From: an uncultured Bacteroidota bacterium
GTDB lineage: Bacteria > Bacteroidota > Bacteroidia > AKYH767-A > JABDAW01
DNA: 42,821 nucleotides
Reading direction: 5' to 3'
Assembly (NCBI GenBank): GCA_903844645.1
Contig: CAIMUP010000133.1
Location: forward strand, 1 to 42,821
The notes under the pieces were generated by a model, which was not told where the DNA came from, ran no database searches, and saw only the letters and a list, made by a program, of their open reading frames with translations. Position 1 is the first letter of the stretch. Every line of letters starts with the position of its first letter. Position numbers and translations under genes: made by a program. Shown here piece after piece: positions 1-42,821 of the stretch.

Positions 1-120
1 CCATTTGGGTAAATGGTATGTCCATTTGGGTAAATGGTATGTCCTTTTGGGTAAATGGTATGTCCTTTTGGGTAAATGGTATGTCCTTTTGGGTAAGTGG
101 TATGTCCTTTTGGGTAAAAC
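1..120. repeat. 21-bp tandem array A1 (truncated at window edge)
   Basis: Five full 21-bp units and a 15-nt partial unit, running off the left edge of the window. The first two units carry the dyad CCATTTGGGTAAATGG (6-bp arms, GGGT loop). The later units read CCTTTTGGGTAAATGG, so one arm is decayed. The period is a multiple of three, so an open frame runs through it by chance. The rest of the gene-free stretch to 337 holds a CACTCC/TATATA motif and a promoter; nothing else is visible there. Confidence 0.95.
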
Positions 121-161
121 AACCTTTTTTAAGGGTATTTCAATATAAAAGTTCATCTTTT

Positions 162-179
162 CCACTCCTATATATAGGG
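162..179. other. CACTCCTATATATA motif, copy near A1
   Basis: CCACTCCTATATATAGGG, containing the perfect palindrome CCTATATATAGG, 42 nt from the end of array A1. Closely related sequences occur near three other 21-bp arrays (7835-7850, 18075-18091, 24503-24520). Function unknown. Confidence 0.5.
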
Positions 180-283
180 TATCATTCATCACCTTTACAC
201 TATTCATCCTATTCAAGCAATTCTCCTCGTTTTTCATGCCGCAAAAGATGCTGAAGCGCAATGGAAAAAATTATACAGGGGAC

Positions 284-313
284 TTGGTGTGAATGAAAGA
301 TTTTGTAGTTTTG
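284..313 (+). promoter_or_regulatory. Bacteroidota-type promoter of the 338-874 gene
   Basis: A -33 TTGG at 284-287 and a -7 TAGTTTTG at 306-313 are separated by 18 nt, which fits the TTG / TAnnTTTG pattern of Bacteroidota sigma-ABfr promoters. The implied leader is about 20 nt. Confidence 0.6.
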
Positions 314-337
314 GCGGCTTATTAAAATCAATTAAAG

Positions 338-874
338 ATGAAATCAATATTTACATTCTTAGTATTAATCATTACTGTCAACATAAATTCCTTTGCCCAA
401 GATTCATTGGGTTCAAAGATTACTGAACCCGATTTTCCTTTTGAGCCGATATATCTTGATAGTAATTTTATTCAAACTCCTTTACCACAAGAGCATTATG
501 AAATTATACAAAAATATGGGGGATCTAAAGGAGCAGAGATTACTTATGAGATAAATACCGCTAATTCCTCATTAATTATTAATAAAAGGAACCCAATAAA
601 GTTAATTCTTAAACAAGGTCTTATTAATGGTACAATGACTAATGTTAAGGATATTTACTATCTTTATAAAACCAAACAAGATGGGCAAAAACGTAAATGT
701 ATGGTTGGGCATGTGAAATCAACTGGTTTAATATTTCAAGATGGTTTTGATATTGTATATAAGAAAATAAAAAGCGATATTTTTCTATTAACCATAAATA
801 ATCTTGAACCTGGAGAATACATATTGGTCGCAACGGTGACTAAAACCAACCTATTTTCTTTTAGTGTTAAATAA
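338..874 (+). CDS. secreted protein of unknown function
   Basis: 178 aa. The N-terminus (residues 1-21, ending SFAQ) is a clear signal peptide: a Lys, a hydrophobic core and an A-Q cleavage context, so the product is exported. No family was recognised. The C-terminal part, with LEPGEYILVATV near residues 155-166, resembles the last strands of a small beta-sandwich; this is inference only. The gene is noticeably A/T-rich and has its own promoter at 284-313. It is convergent with the T9SS plug gene, and a dispersed palindrome lies in the 101-nt gap between them. The absence of a T9SS C-terminal domain suggests a periplasmic or outer-membrane location. Confidence 0.7.
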   Translation: MKSIFTFLVLIITVNINSFAQDSLGSKITEPDFPFEPIYLDSNFIQTPLPQEHYEIIQKYGGSKGAEITYEINTANSSLIINKRNPIKLILKQGLINGTMTNVKDIYYLYKTKQDGQKRKCMVGHVKSTGLIFQDGFDIVYKKIKSDIFLLTINNLEPGEYILVATVTKTNLFSFSVK

Positions 875-900
875 AAGCCCTAATATCTAGAAAGTTTCTT

Positions 901-950
901 TCATCGTTTTGAGATACCATCCGCTTGGCGGTGGTGCATCAAGACGATGA
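901..950. repeat. dispersed palindrome, copy 1 (type I)
   Basis: A 50-nt imperfect hairpin with outer arms TCATCGTTTTGA and TCAAGACGATGA and inner arms containing GATACCATCC. It is nearly identical, in reverse orientation, to 4291-4340: one mismatch in 50, and six more flanking bases match. It sits between two convergent genes, where a bidirectional terminator or an mRNA 3'-end stabiliser would be expected. Confidence 0.85.
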
Positions 951-975
951 TGATTGGTATCGGTAATGATAGTAT

Positions 976-2295
976 CTAAAATCGTTTGACGGAATTGATC
1001 TTGATGATGCCGATGAGGAGGTCTATCCGGCTGGCGATGGGGTGGTCGTACACGTAGATGGTGTAGTCGTTTTCGGTTTCGTAATGATTGCCTTCGAGGA
1101 AGGTTTCATCGGCGACCGCGGCTTTGTCGTCCATGAATAGATATTGGTAATTGTAGTAGCCTTGTTTGACATACATGGTACCTTCGTAGGCGTGGCGTTG
1201 GGGGTTGTAGGTTAGTTTGTTTTCTCCTTTGATGGTCCAATCGGTCAAGCCTCCGAAGATGTATATATTGCCGTTTGTTTGGGGTGAATCGTAGGGTAAA
1301 AGGAAATGAATGTATGCGTATTCGCTTTCTAAATCGGGGTTGCTGCCGTCTTGGGTGTGGATGAAATAATTGCCGTTCAAATCGGTGTTTGTGAAGTAAC
1401 TGTTCTTGGCTCGGTTGCCGTCGCGGAGAAGAAAAACATGGTACATATTGGTCAGGGAATCGGTAAATAGTTTGGCTGTGCGTTCGGTAAGGATTTTTAA
1501 GGTGCGGGTGTCGAACCATCGGTATTCGTTGCCGCCATTGAAGGCGATTTCGGATTGGAATTGATAGTCTAATTCATTGTCTTTTAAGAAGACTGGTTTG
1601 ATGTCGGTGAGTACATTGTCCCATCTGCCGTTTTGTCTTATCACGACATTCAATTCATCGAAGGGATTGAAGATTTGATAGCCTGAATAAAGGATCCTGA
1701 AATCTATCTGTTGCCTGCTGAAATGATCTTTGGGGGACATCGAAGGATTCACTTGTGCCTTGATGGAGACGTGGCGATCGACGATCATGAAGCGACGGGT
1801 GAGGACTAATTTTTCTTTGTCATTATCGGCATAAACCATGATAATATAATTGCCGGACTTCGTAAGGCGAATGTTTTCATTCGGAAAGGAAAGGTTGTAA
1901 TGGGTGAACGATTGGATGGTATTGTAGGATGAATGATAGTCGGTAATGCGGTCATCGGTGTATCCTTTGATGTAGCTGAAAATGTCCACATCGCTGGGCT
2001 GCCAGTGTGCATCGCAATGAATAAAAGTGTAGGAATAATCGCGAGTGCCACCCTCGAGATCATCGAACGAGAGGAGCAATTTATCGTTAGTATTAAGGCT
2101 GATAACTTCATCGGCAAGTTGGTCGTTAGTGGAAAATGGATTGCCTAAATCTTTGTGAAGAAGGACGGTTTTTATGTTCGGATTGTACTCATAATTCTCA
2201 TATCGAAGATGATTTTCTGCAACGTAAGATTGACTGTATAAATTAAATTGTGATACTGTCGCAAACGCAATTGTACAAAGAAATAAACGGAACAT
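976..2295 (-). CDS. type IX secretion system plug protein (DUF5103 family)
   Basis: 439 aa with a signal peptide (residues 1-22, ending LYSQ). The body carries hallmarks of the DUF5103/T9SS plug family: YTFIHCDAHWQPS near residues 86-98, DRITDYHSSYNT, YNLSFPNENI, a KSGNYIIMVYAD strand, and LTRRFMIVD near 164-172. In Flavobacterium the plug protein closes the periplasm-facing side of the SprA translocon pore when PorV and substrate are absent. That role is transferred by family, not shown here. The gene starts 1 nt after the ABC-F stop codon, so the two are almost certainly co-transcribed from the promoter at 4233-4240. Several T9SS clients occur in this window, which fits a working T9SS. Confidence 0.88.
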   Translation of the reverse strand: MFRLFLCTIAFATVSQFNLYSQSYVAENHLRYENYEYNPNIKTVLLHKDLGNPFSTNDQLADEVISLNTNDKLLLSFDDLEGGTRDYSYTFIHCDAHWQPSDVDIFSYIKGYTDDRITDYHSSYNTIQSFTHYNLSFPNENIRLTKSGNYIIMVYADNDKEKLVLTRRFMIVDRHVSIKAQVNPSMSPKDHFSRQQIDFRILYSGYQIFNPFDELNVVIRQNGRWDNVLTDIKPVFLKDNELDYQFQSEIAFNGGNEYRWFDTRTLKILTERTAKLFTDSLTNMYHVFLLRDGNRAKNSYFTNTDLNGNYFIHTQDGSNPDLESEYAYIHFLLPYDSPQTNGNIYIFGGLTDWTIKGENKLTYNPQRHAYEGTMYVKQGYYNYQYLFMDDKAAVADETFLEGNHYETENDYTIYVYDHPIASRIDLLIGIIKINSVKRF

Positions 2296-2296
2296 G

Positions 2297-4216
2297 CTAC
2301 ACCGATTCGAGTTCTATCAAATCATTGAAAGCCTTCTCCCACACCTTTGTTTGTTGGGAAAGGAGCTGTTCCATCTTATGATATTTATCCATCAATTCTT
2401 TGCGCTTGTTAACATCAGCATATACTTCAGGCTTGGCAAGTTCATTCTCTACATCATGTTTATCTGCTTCTATCTTCGCAAGCTCTTCTTCGTATTTCTT
2501 TACTGTTTTAGACAGTTGCTGAACTTTCTTCTTCTGCTCGGCTTCCTTCTGCTTATCTACTGCGTTATCGGCTTTATTCTTAGGAATTACTATTTCTTTC
2601 TTCACATCCGAACCATTCTTTTTACGCTTCTCTTCCCACTCTTCAAATTCATCATAAGTACCGGGATATTCTTTAATCTTTTTATCTTCGATATACCAAA
2701 TCTTATTAGCAATAGCAGATAAAAAGAATCTATCATGCGACACAACAATAAAGGTTCCTTCGTATTGATTCAGAACCTTTATCAACATGTTTACGGATTG
2801 AATATCCAAGTGATTGGTAGGCTCATCAAGCAAGAGGAAATTAGAATCCATCAATAAAGACTTAGCCAATGCAACCCTTGATTTCTCACCTCCTGATAGA
2901 ACTTTTATCTTCTTAAAAACATCATCGCCATGAAATAGAAAAGAACCCAACAAAGTCCTTAAAGTTGTTTCATTCTGACCGGGAGTAAGATGGATAAGTT
3001 CTTCCATCAGATTGTTATTAATATTCAATGCCTCCAACTGATGCTGGGCATAGAAAGTCTTCGTCACATTAAAGCCCAATTCCCTTGTCCCTTGGAACTC
3101 TTCGCATCCATCTATCATTCTTAGCAAGGTAGATTTTCCTCTTCCATTAGCACCAATCAAAGCAATCTTATCGCCACGCAGAATCGTAGCTTCGGCATCC
3201 TTTAATATCTCTATTCCGGGATAAGATTTGCTGGCATGTTTCAATTCAACAATCGTCTTACCTGGCTGCTTTGTGAACTTAAAAGAGAACTTAATAGTAG
3301 CATTATCCGACTCCACATTCTCTATCCGTTCCAGCTTATCCAATTGCTTGATTCGCGACTGCGCCATCTTCGCTTTAGAAGCCTTGGCACGGAAGCGATT
3401 AATCAATTGTTCCTGCTCCTTAATGTATATCTGCTGGTTAGCAAACTGACTCTTCTGCAATTCCTCTCGCTCCACTTTTTCTATTCGATATTGAGAATAA
3501 TTCCCAACGTATTGCGTGAGTTTTTGATTCGCCACTTCCACAATTCTATTACAAATCTTATCCAAGAAATACCTATCATGAGAAACAATTACCACTGCCC
3601 CTTCATACTTCACGAGGTAGTCCTCAATCCATTTGATAGAAGGCAAATCCAAGTGATTGGTAGGCTCATCAAGCAGTAACAAATCAGGCTTCTGCAAAAG
3701 AATCTTGGCAAGCATCACCCGCATCCGCCATCCTCCCGAAAACTCCTTCAAAGGACGCACCAAATCAACCGTAGTAAAGCCCAATCCCTCCAAAACCTTC
3801 TCTGCTTTATGCTTGATATTATAGCCATCCAGCACCTCAAATTCATGCTGCTTGTCATGCAGCTCATGCATGATTTCTTCCGAGTGATCATGCTCCATCC
3901 GCACCAATATCGCCTCTATTTCATCATGCAATTGATTCTCCCTTTCAAACGCCTCACACGCCACCGTCAAGATATCATCATCCGATTCATAAGACAATAA
4001 ATCTTGATTCAGAAAGCCCAGTTTAATATCTTTCCGCATGGTAATCTCGCCACTTTCGATACCATATTCCCCAACGATAATGCGCAAAAGCGTAGATTTA
4101 CCGGTACCATTCGCCCCTATCAAACCGATTTTCTGCTTGGGTTTAATATGCCAGCTCGCATCCTTATAAAGATACCTCGAGCCAAATTCAAAACTTATAT
4201 TATTTAATACTAACAT
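2297..4216 (-). CDS. ABC-F family ATP-binding protein
   Basis: 639 aa with two ABC domains in one chain and no membrane segments, typical of ABC-F ribosome-associated ATPases. Walker A motifs GANGTGKST (34-42) and GANGRGKST (355-363), signatures FSGGW (159-163) and LSGGEKSR (440-447), and Walker B/D-loops LLLLDEPTNHLD (179-190) and LLLDEPTNHLD (461-471) are all intact. The charged linker between the domains (about 245-300) matches the P-site tRNA interaction motif region. The C-terminal 85 residues form a lysine-rich coiled coil, as in Uup/YdiF types. The expected role is relief of stalled ribosomes or other translation control; the subfamily is not settled. It is the first gene of a two-gene operon with the T9SS plug. 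Confidence 0.93.
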   Translation of the reverse strand: MLVLNNISFEFGSRYLYKDASWHIKPKQKIGLIGANGTGKSTLLRIIVGEYGIESGEITMRKDIKLGFLNQDLLSYESDDDILTVACEAFERENQLHDEIEAILVRMEHDHSEEIMHELHDKQHEFEVLDGYNIKHKAEKVLEGLGFTTVDLVRPLKEFSGGWRMRVMLAKILLQKPDLLLLDEPTNHLDLPSIKWIEDYLVKYEGAVVIVSHDRYFLDKICNRIVEVANQKLTQYVGNYSQYRIEKVEREELQKSQFANQQIYIKEQEQLINRFRAKASKAKMAQSRIKQLDKLERIENVESDNATIKFSFKFTKQPGKTIVELKHASKSYPGIEILKDAEATILRGDKIALIGANGRGKSTLLRMIDGCEEFQGTRELGFNVTKTFYAQHQLEALNINNNLMEELIHLTPGQNETTLRTLLGSFLFHGDDVFKKIKVLSGGEKSRVALAKSLLMDSNFLLLDEPTNHLDIQSVNMLIKVLNQYEGTFIVVSHDRFFLSAIANKIWYIEDKKIKEYPGTYDEFEEWEEKRKKNGSDVKKEIVIPKNKADNAVDKQKEAEQKKKVQQLSKTVKKYEEELAKIEADKHDVENELAKPEVYADVNKRKELMDKYHKMEQLLSQQTKVWEKAFNDLIELESV

Positions 4217-4232
4217 TTTCTTTTATAAGCCG

Positions 4233-4240
4233 CAAAGATA
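4233..4240 (-). promoter_or_regulatory. -7 promoter element of the ABC-F/plug operon
   Basis: The reverse strand reads TATCTTTG followed by CGGC, a good TAnnTTTG -7 box 16 nt before the ATG at 4216. A convincing -33 TTG was not seen at the right distance. Confidence 0.45.
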
Positions 4241-4290
4241 GCAATCCACCGTGAGGATAGCATGAACGCGACAGAGAATTATACTAATCT

Positions 4291-4340
4291 TCATCGTTTT
4301 GATGCACCACCGCCAAGCGGATGGTATCTCAAAACGATGA
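4291..4340. repeat. dispersed palindrome, copy 2 (type I, inverted relative to copy 1)
   Basis: A 50-nt hairpin with perfect 12-bp outer arms TCATCGTTTTGA / TCAAAACGATGA and inner arms containing ACCACCGCC and GGATGGT. It is the reverse complement of copy 1 with one mismatch. It lies 11 nt past the stop codon of the 4352-4642 gene, in front of the ABC-F promoter, so it probably ends or stabilises that transcript. Confidence 0.87.
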
Positions 4341-4351
4341 AAGAAAAAATG

Positions 4352-4642
4352 TCAAAGCTTTCTCCAAACAGTTTTGTATGAATACAATATTCCTATTAGC
4401 ATACCAATTGTTATTGTAAAAATACCATTAAACAAAGATGGTTCTACATTATATCCCGTATTAGAAGATATATCATAAAACAAATCAAAGACCTTTCCGG
4501 TCGCTTCATCAAAATTTCCTCTATCTGGGATAATGAGTTTTTCAATGATTGCAAAATTAATCACCAAGGCTGTAACAACAAAAATGATACAAATTAATAA
4601 TGTATAAAAAACGTTTCTTGCTATTAATAATCCCTTCTTCAC
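4352..4642 (-). CDS. small two-segment membrane protein of unknown function
   Basis: 96 aa starting with GTG. No in-frame ATG exists near the N-terminus, and the -7 box lies directly upstream. Two membrane segments are evident: about residues 10-32 (VFYTLLICIIFVVTALVINF) and 70-88 (GIFTITIGMLIGILYSY). A polar loop of about 35 residues lies between them. The C-terminus is basic (KTVWRKL). No family recognised. The gene is A/T-rich compared with the ABC-F gene. The promoter box ends 5 nt before the start codon, which implies a leaderless or nearly leaderless mRNA. Confidence 0.65.
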   Translation of the reverse strand: MKKGLLIARNVFYTLLICIIFVVTALVINFAIIEKLIIPDRGNFDEATGKVFDLFYDISSNTGYNVEPSLFNGIFTITIGMLIGILYSYKTVWRKL

Positions 4643-4647
4643 GCCGC

Positions 4648-4655
4648 CAAAACTA
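4648..4655 (-). promoter_or_regulatory. -7 box giving a leaderless transcript for the 4352-4642 gene
   Basis: The reverse strand reads TAGTTTTG, then GGCGG-like sequence of 5 nt, then the GTG start. With a -7 box this close, transcription should begin at or next to the start codon. The same box and a similar spacing occur at 4933-4940 for the divergent neighbour. Confidence 0.5.
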
Positions 4656-4759
4656 CTAAATCTTCCACAAACATCCCGCTTCCAAATCCCATTCTTGGGT
4701 TTCTTTCCCTAAACACTTCCCCCTCAAATGTTAAAATATTAACTCTTTTTAACTAAAAA

Positions 4760-4830
4760 ACAGCGATTCTCCTATTCTCTACAGCGATTCTCCCATATTC
4801 TATAGCGATTCTCCTATTCTCTACAGCGAG
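4760..4830. repeat. 21-bp tandem array A2
   Basis: Three 21-bp units plus 8 nt of a fourth, each beginning ACAGCGATTCTCC (or the variant ATAGCGATTCTCC). It lies in the 303-nt divergent gap between the 4352-4642 and 4946-5434 genes, with a dispersed palindrome immediately to its right. Unlike most arrays here, no clear dyad is visible within the unit. The bases between 4656 and 4759 show no recognisable feature. Confidence 0.85.
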
Positions 4831-4839
4831 TTTATTCAT

Positions 4840-4890
4840 TCATCCTTTTATGATTACGACCCCTTGGGAGTAACAATAAAAGGAGGATGA
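4840..4890. repeat. dispersed palindrome, copy 3 (type II)
   Basis: A 51-nt hairpin with outer arms TCATCCTTTTAT and ATAAAAGGAGGATGA (one 3-nt insertion) and the core GACCCCTTGGGAG. The same core is found in copy 4 at 25210-25263. It stands between array A2 and the promoter of the 4946 gene. Confidence 0.8.
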
Positions 4891-4932
4891 AACGAATCTC
4901 CCCACCGAATAAAACATTAACCCTTTTTTTTA

Positions 4933-4940
4933 TAGTTTTG
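4933..4940 (+). promoter_or_regulatory. -7 box giving a leaderless transcript for the 4946-5434 gene
   Basis: TAGTTTTG ends 5 nt before the ATG at 4946. No good -33 TTG is visible, as the upstream stretch is a T-run. The geometry implies a start of transcription at about the initiation codon. Confidence 0.5.
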
Positions 4941-4945
4941 CATCC

Positions 4946-5434
4946 ATGAATGAAGATTATAAAGTATTTACCACGGTAAAAGATGAGGTAACATTTCGCT
5001 ATCCTGACTATTGGATGCATGAGGTTGAGAACAACATGACCTATGTTTTTTATGAGGAATATCTAGGCAGTTTCCGCCTCACACCGCGAACGATGGACCC
5101 TGCATTGTTTGAGATTGAAGAATATCTCGACAAAGAATTTGTGAAAAAAGCAGAGTTCGACGCCATCTGGAAAACCATCAACGGCAGAAAGTTTTTATAC
5201 TACGAAGGCGATTGGGCAAGCGGGAAAAAAGTGTATCGTATTCACCATTTCGTTACCGGATATAAGAATATTTTACTGAACTGTTCCTTCGCCTATGATA
5301 CCGCTTTGCTGACGGAAGAAATAGGTTCGATAGAGATTAAAAAAGAACTGGCAGGAGCCGAATCTGCCTTAGCCACCTTGCAGTTTAAAGGTGAACCAAA
5401 GAAGAAAGTTGCTGCCAAGAAACCGAAAGAATAG
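4946..5434 (+). CDS. soluble protein of unknown function with a Lys-rich tail
   Basis: 162 aa with no signal peptide or membrane segment. The body (1-145) alternates short strands and helices, including TFRYPDYWMHEV, FRLTPRTMDPALFEIEEYL and GRKFLYYEGDWASGKKVYRIHHF. This resembles small single-domain families in which a fatty-acid or stress-related fold is guessed (DUF3805-like is possible, but I cannot confirm it). The last 15 residues, GEPKKKVAAKKPKE, form a basic tail of the kind found on nucleic-acid-associated proteins. The start is fixed by the -7 box 5 nt upstream. A strong hairpin terminator follows at 5457-5490. Confidence 0.7.
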   Translation: MNEDYKVFTTVKDEVTFRYPDYWMHEVENNMTYVFYEEYLGSFRLTPRTMDPALFEIEEYLDKEFVKKAEFDAIWKTINGRKFLYYEGDWASGKKVYRIHHFVTGYKNILLNCSFAYDTALLTEEIGSIEIKKELAGAESALATLQFKGEPKKKVAAKKPKE

Positions 5435-5456
5435 TCTACAATATCCCTTAAATAAA

Positions 5457-5490
5457 AAATCCGAAATCTATTTTTATAGATTTCGGATTT
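5457..5490. terminator. bidirectional intrinsic terminator
   Basis: Perfect 15-bp stem AAATCCGAAATCTAT / ATAGATTTCGGATTT with a TTTT loop, A-rich on the left and T-rich on the right. It separates the convergent genes 4946-5434 (+) and 5517-6440 (-) and can serve both. Confidence 0.88.
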
Positions 5491-5516
5491 CTTGTTTAAA
5501 GAATCCCTCGGGGAAG

Positions 5517-6440
5517 TTATTTTGCGACCACCATTTTCTTGGTGATGTCTCTGCCGCCACCAGTAAACTCAACTAAATAAACACCCGGGGCAAGGGTATT
5601 TGTTTTCATTTCATTTCTGTTAACACCCCTCACGATGTTGGTCATTTCTTTCTTGAATTGAACCTGCCCCAGCATGTTGAAAATAGCAACTGTCGAAGAA
5701 GGAATAGCCTCCTCGAAGTTAGTAACAAGGGATAAGCTGTTGTTTGCCGCATCATAATTAACATTGATATTATTTGATGAAGAAGCGGAAGAAATAGTTT
5801 CAGTACCTGTAGTAGAAGTGGTGCTGTAATAAACGGTAATCCCTATCCAATCCACATACACCCTATGCTGTGTATTGCTTTTGTTTTCGGCTTTGAACCA
5901 TGCCCCAAAGTAGTTACTGTTGATCATTGCCGGAGTCCAGTTATATCCCCATAAATCGGTGCTTCCGCCGTAATGAGAAATCTCATTATTCATCGTCCAA
6001 AAGGTGGTAACATCTTCTCTGCTGGCACCTACCAACGTATCGGCATTCATCAGTTGAACAAGTCTATCCACAATCGCATTATCGGATGATGCCTTCTTGC
6101 TTACTTGCAATTCTATCCCTGTAATAGTTGCTGTTAATGGGAGATGAAAAAGATATTCGGAAGGGGTGTATTCCCTCGAATAAAAGCAGCTTGCATTGGT
6201 GCAAGTGCCGTATGGTTGCAAAGTTGCTACGGCGTACACACTATCCACTTGCTCTCCGTTAACCAGGTTTCCCCAAGTCGCTCCAGGGCATGTCTGGCAC
6301 ATCCAATTCACATTAAGCACCCACACGGGGCTGTTTACTCCTTGCGATTGCGCATCGGATTTATTGGACAACATAAACAACCCGAGCATCAGTGCGAGGG
6401 TGCATAAAACACAATTCAAATTCCTTGTATAATTTTTCAT
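5517..6440 (-). CDS. T9SS-sorted extracellular protein, paralogue 1
   Basis: 307 aa from the ATG at 6440. A longer reading from 6470 would include the promoter, so it is rejected. Signal peptide: residues 1-31 (ending SDAQ). The central part (about 32-210) carries CQTCPGATWGNLVNGE, SCFYSREYTPSEYLFHLPLTATITGIEL and YGGSTDLWGYNW, an unnamed beta-rich ectodomain. A type A T9SS sorting domain follows (about 230-307): IPSSTVAIFNMLGQVQFK, LAPGVYLVEF and the terminal KKMVVAK. It should be exported through the T9SS and anchored or released at the cell surface. A paralogue lies directly upstream at 6542-7444. Ligand or activity is unknown. Confidence 0.82.
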   Translation of the reverse strand: MKNYTRNLNCVLCTLALMLGLFMLSNKSDAQSQGVNSPVWVLNVNWMCQTCPGATWGNLVNGEQVDSVYAVATLQPYGTCTNASCFYSREYTPSEYLFHLPLTATITGIELQVSKKASSDNAIVDRLVQLMNADTLVGASREDVTTFWTMNNEISHYGGSTDLWGYNWTPAMINSNYFGAWFKAENKSNTQHRVYVDWIGITVYYSTTSTTGTETISSASSSNNINVNYDAANNSLSLVTNFEEAIPSSTVAIFNMLGQVQFKKEMTNIVRGVNRNEMKTNTLAPGVYLVEFTGGGRDITKKMVVAK

Positions 6441-6467
6441 AGCTATATAAATTTTGGTTTCGGGGTA

Positions 6468-6499
6468 CAAAATTACAGTTTTCTTTGTTAACTTCCAAA
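6468..6499 (-). promoter_or_regulatory. promoter of T9SS paralogue 1
   Basis: On the reverse strand a -33 TTTG (6496-6499) and a -7 TAATTTTG (6468-6475) are separated by about 20 nt, with the ATG 27 nt further at 6440. A good match to the Bacteroidota consensus. Confidence 0.6.
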
Positions 6500-6541
6500 T
6501 TTTTAGTTAAAATTTTTATTAACACAGGGTAATTCACCCTG

Positions 6542-7444
6542 TTAATAACCTACTATTATTTTCTTAATAAAATGTTCGCTGACGCCCGTCAATTCAACGA
6601 AATAGACACCTGCGGATAGGGCGTTTACGGGGATGGTTTTACTGCTTTTTCCTTTACTGATCGGGGGGATAGTTTCTTTCCATTTTGGTTGCCCTAAAAG
6701 GTCATAAATGGTTATTTGGGGGTTATTAAGTTCTTCCCCGAGGTTGGCATTCATGATTAAATTAGTACCATCGTATTGAAAATTGAGGGCATCATTCGAT
6801 GAAAAATTCAGCCCACTTACCTCGGTTGGGAGGGTATAATAAACCTTTATCCCGATCCAATCTATCAAAGCATTGGTTGGGTTGGCGTTCGTATTCATCA
6901 CCCTTAATTCCATCCCAAAACTGGAATCATTAACCATTGCCGGCGTCTAGGCGTAGCCCCATAAATCGGTGCTTCCGCCATAAATATACAGCGAATCGTT
7001 GCCCGTCCACAGCCCGGCGAGGGGGTTGTTATTCCCTAAAGGAACACCACTAAATGTTAATTGGATGATGGTGTCTTGGATGGCATTGGCTACCAATCCA
7101 TATTTTTCCATCTGCACTTCAATGCCCGTGAGCGTAGCGGTTAGCGGTATCGAGAAATGATATTTCGTTGCGGTCATTACTCGTGAAAAATAGCAGGTGC
7201 TTTGGAAGCAATAACCATGTTGCATAAGGTCGGTTTCGGCAAATTGATGATCGTTCGATTCGGCATTTGCCCAACTCGTCCAATCTTCTCCTGGGCAGCC
7301 GAGGCAGGCAAAAGCAGGTTCGGATACGAGTGAAGGATTCAGCGGTCCTTGCGATTGCGCAAAGGTCGTTCGGGTATTCATTAATAAAAGAGCCAAAACG
7401 AGTAGGAAGGCGGCACGATTTTTCTTTGTAATAATTGTTTTCAT
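6542..7444 (-). pseudogene. T9SS-sorted protein, paralogue 2, interrupted by an amber codon
   Basis: The reading frame continues unshifted from the ATG at 7444 to the stop at 6542 (300 sense codons) except for one TAG at 6947-6949. Paralogue 1 has Trp there: GGSTDLWGYNWTPAM in the intact copy, GGSTDLWGYA-stop-TPAM here. A single TGG-to-TAG change explains it. The N-terminal piece keeps the signal peptide (ending TFAQ) and the conserved CLGCPGEDW and CYFSRVMTATKYHFSIPLTATLTGIEV motifs. The C-terminal piece keeps the complete T9SS domain, ending LSAGVYFVELTG and KKIIVGY. Without readthrough, the exported fragment would lack its sorting signal. A sequencing error is possible; the otherwise intact frame implies a recent lesion. 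Confidence 0.85.
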
Positions 7445-7469
7445 AAGAACTAATTTTTGGTTAGGAGGG

Positions 7470-7477
7470 CAAATATA
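7470..7477 (-). promoter_or_regulatory. -7 box of the interrupted T9SS gene
   Basis: The reverse strand reads TATATTTG (TAnnTTTG) about 25 nt before the ATG at 7444. No convincing -33 TTG was identified. Confidence 0.45.
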
Positions 7478-7577
7478 TATAATTTTATGACCATTAAAAC
7501 ACCCCAATCGAGGCATCATTTTTTTAATATTATTCCATGCCGCGAGGAATTTAAAGGAATGAGAAATTTCTCAAATG

Positions 7578-7787
7578 GATAATACACGTGTATTATCCCC
7601 CTTAGCATTTGCTCAACCCAATAATACACGTGTATTATACCTCTTAGCATTTGCTCAACCCGATAATACACGTGTATTATTCACTTTAGCATTTGCTCAA
7701 ACCGATAATACACGTGTATTATTCACTTCAGCAAACGCCAAGTGGGATAATACACGTGTATTATCGGTTTGAGCAAATGCCAAGAGG
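7578..7787. repeat. 42-bp (2 x 21) palindrome array A3
   Basis: Five units at an exact 42-nt spacing. Each contains the perfect 18-bp palindrome ATAATACACGTGTATTAT at 7579-7596, 7621-7638, 7663-7680, 7705-7722 and 7747-7764. The spacers of units 1-3 contain TTAGCATTTGCTCAA. The unit 5 spacer is the reverse complement of that type (TTTGAGCAAATGCCAAGAGG), and unit 4 is a hybrid. The array lies in a 457-nt divergent gap between the interrupted T9SS gene and the DUF1905 gene. Left of it, 7478-7577 shows only a short GAGAAATTTCTC palindrome. Confidence 0.95.
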
Positions 7788-7834
7788 TAAGATGCACTTA
7801 TCGAAGGCATTTTCGGATTCCATTCCCGTTGAAA

Positions 7835-7850
7835 CACTCCTATTATATAG
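7835..7850. other. CACTCCTATATATA-like motif near A3
   Basis: CACTCCTATTATATAG, followed by GCAGCTTTTT, sits 48 nt after array A3 and directly before the -33 box of the promoter at 7858-7887. Confidence 0.5.
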
Positions 7851-7857
7851 GCAGCTT

Positions 7858-7887
7858 TTTGGAATATCTGGATTATCGGTAGTTTTG
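7858..7887 (+). promoter_or_regulatory. promoter of the DUF1905 gene
   Basis: A -33 TTTG (7858-7861) and a -7 TAGTTTTG (7880-7887) are separated by 18 nt; the leader is about 7-14 nt before the ATG at 7902. Confidence 0.65.
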
Positions 7888-7901
7888 CAGCTCGAAAACG
7901 T

Positions 7902-8411
7902 ATGATTCAATTCAAAACAACCATCCTCAAATTCGGGGAACAAGGCGAGAAAACGGGCTGGACTTATATCGAAATCCCTGCCGATGTCGCCAAAGAAATT
8001 AAACCCGGCAATAAGAAATCGTTCCGCGTGAAAGGGAAGTTAGATACTTGGGAATTCAGCGGCATCGCCATCATCCCTATGGGAAATGGAGCTTTTATTA
8101 TGGCATTAAAAAAGGAGATTCGCAAAGCAATCGGGAAGAAACACGGAGCCATAATCACCGTAGAAATTGAAGAAGATACCAGCCCCATGCTCCTCGATGA
8201 CGACCTTTTGGAATGCCTTGCCGATGAACCCAAAGCCCTCGAATTCTTTAAAACCCTGCCAAAAGGGCATCAACGATATTTCTCAGTCTGGATACAAAGT
8301 GCCAAAACAATTCCCACCAAAACAAAGCGAATTGCACAAACCATCAACGCTCTGAATCGTAAGCAACACTATGGAGAAATGGTTCGCTGGCAGAAGGAAA
8401 ACAAAGGCTGA
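7902..8411 (+). CDS. DUF1905 / YdeI-OmdA family protein
   Basis: 169 aa, cytoplasmic. The N-terminal half (about 1-90) matches the DUF1905 beta-barrel pattern: GWTYIEIPADVAKEI, FRVKGKLDTWEFSGIAIIPMGNGAFIMALKKEIRKAIGKKHG. The C-terminal half (about 100-169) matches the bacteriocin-protection YdeI/OmpD-associated helical module: LADEPKALEFFKTLPKGHQRYFSVWIQSAKTIPTKTKRI and the RKQHYGEM end. The two-domain arrangement is common in Bacteroidota. The biochemical role is not established. The gene is transcribed alone from the promoter at 7858-7887, and an imperfect hairpin overlaps its stop codon. Confidence 0.85.
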   Translation: MIQFKTTILKFGEQGEKTGWTYIEIPADVAKEIKPGNKKSFRVKGKLDTWEFSGIAIIPMGNGAFIMALKKEIRKAIGKKHGAIITVEIEEDTSPMLLDDDLLECLADEPKALEFFKTLPKGHQRYFSVWIQSAKTIPTKTKRIAQTINALNRKQHYGEMVRWQKENKG

Positions 8412-8438
8412 TTATAGGTTAATGAAAGCCTAAATCAG
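8408..8438 (+). terminator. possible hairpin terminator overlapping the DUF1905 stop codon
   Basis: Arms CTGATTATAGG and CCTAAATCAG pair with one bulge. No T-run follows, so rho-independent termination is uncertain; it may act only as a 3'-end hairpin. Confidence 0.35.
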
Positions 8439-8468
8439 GATAGAAAAGGAAAGAATATTAAAGAAAAA

Positions 8469-8500
8469 TTTGGTAGTTACATTTCAATTCCCTAATTTTG
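8469..8500 (+). promoter_or_regulatory. promoter of the ECF sigma factor gene
   Basis: A -33 TTTG (8469-8472) and a -7 TAATTTTG (8493-8500) have a 20-nt spacer. It implies a 5' untranslated leader of about 135 nt, unusually long among the promoters recognised here, which contains the inverted repeat at 8572-8645. Confidence 0.6.
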
Positions 8501-8571
8501 TCGCTCGAAACAAAGAATAAATCCCCGAAAAGGAACATTAAAAATAAGTTTAACCAAGAAAAGAAAGGAGA

Positions 8572-8645
8572 CATGCTGATCGAATAAACCACTACAATAA
8601 TTTACAGTTTTAATTTTCAACAACTAATTATTTTAGATCAGCATG
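8572..8645 (+). promoter_or_regulatory. long-range inverted repeat over the sigma factor start codon
   Basis: Perfect 10-bp arms CATGCTGATC (8572-8581) and GATCAGCATG (8636-8645). The right arm contains the ATG of the sigma gene (8643-8645). The left arm is preceded by AAAGGAG and contains ATG CTG ATC GAA TAA, a possible four-codon leader frame (8573-8587). Pairing would bury the sigma factor start codon. Confidence 0.55.
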
Positions 8646-9230
8646 AAAGAATCAAATCTTAGTGATCAGGAGTTAATACAGAACTACCTGAACGGCGATA
8701 ACGCCAGTTTCGAAATCCTTGTTCACAGGCACAAAAGGAAAGTTTATACTTCCATTATTGTTCTTGTAAAAGACCCTCAACTTGCCGATGATATCTTCCA
8801 AGACACCTTCATCAAGGTGATAGATAAGCTGCATGAAGGAAGGTATAAGGATGAAGGTAAATTCCTCGGTTGGGTATTGCGGATTGGTCACAATTTAGTG
8901 ATTGACCATTTCCGTAAAGAGAAACATTATCCCATGTTGCGGGATACGGATGAGTACAATGTTTTCGACCGTATTGACCTCCTCGAAAACAGTGCCCAGG
9001 ATAATATGGAGACTAAGGAAATGGAGAAACAATTGCAAGACCTTATTGACGAACTTCCGTTTGAACAAAAAGAGGTTCTGATCCTTCGTCATTATTGTAA
9101 GATGAGCTTCAAAGACATTGGCGAAATTACCGGTGTAAGTATCAATACTTCGCTTGGAAGAATGCGTTATGCCCTCATTCATCTTCGCGAAATGATCGAA
9201 GATAGGAAGATAGATTTCTTCGACCGATAG
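8643..9230 (+). CDS. ECF-type RNA polymerase sigma factor (RpoE-like)
   Basis: 195 aa. Region 2 is at residues about 10-85: LIQNYLNGDNASFEILVHRHKRKVY, the DIFQDTFIKV core-binding helix and FLGWVLRIGHNLVIDHFRKEK, the -10 recognition/melting part. Region 4 is at about 130-185: LPFEQKEVLILRHYCKMSFKDIGEITGVSINTSLGRMRYALIHLRE, a helix-turn-helix for the -35 element. The linker is acidic, as usual for ECF factors. The type is frequent in Bacteroidota, often close to cell-envelope control. The regulon cannot be told from the sequence. A long leader with a start-codon hairpin suggests translational control. A small gene follows after a hairpin and may be functionally tied. Confidence 0.92.
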   Translation: MKESNLSDQELIQNYLNGDNASFEILVHRHKRKVYTSIIVLVKDPQLADDIFQDTFIKVIDKLHEGRYKDEGKFLGWVLRIGHNLVIDHFRKEKHYPMLRDTDEYNVFDRIDLLENSAQDNMETKEMEKQLQDLIDELPFEQKEVLILRHYCKMSFKDIGEITGVSINTSLGRMRYALIHLREMIEDRKIDFFDR

Positions 9231-9298
9231 TCTTTTAAATATCCAGAACAAGTAACTTTAATAAGGCGTTGCAAGTTTTTTGCATTTACTTATAATAA

Positions 9299-9332
9299 TT
9301 TTATATGCCCGTCGTTTTTAGGGCATATAAAA
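9299..9332 (+). terminator. hairpin between sigma factor and small gene
   Basis: Perfect 12-bp stem TTTTATATGCCC / GGGCATATAAAA with a 10-nt loop, 69 nt after the sigma factor stop, followed by TCTATTT. It may end or attenuate transcription into the 9376 gene. Confidence 0.6.
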
Positions 9333-9375
9333 TCTATTTAATCTTATTAATTCATGTTTAATTTAATACTTGTGT

Positions 9376-9615
9376 ATGGACAGAAACCTTACTTTACAAA
9401 ACTTAATTGCGTTCGCTTACAACGAAACAGAAATCTTAGAAACAGTTCAAGTTGTTGATGCTATTGACAACGATGATGACACTAAGGAAGACTACCAAAC
9501 AATTCTTGCCGCAAAGGCTCTTTTTGATAGTGCTACTTTCGAGCCTTCGCAAGGAATCTTGAACAAAATAGTGCTGTATTCTCAACAAAAGAATTTGGTT
9601 CATTCCGTGTCTTGA
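9376..9615 (+). CDS. small acidic protein downstream of the sigma factor
   Basis: 79 aa from the ATG at 9376 (a TTG two codons earlier is a weaker choice). It is helical and acidic: LTLQNLIAFAYNETEILETVQVVDAI, then DNDDDTKEDY, then ALFDSATFEPSQGILNKIVLYSQ. I recall small proteins of this layout, with a helical N-terminal half, an F-x-P-S motif and an IL(N)xIxxYS end, behind ECF sigma genes in other Bacteroidota. The family has no assigned function that I can name. A sigma-binding or anti-sigma-like role is inference from position only. There are no membrane segments, unlike a classical anti-sigma factor. Confidence 0.6.
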   Translation: MDRNLTLQNLIAFAYNETEILETVQVVDAIDNDDDTKEDYQTILAAKALFDSATFEPSQGILNKIVLYSQQKNLVHSVS

Positions 9616-9667
9616 CAGGAGAATTGCAAAGATCAATTCAAGGTCTTTCTTTGCCTCCTATTTCTTG

Positions 9668-11209
9668 TTAGTTGTCTTTTGTTTTTGGATTCAAACTTTC
9701 GCCGAATTCAAAGCTAAACAGAGGCATATTGCACACTTGGCAAAGCTCACATTTGGTAAAGTTTATCCAATGGTCGCGTTCGTTATAGGGAAACTTATTT
9801 ACTTCGTTGCGTAGTATCAGTTTTTGTTTTAAAACCAACTTCGACATCATCGGATGACGGATAAAATAAGTCATTGCTCGCAAAGGGTTTTTAATCATAC
9901 TCTCTTTGGCGGTGGGATATTTGGTAAGTAGCCGAACACAGACGATATCAAGGTTTTGTTCCAACGCTTGTTCATCGAAAACATCTATATCAATACCATA
10001 CCCGATGGTCAGGACATCACCTCCCCAATCTTGTTTTATAGAATGGCTCAACAGCTTGGAATCAGTGCGGATAAGCAGCTTCCGATCAGGCTTTAATTCC
10101 GAGGAACGGGTGATCTGAAAATGATTATTCGCGTAATCGAAATTAAAATAATCGAGGGTTTTCAAGTCCTTCAACTGAACGGCAAAGACTGCTTCGGATA
10201 ACACCGTTTTATCAAACAATCTTTTGTTTTTGTTGATGAAAATAGATAGCTTTTCTTGCAGTATTGCGGCATCTCCCTGGCTTATGTACGCTATCTTTTG
10301 AGCATCTTTCAATTCTTCGGCATAATCGTTTTCGATAAGATGATTAAGGCTTCCGTTCTTCATTTTACTATAGTAAGATGAAACGGGATGGAAACCGTTT
10401 TCATCGAAATAATCTCCGGGATTGGGGATGCAAAAATTAATCTTTGATGCTGCATCGTAATACTTTTTATAATAGGATTCAAGAAGGTCGCGGGGGAACT
10501 TAATATCATTAATCCACCGTTTGTCTTCGGCTAAAAGGATGAATCCTGGAGCGAAAGGAATGGCAGTTTCGGGCTGTAAATATTGAATACTCTTACAAAA
10601 GTTATTAGCAAAATACTGCTCTCGAATCTTTGCGATTTCCACATCATCTTTTCCTTTGAAATGCACGGTATTGGGGAAGTATCCGGCACCGCTCCATCCT
10701 GAAAAAAGATAGTCTATCTTAGGATACCGTTGCTTAATTTCGGAAAGAAACATCTTTACCACATTCTCGTGATGCGAGTTCAGGGCATCGTTGATATTTA
10801 CAATCACTTTCCCTTTATCTTCGATGATGATGATGCTCTCCAAACCGAATCCTACAAAGGTTATCTTGGTATCTTTTGACAGCGAATAAGATTTGAAACT
10901 TACTGCCTCGGTTATGTTATTAAACCCTGTTTCTCGCAAATACTTTTTCACGCCTTTTCGCCATTGATAAGGGAAATAAATGTGAGCTTCTGTGGGTAAT
11001 TCTGCCAATGATTCAGGATGCAAATGATCTTCATGCCCATGCGAAAACAATATAATCTTTACATCCTTCAACATGCCTGTTTCCAAGGGTTTTGGAAACA
11101 ATTGCCATTGATTCAGGTAGGCTCCACCCTTATACCAAGGGTCAATTACTAAAGAGGTATCTTCGGTTTCTATATATAAACACGAATGGCACAGGTATTC
11201 GATTTTCAT
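9668..11209 (-). CDS. metallo-beta-lactamase-fold hydrolase with a long C-terminal extension
   Basis: 513 aa, no signal peptide. The MBL domain is N-terminal: IEYLCHSCLYIETEDTSLVIDPWY (3-26), the metal motif SHGHEDHLHP (56-65; H57, H59, D61, H62), and VIVNINDALNSHH near 135-147. This is the UlaG / CMP-sialate-hydroxylase-like branch, in which substrates vary from sugar phosphates to lipids. The remaining 250 residues have no recognised domain. They end with CELCQVC (about 494-500), a cluster of three cysteines that could bind metal or form disulfides. The fold is certain; the reaction is not. It is a single gene with array A4 on its 5' side. Confidence 0.8.
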   Translation of the reverse strand: MKIEYLCHSCLYIETEDTSLVIDPWYKGGAYLNQWQLFPKPLETGMLKDVKIILFSHGHEDHLHPESLAELPTEAHIYFPYQWRKGVKKYLRETGFNNITEAVSFKSYSLSKDTKITFVGFGLESIIIIEDKGKVIVNINDALNSHHENVVKMFLSEIKQRYPKIDYLFSGWSGAGYFPNTVHFKGKDDVEIAKIREQYFANNFCKSIQYLQPETAIPFAPGFILLAEDKRWINDIKFPRDLLESYYKKYYDAASKINFCIPNPGDYFDENGFHPVSSYYSKMKNGSLNHLIENDYAEELKDAQKIAYISQGDAAILQEKLSIFINKNKRLFDKTVLSEAVFAVQLKDLKTLDYFNFDYANNHFQITRSSELKPDRKLLIRTDSKLLSHSIKQDWGGDVLTIGYGIDIDVFDEQALEQNLDIVCVRLLTKYPTAKESMIKNPLRAMTYFIRHPMMSKLVLKQKLILRNEVNKFPYNERDHWINFTKCELCQVCNMPLFSFEFGESLNPKTKDN

Positions 11210-11320
11210 TAATCAAGCTAACGCCTATTCATGCAATGTAGTATAGTCATGCCTTTTATTAAGCCTGATTTTCGATCTAATCTATGCTTCAACATTTGCT
11301 ATTCTCCAGGTAAAATCATT

Positions 11321-11333
11321 GGAAAAGACGATA
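11321..11333. repeat. left inverted repeat bracketing array A4
   Basis: GGAAAAGACGATA is the exact reverse complement of 11553-11565. The two 13-bp arms enclose array A4 from 12 nt outside its left end to its right end. Confidence 0.85.
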
Positions 11334-11344
11334 AATGTATATTA

Positions 11345-11554
11345 TCTGCAGATATTATACAAAGGTCTGTAGATAATATACAAAGGTCTGCACATATTGT
11401 AACAATGTCTTCACATATTGTTACAATGTCTGTACATATTGTAACAATGTCTTCACATACTGTTACAATGTCTGTACATATTGTAACAATGTCTTCACAT
11501 ATTGTTACAAAGTCTGTACATATTGTAACAATCTCTTCACGTATTGTTACAATA
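11345..11554. repeat. 21-bp tandem array A4 with 42-bp alternation
   Basis: Ten 21-bp units. Units 1-2 are divergent (ending TATACAAAGG). Units 3-10 alternate strictly between one type with ACATATTGTAACAATG and one with ACATATTGTTACAATG. The cores TTGTAACAA and TTGTTACAA are each other's reverse complement. The array stands in the 441-nt gap between the MBL gene (5' side) and the Asp-box protein gene (3' side). Outside the array and its bracketing inverted repeat nothing else was seen in the gap. Confidence 0.95.
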
Positions 11555-11565
11555 TCGTCTTTTCC
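11553..11565. repeat. right inverted repeat bracketing array A4
   Basis: TATCGTCTTTTCC, exact reverse complement of 11321-11333. Confidence 0.85.
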
Positions 11566-11650
11566 CTGTAAAAAGTCCTTTCTTCAACGTAAAGGATGCT
11601 TAGTTAGGAAGAAGAAAAGGGTTTAATAGGAAATGAAAAAAAGGGATTCG

Positions 11651-14131
11651 TTACTCCAAAACAAGCTTTCCGGTAACATTTTTGCCTTCGGCATTCCATT
11701 TATAGAAGTAAATACCCGAAGGTAGAAAGGCTCTGTTTATGCTTAATTCCTTCCCCGAAATACCTGTTTTAGAAAACACTTCTTGTCCTTTAAGATTATA
11801 AATCTTCAGTGAAGCATTGTTTAATTCCTTATTAAATGAAAACAAAATCTGCGTGGTAACCGGGTTAGGATAACACTTTATCGTTAATTCTTCGGGGATA
11901 AGATTTTGCATAGAAGTTACTAAACTAATATCTAATTTATACATCGAACGACCATAGGTGGCGGCAACCAAAGTATGGGTGGCATTATGCAAACAAAGCT
12001 GGGTAATGGGCACATTCGGAAGCCCATTGGCAAGGAGCTGCCAGTGCTGCCCAAGGTCTAAAGTATAATACACTCCGACATCGGTCGCGGCATAAAGAAT
12101 TGTGCCTACAAGCGGGTCAATAACAAGGTCGTTCACGGGAGCCTGCGGAAGATTGGAAGAAATATCTTGCCAACTTGCACCCCCATTAGAAGTTCGGAAA
12201 ACATGAGGCAAATATTCGTCATACCGATAGCCGGAAATGGTAACATACGCCACCATAGAATTGATAGGATCGGCAGCCACACAGGTAATCCATCGGACAG
12301 GCAGCGTACCCGTAACATTCGTCCACGAAGACCCTCCATTAGTGGTAACTTGTACGTTTCCATCATCCGTCCCTACATAAATAGTGTTGGTATTTGCCTT
12401 GGAAACGGCGATCGTTGTAATGGTTCCATACACCAGATTGCCGCTCCCCGGACCATGAGTAAGATCAGGGCTGATAGCAAAGCCGTTTTTGTATAATTTC
12501 TCTGCGCCATAGTAAGTAGTTGTCGGGATAAGAGGATCTAAAACGAAGGGTGTTTTCCAATTTTGGCGCGTACCAAATGTCCCAAAGGTAGAAGCTCCAT
12601 ATTGATATTCGAAGAATTGATTGAAACTATTTGTAGGGTCCACTTTTACGCACATTCCATCACCCCCATAGACCCATTGCCAATCATTAGTATTACCGGT
12701 AGGCGTGTAATTGGTACCATTGTCTTGAGCTCCTCCATAAAGGTTTGTAGGTTGCAGATTATCTATTTCGCAAGAGTAAAATTGTGTGATGGGAAGGGTA
12801 GAAACATCATTCCATGTAATGCCACCATCCGGGGAAATGCTCACCCCTCCATCATTCCCGAGAAGAACAAAATTAGGATTCAGCGGATGCACATAAACAG
12901 CATGTTGATCAGGATGAATTCCGGAGGTAAGGTTTGTCCATGTGGAGCCTCCATTCACAGTTTTATAAACATCAAAACCTATTGCATAAACTGTGTTCGG
13001 ATTCGTAGGATCAATCTTAATTCTTCCGTTCCACCAGCCATAAGTTGCATACATACTCGTAAGCGATGCGCCGTTAACGGCAGTCCATGTATCGCCATTA
13101 TTAATCGTCTTATAAATCGCTTGAAATGGTCCTGTCTTTTGAGCATAAATAGCATACAGGGTAGCGGGATTTGATTGGGAAATATCTATCCCTATCCGCC
13201 CAACAGTAGCAGATGAAGAAGGTAATCCAGTAGTAAGGATAGTCCATGTAACACCTCCATTGTAAGACCGATAAATATTGCAAGTAGCACCCCCATAACT
13301 CTCTCTATCCGGTCTCCGAATGCGTTCCCATACCGTAGCAAAGACAGTGTCGGGATGCGTAGGATTAATCACCAAATCAATCCCACCGGTAGAGTCCGAA
13401 ACAAAGAGGACTTGTGTCCAATTCGCGCCGCCATCAGTAGTTTTATAGATTCCTCTGTTCGCATTATCACCGAATAAATCACCCATTGCAGCCACATATA
13501 CAATATTCGGATTGGTAGGATGGATGGCTATCCTTCCGGTGTTTCTGGTTGCTGCCAATCCTACACTTGTCCACGAGATTCCAGAGTCAATAGACTTGTA
13601 AATACCCATGCCATCGTAAGTCATAGAACCCCCACCACAGTTAGGTTCTCCGGTACCTGCATAAAGGATGGCGGCATTAGAAGGAGCAATGGCAATATCA
13701 CCCATAGACAGGCTCGGTTGCGCATCAAAAACAGGAAACCAGGTAGTACCTGCATCATTCGATTTGAAGATGCCACCCGTTGCTGAGCTTATATACATTT
13801 TTTGTAAGTTTGAGGGGTGCATTGCAACACAAGATACTCTCCCTCCGATGTTACTTGGACCGGCAAACTGCCAAGTCTGTAACAATGATTTCTTCCTCGA
13901 AGAATTAGTATTCTTCATCACCATAGCTTGTATGGAAGCCTCCTGAACAGCTTCATATTTTATCTGTCCTGAAGGGAAAGCTCGCTGCCTAAAGAACCAA
14001 TCATCAGGGGGTGGTTCTTGCTTAGCGATACTTTTGTTCTTGGATACAATAATTGATTTGTTCGTTGGAACAATAAAAAACAAAACCGTCATTGAAGCGG
14101 CGATTAGCATGGAGAAAAAGATTGTTTTCAT
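11651..14131 (-). CDS. Asp-box (BNR) repeat protein with T9SS sorting domain
   Basis: 826 aa from the ATG at 14131; an upstream TTG at 14167 would put 12 residues before the signal peptide. Signal sequence: about 1-20 (MKTIFFSMLIAASMTVLFF). Residues about 90-735 hold many sortilin/sialidase-type Asp-box repeats, for example GIFKSNDAGTTWFPV, GIYKSIDSGISWTSV, GIYKTTDGGANWTQV, NVQVTTNGGSSWTNV and HVFRTSNGGASWQDI, which fold as a multi-blade beta-propeller. The T9SS type A domain (about 750-826) contains IKCYPNPVTTQILFSFN, LKIYNLKGQEVF and LPSGIYFYKW. It is surface-exposed or secreted. Sialidase catalytic residues were not identified, so a binding or scaffold function is as likely as hydrolysis. 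The close relative at 14172 lies just upstream, 40 nt away. Confidence 0.88.
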   Translation of the reverse strand: MKTIFFSMLIAASMTVLFFIVPTNKSIIVSKNKSIAKQEPPPDDWFFRQRAFPSGQIKYEAVQEASIQAMVMKNTNSSRKKSLLQTWQFAGPSNIGGRVSCVAMHPSNLQKMYISSATGGIFKSNDAGTTWFPVFDAQPSLSMGDIAIAPSNAAILYAGTGEPNCGGGSMTYDGMGIYKSIDSGISWTSVGLAATRNTGRIAIHPTNPNIVYVAAMGDLFGDNANRGIYKTTDGGANWTQVLFVSDSTGGIDLVINPTHPDTVFATVWERIRRPDRESYGGATCNIYRSYNGGVTWTILTTGLPSSSATVGRIGIDISQSNPATLYAIYAQKTGPFQAIYKTINNGDTWTAVNGASLTSMYATYGWWNGRIKIDPTNPNTVYAIGFDVYKTVNGGSTWTNLTSGIHPDQHAVYVHPLNPNFVLLGNDGGVSISPDGGITWNDVSTLPITQFYSCEIDNLQPTNLYGGAQDNGTNYTPTGNTNDWQWVYGGDGMCVKVDPTNSFNQFFEYQYGASTFGTFGTRQNWKTPFVLDPLIPTTTYYGAEKLYKNGFAISPDLTHGPGSGNLVYGTITTIAVSKANTNTIYVGTDDGNVQVTTNGGSSWTNVTGTLPVRWITCVAADPINSMVAYVTISGYRYDEYLPHVFRTSNGGASWQDISSNLPQAPVNDLVIDPLVGTILYAATDVGVYYTLDLGQHWQLLANGLPNVPITQLCLHNATHTLVAATYGRSMYKLDISLVTSMQNLIPEELTIKCYPNPVTTQILFSFNKELNNASLKIYNLKGQEVFSKTGISGKELSINRAFLPSGIYFYKWNAEGKNVTGKLVLE

Positions 14132-14171
14132 CAGGTTAGTTTTTAGGTTTATATATACTTCTTGCAATTGT

Positions 14172-16754
14172 TTACCTCATCACCACAATTTTCTTGTTTA
14201 TTTTTTGACCTCCGTCATTGATATACATGAAATAGGTCCCGTTAGGATAGCTTGAAACATCCATCGTTACAAGGGTTTTACCTTGATTAAGGTTTTCTTT
14301 TTTATCACTTATAAGTTTCCCATCCATGTTATAAATAGATAATGAAACCATGCCTGATTGAAGATTAGTTAATGAAATTGTCAATTCATCTTTTACAGGA
14401 TTCGGATAGATAGAAACAGCAGTAATAAATGATTCATCGGAATGCACATTTACCGGCAATGGCAGGTCTATTTTATAAGCACCATGCCCATGAGTGAAGG
14501 CAAGTAGCTTTCTATCTGAAGGAGAAATAACCAAATCGAAAACCATTACTGTTTCCGGAAAGCCGGTATCCAAAGCTGACCACGTTGCTCCATCATCATT
14601 AGAAAAAAATACACCGAAGTCGCATCCTGCATAAAGATTATTCGGAATTAAAGGATCAACAGTAATGCAATGAAAAGGAATATCCATTGATGGAACACTA
14701 ATATCCGTCCAAGTGTGTCCGTCATTGATTGATTTATAAAGATGCCCCGTTCCGAAACCTGAATAAGCTATATAAACTTCATGTGTATTTCTGGGATTCA
14801 CTGTAATCCTGCGAGGATAGCGGTTTGGAAGCGTACCTGTAACATTGGTAAATGTATTTCCACCATTAAATGTTCTGAAAATATTACAAGTATTCGAAGT
14901 GCCATTTGGAACTGTAGTACAGTATAAAGTATCGGTGCTGAAAGATGAAACACTTATACTCAAGATAGCATTGCCATTATCGAAGGGTAAAGGACCTATA
15001 GGATTAAAATTCATACCCTGATCGGTAGAAACAAACAACGTATCACTGCCACCATATAGGACTGATGTATTGGAAGGGCTTATAACAAATGGAGCCAAGA
15101 ATGCCGCAGGATTTCCGCCATTAGGATTAGAAGGAGAGGAAACGATTTGATTGTATGTAAACGCCCATTGATCCATTGTTTGATAGACATTGAGATATTG
15201 AAAAGAGGCATATTGTATCTGGTCGTTATTAAAATCAATCGCATTGTATGAACCATCGCCGCCGATAATTCCATACCAATAAACACTCCCCAAATATTCA
15301 ACGGTATAATTGTCTTGCAAGCCTGCCAAAACATTACTGGAATTGGTAGCGGAAACCGAGCCGATATACATCTGCGAGGTTATATATCCATCGGTGCATT
15401 CATAGTAAGTATCTCCGAAATCATTGGAACGAAACAAGCCGCCATCAGTGAGGATATAGACCTTGTTGGGAGCAAGGGGATTGGCAATGATATTATGAAT
15501 ATCGGAGTGTAGATAGTGTGCATATTGCGTGTCGAGATTACTTACCTGATTGATATTATCCCCGAAAGAAACGGATTTGAATAATTGTACTCCGCCGACC
15601 AAAACATTGTTATTATTTCCGGGCTGCATCAGTAAGCCGCGGGCATACCAGCCTTGCCAACTGGCTACTTCAGAGAAGGGGGTAACACTGTTCCAGGTAA
15701 CGCCTTTGTTGGTGGAACGATAGATGCCTACGGTGCTGAAATTATTACAAACCTCGCACATCATGACATCGTTATTGGTGGAATAATTAGAGATAATAAT
15801 CCTTCCGTTCTGGGTATTTGCGGGCAGTCCGCCACCTACTATTGCCCAGGAGGTGCCGCTGTTGATGGTTTTATAAAGTCCTTTATTGATGGAGTTTAAA
15901 TTGCCCACGCCGGCATACACGGTGCCTGTATCTACTTTGTGAATCACCATGCTGGTAACCATTTGTTGTGCTAAGACCAATGCCCAAGAAGTGCCGCCGT
16001 TAGTGGTTTTAAACACTCCTTCGGTGGTAGCGGCATAAAGGGTGGTGGGTAATAATGGATTATAAATAATGTCCCACACGCATCGGTTTTGTTGGAAGTT
16101 CCAGTTCAGCGATTGTGTCCAGGTTACGCCTCCATTTATTGATTTTAGGATGCCGATGCCTGCACAGCCGCGGGTCGTTCTATCTACCAAACCATTCAGC
16201 GAGGTGCCGTAAGAATAGGTCTCTCCGGTGCCGATAAATAGTTCGTTATGATTGTTTGGGTTGATGGCGATGCTAGATACTCCAAGCACCTCGAAGCCTG
16301 TATGGATATAGGTCCAGGCATTCACGCCGATGCCGCCAGTGGTAGATTTCCATAAGCCGCCAGAGGCTGAACCGAGATAAATAATGGCGGTATCGGTAGG
16401 GTCTATGGCGATGGAAATTGTTCTGCCGCCTATGTTGTTCGGACCGAAGTTGGTCCACGAACCAGATTGCATGGATTTGCCTTCAGCGGTTCGAGAATTT
16501 TGTTGATGGCAGTAGTTGTTTTTATAATTTTGAAAAGCTTTTCCGTAGGCATCGGCGGGCATTTCGGGGTTGGGGAAGGAGCGGCTGGTGGAGATAAATT
16601 GGAGCGCATTGATAGCTTCCAAGTTGCCTTCTTCGCGGTGGCGAGTAGGGGTTTGGTTAGCAGTTTTTTTGATGCCGGAGGGGGTGGAGAACAGGATGCT
16701 GGTGAGGGCAATGGCGGCGAGGAAACAGAGGGTTACAAGTTTATTTCTTTTCAT
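14172..16754 (-). CDS. Asp-box (BNR) repeat protein with T9SS sorting domain (paralogue)
   Basis: 860 aa. Signal peptide at 1-25 (CFLAAIALTSILFSTPS). Shares the opening SGSWTNFGPNNIGGRTISIAIDPTD with its neighbour's QFAGPSNIGGRVSCVAMHPSN and has Asp-boxes throughout: LWKSTTGGIGVNAW, GILKSINGGVTWTQS, GVFKTTNGGTSWALV, LYKTINSGTSWAIV, GIYRSTNKGVTWNSV, LYKSINDGHTWTDI. The beta-propeller ectodomain is followed by a T9SS type A domain (about 780-860): ISIYPNPVKDELTISL, LSIYNMDGKLI, YPNGTYFMYIN, KKIVVMR. Start supported by the -7 box at 16779-16786. Probably first gene of a two-gene unit that arose by tandem duplication. Substrate unknown. Confidence 0.88.
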   Translation of the reverse strand: MKRNKLVTLCFLAAIALTSILFSTPSGIKKTANQTPTRHREEGNLEAINALQFISTSRSFPNPEMPADAYGKAFQNYKNNYCHQQNSRTAEGKSMQSGSWTNFGPNNIGGRTISIAIDPTDTAIIYLGSASGGLWKSTTGGIGVNAWTYIHTGFEVLGVSSIAINPNNHNELFIGTGETYSYGTSLNGLVDRTTRGCAGIGILKSINGGVTWTQSLNWNFQQNRCVWDIIYNPLLPTTLYAATTEGVFKTTNGGTSWALVLAQQMVTSMVIHKVDTGTVYAGVGNLNSINKGLYKTINSGTSWAIVGGGLPANTQNGRIIISNYSTNNDVMMCEVCNNFSTVGIYRSTNKGVTWNSVTPFSEVASWQGWYARGLLMQPGNNNNVLVGGVQLFKSVSFGDNINQVSNLDTQYAHYLHSDIHNIIANPLAPNKVYILTDGGLFRSNDFGDTYYECTDGYITSQMYIGSVSATNSSNVLAGLQDNYTVEYLGSVYWYGIIGGDGSYNAIDFNNDQIQYASFQYLNVYQTMDQWAFTYNQIVSSPSNPNGGNPAAFLAPFVISPSNTSVLYGGSDTLFVSTDQGMNFNPIGPLPFDNGNAILSISVSSFSTDTLYCTTVPNGTSNTCNIFRTFNGGNTFTNVTGTLPNRYPRRITVNPRNTHEVYIAYSGFGTGHLYKSINDGHTWTDISVPSMDIPFHCITVDPLIPNNLYAGCDFGVFFSNDDGATWSALDTGFPETVMVFDLVISPSDRKLLAFTHGHGAYKIDLPLPVNVHSDESFITAVSIYPNPVKDELTISLTNLQSGMVSLSIYNMDGKLISDKKENLNQGKTLVTMDVSSYPNGTYFMYINDGGQKINKKIVVMR

Positions 16755-16778
16755 AGTTTTTGTTTTTTAATGAATTGC

Positions 16779-16786
16779 AAAAGTAG
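16779..16786 (-). promoter_or_regulatory. -7 box of the Asp-box gene pair
   Basis: The reverse strand reads TACTTTTG, a TAnnTTTG match 24 nt before the ATG at 16754. The -33 element is not clear. Confidence 0.45.
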
Positions 16787-16920
16787 GAAAATTATTTATA
16801 ATATAATGATGGGGATGTTGTTGGAGTATTATAATGGTGGTATGGAGACTGTTGGGTACCACTGGGCAAGTTCAAAAGTAAAACTCGTAGTTCAATAATC
16901 TCTAAAGAATTATAAATAAA

Positions 16921-16953
16921 AAAAGCCCCTCGATACTGTATCGAGGGGCTTTT
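16921..16953. terminator. strong bidirectional terminator
   Basis: 15-bp stem AAAAGCCCCTCGATA / TATCGAGGGGCTTTT with a CTG loop, 18 nt beyond the stop codon of the 16972-17676 gene. Confidence 0.92.
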
Positions 16954-16971
16954 CTCATTAAACCTCAATCC

Positions 16972-17676
16972 TTAAACTGTAGGCGTTTGTTGTGGTTGAT
17001 ACAAGACCGTGAAGATTGGCGAGGCATGCCCGATCTGCACATTGTCAATCACTCCATAAACAATCATATCCACGCTTTCAGGCGTATTCGGGGTGGTCGG
17101 AACGCGGTGATAATCGTAATGCGCTCCGGAGAATGTCCTGATAAAAATCCACAAATTCGTGCCCGTAACCCGCGCATACAAATTCTTCATAGCGACATTT
17201 TTTACTTTGCTATGAATCGCGATATTCCCGATAGAAGCCTCCGCCTCGCCATCGGCATGATAATCGGCAGGAACAAAATTTTCATCCCCCTTGACGAAGG
17301 TCAGATACGATAACTGTGCCGGAGTGCAATTAGGAAACAACGCCATCCTCACTGCTCGCACCATCGTCTTGATGCCGGCAGGGCAAATCGCGGCACCCGT
17401 TTCATACACCGGAGCCAGCGGAACGGCTACCATCGAAACCGTTACCGGACCTTCTAACAAAGAGGTTTTGTACTCGATAAGTTCATTCAATGATTGTTCG
17501 GCTTTCGTAACATTGTCCATCTCTTGTTTAAGCATGTTGTATGCCTTTACGAGGGCTTGGTATTGAAGGTCTGTCATCCCAATTGCAGTTCGGTAAGCCG
17601 GTGTTAAGGTTGATAGAAGCAATAAAAGGGCTAACCAACCTGCTTCTGTTTTGGGTTCCCAGTTAATAGTTTTCAT
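16972..17676 (-). CDS. protein of unknown function
   Basis: 234 aa. The N-terminus has a hydrophobic run (AGWLALLLLLSTLTPAY, 12-28) after a charged start, perhaps an uncleaved anchor or an atypical signal. A helical stretch follows (about 35-75: YQALVKAYNMLKQEMDNVTKAEQSLNELIEYKTSLLEG). The C-terminal 150 residues are beta-rich: VKNVAMKNLYARVTGTNLWIFIRTFSG, SVDMIVYGVIDNVQIGHASPIFTVLYQP. They end in a Gln/Pro/Thr tail. No family recognised and no T9SS signal. It is followed by a strong terminator at 16921-16953. Upstream lies array A5 and no good -7 box, so the promoter is unknown. Confidence 0.65.
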   Translation of the reverse strand: MKTINWEPKTEAGWLALLLLLSTLTPAYRTAIGMTDLQYQALVKAYNMLKQEMDNVTKAEQSLNELIEYKTSLLEGPVTVSMVAVPLAPVYETGAAICPAGIKTMVRAVRMALFPNCTPAQLSYLTFVKGDENFVPADYHADGEAEASIGNIAIHSKVKNVAMKNLYARVTGTNLWIFIRTFSGAHYDYHRVPTTPNTPESVDMIVYGVIDNVQIGHASPIFTVLYQPQQTPTV

Positions 17677-17718
17677 TTTTGTTTTACGTTTAAAATTGTT
17701 TAATTAAATTTTAATAGA

Positions 17719-17737
17719 ATCCCCTTTTTCGGGGAAT
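17719..17737 (-). terminator. small hairpin next to array A5
   Basis: TCCCC (17720-17724) pairs with GGGGA (17731-17735). Read on the minus strand it is followed by an A/T-rich run (TTCTATTAAAATTTAATT), so it could stop transcription coming from array A5 before the 17676 start. Confidence 0.4.
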
Positions 17738-17798
17738 GAGATTTCATTAATAATAGAATTTCCGACCCTCCAAAATAGGTTTGAAGTAGAAAATGAAA

Positions 17799-18029
17799 AC
17801 TCCTTTCTGATAGAAAGTAACTCCTTTCTATCAGAAAGTAACTCCTTTCTATCAGAAAGTAACTCCTTTCTATCAGAAAGTAACTCCTTTCTATCAGAAC
17901 GTAACTCCTTTCTATCAGAACGTAATTCCTTTCTATCAGAACGTAACTCCTTTCTATCAGAACGTAACTCCTTTCTATCAGAAAGTAACTCCTTTCTATC
18001 AGAAAGTAACTCCTTTCTATCAGAAAGTA
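17799..18029. repeat. 21-bp tandem array A5
   Basis: Eleven exact 21-bp units with the dyad CTTTCTATCAGAAAG (6-bp arms, ATC loop). Units 5-8 have AGAACG instead of AGAAAG, a block that spread locally. Unit 1 has the loop inverted (CTTTCTGATAGAAAG). It lies in a 558-nt gap between two minus-strand genes. The rest of the gap holds a hairpin on either side and a CACTCC/TATATA motif at 18075-18091. Confidence 0.96.
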
Positions 18030-18074
18030 AGCCCTCTTTGAGCCTCGAAACTTGGTTTTCAAGTATAAAACCAG

Positions 18075-18091
18075 CTATATATATAGGAGTG
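18075..18091. other. CACTCCTATATATA-like motif near A5 (reverse orientation)
   Basis: Plus strand CTATATATATAGGAGTG, i.e. CACTCCTATATATATAG on the minus strand, 45 nt from array A5. Confidence 0.5.
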
Positions 18092-18107
18092 AAGTTTAAC
18101 TGCATCG

Positions 18108-18147
18108 GTTGAGGGTCTTAGCCTGTGGCGAAAGATCAACCCTCAAC
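18108..18147. terminator. hairpin downstream of the lipoprotein gene
   Basis: Perfect 9-bp arms GTTGAGGGT (18108-18116) and ACCCTCAAC (18139-18147) with a 22-nt loop, about 90 nt past the end of the 18235-18780 gene. A T-run follows only on the plus strand, so minus-strand termination is uncertain. Confidence 0.45.
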
Positions 18148-18234
18148 TTTTGAGAATCAGTCAGCGAAAAAATTTTGGTCTTCATGGATGCAAACATAAC
18201 ATTCTCCTCGGAATTAACCTTCGGCATGCCGTAA

Positions 18235-18780
18235 TTACCGATAATGGGTTTGCCCATAAATATAGCCATAGGCAGTCGATACATAAATCGAGATGCAATC
18301 TTGATTACTTTGGCTGCTGAAGCTCGGGATTAATTTCTCGGCAGTCGTTTGCCCCGCCGGTGCGACAACATAATCGTTGTAATTAAACCAAAAGGGTCCA
18401 CCATTAAACTGGAATTGAAATTCAAAATCGGCTTCCTTCGTAACCATGTTTTGAATGGTATAATATAAGTTGCATCCCTCCGCTCCGCATTCGGTATGGT
18501 TGTAGGTATATTTGTATTGGATAAGGGTCAATATCGCCACCACCTGATGGCGAAACGGGCTGGCAGCATTGGTATCGCGGAGCTGTACGGTATCCTTCCC
18601 AATCACCGTCGTATTCGTCCCGCAATACATGCAGGAGCCGTCGTCTTTCTCGGCAAGAACATTGTAGTTAATGGCGGTTTTATCGGTGCATCCTCCCTTC
18701 TTGGCGCAACCGCTTTGGATGATGGATAAAATCGCGATGGCGAGGAAGGTCAGGAGCGAATTTCGAGAGATATTTTTCAT
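18235..18780 (-). CDS. lipoprotein with a C-T-D-x-x-A-x-N-Y-N motif
   Basis: 181 aa. Signal peptide with lipobox IQSGC (lipidated Cys25). Right after it comes CTDKTAINYNVLAEKDDGSC (31-50), a short Cys-bounded, Asp-rich motif frequent in Bacteroidota surface proteins and probably calcium-binding. The rest (about 60-175) is beta-rich with a Cys pair in HTECGAEGCNLYY. Last gene of a three-gene operon with the outer-membrane protein (24-nt gap) and the di-haem peroxidase, which points to an envelope redox or metal function. Its exact role is unknown. Confidence 0.7.
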   Translation of the reverse strand: MKNISRNSLLTFLAIAILSIIQSGCAKKGGCTDKTAINYNVLAEKDDGSCMYCGTNTTVIGKDTVQLRDTNAASPFRHQVVAILTLIQYKYTYNHTECGAEGCNLYYTIQNMVTKEADFEFQFQFNGGPFWFNYNDYVVAPAGQTTAEKLIPSFSSQSNQDCISIYVSTAYGYIYGQTHYR

Positions 18781-18804
18781 GATTTTTAGTGTTATTTAAT
18801 AAGA

Positions 18805-19548
18805 TTAAAATCGAACCATCAGGAAGAACGTAACGGGCAATGTGAAGACAATTACGTCAGTATCCGTTTCATGATTCGAGGTGGAGATGGCGGAATTAGA
18901 AAGCGTGCGCGTGCTGTTGTTGAAGAAGAATCTATCCTTCGCCGATATGTTTTGTTTCAGCTTCGAGGACTGGTAATAATAGGTCGCTTCCGTCCCGATT
19001 AATATCCTTCGATAAACATACACGCCGAGGTATAATTTCGGTCCGATGCCCCAGGTAACCGTCTTATTCGAAACCACGCTACTACTGGAATCTATGAAGC
19101 TTTGCCCATTCACATTGACGAACGAAACCGATTGCCCCAAGGTGTTATCCACCTGGTGGTCGCCAATGAAATCCAAGCTGTATCCAGCCTCCACCCTGCG
19201 CCCTATGTGTATCGTTTTCGTCAGCCCAAAGCGGTAGAACATGTCGCTCGTTTTGGTTTCGTTGTCAGTCGGAATATCCTTGTTCGTAACGTCGCTGTAT
19301 TTAATGCCATACCCCACTTCGATGCCCCATCCTTTTTTATTCAGATTCGCGGCATAAGTAATAAGATACGGGTTATCGGTATTTGGGTTGCTGTTACTGA
19401 AGTTGAATACCTGTTTGATCAGTTGATTGATCTGTACGCCGATGTACTGATTGATTCTACAAGTGTTCGTACTATCGTTTTGGGCAATGCAAGTCCCGAT
19501 ACTTCCGGCAATGATTATTGCGAAAGCGACACCAAGTTTCTTGATCAT
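18805..19548 (-). CDS. probable outer-membrane beta-barrel protein
   Basis: 247 aa with a signal peptide (1-22, ending TCIAQ). The body has amphipathic strands typical of small outer-membrane barrels: GWGIEVGYGIKYS, MFYRFGLTKTIHIG, RVEAGYSLDFIG, VTWGIGPKLYLGVYVYRRILIGTEATYYYQSS. The last strand, VIVFTLPVTFFLMVRF, ends in the terminal Phe favoured by the BAM complex. Not assigned to a family. Middle gene of the operon between peroxidase (18-nt gap) and lipoprotein (24-nt gap). Confidence 0.68.
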   Translation of the reverse strand: MIKKLGVAFAIIIAGSIGTCIAQNDSTNTCRINQYIGVQINQLIKQVFNFSNSNPNTDNPYLITYAANLNKKGWGIEVGYGIKYSDVTNKDIPTDNETKTSDMFYRFGLTKTIHIGRRVEAGYSLDFIGDHQVDNTLGQSVSFVNVNGQSFIDSSSSVVSNKTVTWGIGPKLYLGVYVYRRILIGTEATYYYQSSKLKQNISAKDRFFFNNSTRTLSNSAISTSNHETDTDVIVFTLPVTFFLMVRF

Positions 19549-19566
19549 AAATCTTAAATAATAAGA

Positions 19567-20703
19567 TTATAATTTAACCTTGAAGGGGTTAGAAAATTTC
19601 GGGTCCGAAATCATTTGGTAATCCGTCATCGTACCGAGGAAGGCGATGATAGCAGAGCGTTCTTCAGGCGAAATATTCATCTGGATAGGGTTGCTATTGC
19701 TGTCTAATAATTTAGGATCTAAGTTCGGATGATTCTGGATATTATGACTGTAATGATCGAATACTTCATCCAATGTTTTGAACCGACCATCGTGCATATA
19801 AGGTGCAGTTAGGACGACATTACGCAGGTTCGGAATCTTAAATTTACCATTGTCAGAACTCTTCTTTGAGAGTTCGCCCAAGCCGTTATCAGTATATTCC
19901 GCATCCAACCCGATGTTCACAAACCCACGATCTTTGAATCCTCCGTTGCTGCCGCCACCGCCATAACCTCCACCGCTGCCAAGAGTAATTTCGGTCGTCT
20001 GATGGCAACTGTTGCAATTATATTTATTGAAAAATAACTGCCTTCCTTGCTCTTCCAAACCGGTTAACGTAAGCGTGCCTGCCTGAAATTGATCGAAGCG
20101 CGTAGTGCCACTGAAAATACTTTGTACAAATGCCGTCAAGGCTTCGTTGATATTATCAATGCTGATAACATCGGAATAGTTACCATAAGCGGCAACGAAA
20201 AGTTCCTTGTAATAAGGCATGGAACTTACTTTTTGCACAATAGCATTGACGTCGCTCATGCCCATTTCGATATGGCTCAACACTGGCTTTGTAACCATGT
20301 CGGGGAAGTGCGCCCTGCCATCCCAAAACAAACTTATATCATTCGTATTTGCCGTTTGGAGGTTTTGAATAGGAGGTGTATTCCGTCGGGTAATCGCATT
20401 TTGATACCCCACACTGGAGGAGGCATTATCCGAAAAAGCAATCCCCTGTTTGTGGCAAGAGGCGCAGGCAATAGCGTTATTCACCGACAGATGCTGATCA
20501 TAAAACAAGACCCTGCCGAGCGTAGCTTTGGCATTACCCGAACTAAAGTTCAAGGTCGGAATAGAATAATCATAAGCCGTAGTCGGGAGGTCCAGAACAG
20601 TAGCCTGGGGGCTGCTTGCCGCATTCGGTTCTTTGTTGCAAGAGATAAAATTACCGGCGATAGCAGCAGTAATCAGGGCGAGGATAAAGACTTTTGTTTT
20701 CAT
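19567..20703 (-). CDS. di-haem cytochrome c peroxidase (MauG/CcpA family)
   Basis: 378 aa, exported, with a possible lipobox at Cys22 (NFISC). Two c-type haem sites, CASCH (80-84) and CNSCH (230-234), are in the order and spacing of bacterial di-haem peroxidases. The family landmarks LGRVLFYDQHLS, NTPPIQNL, FWDGRA and PNLRNVVLTAPYMHDGRFKTLDEVFDHY are also present. It acts in the periplasm: it reduces H2O2, or in MauG/MbnH-like members oxidises a partner protein. Which of these applies is not decidable here. A Gly-rich insert (GSGGGYGGGGSNGG, about 242-255) follows the second haem site. First gene of the operon, with the promoter at 20733-20764. Confidence 0.9.
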   Translation of the reverse strand: MKTKVFILALITAAIAGNFISCNKEPNAASSPQATVLDLPTTAYDYSIPTLNFSSGNAKATLGRVLFYDQHLSVNNAIACASCHKQGIAFSDNASSSVGYQNAITRRNTPPIQNLQTANTNDISLFWDGRAHFPDMVTKPVLSHIEMGMSDVNAIVQKVSSMPYYKELFVAAYGNYSDVISIDNINEALTAFVQSIFSGTTRFDQFQAGTLTLTGLEEQGRQLFFNKYNCNSCHQTTEITLGSGGGYGGGGSNGGFKDRGFVNIGLDAEYTDNGLGELSKKSSDNGKFKIPNLRNVVLTAPYMHDGRFKTLDEVFDHYSHNIQNHPNLDPKLLDSNSNPIQMNISPEERSAIIAFLGTMTDYQMISDPKFSNPFKVKL

Positions 20704-20732
20704 TTTAAGAAGTATTTATTATTTTGAAGCCA

Positions 20733-20764
20733 CAAAATTAGGAAATTAATGCATCACCACCAAA
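20733..20764 (-). promoter_or_regulatory. promoter of the peroxidase operon
   Basis: On the reverse strand a -33 TTTG (20761-20764) and a -7 TAATTTTG (20733-20740) are 20 nt apart, with the ATG 30 nt further. Array A6 begins about 200 nt upstream. Confidence 0.65.
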
Positions 20765-20926
20765 TTTTGAAAGATATTTTTTTCGATCTTAAAGGAATCT
20801 TTTTATCCACCATCCTTTCGTCAAACATCCTTCAAGATGCAAAATTGATGTCTAATCGCCATCGCATTAATCATAAACCAGACGATTAATATTTTGGTAA
20901 AATAATATTCACCGGATTCATTAACA

Positions 20927-20960
20927 GAAAAAAGTCTCATCGCGGTGGGGCTTTTTTTTT
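20927..20960. terminator. terminator between array A6 and the peroxidase promoter
   Basis: A-run, stem AAAGTCTCA / TGGGGCTTT (with two G-T pairs), then a run of nine T. Works in either direction by sequence; on the minus strand it would stop transcription that has crossed array A6. Confidence 0.7.
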
Positions 20961-20968
20961 GATTAAAT

Positions 20969-21220
20969 ACTAAGCTGCCCTTCTCAAGGTATTCACTGCC
21001 CTTCTTTAAGATTACACTGCCCTTCTCTAAGATTACACTAACCTTCTCTAAGATTACACTAACCTTCTCTAAGATTACACTAATCTTCTCTAAGATTACA
21101 CTAATCTTCTTTAAGATTCCATCAATCTTCGATAAGCTCACATCAATCTTCGATAAGCTCACATCAATCTTCGATAAGCTCACATTAATCTTCGATAAGA
21201 TTACACTAATCTTATCGAAG
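20969..21220. repeat. 21-bp tandem array A6
   Basis: Twelve 21-bp units. The sequence changes gradually along the array, from CTGCCCTTC through CTAACCTTC to CTAATCTTC and CATCAATCTTCGATAAG. Units such as TAATCTTCTCTAAGATTA form 7-bp-arm dyads. The last unit has the core inverted: CTTATCGAAG instead of CTTCGATAAG. It therefore pairs with its neighbour as a perfect 16-bp stem (21187-21202 with 21208-21223, 5-nt loop). It lies in a 612-nt gap between two minus-strand genes; hairpins flank it on both sides (20927-20960, 21261-21299). Confidence 0.95.
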
Positions 21221-21260
21221 ATTACATCAAACATGTCTCCGACCAAAATTTTTGCCTCCT

Positions 21261-21299
21261 CCGAAAACGTCATTCTCCGTTATAAAACCGGATTTTCGG
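21261..21299. other. nested hairpin between kinase gene and array A6
   Basis: Outer arms CCGAAAA (21261-21267) and TTTTCGG (21293-21299) enclose inner arms TCCG and CGGA. It is 17 nt past the stop codon of the 21316-22161 gene; probably a 3'-end hairpin. Confidence 0.45.
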
Positions 21300-21315
21300 G
21301 GAATCGGAGGGGGAA

Positions 21316-22161
21316 TTATTTTTCTCCGCAATGAAACAAAGTTAAGCCGGCAATCGGGCTTTCGGTAATTGTCCCGATCCGAATGGCTCTATCCGAAGCT
21401 GCCTGCCGAAGGATGTCGGCAAAATAAAATGCTACCGATCCCGTAAAATGAGTGATGACTTCGGTATGGCGTGGATATTTGCAGACCTGATAATTGAAGA
21501 ATTCGAGGAACGAATCGTACAACAAAGCGACAATAAAAGGATGCTGGATTTGGCGTAATAGGAAAGGAATAAAGGATGCCAGGTAGCGATTCGCAAATGG
21601 TTTTCCATAGACATTTTCTAAGAAAATTTCGTTCGTAAGATGGTAGGTATTGAAAAATAATTCGTGAATTTCTGCTGGTAATTCCTTCTCGAAATAATGT
21701 TTTAAAAACCTCTTTCCGATGTGTGCACCGCTACCTTCATCGCCAAGAATGTAGCCGAGGGAGGGCACATTTTCGGTAATGATTTCTCCATTATAATAAC
21801 ACGAATTCGAGCCAGTGCCGAGGATGGCAGCGATCCCCGCATCATGCTGGCACAATGACCGGGCAGCTCCCAACAAATCGTGATTGATGACAATTTCGGC
21901 ATTCGGAAAGTTCATCAGCATCGCTCTGCGAACCACCAGTTTGTTGTCCTCCGAAGAGCATCCGGTACCGTAATAAAATACTTGCGAAACCTCCTTTCCA
22001 TTAATTTGGGAGGCGATACCCGCTTTGATAAATTCGCTTATTTGTTCGCTGGTCTGGATAAAAGGGTAGAAGCCCTTGCTACGGAATTGGGTTATCTTTT
22101 TCTCGGCATCGCAGAGCCTCCAATCAGTTTTCGTAGCGCCACTATCGGCAATAAGAATCAT
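21316..22161 (-). CDS. BadF/BadG-type ATPase, N-acetylglucosamine kinase-like
   Basis: 281 aa, cytoplasmic. The ASKHA fold is shown by the phosphate-1 motif ADSGATKTDWRL (5-16), the GTGCSSEDN region (about 66-74), INHDLLGAARSLC (97-109) and the phosphate-2 motif AAILGTGSNSCYYNG (116-130). LGYILGDEGSGAHIG (about 137-151) is the signature of the GlcNAc-kinase-like branch. In Bacteroidota this short form is commonly annotated as N-acetylglucosamine kinase for cell-wall sugar recycling. Substrate not proven. It may be co-transcribed with the upstream RNase Z gene, whose stop is 15 nt away. Confidence 0.85.
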   Translation of the reverse strand: MILIADSGATKTDWRLCDAEKKITQFRSKGFYPFIQTSEQISEFIKAGIASQINGKEVSQVFYYGTGCSSEDNKLVVRRAMLMNFPNAEIVINHDLLGAARSLCQHDAGIAAILGTGSNSCYYNGEIITENVPSLGYILGDEGSGAHIGKRFLKHYFEKELPAEIHELFFNTYHLTNEIFLENVYGKPFANRYLASFIPFLLRQIQHPFIVALLYDSFLEFFNYQVCKYPRHTEVITHFTGSVAFYFADILRQAASDRAIRIGTITESPIAGLTLFHCGEK

Positions 22162-22176
22162 GGTTAAAATTTAATT

Positions 22177-23088
22177 TTATTCGACAATAAAAGTCTCGCC
22201 CTCCACTGCCAATCGGGTTGCAGGGAATTCTTCTTGCGCCTCCAATAACAACGGATTTAAGTCCTTATATCGCGCCGAAAAATGCCCGATAAGCAATGAT
22301 TTTGCAAGGGCTTTCTTCGCCATCATACCCGCTTGTTTGCTCGTTGTATGGAATGTTTCATTCGCCCTTTCCAACAGGTCATTCATAAAAGTAGATTCGT
22401 GGTACAACAGATTGACTCCGGTGATGGATTCCAGAATTCGTTCATCGTAAATAGTGTCCGAACAATAAGCGTAACTCCTTGCTGGCGGGGCAGCGATGGT
22501 CAGTTCTTCGTTTTTAATAATTCGCTTTCCATGCACAAAATCTTCCCCCGATTTGATTTTATAAAGCGACTCGATCGGGATAGAATACTTCTCCACCATC
22601 TCCTTAATCAGTTTGCGGGGCTTCCTCTTTTCTTTGAATAAAAACCCTGTGCATGGGATACGGTGATTCAGGATAATGGTCTCGATAGTCAGTTGTTCAT
22701 CGTCAAAAATAACCTCGCTTTGATCATCATTCAAATCGCGATAGGTAATAGGAAACCGAAGCGTGGTTTGAGAATATTTTAGCTGGATATTGATAATCTC
22801 TTTCAGTTCTTTTGGAGCATAAATAGTCATTTCTTTTGTTCGTCCCTGTAGGTGCATTGTGGATAAAAGCCCTATCAATCCCAAGTAATGATCACCGTGA
22901 AGATGCGTAATGAAAATACGATTGATACGGGCAGCTTTTATTTTATAGCGTTCCATCTGCATCTGTGTTCCTTCGCCACAATCAATCAAAAAAAACCGCT
23001 CAAATATGTTGAGTATTTGAGCGGAAGGATGCCTATGATAACTGGGTGAAGCAGAGCTGCAACCCAATATCGTTACTTCAAATGTCAT
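22177..23088 (-). CDS. rnz: ribonuclease Z (tRNase Z)
   Basis: 303 aa, the short (ELAC1-type) form. MBL-fold nuclease with FEVTILGCSSASPSYHRHPSAQIL (3-26), the LIDCGEGTQMQMERYKIKAARINRIFITHLHGD block, metal motif HLHGDH (62-67), YCSDTIYDERI and YHESTF (motifs IV and V), and GHFSARYKD near 267-275. It cuts the 3' trailer of tRNA precursors. The start codon abuts the stop of the T9SS-sorted gene at 23089, so both are co-transcribed. STAS gene plus RNase Z is a recurrent Bacteroidota neighbourhood. Confidence 0.95.
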   Translation of the reverse strand: MTFEVTILGCSSASPSYHRHPSAQILNIFERFFLIDCGEGTQMQMERYKIKAARINRIFITHLHGDHYLGLIGLLSTMHLQGRTKEMTIYAPKELKEIINIQLKYSQTTLRFPITYRDLNDDQSEVIFDDEQLTIETIILNHRIPCTGFLFKEKRKPRKLIKEMVEKYSIPIESLYKIKSGEDFVHGKRIIKNEELTIAAPPARSYAYCSDTIYDERILESITGVNLLYHESTFMNDLLERANETFHTTSKQAGMMAKKALAKSLLIGHFSARYKDLNPLLLEAQEEFPATRLAVEGETFIVE

Positions 23089-23853
23089 CTATCTGTTGCC
23101 GACAACCATTCGTTTGGTGATGGTTTGTGTTCCGTTAGAGATGCTGTACATATACACACCCGCAGCAATATCTCGTGAACTGATATAAATCGAATTCATT
23201 CCGGTCTTACCCTCAAAAGTTTTGTTCTGAATCATTGTCCCCAATACATTCACTACCTTGAAGGTAATTTTTGCATTAACAGGAGAAAAATACTGTATCT
23301 CCGAAACACCGTTTACAGGGTTTGGAGAGTTTTGATAGACTTCAAAATGAGTAGGCGTAGGAACACTTGCAATACCTGCCCAATTAGCACTATCAATAAC
23401 TATTTTATAATATTTAATAGTATCAGGCACATCGGTAGCACCCACGATAGGCAGCGTTACATTGCCTGTAATAAATACATTCAAGTTATACGTCCCGATC
23501 ATCGTGTTCGTAGGGGCTGTTCCGGATACATGAATACATCCTGCCGCATCATGCGGAAACTGGCAAGTGGAAGGATTGCACACATACGTAAACCCTGCTG
23601 GCAAGCCAGTAACATTCGTTATCTTATAATAATTAATCGGAACCACGCCCACGATAGGAGCTGTGGTATCATGCGGAACCCAAAGCTGAATATCCGTAGA
23701 GTAAGGATAAGTTGCAAAAGCATGGGGTAGGTTCGTCGCGGAATCAGGGATAATATGCCCTACCGGACCGGTTAACGTGGGGGTGCATTGCGCATGGCTG
23801 TTATTGCAGGCAACGGCGAGGAGAATAAATAAACTTAGTACTATTTTCTTCAT
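23089..23853 (-). CDS. small T9SS-sorted protein
   Basis: 254 aa with a signal peptide (1-21, ending SHAQ). The middle (about 25-150) reads as one or two Ig-like domains: LPHAFATYPYSTDIQLWVPHD, VPINYYKITNVTGLPAGFTYVCNP, CIHVSGTAPTNTMIGTYNLNVFITG. This is the kind of putative-Ig segment seen in surface proteins. The type A sorting domain (about 170-254) has VYQNSPNPVNGVSEIQYF, VVNVLGTMIQNKTF, AAGVYMYSISNG and KRMVVGNR. Sits between the STAS gene and RNase Z with no gap to the latter. Own promoter at 23877-23905. Confidence 0.85.
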   Translation of the reverse strand: MKKIVLSLFILLAVACNNSHAQCTPTLTGPVGHIIPDSATNLPHAFATYPYSTDIQLWVPHDTTAPIVGVVPINYYKITNVTGLPAGFTYVCNPSTCQFPHDAAGCIHVSGTAPTNTMIGTYNLNVFITGNVTLPIVGATDVPDTIKYYKIVIDSANWAGIASVPTPTHFEVYQNSPNPVNGVSEIQYFSPVNAKITFKVVNVLGTMIQNKTFEGKTGMNSIYISSRDIAAGVYMYSISNGTQTITKRMVVGNR

Positions 23854-23876
23854 ATCTTTTTATTTTTATTGAGCGG

Positions 23877-23905
23877 CAAATCTACTTAAATTTTCATTAA
23901 TCAAA
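23877..23905 (-). promoter_or_regulatory. promoter of the T9SS gene / RNase Z unit
   Basis: On the reverse strand a -33 TTTG (23902-23905) and a -7 TAGATTTG (23877-23884) are 17 nt apart, with the ATG 24 nt downstream at 23853. Confidence 0.6.
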
Positions 23906-23911
23906 ACAATT

Positions 23912-24295
23912 TCATTCAGCGGAGTTCGCATCCAGCAGTTCGCGCTCCAATTCTTCCATGAATACGAGGTCTATCGCTTCCTCTAAAGTGGGGGTTATCA
24001 GCAGCACTTTGTCTAACTGGCTTATGGTGATTACCCGTTGCACATTGACCCTTAATCCGCAGATTACAAATGACCCTTTTGCCGCTTTGCAGAGTTTATT
24101 CCCTATCAATATAGAGCTTAAACCGGAGGAATCGCAATAGCTTACCAGGCTCAAATCGAGGATGATATTCCGCGCCTCTTCGTGGTTCAGTTCCATCAAA
24201 TGCGACTTTAATTTGCCAGAAATTAGGTCGTTTAATTTATCTTCCTTCAGCTTCAGGATGATGTACTTTTCGTGTTTTTCGGTGGTGTAGTTCAT
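23912..24295 (-). CDS. STAS-domain anti-sigma factor antagonist
   Basis: 127 aa, a single STAS domain (about 3-110). ARNIILDLSLVSYCDSSGLSSILIGNKLC (41-69) carries the D-S-S-G site (55-58) whose second Ser is phosphorylated in SpoIIAA/RsbV-type proteins. KGSFVICGLRVNVQRVITISQLDKVLLITPTLEEAI completes the fold. Acidic C-terminal tail. A partner-switch regulator in principle, but no kinase or phosphatase gene is in the window. It precedes the T9SS-sorted and RNase Z genes in the same direction. A weak -7 box (TAATATTG, 24318-24325) lies upstream. Confidence 0.88.
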   Translation of the reverse strand: MNYTTEKHEKYIILKLKEDKLNDLISGKLKSHLMELNHEEARNIILDLSLVSYCDSSGLSSILIGNKLCKAAKGSFVICGLRVNVQRVITISQLDKVLLITPTLEEAIDLVFMEELERELLDANSAE

Positions 24296-24502
24296 CGTGT
24301 TAAAATTATTGTGAGTGCAATATTACGGATAATTCTCTTATCTTCCAAAAAATCTTTCCCTTTTCCCTACATCTTCACCACCTTCCTCACCACTTTTCTC
24401 GCCATCCATAAGTTTCCATGCCTTTAATTCTTTTTATTAATGATTCATTAAATTATTAGAGCAGTAAAAATACCTATATTTTAGAGAATGACAACAAAGC
24501 TG

Positions 24503-24520
24503 TATATATAATAGGAGTGG
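24503..24520. other. CACTCCTATATATA-like motif near A7 (reverse orientation)
   Basis: Plus strand TATATATAATAGGAGTGG; on the minus strand CCACTCCTATTATATATA. About 137 nt left of array A7. The stretch 24326-24502 shows nothing recognisable. Confidence 0.5.
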
Positions 24521-24656
24521 TTTCTACTATTCTATCCCGTTTCTGTCGGTGGTTTTTATTCGGAATTGGAGCTTCCACTTTCTCTTTTTACCTTGTAAAA
24601 CCTGAAAATACCCTCATATCCCCCAAAAACCATAAAATAAACCTGAAAACAGGTGT

Positions 24657-25001
24657 AAAAGCCATCCTTTTCCGTTTGGTGGCCATCCTTTGCCATTTGG
24701 TCGCCATCCTTTTCTGTTTGGTCGCCATCCTTTGCCTTATGGTCGCCATCCTTTTGGGTTTGGTGGCCATCCTTTGCCATTTGGTCGCCATCCTTTCCTA
24801 TTTGGTGGCCATCCTTTGCCATTGGTGGTCATCCTTTGCCATTTGGTCGCCATCCTTTGCCATTTGGTCGCCATCCTTTTGGGTTTGGTGGCCATCCTTT
24901 GCCATTTGGTCGCCATCCTTTTGGGTTTGGTGGCCATCCTTTGCCATTTGGTCGCCATCCTTTCCTGTTTGGTGGTCATCATTTGGCAAAGGATGGCTTT
25001 T
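24657..25001. repeat. 21-bp tandem array A7 with 42-bp alternation and inverted end
   Basis: Fifteen units beginning GCCATCCTTT, plus an end piece. Two types alternate (TTGCCATTTGGTC and TTTGGGTTTGGTG classes), giving a 42-bp higher-order period. Unit 8 is 20 bp, which breaks any reading frame. The left end AAAAGCCATCCTTT (24657-24670) is matched by its exact reverse complement AAAGGATGGCTTTT at the right end (24988-25001). It lies in a 1036-nt divergent gap between the STAS and GH3 genes. Confidence 0.95.
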
Positions 25002-25023
25002 GAAGGTTTTGGCTATAATTAAA

Positions 25024-25071
25024 AAGTCCATGAAGCTTCAAGGGTTTTATTTCTTTTGCAATCATGGACTT
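25024..25071. other. inverted repeat right of array A7
   Basis: Perfect 10-bp arms AAGTCCATGA (25024-25033) and TCATGGACTT (25062-25071), 28-nt loop. First of four consecutive hairpins up to 25306. Confidence 0.6.
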
Positions 25072-25127
25072 GCTGCAAAGCCTCTGAAATTTAACTTTTA
25101 GCTTATTTTGTTTGAGGAAACAACCGG

Positions 25128-25198
25128 ACAGCTGCGTTTCACCTGCTGTATGGTTGCACAAATAATTATTTTAAATTAAACCATGCATCAGCAGCTGT
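25128..25198. other. nested inverted repeat
   Basis: ACAGCTGC (25128-25135) pairs with GCAGCTGT (25191-25198). Inside, ATGGTT (25150-25155) pairs with AACCAT (25179-25184) around an A/T-rich loop. Could be a structured RNA or a cruciform. Confidence 0.45.
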
Positions 25199-25209
25199 TT
25201 GGTTTTATA

Positions 25210-25263
25210 TCATCATCGTTTTATGATACCGACCCCTTGGGAGGTACCATAAAACGATGATGA
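25210..25263. repeat. dispersed palindrome, copy 4 (type II)
   Basis: 54 nt; perfect 16-bp outer arms TCATCATCGTTTTATG / CATAAAACGATGATGA, inner arms ATACC/GGTAC, core GACCCCTTGGGAGG shared with copy 3 at 4840-4890. The outer arms (TCATCGTTTT) are also shared with the type I copies at 901 and 4291. Confidence 0.88.
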
Positions 25264-25274
25264 AGATTATTATT

Positions 25275-25306
25275 AAGGCTCGAAATGAAACATTCGAGGG
25301 CTTTTT
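25275..25306 (+). terminator. terminator-like hairpin before the GH3 gene
   Basis: CTCGAA pairs with TTCGAG around a short loop, extended by GG/GCTTTTT, then a T-run. It lies 14 nt before the -7 box of the GH3 gene and so would shield it from upstream transcription. Confidence 0.5.
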
Positions 25307-25319
25307 ATTTTCTAATTCC

Positions 25320-25327
25320 TAATTTTG
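25320..25327 (+). promoter_or_regulatory. -7 box giving a leaderless transcript for the GH3 gene
   Basis: TAATTTTG ends 4 nt before the ATG at 25332, so transcription should begin at about the start codon. No clear -33 TTG. Confidence 0.5.
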
Positions 25328-25331
25328 CCCC

Positions 25332-26849
25332 ATGCCTCTAATAAATTCTTTCGTGTCCTGGATGATGAAAAAACGAATTCATCAAATGGAATTGTTCATG
25401 AAATATCCTCATGAAGTGCAAGATGAATTGCTCAAGAAGTTGGTCTCGTCGGCGCGGGATACGGAGTGGGGAAAGAAGCATCGCTACCATGCTATCAAGA
25501 ATGTGGATGACTTCAAGGCGCAAGTTTCGGTGAATAATTATGATAGCCTCAAGCCCTACATCGAGCGGGTTCGGAAGGGTGAGCAGAACATACTTTGGAA
25601 CTCGGATATTAAGTGGTTTGCCAAGTCTTCGGGCACTACGAATGAGAAGAGTAAATTCATTCCCGTCAGCGAGGAAGCCCTTGCCGAATGTCATTACAAA
25701 GGTGGCAAAGATTTGCTTTCTATTTACTGCAATAATCATCCTGACACATTGATTTTTGATGGCAAATCACTTGCTCTTGGTGGGAGTCATCAAATCAATT
25801 CTTTCAGCAGCGAATCTTACTATGGCGATCTCTCGGCAATACTCTTACAGAACCTTCCCTTCTGGGCTGAATTCATCCGTACGCCGGGACTTTCCATTGC
25901 TTTGATGGATAAGTGGGAAGAGAAGATAGATAAGCTCGTTCATGCTACTAAATTTGAAAATGTTACCAACATTTCCGGTGTTCCAACCTGGACAATTGTC
26001 CTCGCAAAACGCATCATGGAAGTTACCGGAAAGAAAGATCTTTTGGAAGTATGGCCCAACCTCGAATTGTTTGTGCATGGGGCAGTGAGTTTCGTTCCAT
26101 ATCGCGAACAGATGAAGCAATTGATGCCACCGCATAAGGTAAATTGTTTGGAAACTTATAACGCTTCCGAAGGTTTCTTTGGGATACAAGACAGATCGAA
26201 TTCCGATGAACTTTTGTTAATGTTGGATTATGGAATTTATTATGAATTTATGCCGATGGAAGAGTATGGCACAGAGCACCCAAAGACGCTTCAGCTAAGC
26301 GAAGTGCAGCGTAATGTGAATTATGTTTTAGTCATCACAACCAATGCCGGATTGTGGAGATATATCATTGGGGATACGATCGCGTTTACTTCTTTGAATC
26401 CTTATCGTATCAAAATTACCGGCAGAACAAAGCACTTCATCAATGCTTTTGGTGAGGAATTAATCATTGATAATGCAGAGAAATCGATTGCTTATGCATG
26501 TAGCAATACAGGGGCGGTTATTAAGGAATATACTGTTGCTCCAATCTATTTCAGTGATAAAAATAACGGCGGACATGAGTGGTTAATTGAATTTGAAAAG
26601 GATCCTGATGATATGCTTTATTTTACTGATATGCTGGATAAATCTTTGCAGAATCTAAACTCTGATTACGAAGCAAAACGCCAGGCAGATATAGCTCTCA
26701 AAAAGCCTACCATCAAATCACTTCCTGCAAATACATTTTACAATTGGCTGAAAGCAAAAGGTAAGCTGGGCGGGCAACACAAGGTGCCTCGTCTCTCCAA
26801 TGACAGAAGATATGTTGATGAAATATTGGAGTTCGCAAATGCAAATTAA
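25332..26849 (+). CDS. GH3 auxin-responsive promoter family protein
   Basis: 505 aa. Full-length bacterial member of the GH3 adenylating family: FAKSSGTTNEKSKFIPVSEEAL (about 94-115) is the ATP-phosphate loop. GVPTWTIVLAKRIMEVTG, VNCLETYNASEGFFGIQDR (about 273-291, A5-like region) and LWRYIIGDTIAFTSLNPYRIKITGRTKHFINAFGEELI (about 340-376, hinge and adenylate-binding region) complete the signature. Plant GH3 enzymes conjugate amino acids to acyl hormones by way of an acyl-adenylate. The bacterial substrate is unknown. The next gene overlaps its 3' end by 11 nt. Confidence 0.92.
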   Translation: MPLINSFVSWMMKKRIHQMELFMKYPHEVQDELLKKLVSSARDTEWGKKHRYHAIKNVDDFKAQVSVNNYDSLKPYIERVRKGEQNILWNSDIKWFAKSSGTTNEKSKFIPVSEEALAECHYKGGKDLLSIYCNNHPDTLIFDGKSLALGGSHQINSFSSESYYGDLSAILLQNLPFWAEFIRTPGLSIALMDKWEEKIDKLVHATKFENVTNISGVPTWTIVLAKRIMEVTGKKDLLEVWPNLELFVHGAVSFVPYREQMKQLMPPHKVNCLETYNASEGFFGIQDRSNSDELLLMLDYGIYYEFMPMEEYGTEHPKTLQLSEVQRNVNYVLVITTNAGLWRYIIGDTIAFTSLNPYRIKITGRTKHFINAFGEELIIDNAEKSIAYACSNTGAVIKEYTVAPIYFSDKNNGGHEWLIEFEKDPDDMLYFTDMLDKSLQNLNSDYEAKRQADIALKKPTIKSLPANTFYNWLKAKGKLGGQHKVPRLSNDRRYVDEILEFANAN

Positions 26850-27633
26850 GAAAATAGTATTAGTTGCGATTTCTATTCTGATTTTATCTTTCAGAATGGG
26901 AGATTATACTTTAATAAAATCTATCCCAATCAACGCTACTTTCCTTACTACAGACCACTTTTCTAACTGTTATATCATCACAGAAAACCAACTTAATATA
27001 TATGACAGTATGGGCAAGTACATTGCCAACTACAGCGACAAAACGCTTGGCGAATTAACCAGCATTGACGCAACAAACCCTATGAAACTCCAACTTTTCT
27101 ATCGTGATTTCAGAAAGATTATCACATTGGATAATAAACTTGCATACACCACTTCCATAAAACTCAATGACCTCGACATCCAGCAACCAATAGTCATCTG
27201 CAACTCCTACAACAACGCTCTTTGGATCTACGATCAGCAAGATTTCCAGTTAAAACGCATCGAATCATCGTTGCAAATCTCACAACAAAGCGGAAATATT
27301 TCCCAAACTCTTGGCTATAATATTAAACCAACTTCCATGCTTGAAGACAACAAGTGGCTCTACATGAATAACCCCGAAACCGGCATCCTCGTCTTCGATT
27401 ATTACGGATCTTATTACAAGACCATCCCGATAAAGAACATCGTTTCCTTCCAAATCATCGAAAACAAATTGGTTTATTACAAGGAAAACTCTTTCATGAG
27501 TTACGATATGCACTCCTTCCTCGAACAAGCGATTACAATGCCGAAAGCCGCCACCCCACTGTTGTATCCGCGCATCGAGAAACAGCGATATTATTCATTA
27601 GAGAAGTCGCAAGTCGAACTATTTTCTTTCTGA
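26839..27633 (+). CDS. exported protein of unknown function, propeller-like
   Basis: 264 aa from the ATG at 26839, inside the GH3 stop region (11-nt overlap); the upstream in-frame ATGs at 26800 and after lie within GH3 and precede the signal peptide. Signal sequence: about 1-20 (IKKIVLVAISILILSF). The body has repeating strand pairs with aromatic/Asp turns: FSNCYIITENQLNIYDSMGKYIANYSD, IVICNSYNNALWIYDQQDFQLKRIE, NKWLYMNNPETGILVFDYYGSYYKTIPIKNI, ENKLVYYKENSFMSYDM. This layout suggests a beta-propeller. Families of this type are common and uncharacterised in Bacteroidota. Translational coupling to GH3 is likely; the link in function is unknown. Confidence 0.72.
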   Translation: MQIKKIVLVAISILILSFRMGDYTLIKSIPINATFLTTDHFSNCYIITENQLNIYDSMGKYIANYSDKTLGELTSIDATNPMKLQLFYRDFRKIITLDNKLAYTTSIKLNDLDIQQPIVICNSYNNALWIYDQQDFQLKRIESSLQISQQSGNISQTLGYNIKPTSMLEDNKWLYMNNPETGILVFDYYGSYYKTIPIKNIVSFQIIENKLVYYKENSFMSYDMHSFLEQAITMPKAATPLLYPRIEKQRYYSLEKSQVELFSF

Positions 27634-27683
27634 TGAAAAAATTCTCATTAAAAATGTAGTTTAGCCGCCTTAATAAATCAAAC

Positions 27684-28301
27684 ATGATACACATTGCCAT
27701 AGCCGGTAACATAGGATCCGGAAAAACAACGCTCACGGGGCTGCTTGCCAAGAGTTTCAAGTGGGAACCGCATTACGAAGATGCTGATGACAACCCGTAC
27801 CTTGCCGATTTCTACGACGACATGCAACGATGGTCCTTCAATCTTCAAATCTACTTCCTCAACGGTCGCTTCCACGAGGTGATGACTATCCGCGAAGGCA
27901 AAAATTCCGTCGTGCAAGACCGAACAATTTACGAAGATGCCTACATTTTCGCACCCAACCTCCACGTAATGGGATTGATGACGACCCGCGATTACAATAA
28001 TTACCTCTCCCTTTTCGAGATGATGCGTACCTTCATCAAACCACCCGATTTACTGATCTATTTACGCGGCTCCGTCCCCGCTTTGGTTAATCAAATTCAA
28101 AAAAGAGGCAGAGAATACGAAAACGCCATCCGAATAGATTACCTAAGCCGCCTCAACGAACGATACGAAGCCTGGATAGAGGGCTACGATCTCGGAAAAT
28201 TGCTCATTATAGACATAGACGAAATCAACTTCGAGGAAAATCCCGAACACCTCGGCGAAATAATCACGAAAATCAACGGCGAACTGTACGGGTTGTTCTA
28301 A
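27684..28301 (+). CDS. deoxynucleoside kinase
   Basis: 205 aa of the dNK/dGK-dAK family. P-loop GNIGSGKT (8-15), the substrate-site region ADDNPYLADFYDDMQRWSFNLQIYFL (33-58), the DRTIYEDAYIF motif (about 79-89, with catalytic Asp/Arg), and an Arg-rich lid QIQKRGREYENAIRIDYLSRL (about 137-157). It phosphorylates deoxynucleosides for salvage; purine or pyrimidine preference is not decided. The gene follows the propeller-like gene by 50 nt, and array A8 lies 3' of it. Confidence 0.92.
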   Translation: MIHIAIAGNIGSGKTTLTGLLAKSFKWEPHYEDADDNPYLADFYDDMQRWSFNLQIYFLNGRFHEVMTIREGKNSVVQDRTIYEDAYIFAPNLHVMGLMTTRDYNNYLSLFEMMRTFIKPPDLLIYLRGSVPALVNQIQKRGREYENAIRIDYLSRLNERYEAWIEGYDLGKLLIIDIDEINFEENPEHLGEIITKINGELYGLF

Positions 28302-28364
28302 AATTATTAAATAGCCCTTAAAATATTCTCTTTATTTAAGGTCAGGCGGTTTCAAAAAGGGAGT

Positions 28365-28595
28365 AGAAGGAATTACATCATCCCCAAAAGGAATTACATC
28401 ATCCCCAAAAGGAATCACATTATCCCCAAAAGGAATTACATCATCCCCAAAAGGAATTACATCATCCCCAAAAGGAGATACATCATCCTCAAAAGGAAAA
28501 CTTTTTTCATCAAAAGGAAAACTTTTTTCATCAAAAGGAAAACTTTTTTCATCAAAAGGAAAACTTTTTTCATCAAAAGGAAAACTTTTTTCGTC
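28365..28595. repeat. 21-bp tandem array A8 with two unit subfamilies
   Basis: Eleven exact 21-bp units all starting (A)AAAGGA. Units 1-6 (28365-28490) continue with ATTACATCATCCCC. Units 7-11 (28491-28595) continue with AAACTTTTTTCATC and contain the dyad AAAAGGAAAACTTTT. Unit 6 is a hybrid. A partial unit follows to about 28610. It lies in the 534-nt gap before the GT117 gene; the remaining bases up to the promoter at 28782 show no feature. Confidence 0.96.
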
Positions 28596-28781
28596 AAAAG
28601 GAGATTTATAAATGCCTCTGTAAGTGTAATGATCAAATCATAACATTCTATAATTCAGCCATTTAAACACACCCTCTCTTTAAATTCAGAATGCACTGCC
28701 TTTTTTGAAGCAATCAACCCCCCAATCCTTAAACATTCCTTAAATTTTATGCCTATTTACACATCTGATACCTAAATCCGT

Positions 28782-28811
28782 TTTGCATACACCATTATTT
28801 TATTACTTTCG
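28782..28811 (+). promoter_or_regulatory. promoter of the GT117 gene
   Basis: A -33 TTTG (28782-28785) and a near-consensus -7 TACTTTCG (28804-28811) are 18 nt apart; the leader is about 20 nt to the ATG at 28836. Confidence 0.55.
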
Positions 28812-28835
28812 CCCCCTTAATAATAAACAATAATT

Positions 28836-31832
28836 ATGAATTACAATAAAGTCAACAACATTACCGGATGGTTCGTTTTCCTAATCGCAGCCTTCGTGTA
28901 CATTTCAACAATCGAACCTACCGCCAGCTTCTGGGACTGCGGAGAATTCATCGCCACCTCCTATAAATTGGAAGTTGGGCATCAACCCGGAGCACCGCTT
29001 TTCCTCATTATGACCAAGGTGTTCTCGTATTTTCTCTCCGGTGGCGATGTCCATAAAGTCGCCCCGTTGGTAAACACCTTTTCCGCCTTGATGAGTGCCT
29101 TCACCATCCTTTTTCTCTTCTGGTCCATCACCTATTTTGCAAAGAAAATCGTCGTAAAGAAAGGCGCGGAAATCACCCAGGCAAACATCATCGCCATCAT
29201 GGGAGCCGGGGCTATCGGAGCCTTAGCCTATACCTTCACCGATTCGTTTTGGTTCTCCGCAGTCGAAGGTGAAGTCTATGCCAGTTCCGCATTCTTTACC
29301 GCCATCGTATTCTGGTGCATCCTGAAGTGGGAACAAGTTGCCGATGAGCCACACGGCGTAAGATGGATTATCCTGATTGCCTATTTAATGGGGCTTTCCA
29401 TCGGAGTCCATTTACTTAATCTTTTGACGATTCCTGCACTTGCCTATGTGTATTATTTCAAGAAATATAAAACCACCAAAATCGGATTATTAATATCCTC
29501 CATTGTAGGAGTAATCCTGTTAGCATTTGTTCAATTCGGAATAATTCCTGGCGTAGTAAAAGGTGCCGCCTTCTTCGATTTAATGTTCGTGAACGATTTT
29601 CACATGGGCTTTAATTCAGGAGTCATATTTTATGCAATCCTCGTCATAGCCCTCATCGTTTGGGGATTAATTTATACCAAGAAGCATGACAAACCGCTCT
29701 GGAATACCGGCATCCTCTGCGTTGTATTTATTATCATTGGATATTCTTCCTTCGCCCAAATCGTAGTTCGTTCCGATGCCGGCACACCGCTGAATGAAGG
29801 CGATCCGGAAGATGTATTCTCCTTACAATCGTATCTCGGTCGTGAACAATATGGCGACTTCCCCCTCTTTGAAGGACAATATTATAATGCCAAGTACGTG
29901 GACTCGAAAGAGGGTGGAGAGAATTTTATAAAAGATCAAAAAACAAAGAGCTACAAGTCCACCGGCAGAAAACAAATTCCTATTTATGATAAAGAATATT
30001 GCACCATCTTCCCTCGTATGTACGACAGCGAACCCAACCATATCCGCGGTTATAAAGAATGGGCAGGAATCAAAGGAGATCGCAAGCCTACCTTCGCCGA
30101 AAACCTAACTTACTTTTTCAAATACCAGATTAATTTTATGTACTTCCGCTACTTCTTTTGGAACTATGTAGGCAGGCAGAATGACATCCAAGGTTACGGA
30201 GAAATTAATCATGGTAATTGGATCAGTGGTATCCCTTTCATAGACTCTTTTATGGTCGGTCCTCAAGATAAACTCCCCCAAAGCCAACTCTGGAACAAAG
30301 GGCGTAATAAGTTTTACTTCCTCCCTTTAATTTTAGGAATAATCGGGATGGTTTATCATTTTAAAAGGAACTGGAAAGACGGCGTAATCGTTACCATGTT
30401 CTTCTTCTTCACCGGGCTTGCCATCATCCTTTATCTTAATCAACCTCCCTATCAGCCACGCGAACGAGATTATGCTTATGCAGGCTCTTGTTATGCCTTT
30501 GCCATGTTCATCGGGCTTGGTGTTTTATGGCTCATCGAGAAGTTACAAACCAAGATGGATGGCGTTAAAGCTGGCTTCCTCGCTATCCTTATTTGCGCTG
30601 TTGTTCCAGGTGTTTTAGCTAAGGATGGATGGGATGATCACGACCGTTCCGGCAGGTATTGTGCCCGCGATTTCGCTTACGATTATCTCAATTCCTGCGC
30701 TCCGAATGCCATCTTATTCACTGGTGGCGATAACGATACTTTCCCCCTCTGGTATGAGCAGGAAGTAGAGGGCGTTCGCACTGATGTTCGTGTAATTGTT
30801 TCCAGTCTTTTCAATACCGATTGGTACATCAATACCTCCCGACAAAAATTCTATGATTCTGACCCCGCGCCGTATTCTATTTCCCCTGATAAATACGTTT
30901 CCGGCACTCGCGATTATCTGCCATTTAATGACAGGCATATCAAAGATCCCGTGCCGTTAAATCAGTTTATTGATTTCATCTCAAGCGACCGCGAGGAAGC
31001 CAAAGTAAAGATGCAAAACGGAGTGGCGATGAACTATTTCCCTACCAAAAGATTAAGGCTTAACGTGGATTCTGCAACCGTAGTGAATAACGGCACGGTG
31101 GATAGGGATTTGGCTGGACAAATCGTGAAGCAAATTGATTTTGAAATCAAGGATAATTACCTCATGAAAGGACACATGATGGTCCTCGATATGTTGGCGC
31201 ATAATAATTGGAAACGCCCTATCTATTTCGCGGTTTCTATGGAGAGTTCGGATTATCTTGGGCTGGAAGAATACTTCCAGTTGGAGGGGCTTGCTTACCG
31301 CTTGGTTCCTATCAAACATGCTAAAAGCCCTGATGGACAATCGGGTGGCGTGAACACCAGAATCATGTACGATAACCTGATGAATAAATTCAAATGGGGC
31401 GGCATGGATTCTGAAACCAAGACTCCTTATCTCGATGATAAAATCCGAAACATGACCATCAATCTTCGCAACAATTTCGAGCGTCTTGCTGATGCCTTAT
31501 TAGCCGAAGGCAAAAAGGAAACAGCCATAGCCGTTCTCGATAAATGCCAAAAAGTGATCCCTGAACGCGAAGTGCCTTATGATATTTATATGATACGTGC
31601 TGCCGAGCAATATTTCAGAGCCGGAGCGGTAGAAAAAGGTACTAAATTAGTGAAGCGTTTGAGCGATATTTACGAAAACGATATGGCTTATTACAACACC
31701 CTCAAAGGTGCTGATGAAAAGGCTTATGACCGCGAAAAGAATCAGGCAGGAGCAGTAATTAACGAACTTGCAAGAATGATGAAAGATGTGAAAGGGGAAA
31801 CTGATTCACCGAAAATGATAAAAGGAAATTAA
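28836..31832 (+). CDS. GT117-type membrane glycosyltransferase (DUF2723)
   Basis: 998 aa. The N-terminal DUF2723 domain (about 10-170) begins with a membrane helix and the loop TIEPTASFWDCGEFIATSYKLEVGHQPGAPLF, with acidic residues in the first external loop as in GT-C glycosyltransferases related to protein O-mannosyltransferases. Multiple further helices span about 85-300 and 490-610. Then comes a soluble region with PPYQPRERDYAYAGSCYAF, NAILFTGGDNDTFPLWYEQEVEGVRTDVRV and NNWKRPIYFAVSM. The C-terminal 150 residues are helical and TPR-like. It probably transfers a sugar from a lipid carrier at the periplasmic face, plausibly to exported proteins. Acceptor and sugar unknown. A terminator follows at 31851-31889. 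Confidence 0.88.
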   Translation: MNYNKVNNITGWFVFLIAAFVYISTIEPTASFWDCGEFIATSYKLEVGHQPGAPLFLIMTKVFSYFLSGGDVHKVAPLVNTFSALMSAFTILFLFWSITYFAKKIVVKKGAEITQANIIAIMGAGAIGALAYTFTDSFWFSAVEGEVYASSAFFTAIVFWCILKWEQVADEPHGVRWIILIAYLMGLSIGVHLLNLLTIPALAYVYYFKKYKTTKIGLLISSIVGVILLAFVQFGIIPGVVKGAAFFDLMFVNDFHMGFNSGVIFYAILVIALIVWGLIYTKKHDKPLWNTGILCVVFIIIGYSSFAQIVVRSDAGTPLNEGDPEDVFSLQSYLGREQYGDFPLFEGQYYNAKYVDSKEGGENFIKDQKTKSYKSTGRKQIPIYDKEYCTIFPRMYDSEPNHIRGYKEWAGIKGDRKPTFAENLTYFFKYQINFMYFRYFFWNYVGRQNDIQGYGEINHGNWISGIPFIDSFMVGPQDKLPQSQLWNKGRNKFYFLPLILGIIGMVYHFKRNWKDGVIVTMFFFFTGLAIILYLNQPPYQPRERDYAYAGSCYAFAMFIGLGVLWLIEKLQTKMDGVKAGFLAILICAVVPGVLAKDGWDDHDRSGRYCARDFAYDYLNSCAPNAILFTGGDNDTFPLWYEQEVEGVRTDVRVIVSSLFNTDWYINTSRQKFYDSDPAPYSISPDKYVSGTRDYLPFNDRHIKDPVPLNQFIDFISSDREEAKVKMQNGVAMNYFPTKRLRLNVDSATVVNNGTVDRDLAGQIVKQIDFEIKDNYLMKGHMMVLDMLAHNNWKRPIYFAVSMESSDYLGLEEYFQLEGLAYRLVPIKHAKSPDGQSGGVNTRIMYDNLMNKFKWGGMDSETKTPYLDDKIRNMTINLRNNFERLADALLAEGKKETAIAVLDKCQKVIPEREVPYDIYMIRAAEQYFRAGAVEKGTKLVKRLSDIYENDMAYYNTLKGADEKAYDREKNQAGAVINELARMMKDVKGETDSPKMIKGN

Positions 31833-31850
31833 ACAAGATTTCTTCTTAAT

Positions 31851-31889
31851 AAAAGCCGAGTTATTCTTCATGAATGGCTTGGCTTTTTT
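31851..31889 (+). terminator. intrinsic terminator of the GT117 gene
   Basis: AAAAGCCGAGTTATTC pairs imperfectly with GAATGGCTTGGCTTTT and ends in TTTTTT. A start codon chosen at 31874 for the next gene would lie inside this stem, which supports the later start at 31916. Confidence 0.75.
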
Positions 31890-31915
31890 GTTGGATAAAA
31901 ATCGTTAAATATACA

Positions 31916-32737
31916 ATGATGAAAAAGCAATTCTTTAATACCGTAGGCATCGTAGCAATCTCGCTGTTACTGCTGAATGCGAAGAGCGATAAACACAAAA
32001 TGGCAATCACTGCTTCCACAATAGAGCAATCTGTTGCCAAGATTTCGGAAACCTTTTATGCCGGAAAATACGAGGTTTCAAACATCTTGTATCGCGAATT
32101 TGTGAATGATTTAATTGCTCGAAAAAGAGATAAAGATTTAAAGATTTCACAGGTAGATTCTGACGGCTGGCATGCAAAAGGGATAGGATATAACGAACCT
32201 TATGTTCTGCTTTATCATCGGCATCCGGCATACAATGATTACCCTGTTGTGAATATTTCTTATGAGGATGCCAAACTGTTTTGTAAATGGCTAACGGATA
32301 CCTATAATTCCTTTCCAAAAAGAAAATTTAACAAAGTTTTATTCCGTTTACCGACCGAACAAGAGTGGATGAATGCCGCACGGGCAGGGCATCCCAATCA
32401 AATTTTTTCTTCTGGTGATTCATTAAGAAACAAGAAAGGAGTCGTGATGTATAACTTCAACGCTTCACAATATTTCGCGAAGCATTCCCTAAAATCTGAT
32501 AGTTCAAAATATGAAAATGCAGATATTACTGCGCCATGCAAATCGTATTGGGCAAACGATTTCGGCATCTATAATATGAGCGGCAATGCTGCCGAAATGC
32601 TTGCTGACAAAGGGATTACGAAGGGCGGCAGTTTTAGGGAGTATGAAGAGGCTCTAAAGATTGATGCCAAAGAAACGTATCAGCATTCAGCCTCTAACAT
32701 AGGCTTCCGGTACTTTATGGAAGTGATTAAAGAATAA
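31916..32737 (+). CDS. SUMF1/FGE-fold protein
   Basis: 273 aa from the ATG at 31916 (a second ATG follows at 31919). Hydrophobic N-terminus (FFNTVGIVAISLLLLNA), probably a signal peptide. FGE-sulfatase landmarks: AGKYEVSNILYREFV, HPAYNDYPVVNISYEDAKLFCKWLTDTYN, VLFRLPTEQEWMNAARAG, FGIYNMSGNAAEMLADKGITKGGSF and the ending SASNIGFRYFM. The copper-binding cysteine pair of true formylglycine-generating enzymes is not evident (the two Cys are in FCKWL and APCKSYW). It is therefore more likely a non-catalytic C-lectin-like fold, as in GldJ/GldK gliding/T9SS lipoproteins. That similarity is by family only. Confidence 0.8.
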   Translation: MMKKQFFNTVGIVAISLLLLNAKSDKHKMAITASTIEQSVAKISETFYAGKYEVSNILYREFVNDLIARKRDKDLKISQVDSDGWHAKGIGYNEPYVLLYHRHPAYNDYPVVNISYEDAKLFCKWLTDTYNSFPKRKFNKVLFRLPTEQEWMNAARAGHPNQIFSSGDSLRNKKGVVMYNFNASQYFAKHSLKSDSSKYENADITAPCKSYWANDFGIYNMSGNAAEMLADKGITKGGSFREYEEALKIDAKETYQHSASNIGFRYFMEVIKE

Positions 32738-32754
32738 TTGGGAGTTAGTTCTCT

Positions 32755-35700
32755 TTACATATTCCTCCGATACTGCCCGCCCACTTCAAATAAGGCAGTC
32801 GTCATCTCGCCAAGAGAGCAATATTTGGAGGCTTCCATAAGAGAATTAAAGATGTTTTTATTGGCAATGGCAGTTGTTTGAAGATTGCGAAGAAGTGCAT
32901 GCGTTTTATCGGCATAATGCTTGTGTAATTCTTTGAGCATTTCAATTTGATATTGCTTTTCTTCTTCTGTTGCACGGATGACTTCCTTAGGAAGAATCGT
33001 GGGAGAACCTTTGGAAGAGAGGAAGGTATTTACCCCGATAATAGGGTACTCTCCTGTATGTTTGAGGGTCTCATAATAGAGCGATTCTTCTTGAATAAGT
33101 CCGCGCTGATACATAGTTTCCATGGCACCAAGAACGCCGCCCCGCTCGGTTATTCTATCGAACTCTGTAAGCACGGCTTCTTCGACTAAATCGGTGAGTT
33201 CTTCAATGATAAAAGAGCCTTGCAGAGGGTTTTCATTCTTTGCCAAACCAAGCTCGCGGTTAATAATTAATTGGATAGCCATTGCACGACGAACACTCTC
33301 CTCTGTTGGCGTGGTAATGGCTTCATCATAAGCATTGGTATGAAGAGAATTGCAGTTATCATAGATGGCATAAAGGGCTTGCAATGTAGTGCGAATATCA
33401 TTGAAGTCAATCTCCTGTGCATGCAACGAACGTCCCGAAGTTTGAATGTGATATTTAAGCATTTGAGAACGTTCGTCAGCATTGTATTTTAGCTTCATTG
33501 CCTTTGCCCATATTCTTCTTGCAACACGACCAATTACCGCGTATTCAGGGTCAATTCCATTCGAAAAGAAGAAGGAAAGATTAGGTGCAAACTGGTTAAT
33601 ATCCATGCCTCGAGAAACATAATATTCAACGTAAGTAAAACCATTGGAAAGCGTAAGAGCTAATTGTGTAATTGGATTAGCACCAGCCTCCGAAATATGA
33701 TAACCGGAGATGGAAACGGAATAGAAATTCCTTATCTTATTCTGTATAAAATACTCCTGCACATCACCCATTAAACGCAGCGCAAATTCAGTTGAAAAAA
33801 TGCATGTATTCTGTGCCTGATCTTCCTTTAAAATATCTGCCTGGACAGTTCCACGAACGATTGCAATTGTATCCTTTTTTATCTTCTCATAAACATCAAT
33901 TGGAAGAACCTGATCACCTGTAACTCCCAGCAATAGCAAGCCTAATCCATCATTGCCTTCAGGAATGGGACCTTGATACGAAGGACGTTTAGCACCTGAT
34001 TTCTTATAGAGATCATCAATCTTTTTATTGACTTCATCTACGAGATTATTTTCTTTAATATAAATCTCACATTGCTGATCAATAGCGGCATTCATAAAGA
34101 AACCGGTAAGCATTGCAGCAGGACCATTAATTGTCATACTAACCGATGTTGAAGCATTGGCAAGATTGAATCCGGAGTATAGCTTCTTGGCATCATCCAA
34201 ACAACAAATTGATACACCTGCATTACCTATTTTACCATAGATATCAGGACGTAAATCAGGATCGTGTCCATAAAGTGTTACAGAGTCAAAAGCAGTAGAT
34301 AAACGCTTTGCTGGAAGCCCGCGAGATACATAATGAAAGCGCCTGTTAGTACGCTCCGGACCACCTTCTCCTGCAAACATTCTGGTCGGATCTTCACCTT
34401 CTCTCTTGAATGGGAAAACGCCCGCAGTATAAGGGAATTCGCCAGGGACATTCTCCTCAAGATTCCATTTTAACAAGTCTCCCCACGCTTCATATTTAGG
34501 AAGAGAAATCTTTGGAATCTGTGAATGAGAAAGCGATTCGTAATGCGTCACAATCTTAATATCACGACCACGAACTTTATAGGTATAAAACTTATCTTTA
34601 TAAGATTGAAACTTATCTCTCCATGTCTCGATTATCCTTTTGTTACGCCCATCTAATGACAATTCCAATTCTGAATAAGTTTCTTCAAGACCCTTAATTA
34701 AACGATCTTTATCTTCTAACTTAGAATGTTTTAAAGTATCAATTGACTTGCGGATAGCATAGAGTTGTTGGGCAACTTCTGCCTGCTCATTCACCCAGGA
34801 ATCATACTTACGATTGTTCTCTGAAATCTCAGATAGATATCGTGTACGATGAGGAGGAATAATGTAAATCTTTTCAGACATTTCATCGGTAATATGGAAG
34901 TCTGACTTCAAATCAGCACCAGCTTTCTCCACTAATTTATCCATGATTGCTTTGTAGAGTTTATTCATTCCCGGATCATTAAATTGAGAAGCTATGGTGC
35001 CATATACTGGAATCTTTTCATCTGGCATTTCAAACAATTGATGATTGCGTTTATACTGTTTCTTCACATCACGAATTGCATCCAAAGCACCACGTTTATC
35101 GAATTTATTAAGAGCAATAATATCAGCAAAATCGAGCATGTCAATCTTCTCTAACTGTGTAGCTGCGCCATATTCGGGAGTCATCACATACAATGAAACA
35201 TCTGAATGTTCAATGATTTCAGTATCTGATTGACCAATGCCGGAAGTCTCCAGAATAATCAAATCATAACCCGCCGCTTTCACAATGTCAACAGCATCCT
35301 TCACATACTTTGACAATGCTAAATTAGATTGGCGAGTAGCAAGAGAACGCATATAAACCCTTGGATTATTAATAGAGTTCATGCGAATTCTATCACCCAA
35401 TAATGCCCCGCCAGTTTTGCGTTTGGAAGGATCAACAGAGATGATGGCAATGGTTTTATCTTTGAAATCAACCAAGAATCTACGCACTAATTCATCAACT
35501 AAAGAAGATTTACCAGAGCCACCAGTGCCAGTAATACCAAGCACTTTGGAAGCTTTAATATTTACTTTTAACTTTAATGTTTCAAACTCCTTATGATTAT
35601 TTTCAGCGCATGAAATCAATCGGGCTATAGCATGAGAATCTCTTTTGGTAATCTCATCTACCTCTCCATTCATGTTAAATCCAGTAGGGAAATCACACTT

Positions 35701-36123
35701 CTGCAACATATCATTAATCATGCCTTGCAAGCCCATAGAACGACCATCATCGGGGGTATAAATTCGAGTAATACCATACTTCTCCAAAGCTTCTATTTCC
35801 TTTGGAAGAATCACGCCACCACCACCGCCAAATATCTTGATATGTTCACAACCACGCTCTTTCAGAAGGTCATACATGTATTTGAAATATTCATTGTGAC
35901 CACCCTGATAACTCGTCATGGCTATAGCATTTGCATCCTCTTGAATGGCACAACTCACAACATCGGAAACGCTGCGATCATGCCCAAGATGAATGACTTC
36001 GGCACCGCTCGCCTGAATGATTCTTCGCATGATATTGATGGAGGCATCATGCCCATCAAACAGGGATGCTGCGGTAACAATTCTTATCGGATTTATTGGT
36101 TTATAGGGTTCTATTTTTTTCAA
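32755..36123 (-). CDS. icmF: fused isobutyryl-CoA mutase (IcmF type)
   Basis: 1122 aa with the single-chain IcmF order: B12-binding domain (about 10-140; [13 protein letters not shown] with H25 as the expected cobalt ligand), MeaB-like G-protein chaperone (about 190-400; P-loop GTGGSGKSS near 199-207, [13 protein letters not shown] 339-342), linker (410-555), and mutase barrel (about 560-1122). At the two positions that set substrate choice it has Phe570 (TAGVFPFK) and Gln771 ([10 protein letters not shown]), where methylmalonyl-CoA mutase has Tyr and Arg. By that rule it isomerises isobutyryl-CoA and n-butyryl-CoA. Cytoplasmic, adenosylcobalamin- and GTP-dependent. Single gene, convergent with the SUMF1-fold gene (17-nt gap). 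Confidence 0.93.
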
Positions 36124-36198
36124 AATCTTATCGGTCTTATTCTATTATTAATGGCGCAAATTTAAGGAAAATGTTGAAGATTTAAACCAACAACTCTT

Positions 36199-36402
36199 TC
36201 ATCTGTTCCACATCCCGCATTGCAACATTTCATTGGTGCTGTTGTCTAATAGTTGGAAATATTCTTTAGTGCCTGTAAGGTAATAGTGAGTTCGATTATT
36301 GAAGCCGCAAAAGTAGCTATTGCGCTGCACATCCTGATGAGTGAGATAACCATTAGGAATGCGAACATATCGCGAGCCGGATAGACCTCTTGATAGAGAT
36401 TG
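36199..36402 (-). pseudogene. C-terminal gene remnant without a start codon
   Basis: On the minus strand an open frame of 67 codons runs from just after a TAA (36403-36405) to a TGA at 36199-36201. It contains no ATG except near its end. Its translation looks like real protein: RYVRIPNGYLTHQDVQRNS, then YFCGFNNRTHYYLTGTKEYF and QLLDNSTNEMLQCGMWNR, with aromatic and glycine patterns rather than low complexity. It is probably the 3' end of a lost gene. The family was not recognised. The remaining bases of the 36124-36459 gap show nothing else. Confidence 0.45.
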
Positions 36403-36459
36403 TTAAGAGATTTTAGGTTAAGGGTTTGTTCCTTTAACCAGAATTCATTTTGTTATGAA

Positions 36460-37326
36460 TCAATTATAAGGAAATCTTTTACCCTGTGGATCTGGCCATT
36501 CGCCTTCCACCTTATCAGTGTTTGCCACGATAATAAAATTCTCCAATACTCCTGCTGTACCTTTAACAATCTGATCGCAACTGCCTACCTGAAATTTCCA
36601 TGTTGCAGGATTATATTCCCCTACTCCATGATAAATGGTATAGCTCTTGGCATATTTATTCTTCTTAGTCTTTACTCTTACTTTGGCAGGACCTACGTTT
36701 GTTTCAACAACAAAACTCTGTGCAGGCAGTTGTCCTTTGAAATAAACAGGTGCCGATTTCAAACGGTAAGTAGTCAGGTTAAACACAGGCAGGTTGCCAT
36801 TAACCAAATTCACACAGCTTGCAGCATTTTGATTAATCCCATTTCTTAACTGAATTACATAAGTATCTCTCGTTGCTTTATCGGATGCTGAAATTTTTAC
36901 ACCCGGGATATTAGCTAATGGTGTCAAAGCGTTTGCAATACCTATTAAATAAGCTACCGTTGGCACTACGGCTGACAAGGCAGGGATGGCTGTTATTCTT
37001 GGTGCTTTATCAAACCAATAAGAACATAATTCTTTAGGATTCAATTCGCCTAACTTCAATCCTAATTGAATATTCACAAATGGAGGCACTGGCAAGGTTA
37101 CTAAAAGAGCGTACTGTTTTGCCGTTTCTTTGATGATTCTGGCGATCTCTTGTTCAGAAGGTATCTTTACCAATTCGATTTCTGTCATTTCTTTCTCTTC
37201 TTTTTTACCCACTTTCTTCGCTGGTGTTGCTACCTTTGCGAGCGGGGCGTTCTTCTTTGGGGCTGCTTTTGGTGCAGGCTTGGTGACCTTTTTTGGGGTA
37301 ACGGTATTCGGTTTTTTTGTTGCCAT
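36460..37326 (-). CDS. protein of unknown function with a Lys/Pro/Ala-rich tail
   Basis: 288 aa. The first 45 residues are a histone-H1-like low-complexity tail (KKVTKPAPKAAPKKNAPL and similar), which suggests binding to nucleic acid or another polyanion. A helical stretch (about 50-90) follows, then LNPKELCSYWFDKAPRITAIPALS, then a beta-rich half: VYFKGQLPAQSFVVETNVGPAKVRVKTKKNKYAKSYTIYHGVGEYNPATWKFQVGSCDQIVKG and FIIVANTDKVEGEWPDPQGKRF. This half resembles fibronectin-like adhesion or binding modules. No signal peptide. 82 nt behind the sigma factor gene at 37409, so possibly co-transcribed. No family recognised. Confidence 0.65.
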   Translation of the reverse strand: MATKKPNTVTPKKVTKPAPKAAPKKNAPLAKVATPAKKVGKKEEKEMTEIELVKIPSEQEIARIIKETAKQYALLVTLPVPPFVNIQLGLKLGELNPKELCSYWFDKAPRITAIPALSAVVPTVAYLIGIANALTPLANIPGVKISASDKATRDTYVIQLRNGINQNAASCVNLVNGNLPVFNLTTYRLKSAPVYFKGQLPAQSFVVETNVGPAKVRVKTKKNKYAKSYTIYHGVGEYNPATWKFQVGSCDQIVKGTAGVLENFIIVANTDKVEGEWPDPQGKRFPYN

Positions 37327-37408
37327 TGTAATATATGTTGGTATATGCTTCTACCCCTATATATCAAGAAAAGTAAGAAGTACGGCAAGAAAATGAAAAT
37401 ATTTTTTT

Positions 37409-37972
37409 TCAGAGGAATCTTTTCTGCAAGGCTGTGATGATTCTCGAGTATTCCTTGCTCAACGATTTTGCCTTTTCTTTATCCGGAGTCCTTGCTTTAA
37501 TATTCAGGAAACGGGCTATCACTTCCCAGGGTGCGTTTCTGAATAATTTCAGTGTTATCAGGAGTTGCCACCGTTCAGGAAGCTGCGGTAACAGTTTCTC
37601 TATCTTTACTAATATTTCCTGATCAATGATAGCGGCATCGGTTTGTTCATCAGAGCCTTCGCAGAGGGTTTCATCGTTAATCATTTCCATACGGGCTATG
37701 ATAGGTTTTTGTTTGGCGAAATAACGAAAGGCGGTAACGCGCAGCCAGCCTTTAAAGTTATCTTCGTCAATATAGTTATCTTTTAAGAAGATGGCGAGGA
37801 CAATGATCCATATTTCCTGACAAGCATCTTTGGCATCATCGGGGTCTTTGCGGTATTTTAGGCAGTAGGTAAAAAGAAAATGAGCATAGCGAGCCTCCAG
37901 GAGGGGGAAAGCTTTCAGGTCTCCGGCTTGGTGGCGAAGGATGATGGAGGCAGTGGTTTCTTGTTTTTTCAT
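37409..37972 (-). CDS. divergent ECF-type sigma factor
   Basis: 187 aa. Region 2: ILRHQAGDLKAFPLLEARYAHFLFTYCLKYRKDPDDAKDACQEIWIIVLAIFLKDNY (about 11-67), then FKGWLRVTAFRYFAKQKP (about 73-90), replacing the usual F-W-L-x-x-I-A-x-N. Region 4: LLPQLPERWQLLITLKLFRNAPWEVIARFLNIKART (about 128-163), a recognisable but divergent helix-turn-helix. The overall layout and length fit an ECF sigma factor. Divergence in both promoter-contact parts means its target promoters probably differ from standard ones. The gene at 36460 follows in the same direction. Confidence 0.75.
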   Translation of the reverse strand: MKKQETTASIILRHQAGDLKAFPLLEARYAHFLFTYCLKYRKDPDDAKDACQEIWIIVLAIFLKDNYIDEDNFKGWLRVTAFRYFAKQKPIIARMEMINDETLCEGSDEQTDAAIIDQEILVKIEKLLPQLPERWQLLITLKLFRNAPWEVIARFLNIKARTPDKEKAKSLSKEYSRIITALQKRFL

Positions 37973-38046
37973 GGTTTGGTTTGTTTTTTATTCCTTTTGT
38001 ATCTTGCTGGGGTAGGGGGCTATGGTGGGGTAGGGCATGGTTTGTT

Positions 38047-40074
38047 TTAATTTGTTTTGATGATGGATATTTTACCATTGCCGATAAGGGTAGTAGAGGA
38101 ATAAACCTTATACAGATACAGCCCTTGCTCCAACTTGCTTTCATCAATAGTATTATTACCATTCACCAAGTCTTGCTTTTGCTCAATGATGCGACCTGAA
38201 ATATCTATAATCATTAAACTATATTTCCCATTTCCTTTATCATTTATGTTGATGGTGAGTTGTCCTGTATTTGGGTTAGGGAATAACGAAACACTTGAAT
38301 TAATCTTAAGATTGATAATTTTACCTTGGGTATTATTATGTGATGTTAATCTTGAATCATGCCCGTTACAATCTATGTCTGTACAGTCTATAACTTTGGC
38401 ACTGAAAGTTCCGTCGTTATGGTCAACTTTATATCCATCAGTTATATATACTCCCCTTGGTGTAATCCGTATAGAACCATGTTTGCAAACTTCATAACTA
38501 ACTGTTGTCGAGGCTGGTTTAATATCGACAAAAGTCGGGGGAGAAGAAGAAGGAGTAAAAATAGAATCCCCACTTAAAAGTTTTGACATCATATTTGTAG
38601 TTATTTGTTGAATCTTTTGATAATCGCAAGTCATAGAAATTAAAGTTGTACTGCAATTAGCATCTCGCACAGCTGTTGGTGTACCGCACATACTCGTTCG
38701 ACTGCACCAATAATTTGAACTCACATTAATAATTTTCCCAGATAAACTTGTTTTCTGAAAAGCCATAAAAGGACAATACCCCCATCCAAGTGGTTGATGA
38801 GCGAGACTATCTGTTTTATCATATCCTATTAACTCCGCTCTATAAAATCCTAATCCCGAAACATCCAAAATGGGATCGCTTCCTATCAAAGTACCATCAG
38901 AATTCCTATTGCTTATTAAAGTACCATCAAATTCATTAGTTTGTATTTTAAGAACATCTCCTTGATTAAGTCCGGTATTTTCCAGTAAAGGCGAATCTGC
39001 TAAAAGAATTTTATGCCCGTTAAAGCCATGATAGCACTTAGTATTACTTGCGTCAGCATATCCATTTCCATCACCACCTCCTCCGTTCCCGCCATGCCAC
39101 CAATCCGCACCAATACTTCCAAGAACAGAATATTTTAAATGTTCTTGATTCACATCTTGGGACCATGCTACAGTGAACAATAGTGAATCGCAAGTGCTGG
39201 TATCATTATTCACTCCTGTTTCTTCTGTAATATCCTTGTAACAAATTAATTGAGGATTACCATTAACGGTTGTATAGCGAACCTGCCACCACATTTCATT
39301 ACCTCCTAAAACCATAGCATCTCTATGGTGTGTATCAGTATTATTATCCACAAATTGATCAAAATTTAGTCTGGCTTGTCGGGTCCAGTATTCGCCATGA
39401 CCAATTAATATCAAAAGATTTGCATGCCCGATTTCATTATAATCGTCCATATCGTTATCAGAGATAACACTGATATTATAATCGGTATAATAGTTAGTTG
39501 CAACAGTTAGCCAATGTAAAAACCCAGAATATGTTCTAAATGCTCCCCCTTTAATTGGTCTTAGAAATGATAAAACATTAGAGGGTATAGTATCAGTTGA
39601 AAGACTTTCATAAAAACATTTATTGCCTGCATGATTATAGGCTGCATCAGTATTTGTAGGGACAACGATGACAATATTTGCTTGACTGCTATCACCTTTT
39701 ATTATAATTGGAATAATAGGTTGGTCAGGATCTGTAGTAATAATCAAATACATTCCACTTTGTAAAGTTGATGGAACTATCCATTTTTTATTGGAAGCCA
39801 CATATTCAAAACCATCTTTCCAAGGAGTAATAGAACCTGAAGATTGAGGAATTACATCCACTGCAAAAATAGTGTCAACAGAGGTAATACCTTCTATCTC
39901 AAAAAGAAGGATATTTATATTACCAGCACTGTTGGCATTAATATAAAAAGTAATTGTGTCACCTGCTCGATATGAGAGTTTATCAGTATAACCATCATGA
40001 ATAGTAACGGCTAAAACTGAACCAAAAGATAAAATAGAACACAATACGATAATAGTAACAATGATTGTTTTCAT
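38047..40074 (-). CDS. T9SS-sorted protein with N,N-dimethylformamidase-like domain
   Basis: 675 aa with a signal peptide (1-22, SILSFGSVLA). Residues about 25-130 are beta-rich (Ig-like: YRAGDTITFYINANSAGNINILLFEI). Residues about 140-510 match the large-subunit C-terminal domain of N,N-dimethylformamidase (DMFA2): YNHAGNKCFYESLS, NVLSFLRPIKGGAFRTYSGFLHWL, NLLILIGHGEYWTRQARLNFDQFV and DAMVLGGNEMWWQVRY. A T9SS type A domain is at about 590-675: SLFPNPNTGQLTINI, MIIDISGRIIEQKQDL, LEQGLYLYKVY. Proteins of this type are usually not dimethylformamidases, so amide hydrolysis is only a possibility. Last gene of an operon with the PKD lipoprotein (19 nt upstream). A/T-rich. Confidence 0.82.
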   Translation of the reverse strand: MKTIIVTIIVLCSILSFGSVLAVTIHDGYTDKLSYRAGDTITFYINANSAGNINILLFEIEGITSVDTIFAVDVIPQSSGSITPWKDGFEYVASNKKWIVPSTLQSGMYLIITTDPDQPIIPIIIKGDSSQANIVIVVPTNTDAAYNHAGNKCFYESLSTDTIPSNVLSFLRPIKGGAFRTYSGFLHWLTVATNYYTDYNISVISDNDMDDYNEIGHANLLILIGHGEYWTRQARLNFDQFVDNNTDTHHRDAMVLGGNEMWWQVRYTTVNGNPQLICYKDITEETGVNNDTSTCDSLLFTVAWSQDVNQEHLKYSVLGSIGADWWHGGNGGGGDGNGYADASNTKCYHGFNGHKILLADSPLLENTGLNQGDVLKIQTNEFDGTLISNRNSDGTLIGSDPILDVSGLGFYRAELIGYDKTDSLAHQPLGWGYCPFMAFQKTSLSGKIINVSSNYWCSRTSMCGTPTAVRDANCSTTLISMTCDYQKIQQITTNMMSKLLSGDSIFTPSSSPPTFVDIKPASTTVSYEVCKHGSIRITPRGVYITDGYKVDHNDGTFSAKVIDCTDIDCNGHDSRLTSHNNTQGKIINLKINSSVSLFPNPNTGQLTININDKGNGKYSLMIIDISGRIIEQKQDLVNGNNTIDESKLEQGLYLYKVYSSTTLIGNGKISIIKTN

Positions 40075-40092
40075 AATATTATTTGTTGTTTT

Positions 40093-40863
40093 TCAATAGT
40101 AATTTTTGATATTGCAGGAGATTTTAATTATTGTGTTTGTGCTATCTATCTTTGCATCAATTTCGTTAAATACAACATGCACTTTTGAATTTACATGACC
40201 AGTATCAGTATAATTAATTGTCATCATAACTTGTCCAGCAATTGGAAAATAGGAATGATCTTGAGAACCTTGAGGAAGGCAATCATAGCATACTTTTTTC
40301 ATTAGTATGCAAGCTTTTCCAGTAGTTAATGTATTATAATCAGATTGCAATGTATAAAGTCCTGATATAGCAGATTTTTCCAAACCAGGAAAATATATAT
40401 TTACTATACCATCATTTAAACCACCATTAACAGTAGCAGCCATTAAATTCCAATAATTTGATCCCACCTGCCACGGATCCCCATAAATATTACTATAAAT
40501 ATAGTTTCCTATTGAAAAGGTATTGTTGGGAACTGCTGTAACAGTAACCGAAAGAGATACAGAATTATTTTTGCTGCCATCTTTTGAAAATGCTTCCAAT
40601 GTAAATGATAAGGGCTGGTAACCCTGGCTACCGGTGAAAATAAAATCAGCATTGACAGTTGATAAAGTTGTTCCATCAGGCATTGTCCATAAATAAGTAC
40701 TTGCATTGGATGATGTGTTTGTAAGATGAATAGTATCACCTTTAGCATATTCACTTTTATCTGTGGTAAATGAAGCAACAGGGTTTGTGGTTGGATCTTT
40801 CTTACATCCAGCAAAGGTCATAATAATTGACATCATTAGAATTATTCTTTTTATATTTCTCAT
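40093..40863 (-). CDS. PKD-domain lipoprotein
   Basis: 256 aa. Lipoprotein signal with lipobox TFAGC (about Cys20), followed by KKDPTTNPVASFTTDK. Residues about 28-112 form one PKD domain (ASFTTDKSEYAKGDTIHLTNTSSNASTYLWTMPDGTT, PLSFTLEAFSKDGSKNNSVSLSVTV). The C-terminal 140 residues are beta-rich and unassigned (NGGLNDGIVNIYFPGL, KACILMKKVCYDCLPQG with a Cys pair). Probably an outer-membrane-anchored surface or periplasmic protein. Middle gene of a tight operon, 4 nt from the upstream gene and 18 nt from the downstream gene. Confidence 0.78.
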   Translation of the reverse strand: MRNIKRIILMMSIIMTFAGCKKDPTTNPVASFTTDKSEYAKGDTIHLTNTSSNASTYLWTMPDGTTLSTVNADFIFTGSQGYQPLSFTLEAFSKDGSKNNSVSLSVTVTAVPNNTFSIGNYIYSNIYGDPWQVGSNYWNLMAATVNGGLNDGIVNIYFPGLEKSAISGLYTLQSDYNTLTTGKACILMKKVCYDCLPQGSQDHSYFPIAGQVMMTINYTDTGHVNSKVHVVFNEIDAKIDSTNTIIKISCNIKNYY

Positions 40864-40867
40864 GACA

Positions 40868-42757
40868 TTACTTATTAATTTGTTTGATTGCTACTTTTAA
40901 CTCGTCAATCTGCTTTTGCAAATTGATGATATAGAGTGTTTGTTCTTCAACCTTTCGCAATAAGCTATTATTCATTTCACCCAGATTCATTCCATTACTC
41001 GAAATTATTTTTGCAGAGGGAATATCTGGAAGATGATGATTTTTCTTTATATAATTATCTAAATCCTTTAAGGAGGTTAGTTTATAATCTTTATCAAAAA
41101 CATAATCCGGGCAAGTAGTATTATCTACCAATACCTCGCAAGTATGAATTATTCCTGCAACATCAAGTTTATATAGAGTATTAGGATTTGAAATGCCTAT
41201 TCCAACGGTTCCATCATCCCTAACTAACAATAAAGGATCAGAACTACTATTTCTAATTCTCAATGCTGTAGAATCGGATGTATTTCCATTGGAAATAATA
41301 TCCAATTTTGATTGTGGATAATTAATTCCAATCCCGACATGTCCATTGGAAGGACAATTTACAAGGTCTTCCGGATGTTCCGCATCAGGCAAATACCATG
41401 TTGCTGGGAATATACAAGGACCATCCACAGCAACAGAGCAAGTCGAGCATGGAAAAGCATATACTGTGGGAAGTGGAACAATTCGAGCATCTGGTCCTAA
41501 TGCCAAAAGTTTATAGGTATTTTGTGCGGTGTCAGAAAAAGCTAAATTATTTAATTTTATTTTTCCATTTGCACCTATCCGCATCCTTTCCGTCCCATTC
41601 GTCTTGACCACAAAATCCGCACTATCCAAAGTCCCAATAAAGCCTGTATTGCCGTGGTTTCCGGTGATGGTCCAGTCGTTACTGCCGGCAGGGAGGAGGG
41701 TGATGTTTCGCAAGTCTTTACTGCAGCCCGCAGCATCGGTAACTGTTACGCTGTATTGTACCGATGCTCCACTGACGATGGCATATAATCCGGTGATGGT
41801 TTGCGGTGTGGCTCCCCCGGGTGCCCATTGGTAGGTGTATGGGGCAGTGCCGCCTACGGGCAAGGCTTTGATAATTCCGTCGTGGCAAGTATCGCAGCTT
41901 TCATTGGCATTATTAAGATAAACCGTAGCGGAATCATTCACCGTACTTATTAAAGGAGGCGTAGATACCGAGATACTGTTTTGTTTCGTACAACCATTTT
42001 GGTCGGTAATCACTACGGCATACAAGCCTCCTGCCAAAGCAGAAATATTTTGGGTCGTCTGTCCCGAATTCCAAGAAAAGGTATAACCTGTAACGCCGCC
42101 AGATACGGTCAGGTTCACGGCTCCATCATGCACATTGCAATTCGTGTTAAAGCCACTGGCAAGGGTAGGGCTCGACAAGGAATTGCTGATGATGGTGGGT
42201 TCAGTAAGGGTGATGCTTCCGGTAGCCGTGCAGCCATTCGCATCTGTAACGGTTACGGTATAAGTCCCTGCTATCAGGCTGGATAAATTTTGGGTAGATG
42301 CCAACACATTCCAGACATAAGAATAGGAGGGTGTACCGCCATTCACCGTGTTGGTGATTGCTCCGTCATTGCCGAATTTGCAGGAAATATCGTAGCCGTG
42401 ATTTTTGACATCGCTCAAGGAAGAACTCAAGACGGCTGGTTCGAGCAACGTGGCGGAAACAGTGGCAGTAGCAGCATTGGCATCCGTTACCGTAACGGTG
42501 TAAGTACCAGCCGCAATGCCTGTTAAATTGGCAGAAGTGGCACTGTTACTCCATAGGTAAGCGTACGGAGTTGCGCCACCCGTGGTGGTTGTGGTGATGC
42601 TACCATCGCTTAATCCATGACAAGAGATTTGATTTCCGCCAGAATAATTGTACATGGCGGCAGTGATGCTTTGCCCGTACATAGCGGCACTGGAGGCTAT
42701 CATCGTTACGAGAAAGATGAACACGAAATGAAAAATGGGGGGGGTAAATTTGCTCAT
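40868..42757 (-). CDS. SprB-repeat protein with tail-fibre-like C-terminus
   Basis: 629 aa with a signal peptide (1-29, ending AMYGQ). Four SprB-type repeats at about 35-110, 112-187, 192-268 and 275-355: CHGLSDGSITTTTTGGATPYAYLWSNSAT, LSSLIAGTYTVTVTDANGC, NISALAGGLYAVVITDQNGC, GIIKALPVGGTAPYTYQW. The second half (about 365-629) has GNHGNTGFIGTLDSADFVVKTNGTERMRIGANGKI and GHVGIGINYPQSKLDI, the phage-tail-fibre/endosialidase-like layout. The end is YVFDKDYKLTSLKDLDNYIKKNHHLPDIPS, then LGEMNNSLLRKVEEQTLYIINLQKQIDELK, a coiled coil. No T9SS type A domain. Base composition changes near 41,560-41,600 from G/C-richer repeats to A/T-rich tail. First gene of the operon; the promoter is probably cut by the window edge. 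Confidence 0.85.
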   Translation of the reverse strand: MSKFTPPIFHFVFIFLVTMIASSAAMYGQSITAAMYNYSGGNQISCHGLSDGSITTTTTGGATPYAYLWSNSATSANLTGIAAGTYTVTVTDANAATATVSATLLEPAVLSSSLSDVKNHGYDISCKFGNDGAITNTVNGGTPSYSYVWNVLASTQNLSSLIAGTYTVTVTDANGCTATGSITLTEPTIISNSLSSPTLASGFNTNCNVHDGAVNLTVSGGVTGYTFSWNSGQTTQNISALAGGLYAVVITDQNGCTKQNSISVSTPPLISTVNDSATVYLNNANESCDTCHDGIIKALPVGGTAPYTYQWAPGGATPQTITGLYAIVSGASVQYSVTVTDAAGCSKDLRNITLLPAGSNDWTITGNHGNTGFIGTLDSADFVVKTNGTERMRIGANGKIKLNNLAFSDTAQNTYKLLALGPDARIVPLPTVYAFPCSTCSVAVDGPCIFPATWYLPDAEHPEDLVNCPSNGHVGIGINYPQSKLDIISNGNTSDSTALRIRNSSSDPLLLVRDDGTVGIGISNPNTLYKLDVAGIIHTCEVLVDNTTCPDYVFDKDYKLTSLKDLDNYIKKNHHLPDIPSAKIISSNGMNLGEMNNSLLRKVEEQTLYIINLQKQIDELKVAIKQINK

Positions 42758-42821
42758 TTGATTTTTGTTTTTGAAGTTAAAGAATGTTAAAAATATTTGG
42801 AGCGGTAAAATTAAACAAAAA

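What the first reader, a model, noticed from the sequence alone, without database searches (positions are those of the whole stretch)
7578..7787. Five perfect 18-bp CACGTG palindromes at exact 42-bp steps in a divergent promoter region
ATAATACACGTGTATTAT occurs five times without a mismatch while the spacers between vary, so the palindrome itself is conserved. The layout (identical dyads, same helix face, 42-bp phase, between two divergent promoters) resembles a cooperative operator array or an iteron cluster.
Basis: partly seen in the sequence, partly recalled or inferred. Interest (0 to 1): 0.62.

Follow-up and report, generated by a model that had tools for sequence, protein, structure and literature searches.

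The report
Genus-wide 21-bp intergenic repeat arrays
The five identical palindromes are real, but they are one of roughly 700 short repeat arrays between genes in this bacterium, nearly all with different sequences yet locked to the same 21-base step, and such arrays were found in all three sampled species of its genus but not in the one sampled genome of the sister genus or in sampled parts of other families of the order.

Summary
In detail: five exact ATAATACACGTGTATTAT copies lie at 42-bp steps (7579-7764) between divergent promoters. The reading as a dedicated operator or iteron cluster is not supported. A second dyad (AGCATTTGCT and variants) lies midway between palindromes, so ten dyad centres follow at exactly 21 bp. 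The array belongs to a class: 185 arrays of 80 bp or more with period 21n in 977 kb of this genome (about 19 per 100 kb, 3.7% of DNA), with mostly unrelated units, non-coding, in divergent, tandem and convergent gaps. Two congeneric genomes have 11-17 per 100 kb; the sister genus and other families have 0-3. About a fifth of arrays carry an inverted unit near an edge; here spacers 4-5 are inverted relative to 1-3. With orientation corrected, palindrome invariance is weak evidence (P = 0.013). A homologous array lies beside a different gene in a congener. In one array shared by two species the palindrome changed at four of eight pairs while staying palindromic, at an unchanged 42-bp period. I infer minisatellites that grow in 21-bp steps and remodel by fold-back template switching; what sets the 21-bp step is unknown. 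I found no published description in the library searched.

The parts
7562..7788 (.). whole array, 21-bp step with a 42-bp higher-order unit
   Evidence: TRF period 42, 4.8 copies; direct and inverted repeat families
7579..7596 (.). palindrome P1 ATAATACACGTGTATTAT
   Evidence: exact match
7621..7638 (.). palindrome P2
   Evidence: exact match
7663..7680 (.). palindrome P3
   Evidence: exact match
7705..7722 (.). palindrome P4; spacer orientation flips here (head-to-head junction)
   Evidence: exact match; spacer comparison
7747..7764 (.). palindrome P5
   Evidence: exact match
7597..7704 (+). spacers S1-S3 (with P2 and P3), forward orientation, each with an AGCATTTGCT dyad centred 21 bp from the flanking palindromes
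7723..7788 (-). spacers S4 and S5 (with P5), inverted relative to S1-S3
   Evidence: S5 vs rc S2 22/24, S4 vs rc S1 17/24
7835..7855 (-). shared flank motif GCTGCCTATATAATAGGAGTG
   Evidence: 13 matches in 977 kb, most within 80 bp of an array and in the same orientation; 20 + and 29 - matches with up to 2 mismatches genome-wide, none of the reversed control
7857..7887 (+). Bacteroidota-type promoter of the + gene (TTTTG, 18 nt, TAGTTTTG)
   Evidence: consensus match only
7470..7477 (-). -7 box TATATTTG of the - gene
   Evidence: consensus match only
7902..8411 (+). DUF1905 / OmdA (YdeI-like) protein gene
   Evidence: PF08922, PF13376
6542..7446 (-). secreted T9SS-sorted protein gene with one in-frame TAG at 6947-6949
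   Evidence: PF18962 on the C-terminal part; translation
4..137 (.). another 21-bp-period array
4760..4829 (.). another 21-bp-period array
11345..11553 (.). another array, period 21/42
17798..18030 (.). another array, period 21
20975..21226 (.). another array, period 21
24661..24985 (.). another array, period 21/42
28367..28602 (.). another array, period 21/42/63
34575..34618 (.). short array, period 21

Best explanation
The array is one member of a genus-restricted class of non-coding intergenic minisatellites built in 21-bp steps (two helical turns). Shown: class membership, the locked period, mostly unrelated unit sequences, sharing of some unit families between loci, frequent inverted units at array edges, inverted spacers in this array. 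Inferred: arrays grow by duplication in 21-bp multiples and are remodelled by fold-back template switching during replication; a fold-back inside a unit joins two half-units head to head, which makes a perfect palindrome that is then amplified as the new unit. In the related array of a congener the ordinary units carry ACACGCGT and perfect ACACGTGT stands where orientation flips, as this predicts. The palindromes would then be perfect because they are recent and homogenised, not because a dedicated regulator reads them. What sets 21 bp is unknown; a protein footprint or polymerase contact spanning two turns is the guess.
For: Period 21n in 232 of 284 tandem arrays, 185 of them 80 bp or longer, in 977 kb. 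Non-coding: variation among copies is not concentrated in a codon position (0.477 observed, 0.478 expected, 5.4% of arrays at p<0.05). Tandem, divergent and convergent gaps all carry arrays; 59 of 88 gaps over 300 bp have one. Densities: G000 about 19, G001 14-17, G002 11-17 per 100 kb; G003 (sister genus) 1.4; G004, G005, G006, G009, G011 0; G007 one array in 36 kb; a few mostly two-copy cases in 80 Bacteroidota loci. Inverted unit in or near the array: 61 of 295 arrays at 16/21 or better, against 3 (complement) and 4 (reverse) in controls. Homologous array in G002 beside another gene: score 54 against at most 28 for permuted or other sampled arrays; ACACGCGT in its ordinary units. The same units recur at several loci.
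Against: The fold-back and slippage steps are inferred; no enzyme or ruler was identified. In the one array compared between two species, pairing is kept through changes on both sides at four of eight pairs, which selection on dyads would also give. Shared motifs sit in a fixed orientation beside some arrays, and in several loci read by eye they lie between array and promoter, which hints at a regulatory link. All three genomes are fragmented assemblies, so array lengths and counts are approximate.
Confidence: 0.55

Rival explanations
1. The arrays have a selected, largely sequence-independent function: dyads every two turns act as DNA cruciforms, RNA hairpins or phased binding sites of a nucleoid protein, and selection keeps period and symmetry while the letters drift.
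For: Dyads enriched in units (longest arm 4.53 vs 3.75 in shuffles; 20% of arrays at p<=0.05). Four of eight pairs changed on both sides with pairing kept, 92.5% of cells paired, 0/500 shuffles as high. This array as RNA folds at -113.9 kcal/mol, z -15.6, though any run of palindromes would.
Against: Most arrays show no clear dyad; no excess of 10.5-bp phasing of A/T over other harmonics; the covariation rests on one array, with copies that are not independent; known quasipalindrome correction by template switching (PMC7202029) would give the same pattern.
Confidence: 0.25
2. A cooperative operator array read by a dimeric regulator of the two flanking genes.
For: Same-face spacing of perfect dyads between two outward promoters; a shared motif lies between array and promoter; ACACGTGT pairs at 42 bp occur at 9 loci of this genome and at loci in both congeners.
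Against: An arbitrary other palindrome is as frequent at this spacing; convergent gaps carry arrays too; the ortholog of the + gene in G002 has no array upstream; in G001 the array upstream of the ortholog shares only a 12-mer with this one, no better than permuted controls.
Confidence: 0.12
3. A REP/BIME-like or MITE-like dispersed element: arrays with their flanking leaders are copied as units between loci.
For: 126 of 333 array flanks match another flank (some of these are overlapping flanks of neighbouring arrays), usually in the same orientation; L205 and L218 share unit and right flank; unit families recur at several loci.
Against: No element ends or genome-wide consensus found; leaders stay alike while units differ; one short Y1_Tnp match in this genome and no expansion in the genus.
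Confidence: 0.07
4. Plasmid-type iterons or an origin.
For: Spacing of two helical turns is like iterons (general knowledge).
Against: Hundreds of arrays with unrelated units across the assembly; no match to 72,556 plasmid records; no replication initiator among the Pfam hits of the flanking genes.
Confidence: 0.01

Closest known systems
Tandem repeats of archaeal Borg elements (PMC9879509)
   Same: Many independent arrays of different sequence, genome-specific, fast evolving, virtually absent from the host chromosome; mechanism open
   Different: Borg units vary in length (14-38% of intergenic ones divisible by three), units are perfect and about half lie in genes; here the unit is locked to 21 bp, imperfect, intergenic, on contigs assigned to a bacterial genome
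REP / BIME elements (PMC2817692, PMC3733652)
   Same: Extragenic palindromes in mosaics with alternating orientation
   Different: REPs share a consensus with a GTAG or CGTC tag and are linked to RAYT transposases; here there is no common sequence and no intact Y1 transposase was found in the genome
Intergenic TAACTGA heptamer repeats of Beggiatoaceae, Cyanobacteria and some Bacteroidetes (PMC4679880)
   Same: Non-coding intergenic tandem repeats with fixed unit length, scattered taxonomic distribution, proposed link to a polymerase contact length
   Different: One fixed 7-nt sequence, mostly just upstream of start codons in the Beggiatoa genome; here the sequence is free and only the 21-bp length is fixed

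Membership tests
Cooperative operator array | Same site recurs at promoters of a defined gene set beyond the rate of other palindromes | tested here: not met
   ACACGTGT at 9 loci vs about 10 for AACATGTT at the same spacing in this genome
Cooperative operator array | Site conserved upstream of orthologs in close relatives | tested here: inconclusive
   G002: another gene directly upstream, no array; G001: array present but similarity within permuted range
Cooperative operator array | Specific binding of a regulator | not testable with these tools
   needs gel shift or DAP-seq
REP/BIME | Shared palindrome consensus across the genome | tested here: not met
   Unit similarity close to shuffled units apart from a few families
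REP/BIME | RAYT (Y1) transposase in the genome | tested here: not met
   one 80-residue match in a 113-aa frame in G000; no genus expansion
Plasmid iterons | Single cluster of one iteron beside rep/oriV | tested here: not met
   many arrays genome-wide; flanking genes are T9SS and DUF1905 proteins
Coding repeats | Codon-position bias of variation among copies | tested here: not met
Minisatellite / intergenic tandem repeat | Head-to-tail copies, non-coding, edge copies more divergent than centre | tested here: met
   TRF; identity by fifth of array 0.902, 0.931, 0.930, 0.920, 0.880

The most novel reading that the evidence does not exclude
A genus-specific molecular machine measures two helical turns and writes or maintains hundreds of sequence-independent 21-bp arrays in intergenic DNA, preserving dyad symmetry but not sequence: a bacterial satellite-DNA system locked to a protein footprint.
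Probability: 0.3. Interest if true: 0.85.

Novelty: new variant of a known kind. Interest (0 to 1): 0.66.

Why it matters
Hundreds of mostly unrelated sequences sharing one exact repeat length in one genus, and not in the sampled sister genus, suggest a process that measures DNA length rather than reading sequence. It would be a natural system for asking how tandem repeats and palindromes are born and homogenised in bacteria, and it warns against calling such a dyad cluster an operator from layout alone.

Tried and rejected
Rfam scan: only sub-threshold microRNA hairpin matches, chance for palindromic DNA. BLASTN against plasmids and phages: no match. CACGTG pairs in viral contigs: 16 loci with other arrangements, mostly different flanks. 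ParB/parS: considered because canonical parS also has a CACGTG core (general knowledge); one ParB in the genome, palindrome flanks differ; canonical parS sites were not searched. Reverse transcriptase as the writer: none in G000 or G002. A-tract curvature at 10.5 bp: no excess. Heptamer origin (3 x 7): no autocorrelation at lag 7 or 14. Assembly artefact: unlikely, since three separate assemblies show it, copies are imperfect, and many contigs begin inside arrays (25 arrays start within 60 bp of a fetched stretch, most of which begin at a contig end). That also means the cap near 250 bp on array length may come from short reads. A present/absent comparison of one array between G000 and G002 was void because the gap had been called from wrong reading frames.

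Full report
Observation. The five copies of ATAATACACGTGTATTAT are exact and 42 bp apart; no other exact copy lies in the 3.84-Mb, 143-contig assembly. Bacteroidota-type -7 boxes face outwards on both sides. The genes are a DUF1905/OmdA protein (+) and a T9SS-sorted secreted protein (-) with one in-frame TAG.

Anatomy. Weak dyads of the AGCATTTGCT type lie exactly midway between palindromes, giving ten dyad centres at 21-bp steps. Spacers 4 and 5 are inverted relative to spacers 1-3 (17/24 and 22/24 to the reverse complements of spacers 1 and 2). With orientation corrected, 7 of 24 spacer columns vary against none of 18 palindrome columns, P = 0.013, so the argument that the palindrome alone is conserved is weak.

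The class. Tandem Repeats Finder shows nine arrays in the window, all with periods that are multiples of 21 or derive from them. In 977 kb of the genome 232 of 284 tandem arrays have period 21n; 185 are 80 bp or longer (18.9 per 100 kb, 3.7% of bases; about 725 if uniform over 3.84 Mb). Most units are unrelated; a few families recur at several loci. Variation among copies ignores codon position. Most arrays lie between called genes, in all orientations, and 59 of 88 gaps over 300 bp carry one. About half of the fetched contigs begin in an array.

Distribution. Both congeners have the arrays (G001 14-17, G002 11-17 per 100 kb). The sampled genome of the sister genus has 1.4, five genomes of other families of the order 0, and one (G007) a single array in 36 kb. 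Eighty named Bacteroidota loci have few, mostly two-copy cases. Samples of these other genomes are small (36-73 kb each), so absence is shown for the samples, not for whole genomes. A whole-genome search for ACACGTGT pairs at 42 bp hits only the three congeners among 42 genomes of the order.

Evolution. 61 of 295 arrays have an inverted unit at 16/21 or better in or near the array, against 3 and 4 for complement and reverse controls. A G002 array beside a gene that reads like a pyruvate dehydrogenase beta subunit (my reading of the sequence, not a family search) is homologous to this one (score 54; permuted controls at most 28); its ordinary units carry ACACGCGT, and perfect ACACGTGT appears where orientation flips. 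The array upstream of the DUF1905 ortholog in G001 shares a 12-mer only, within the permuted range. In one array pair shared between G000 and G002 the unit is 42 bp in both, the spacer ACGACCG is invariant in the copies aligned, and the palindrome differs by double changes at four of eight pairs.

Flanks. Recurrent motifs sit beside some arrays in a fixed orientation, among them GCTGCCTATATATAAGGAGTG, which also flanks this array at 7835-7855.

Mechanism. The best-supported reading is a minisatellite system growing in 21-bp steps, remodelled by fold-back template switching that makes and then amplifies palindromes. Steps shown: period, class, inversions, sharing between loci. Steps inferred: template switching, amplification of the junction palindrome, the cause of the 21-bp step. 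Quasipalindrome template-switch mutation is an established process (PMC7202029). Searches for a Y1 transposase expansion or reverse transcriptase gave nothing specific to the genus.

Relation to the known. Borg tandem repeats (PMC9879509) are the nearest described phenomenon, REP/BIME mosaics and heptamer repeats (PMC2817692, PMC3733652, PMC4679880) the next. None combines a free sequence with a fixed 21-bp length. Nine searches of the paper library returned no description of it; subscription papers and preprints are largely outside that library.

Limits. Species names are unknown (handles only), assemblies are fragmented, about a quarter of this genome was read directly, gene calls were simple ORF calls, and no binding or expression data exist here.

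Noticed in passing
window 6947-6949: In-frame TAG inside an otherwise intact T9SS-sorted secreted protein gene (6542-7446, - strand): nonsense mutation, assembly error or pseudogene.
   Followed up: partly
L044:12408-12661, L044:17125-17281, L046:13811-14059, L049:19378-19640, L268, L278: A second shared flank motif (CACCTGAAAATCGGGTTTTATAACGGGAAAAAG) sits in a fixed orientation beside arrays whose units differ; also seen in a congener.
   Followed up: partly
L198:4078-4145, L208:4718-4805, window 25204-25272 and other loci (component 1): A 32-member cluster of dispersed sequences that mixes two hairpin-like modules, ATCATCGTTTTATTGTTGCTCCC...GGTCGCAATCATAAAACGATGA and AGGTTTTAA...CAAAACCT; nature unknown.
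   Followed up: no
L199:15240-15485, L190:10235-10481, L185:14731-14974 (component 2): A dispersed G+C-rich element of about 220 bp (GGCGCGTCCCCTGCTGCC...CATCCCTCGCGC) with long inverted repeats, often next to arrays.
   Followed up: no
L265, L272, L274: Arrays in which spacers between TACACGTGTA palindromes lie in both orientations, like a shuffled mosaic.
   Followed up: partly
L150:1-130, L145:1-120, L153 (G001): A repeated element GCTATCCGCTGTAGCCGCTGC...GGGCTGCCGCTACTATCGGGGCTA beside arrays in the congener G001.
   Followed up: no
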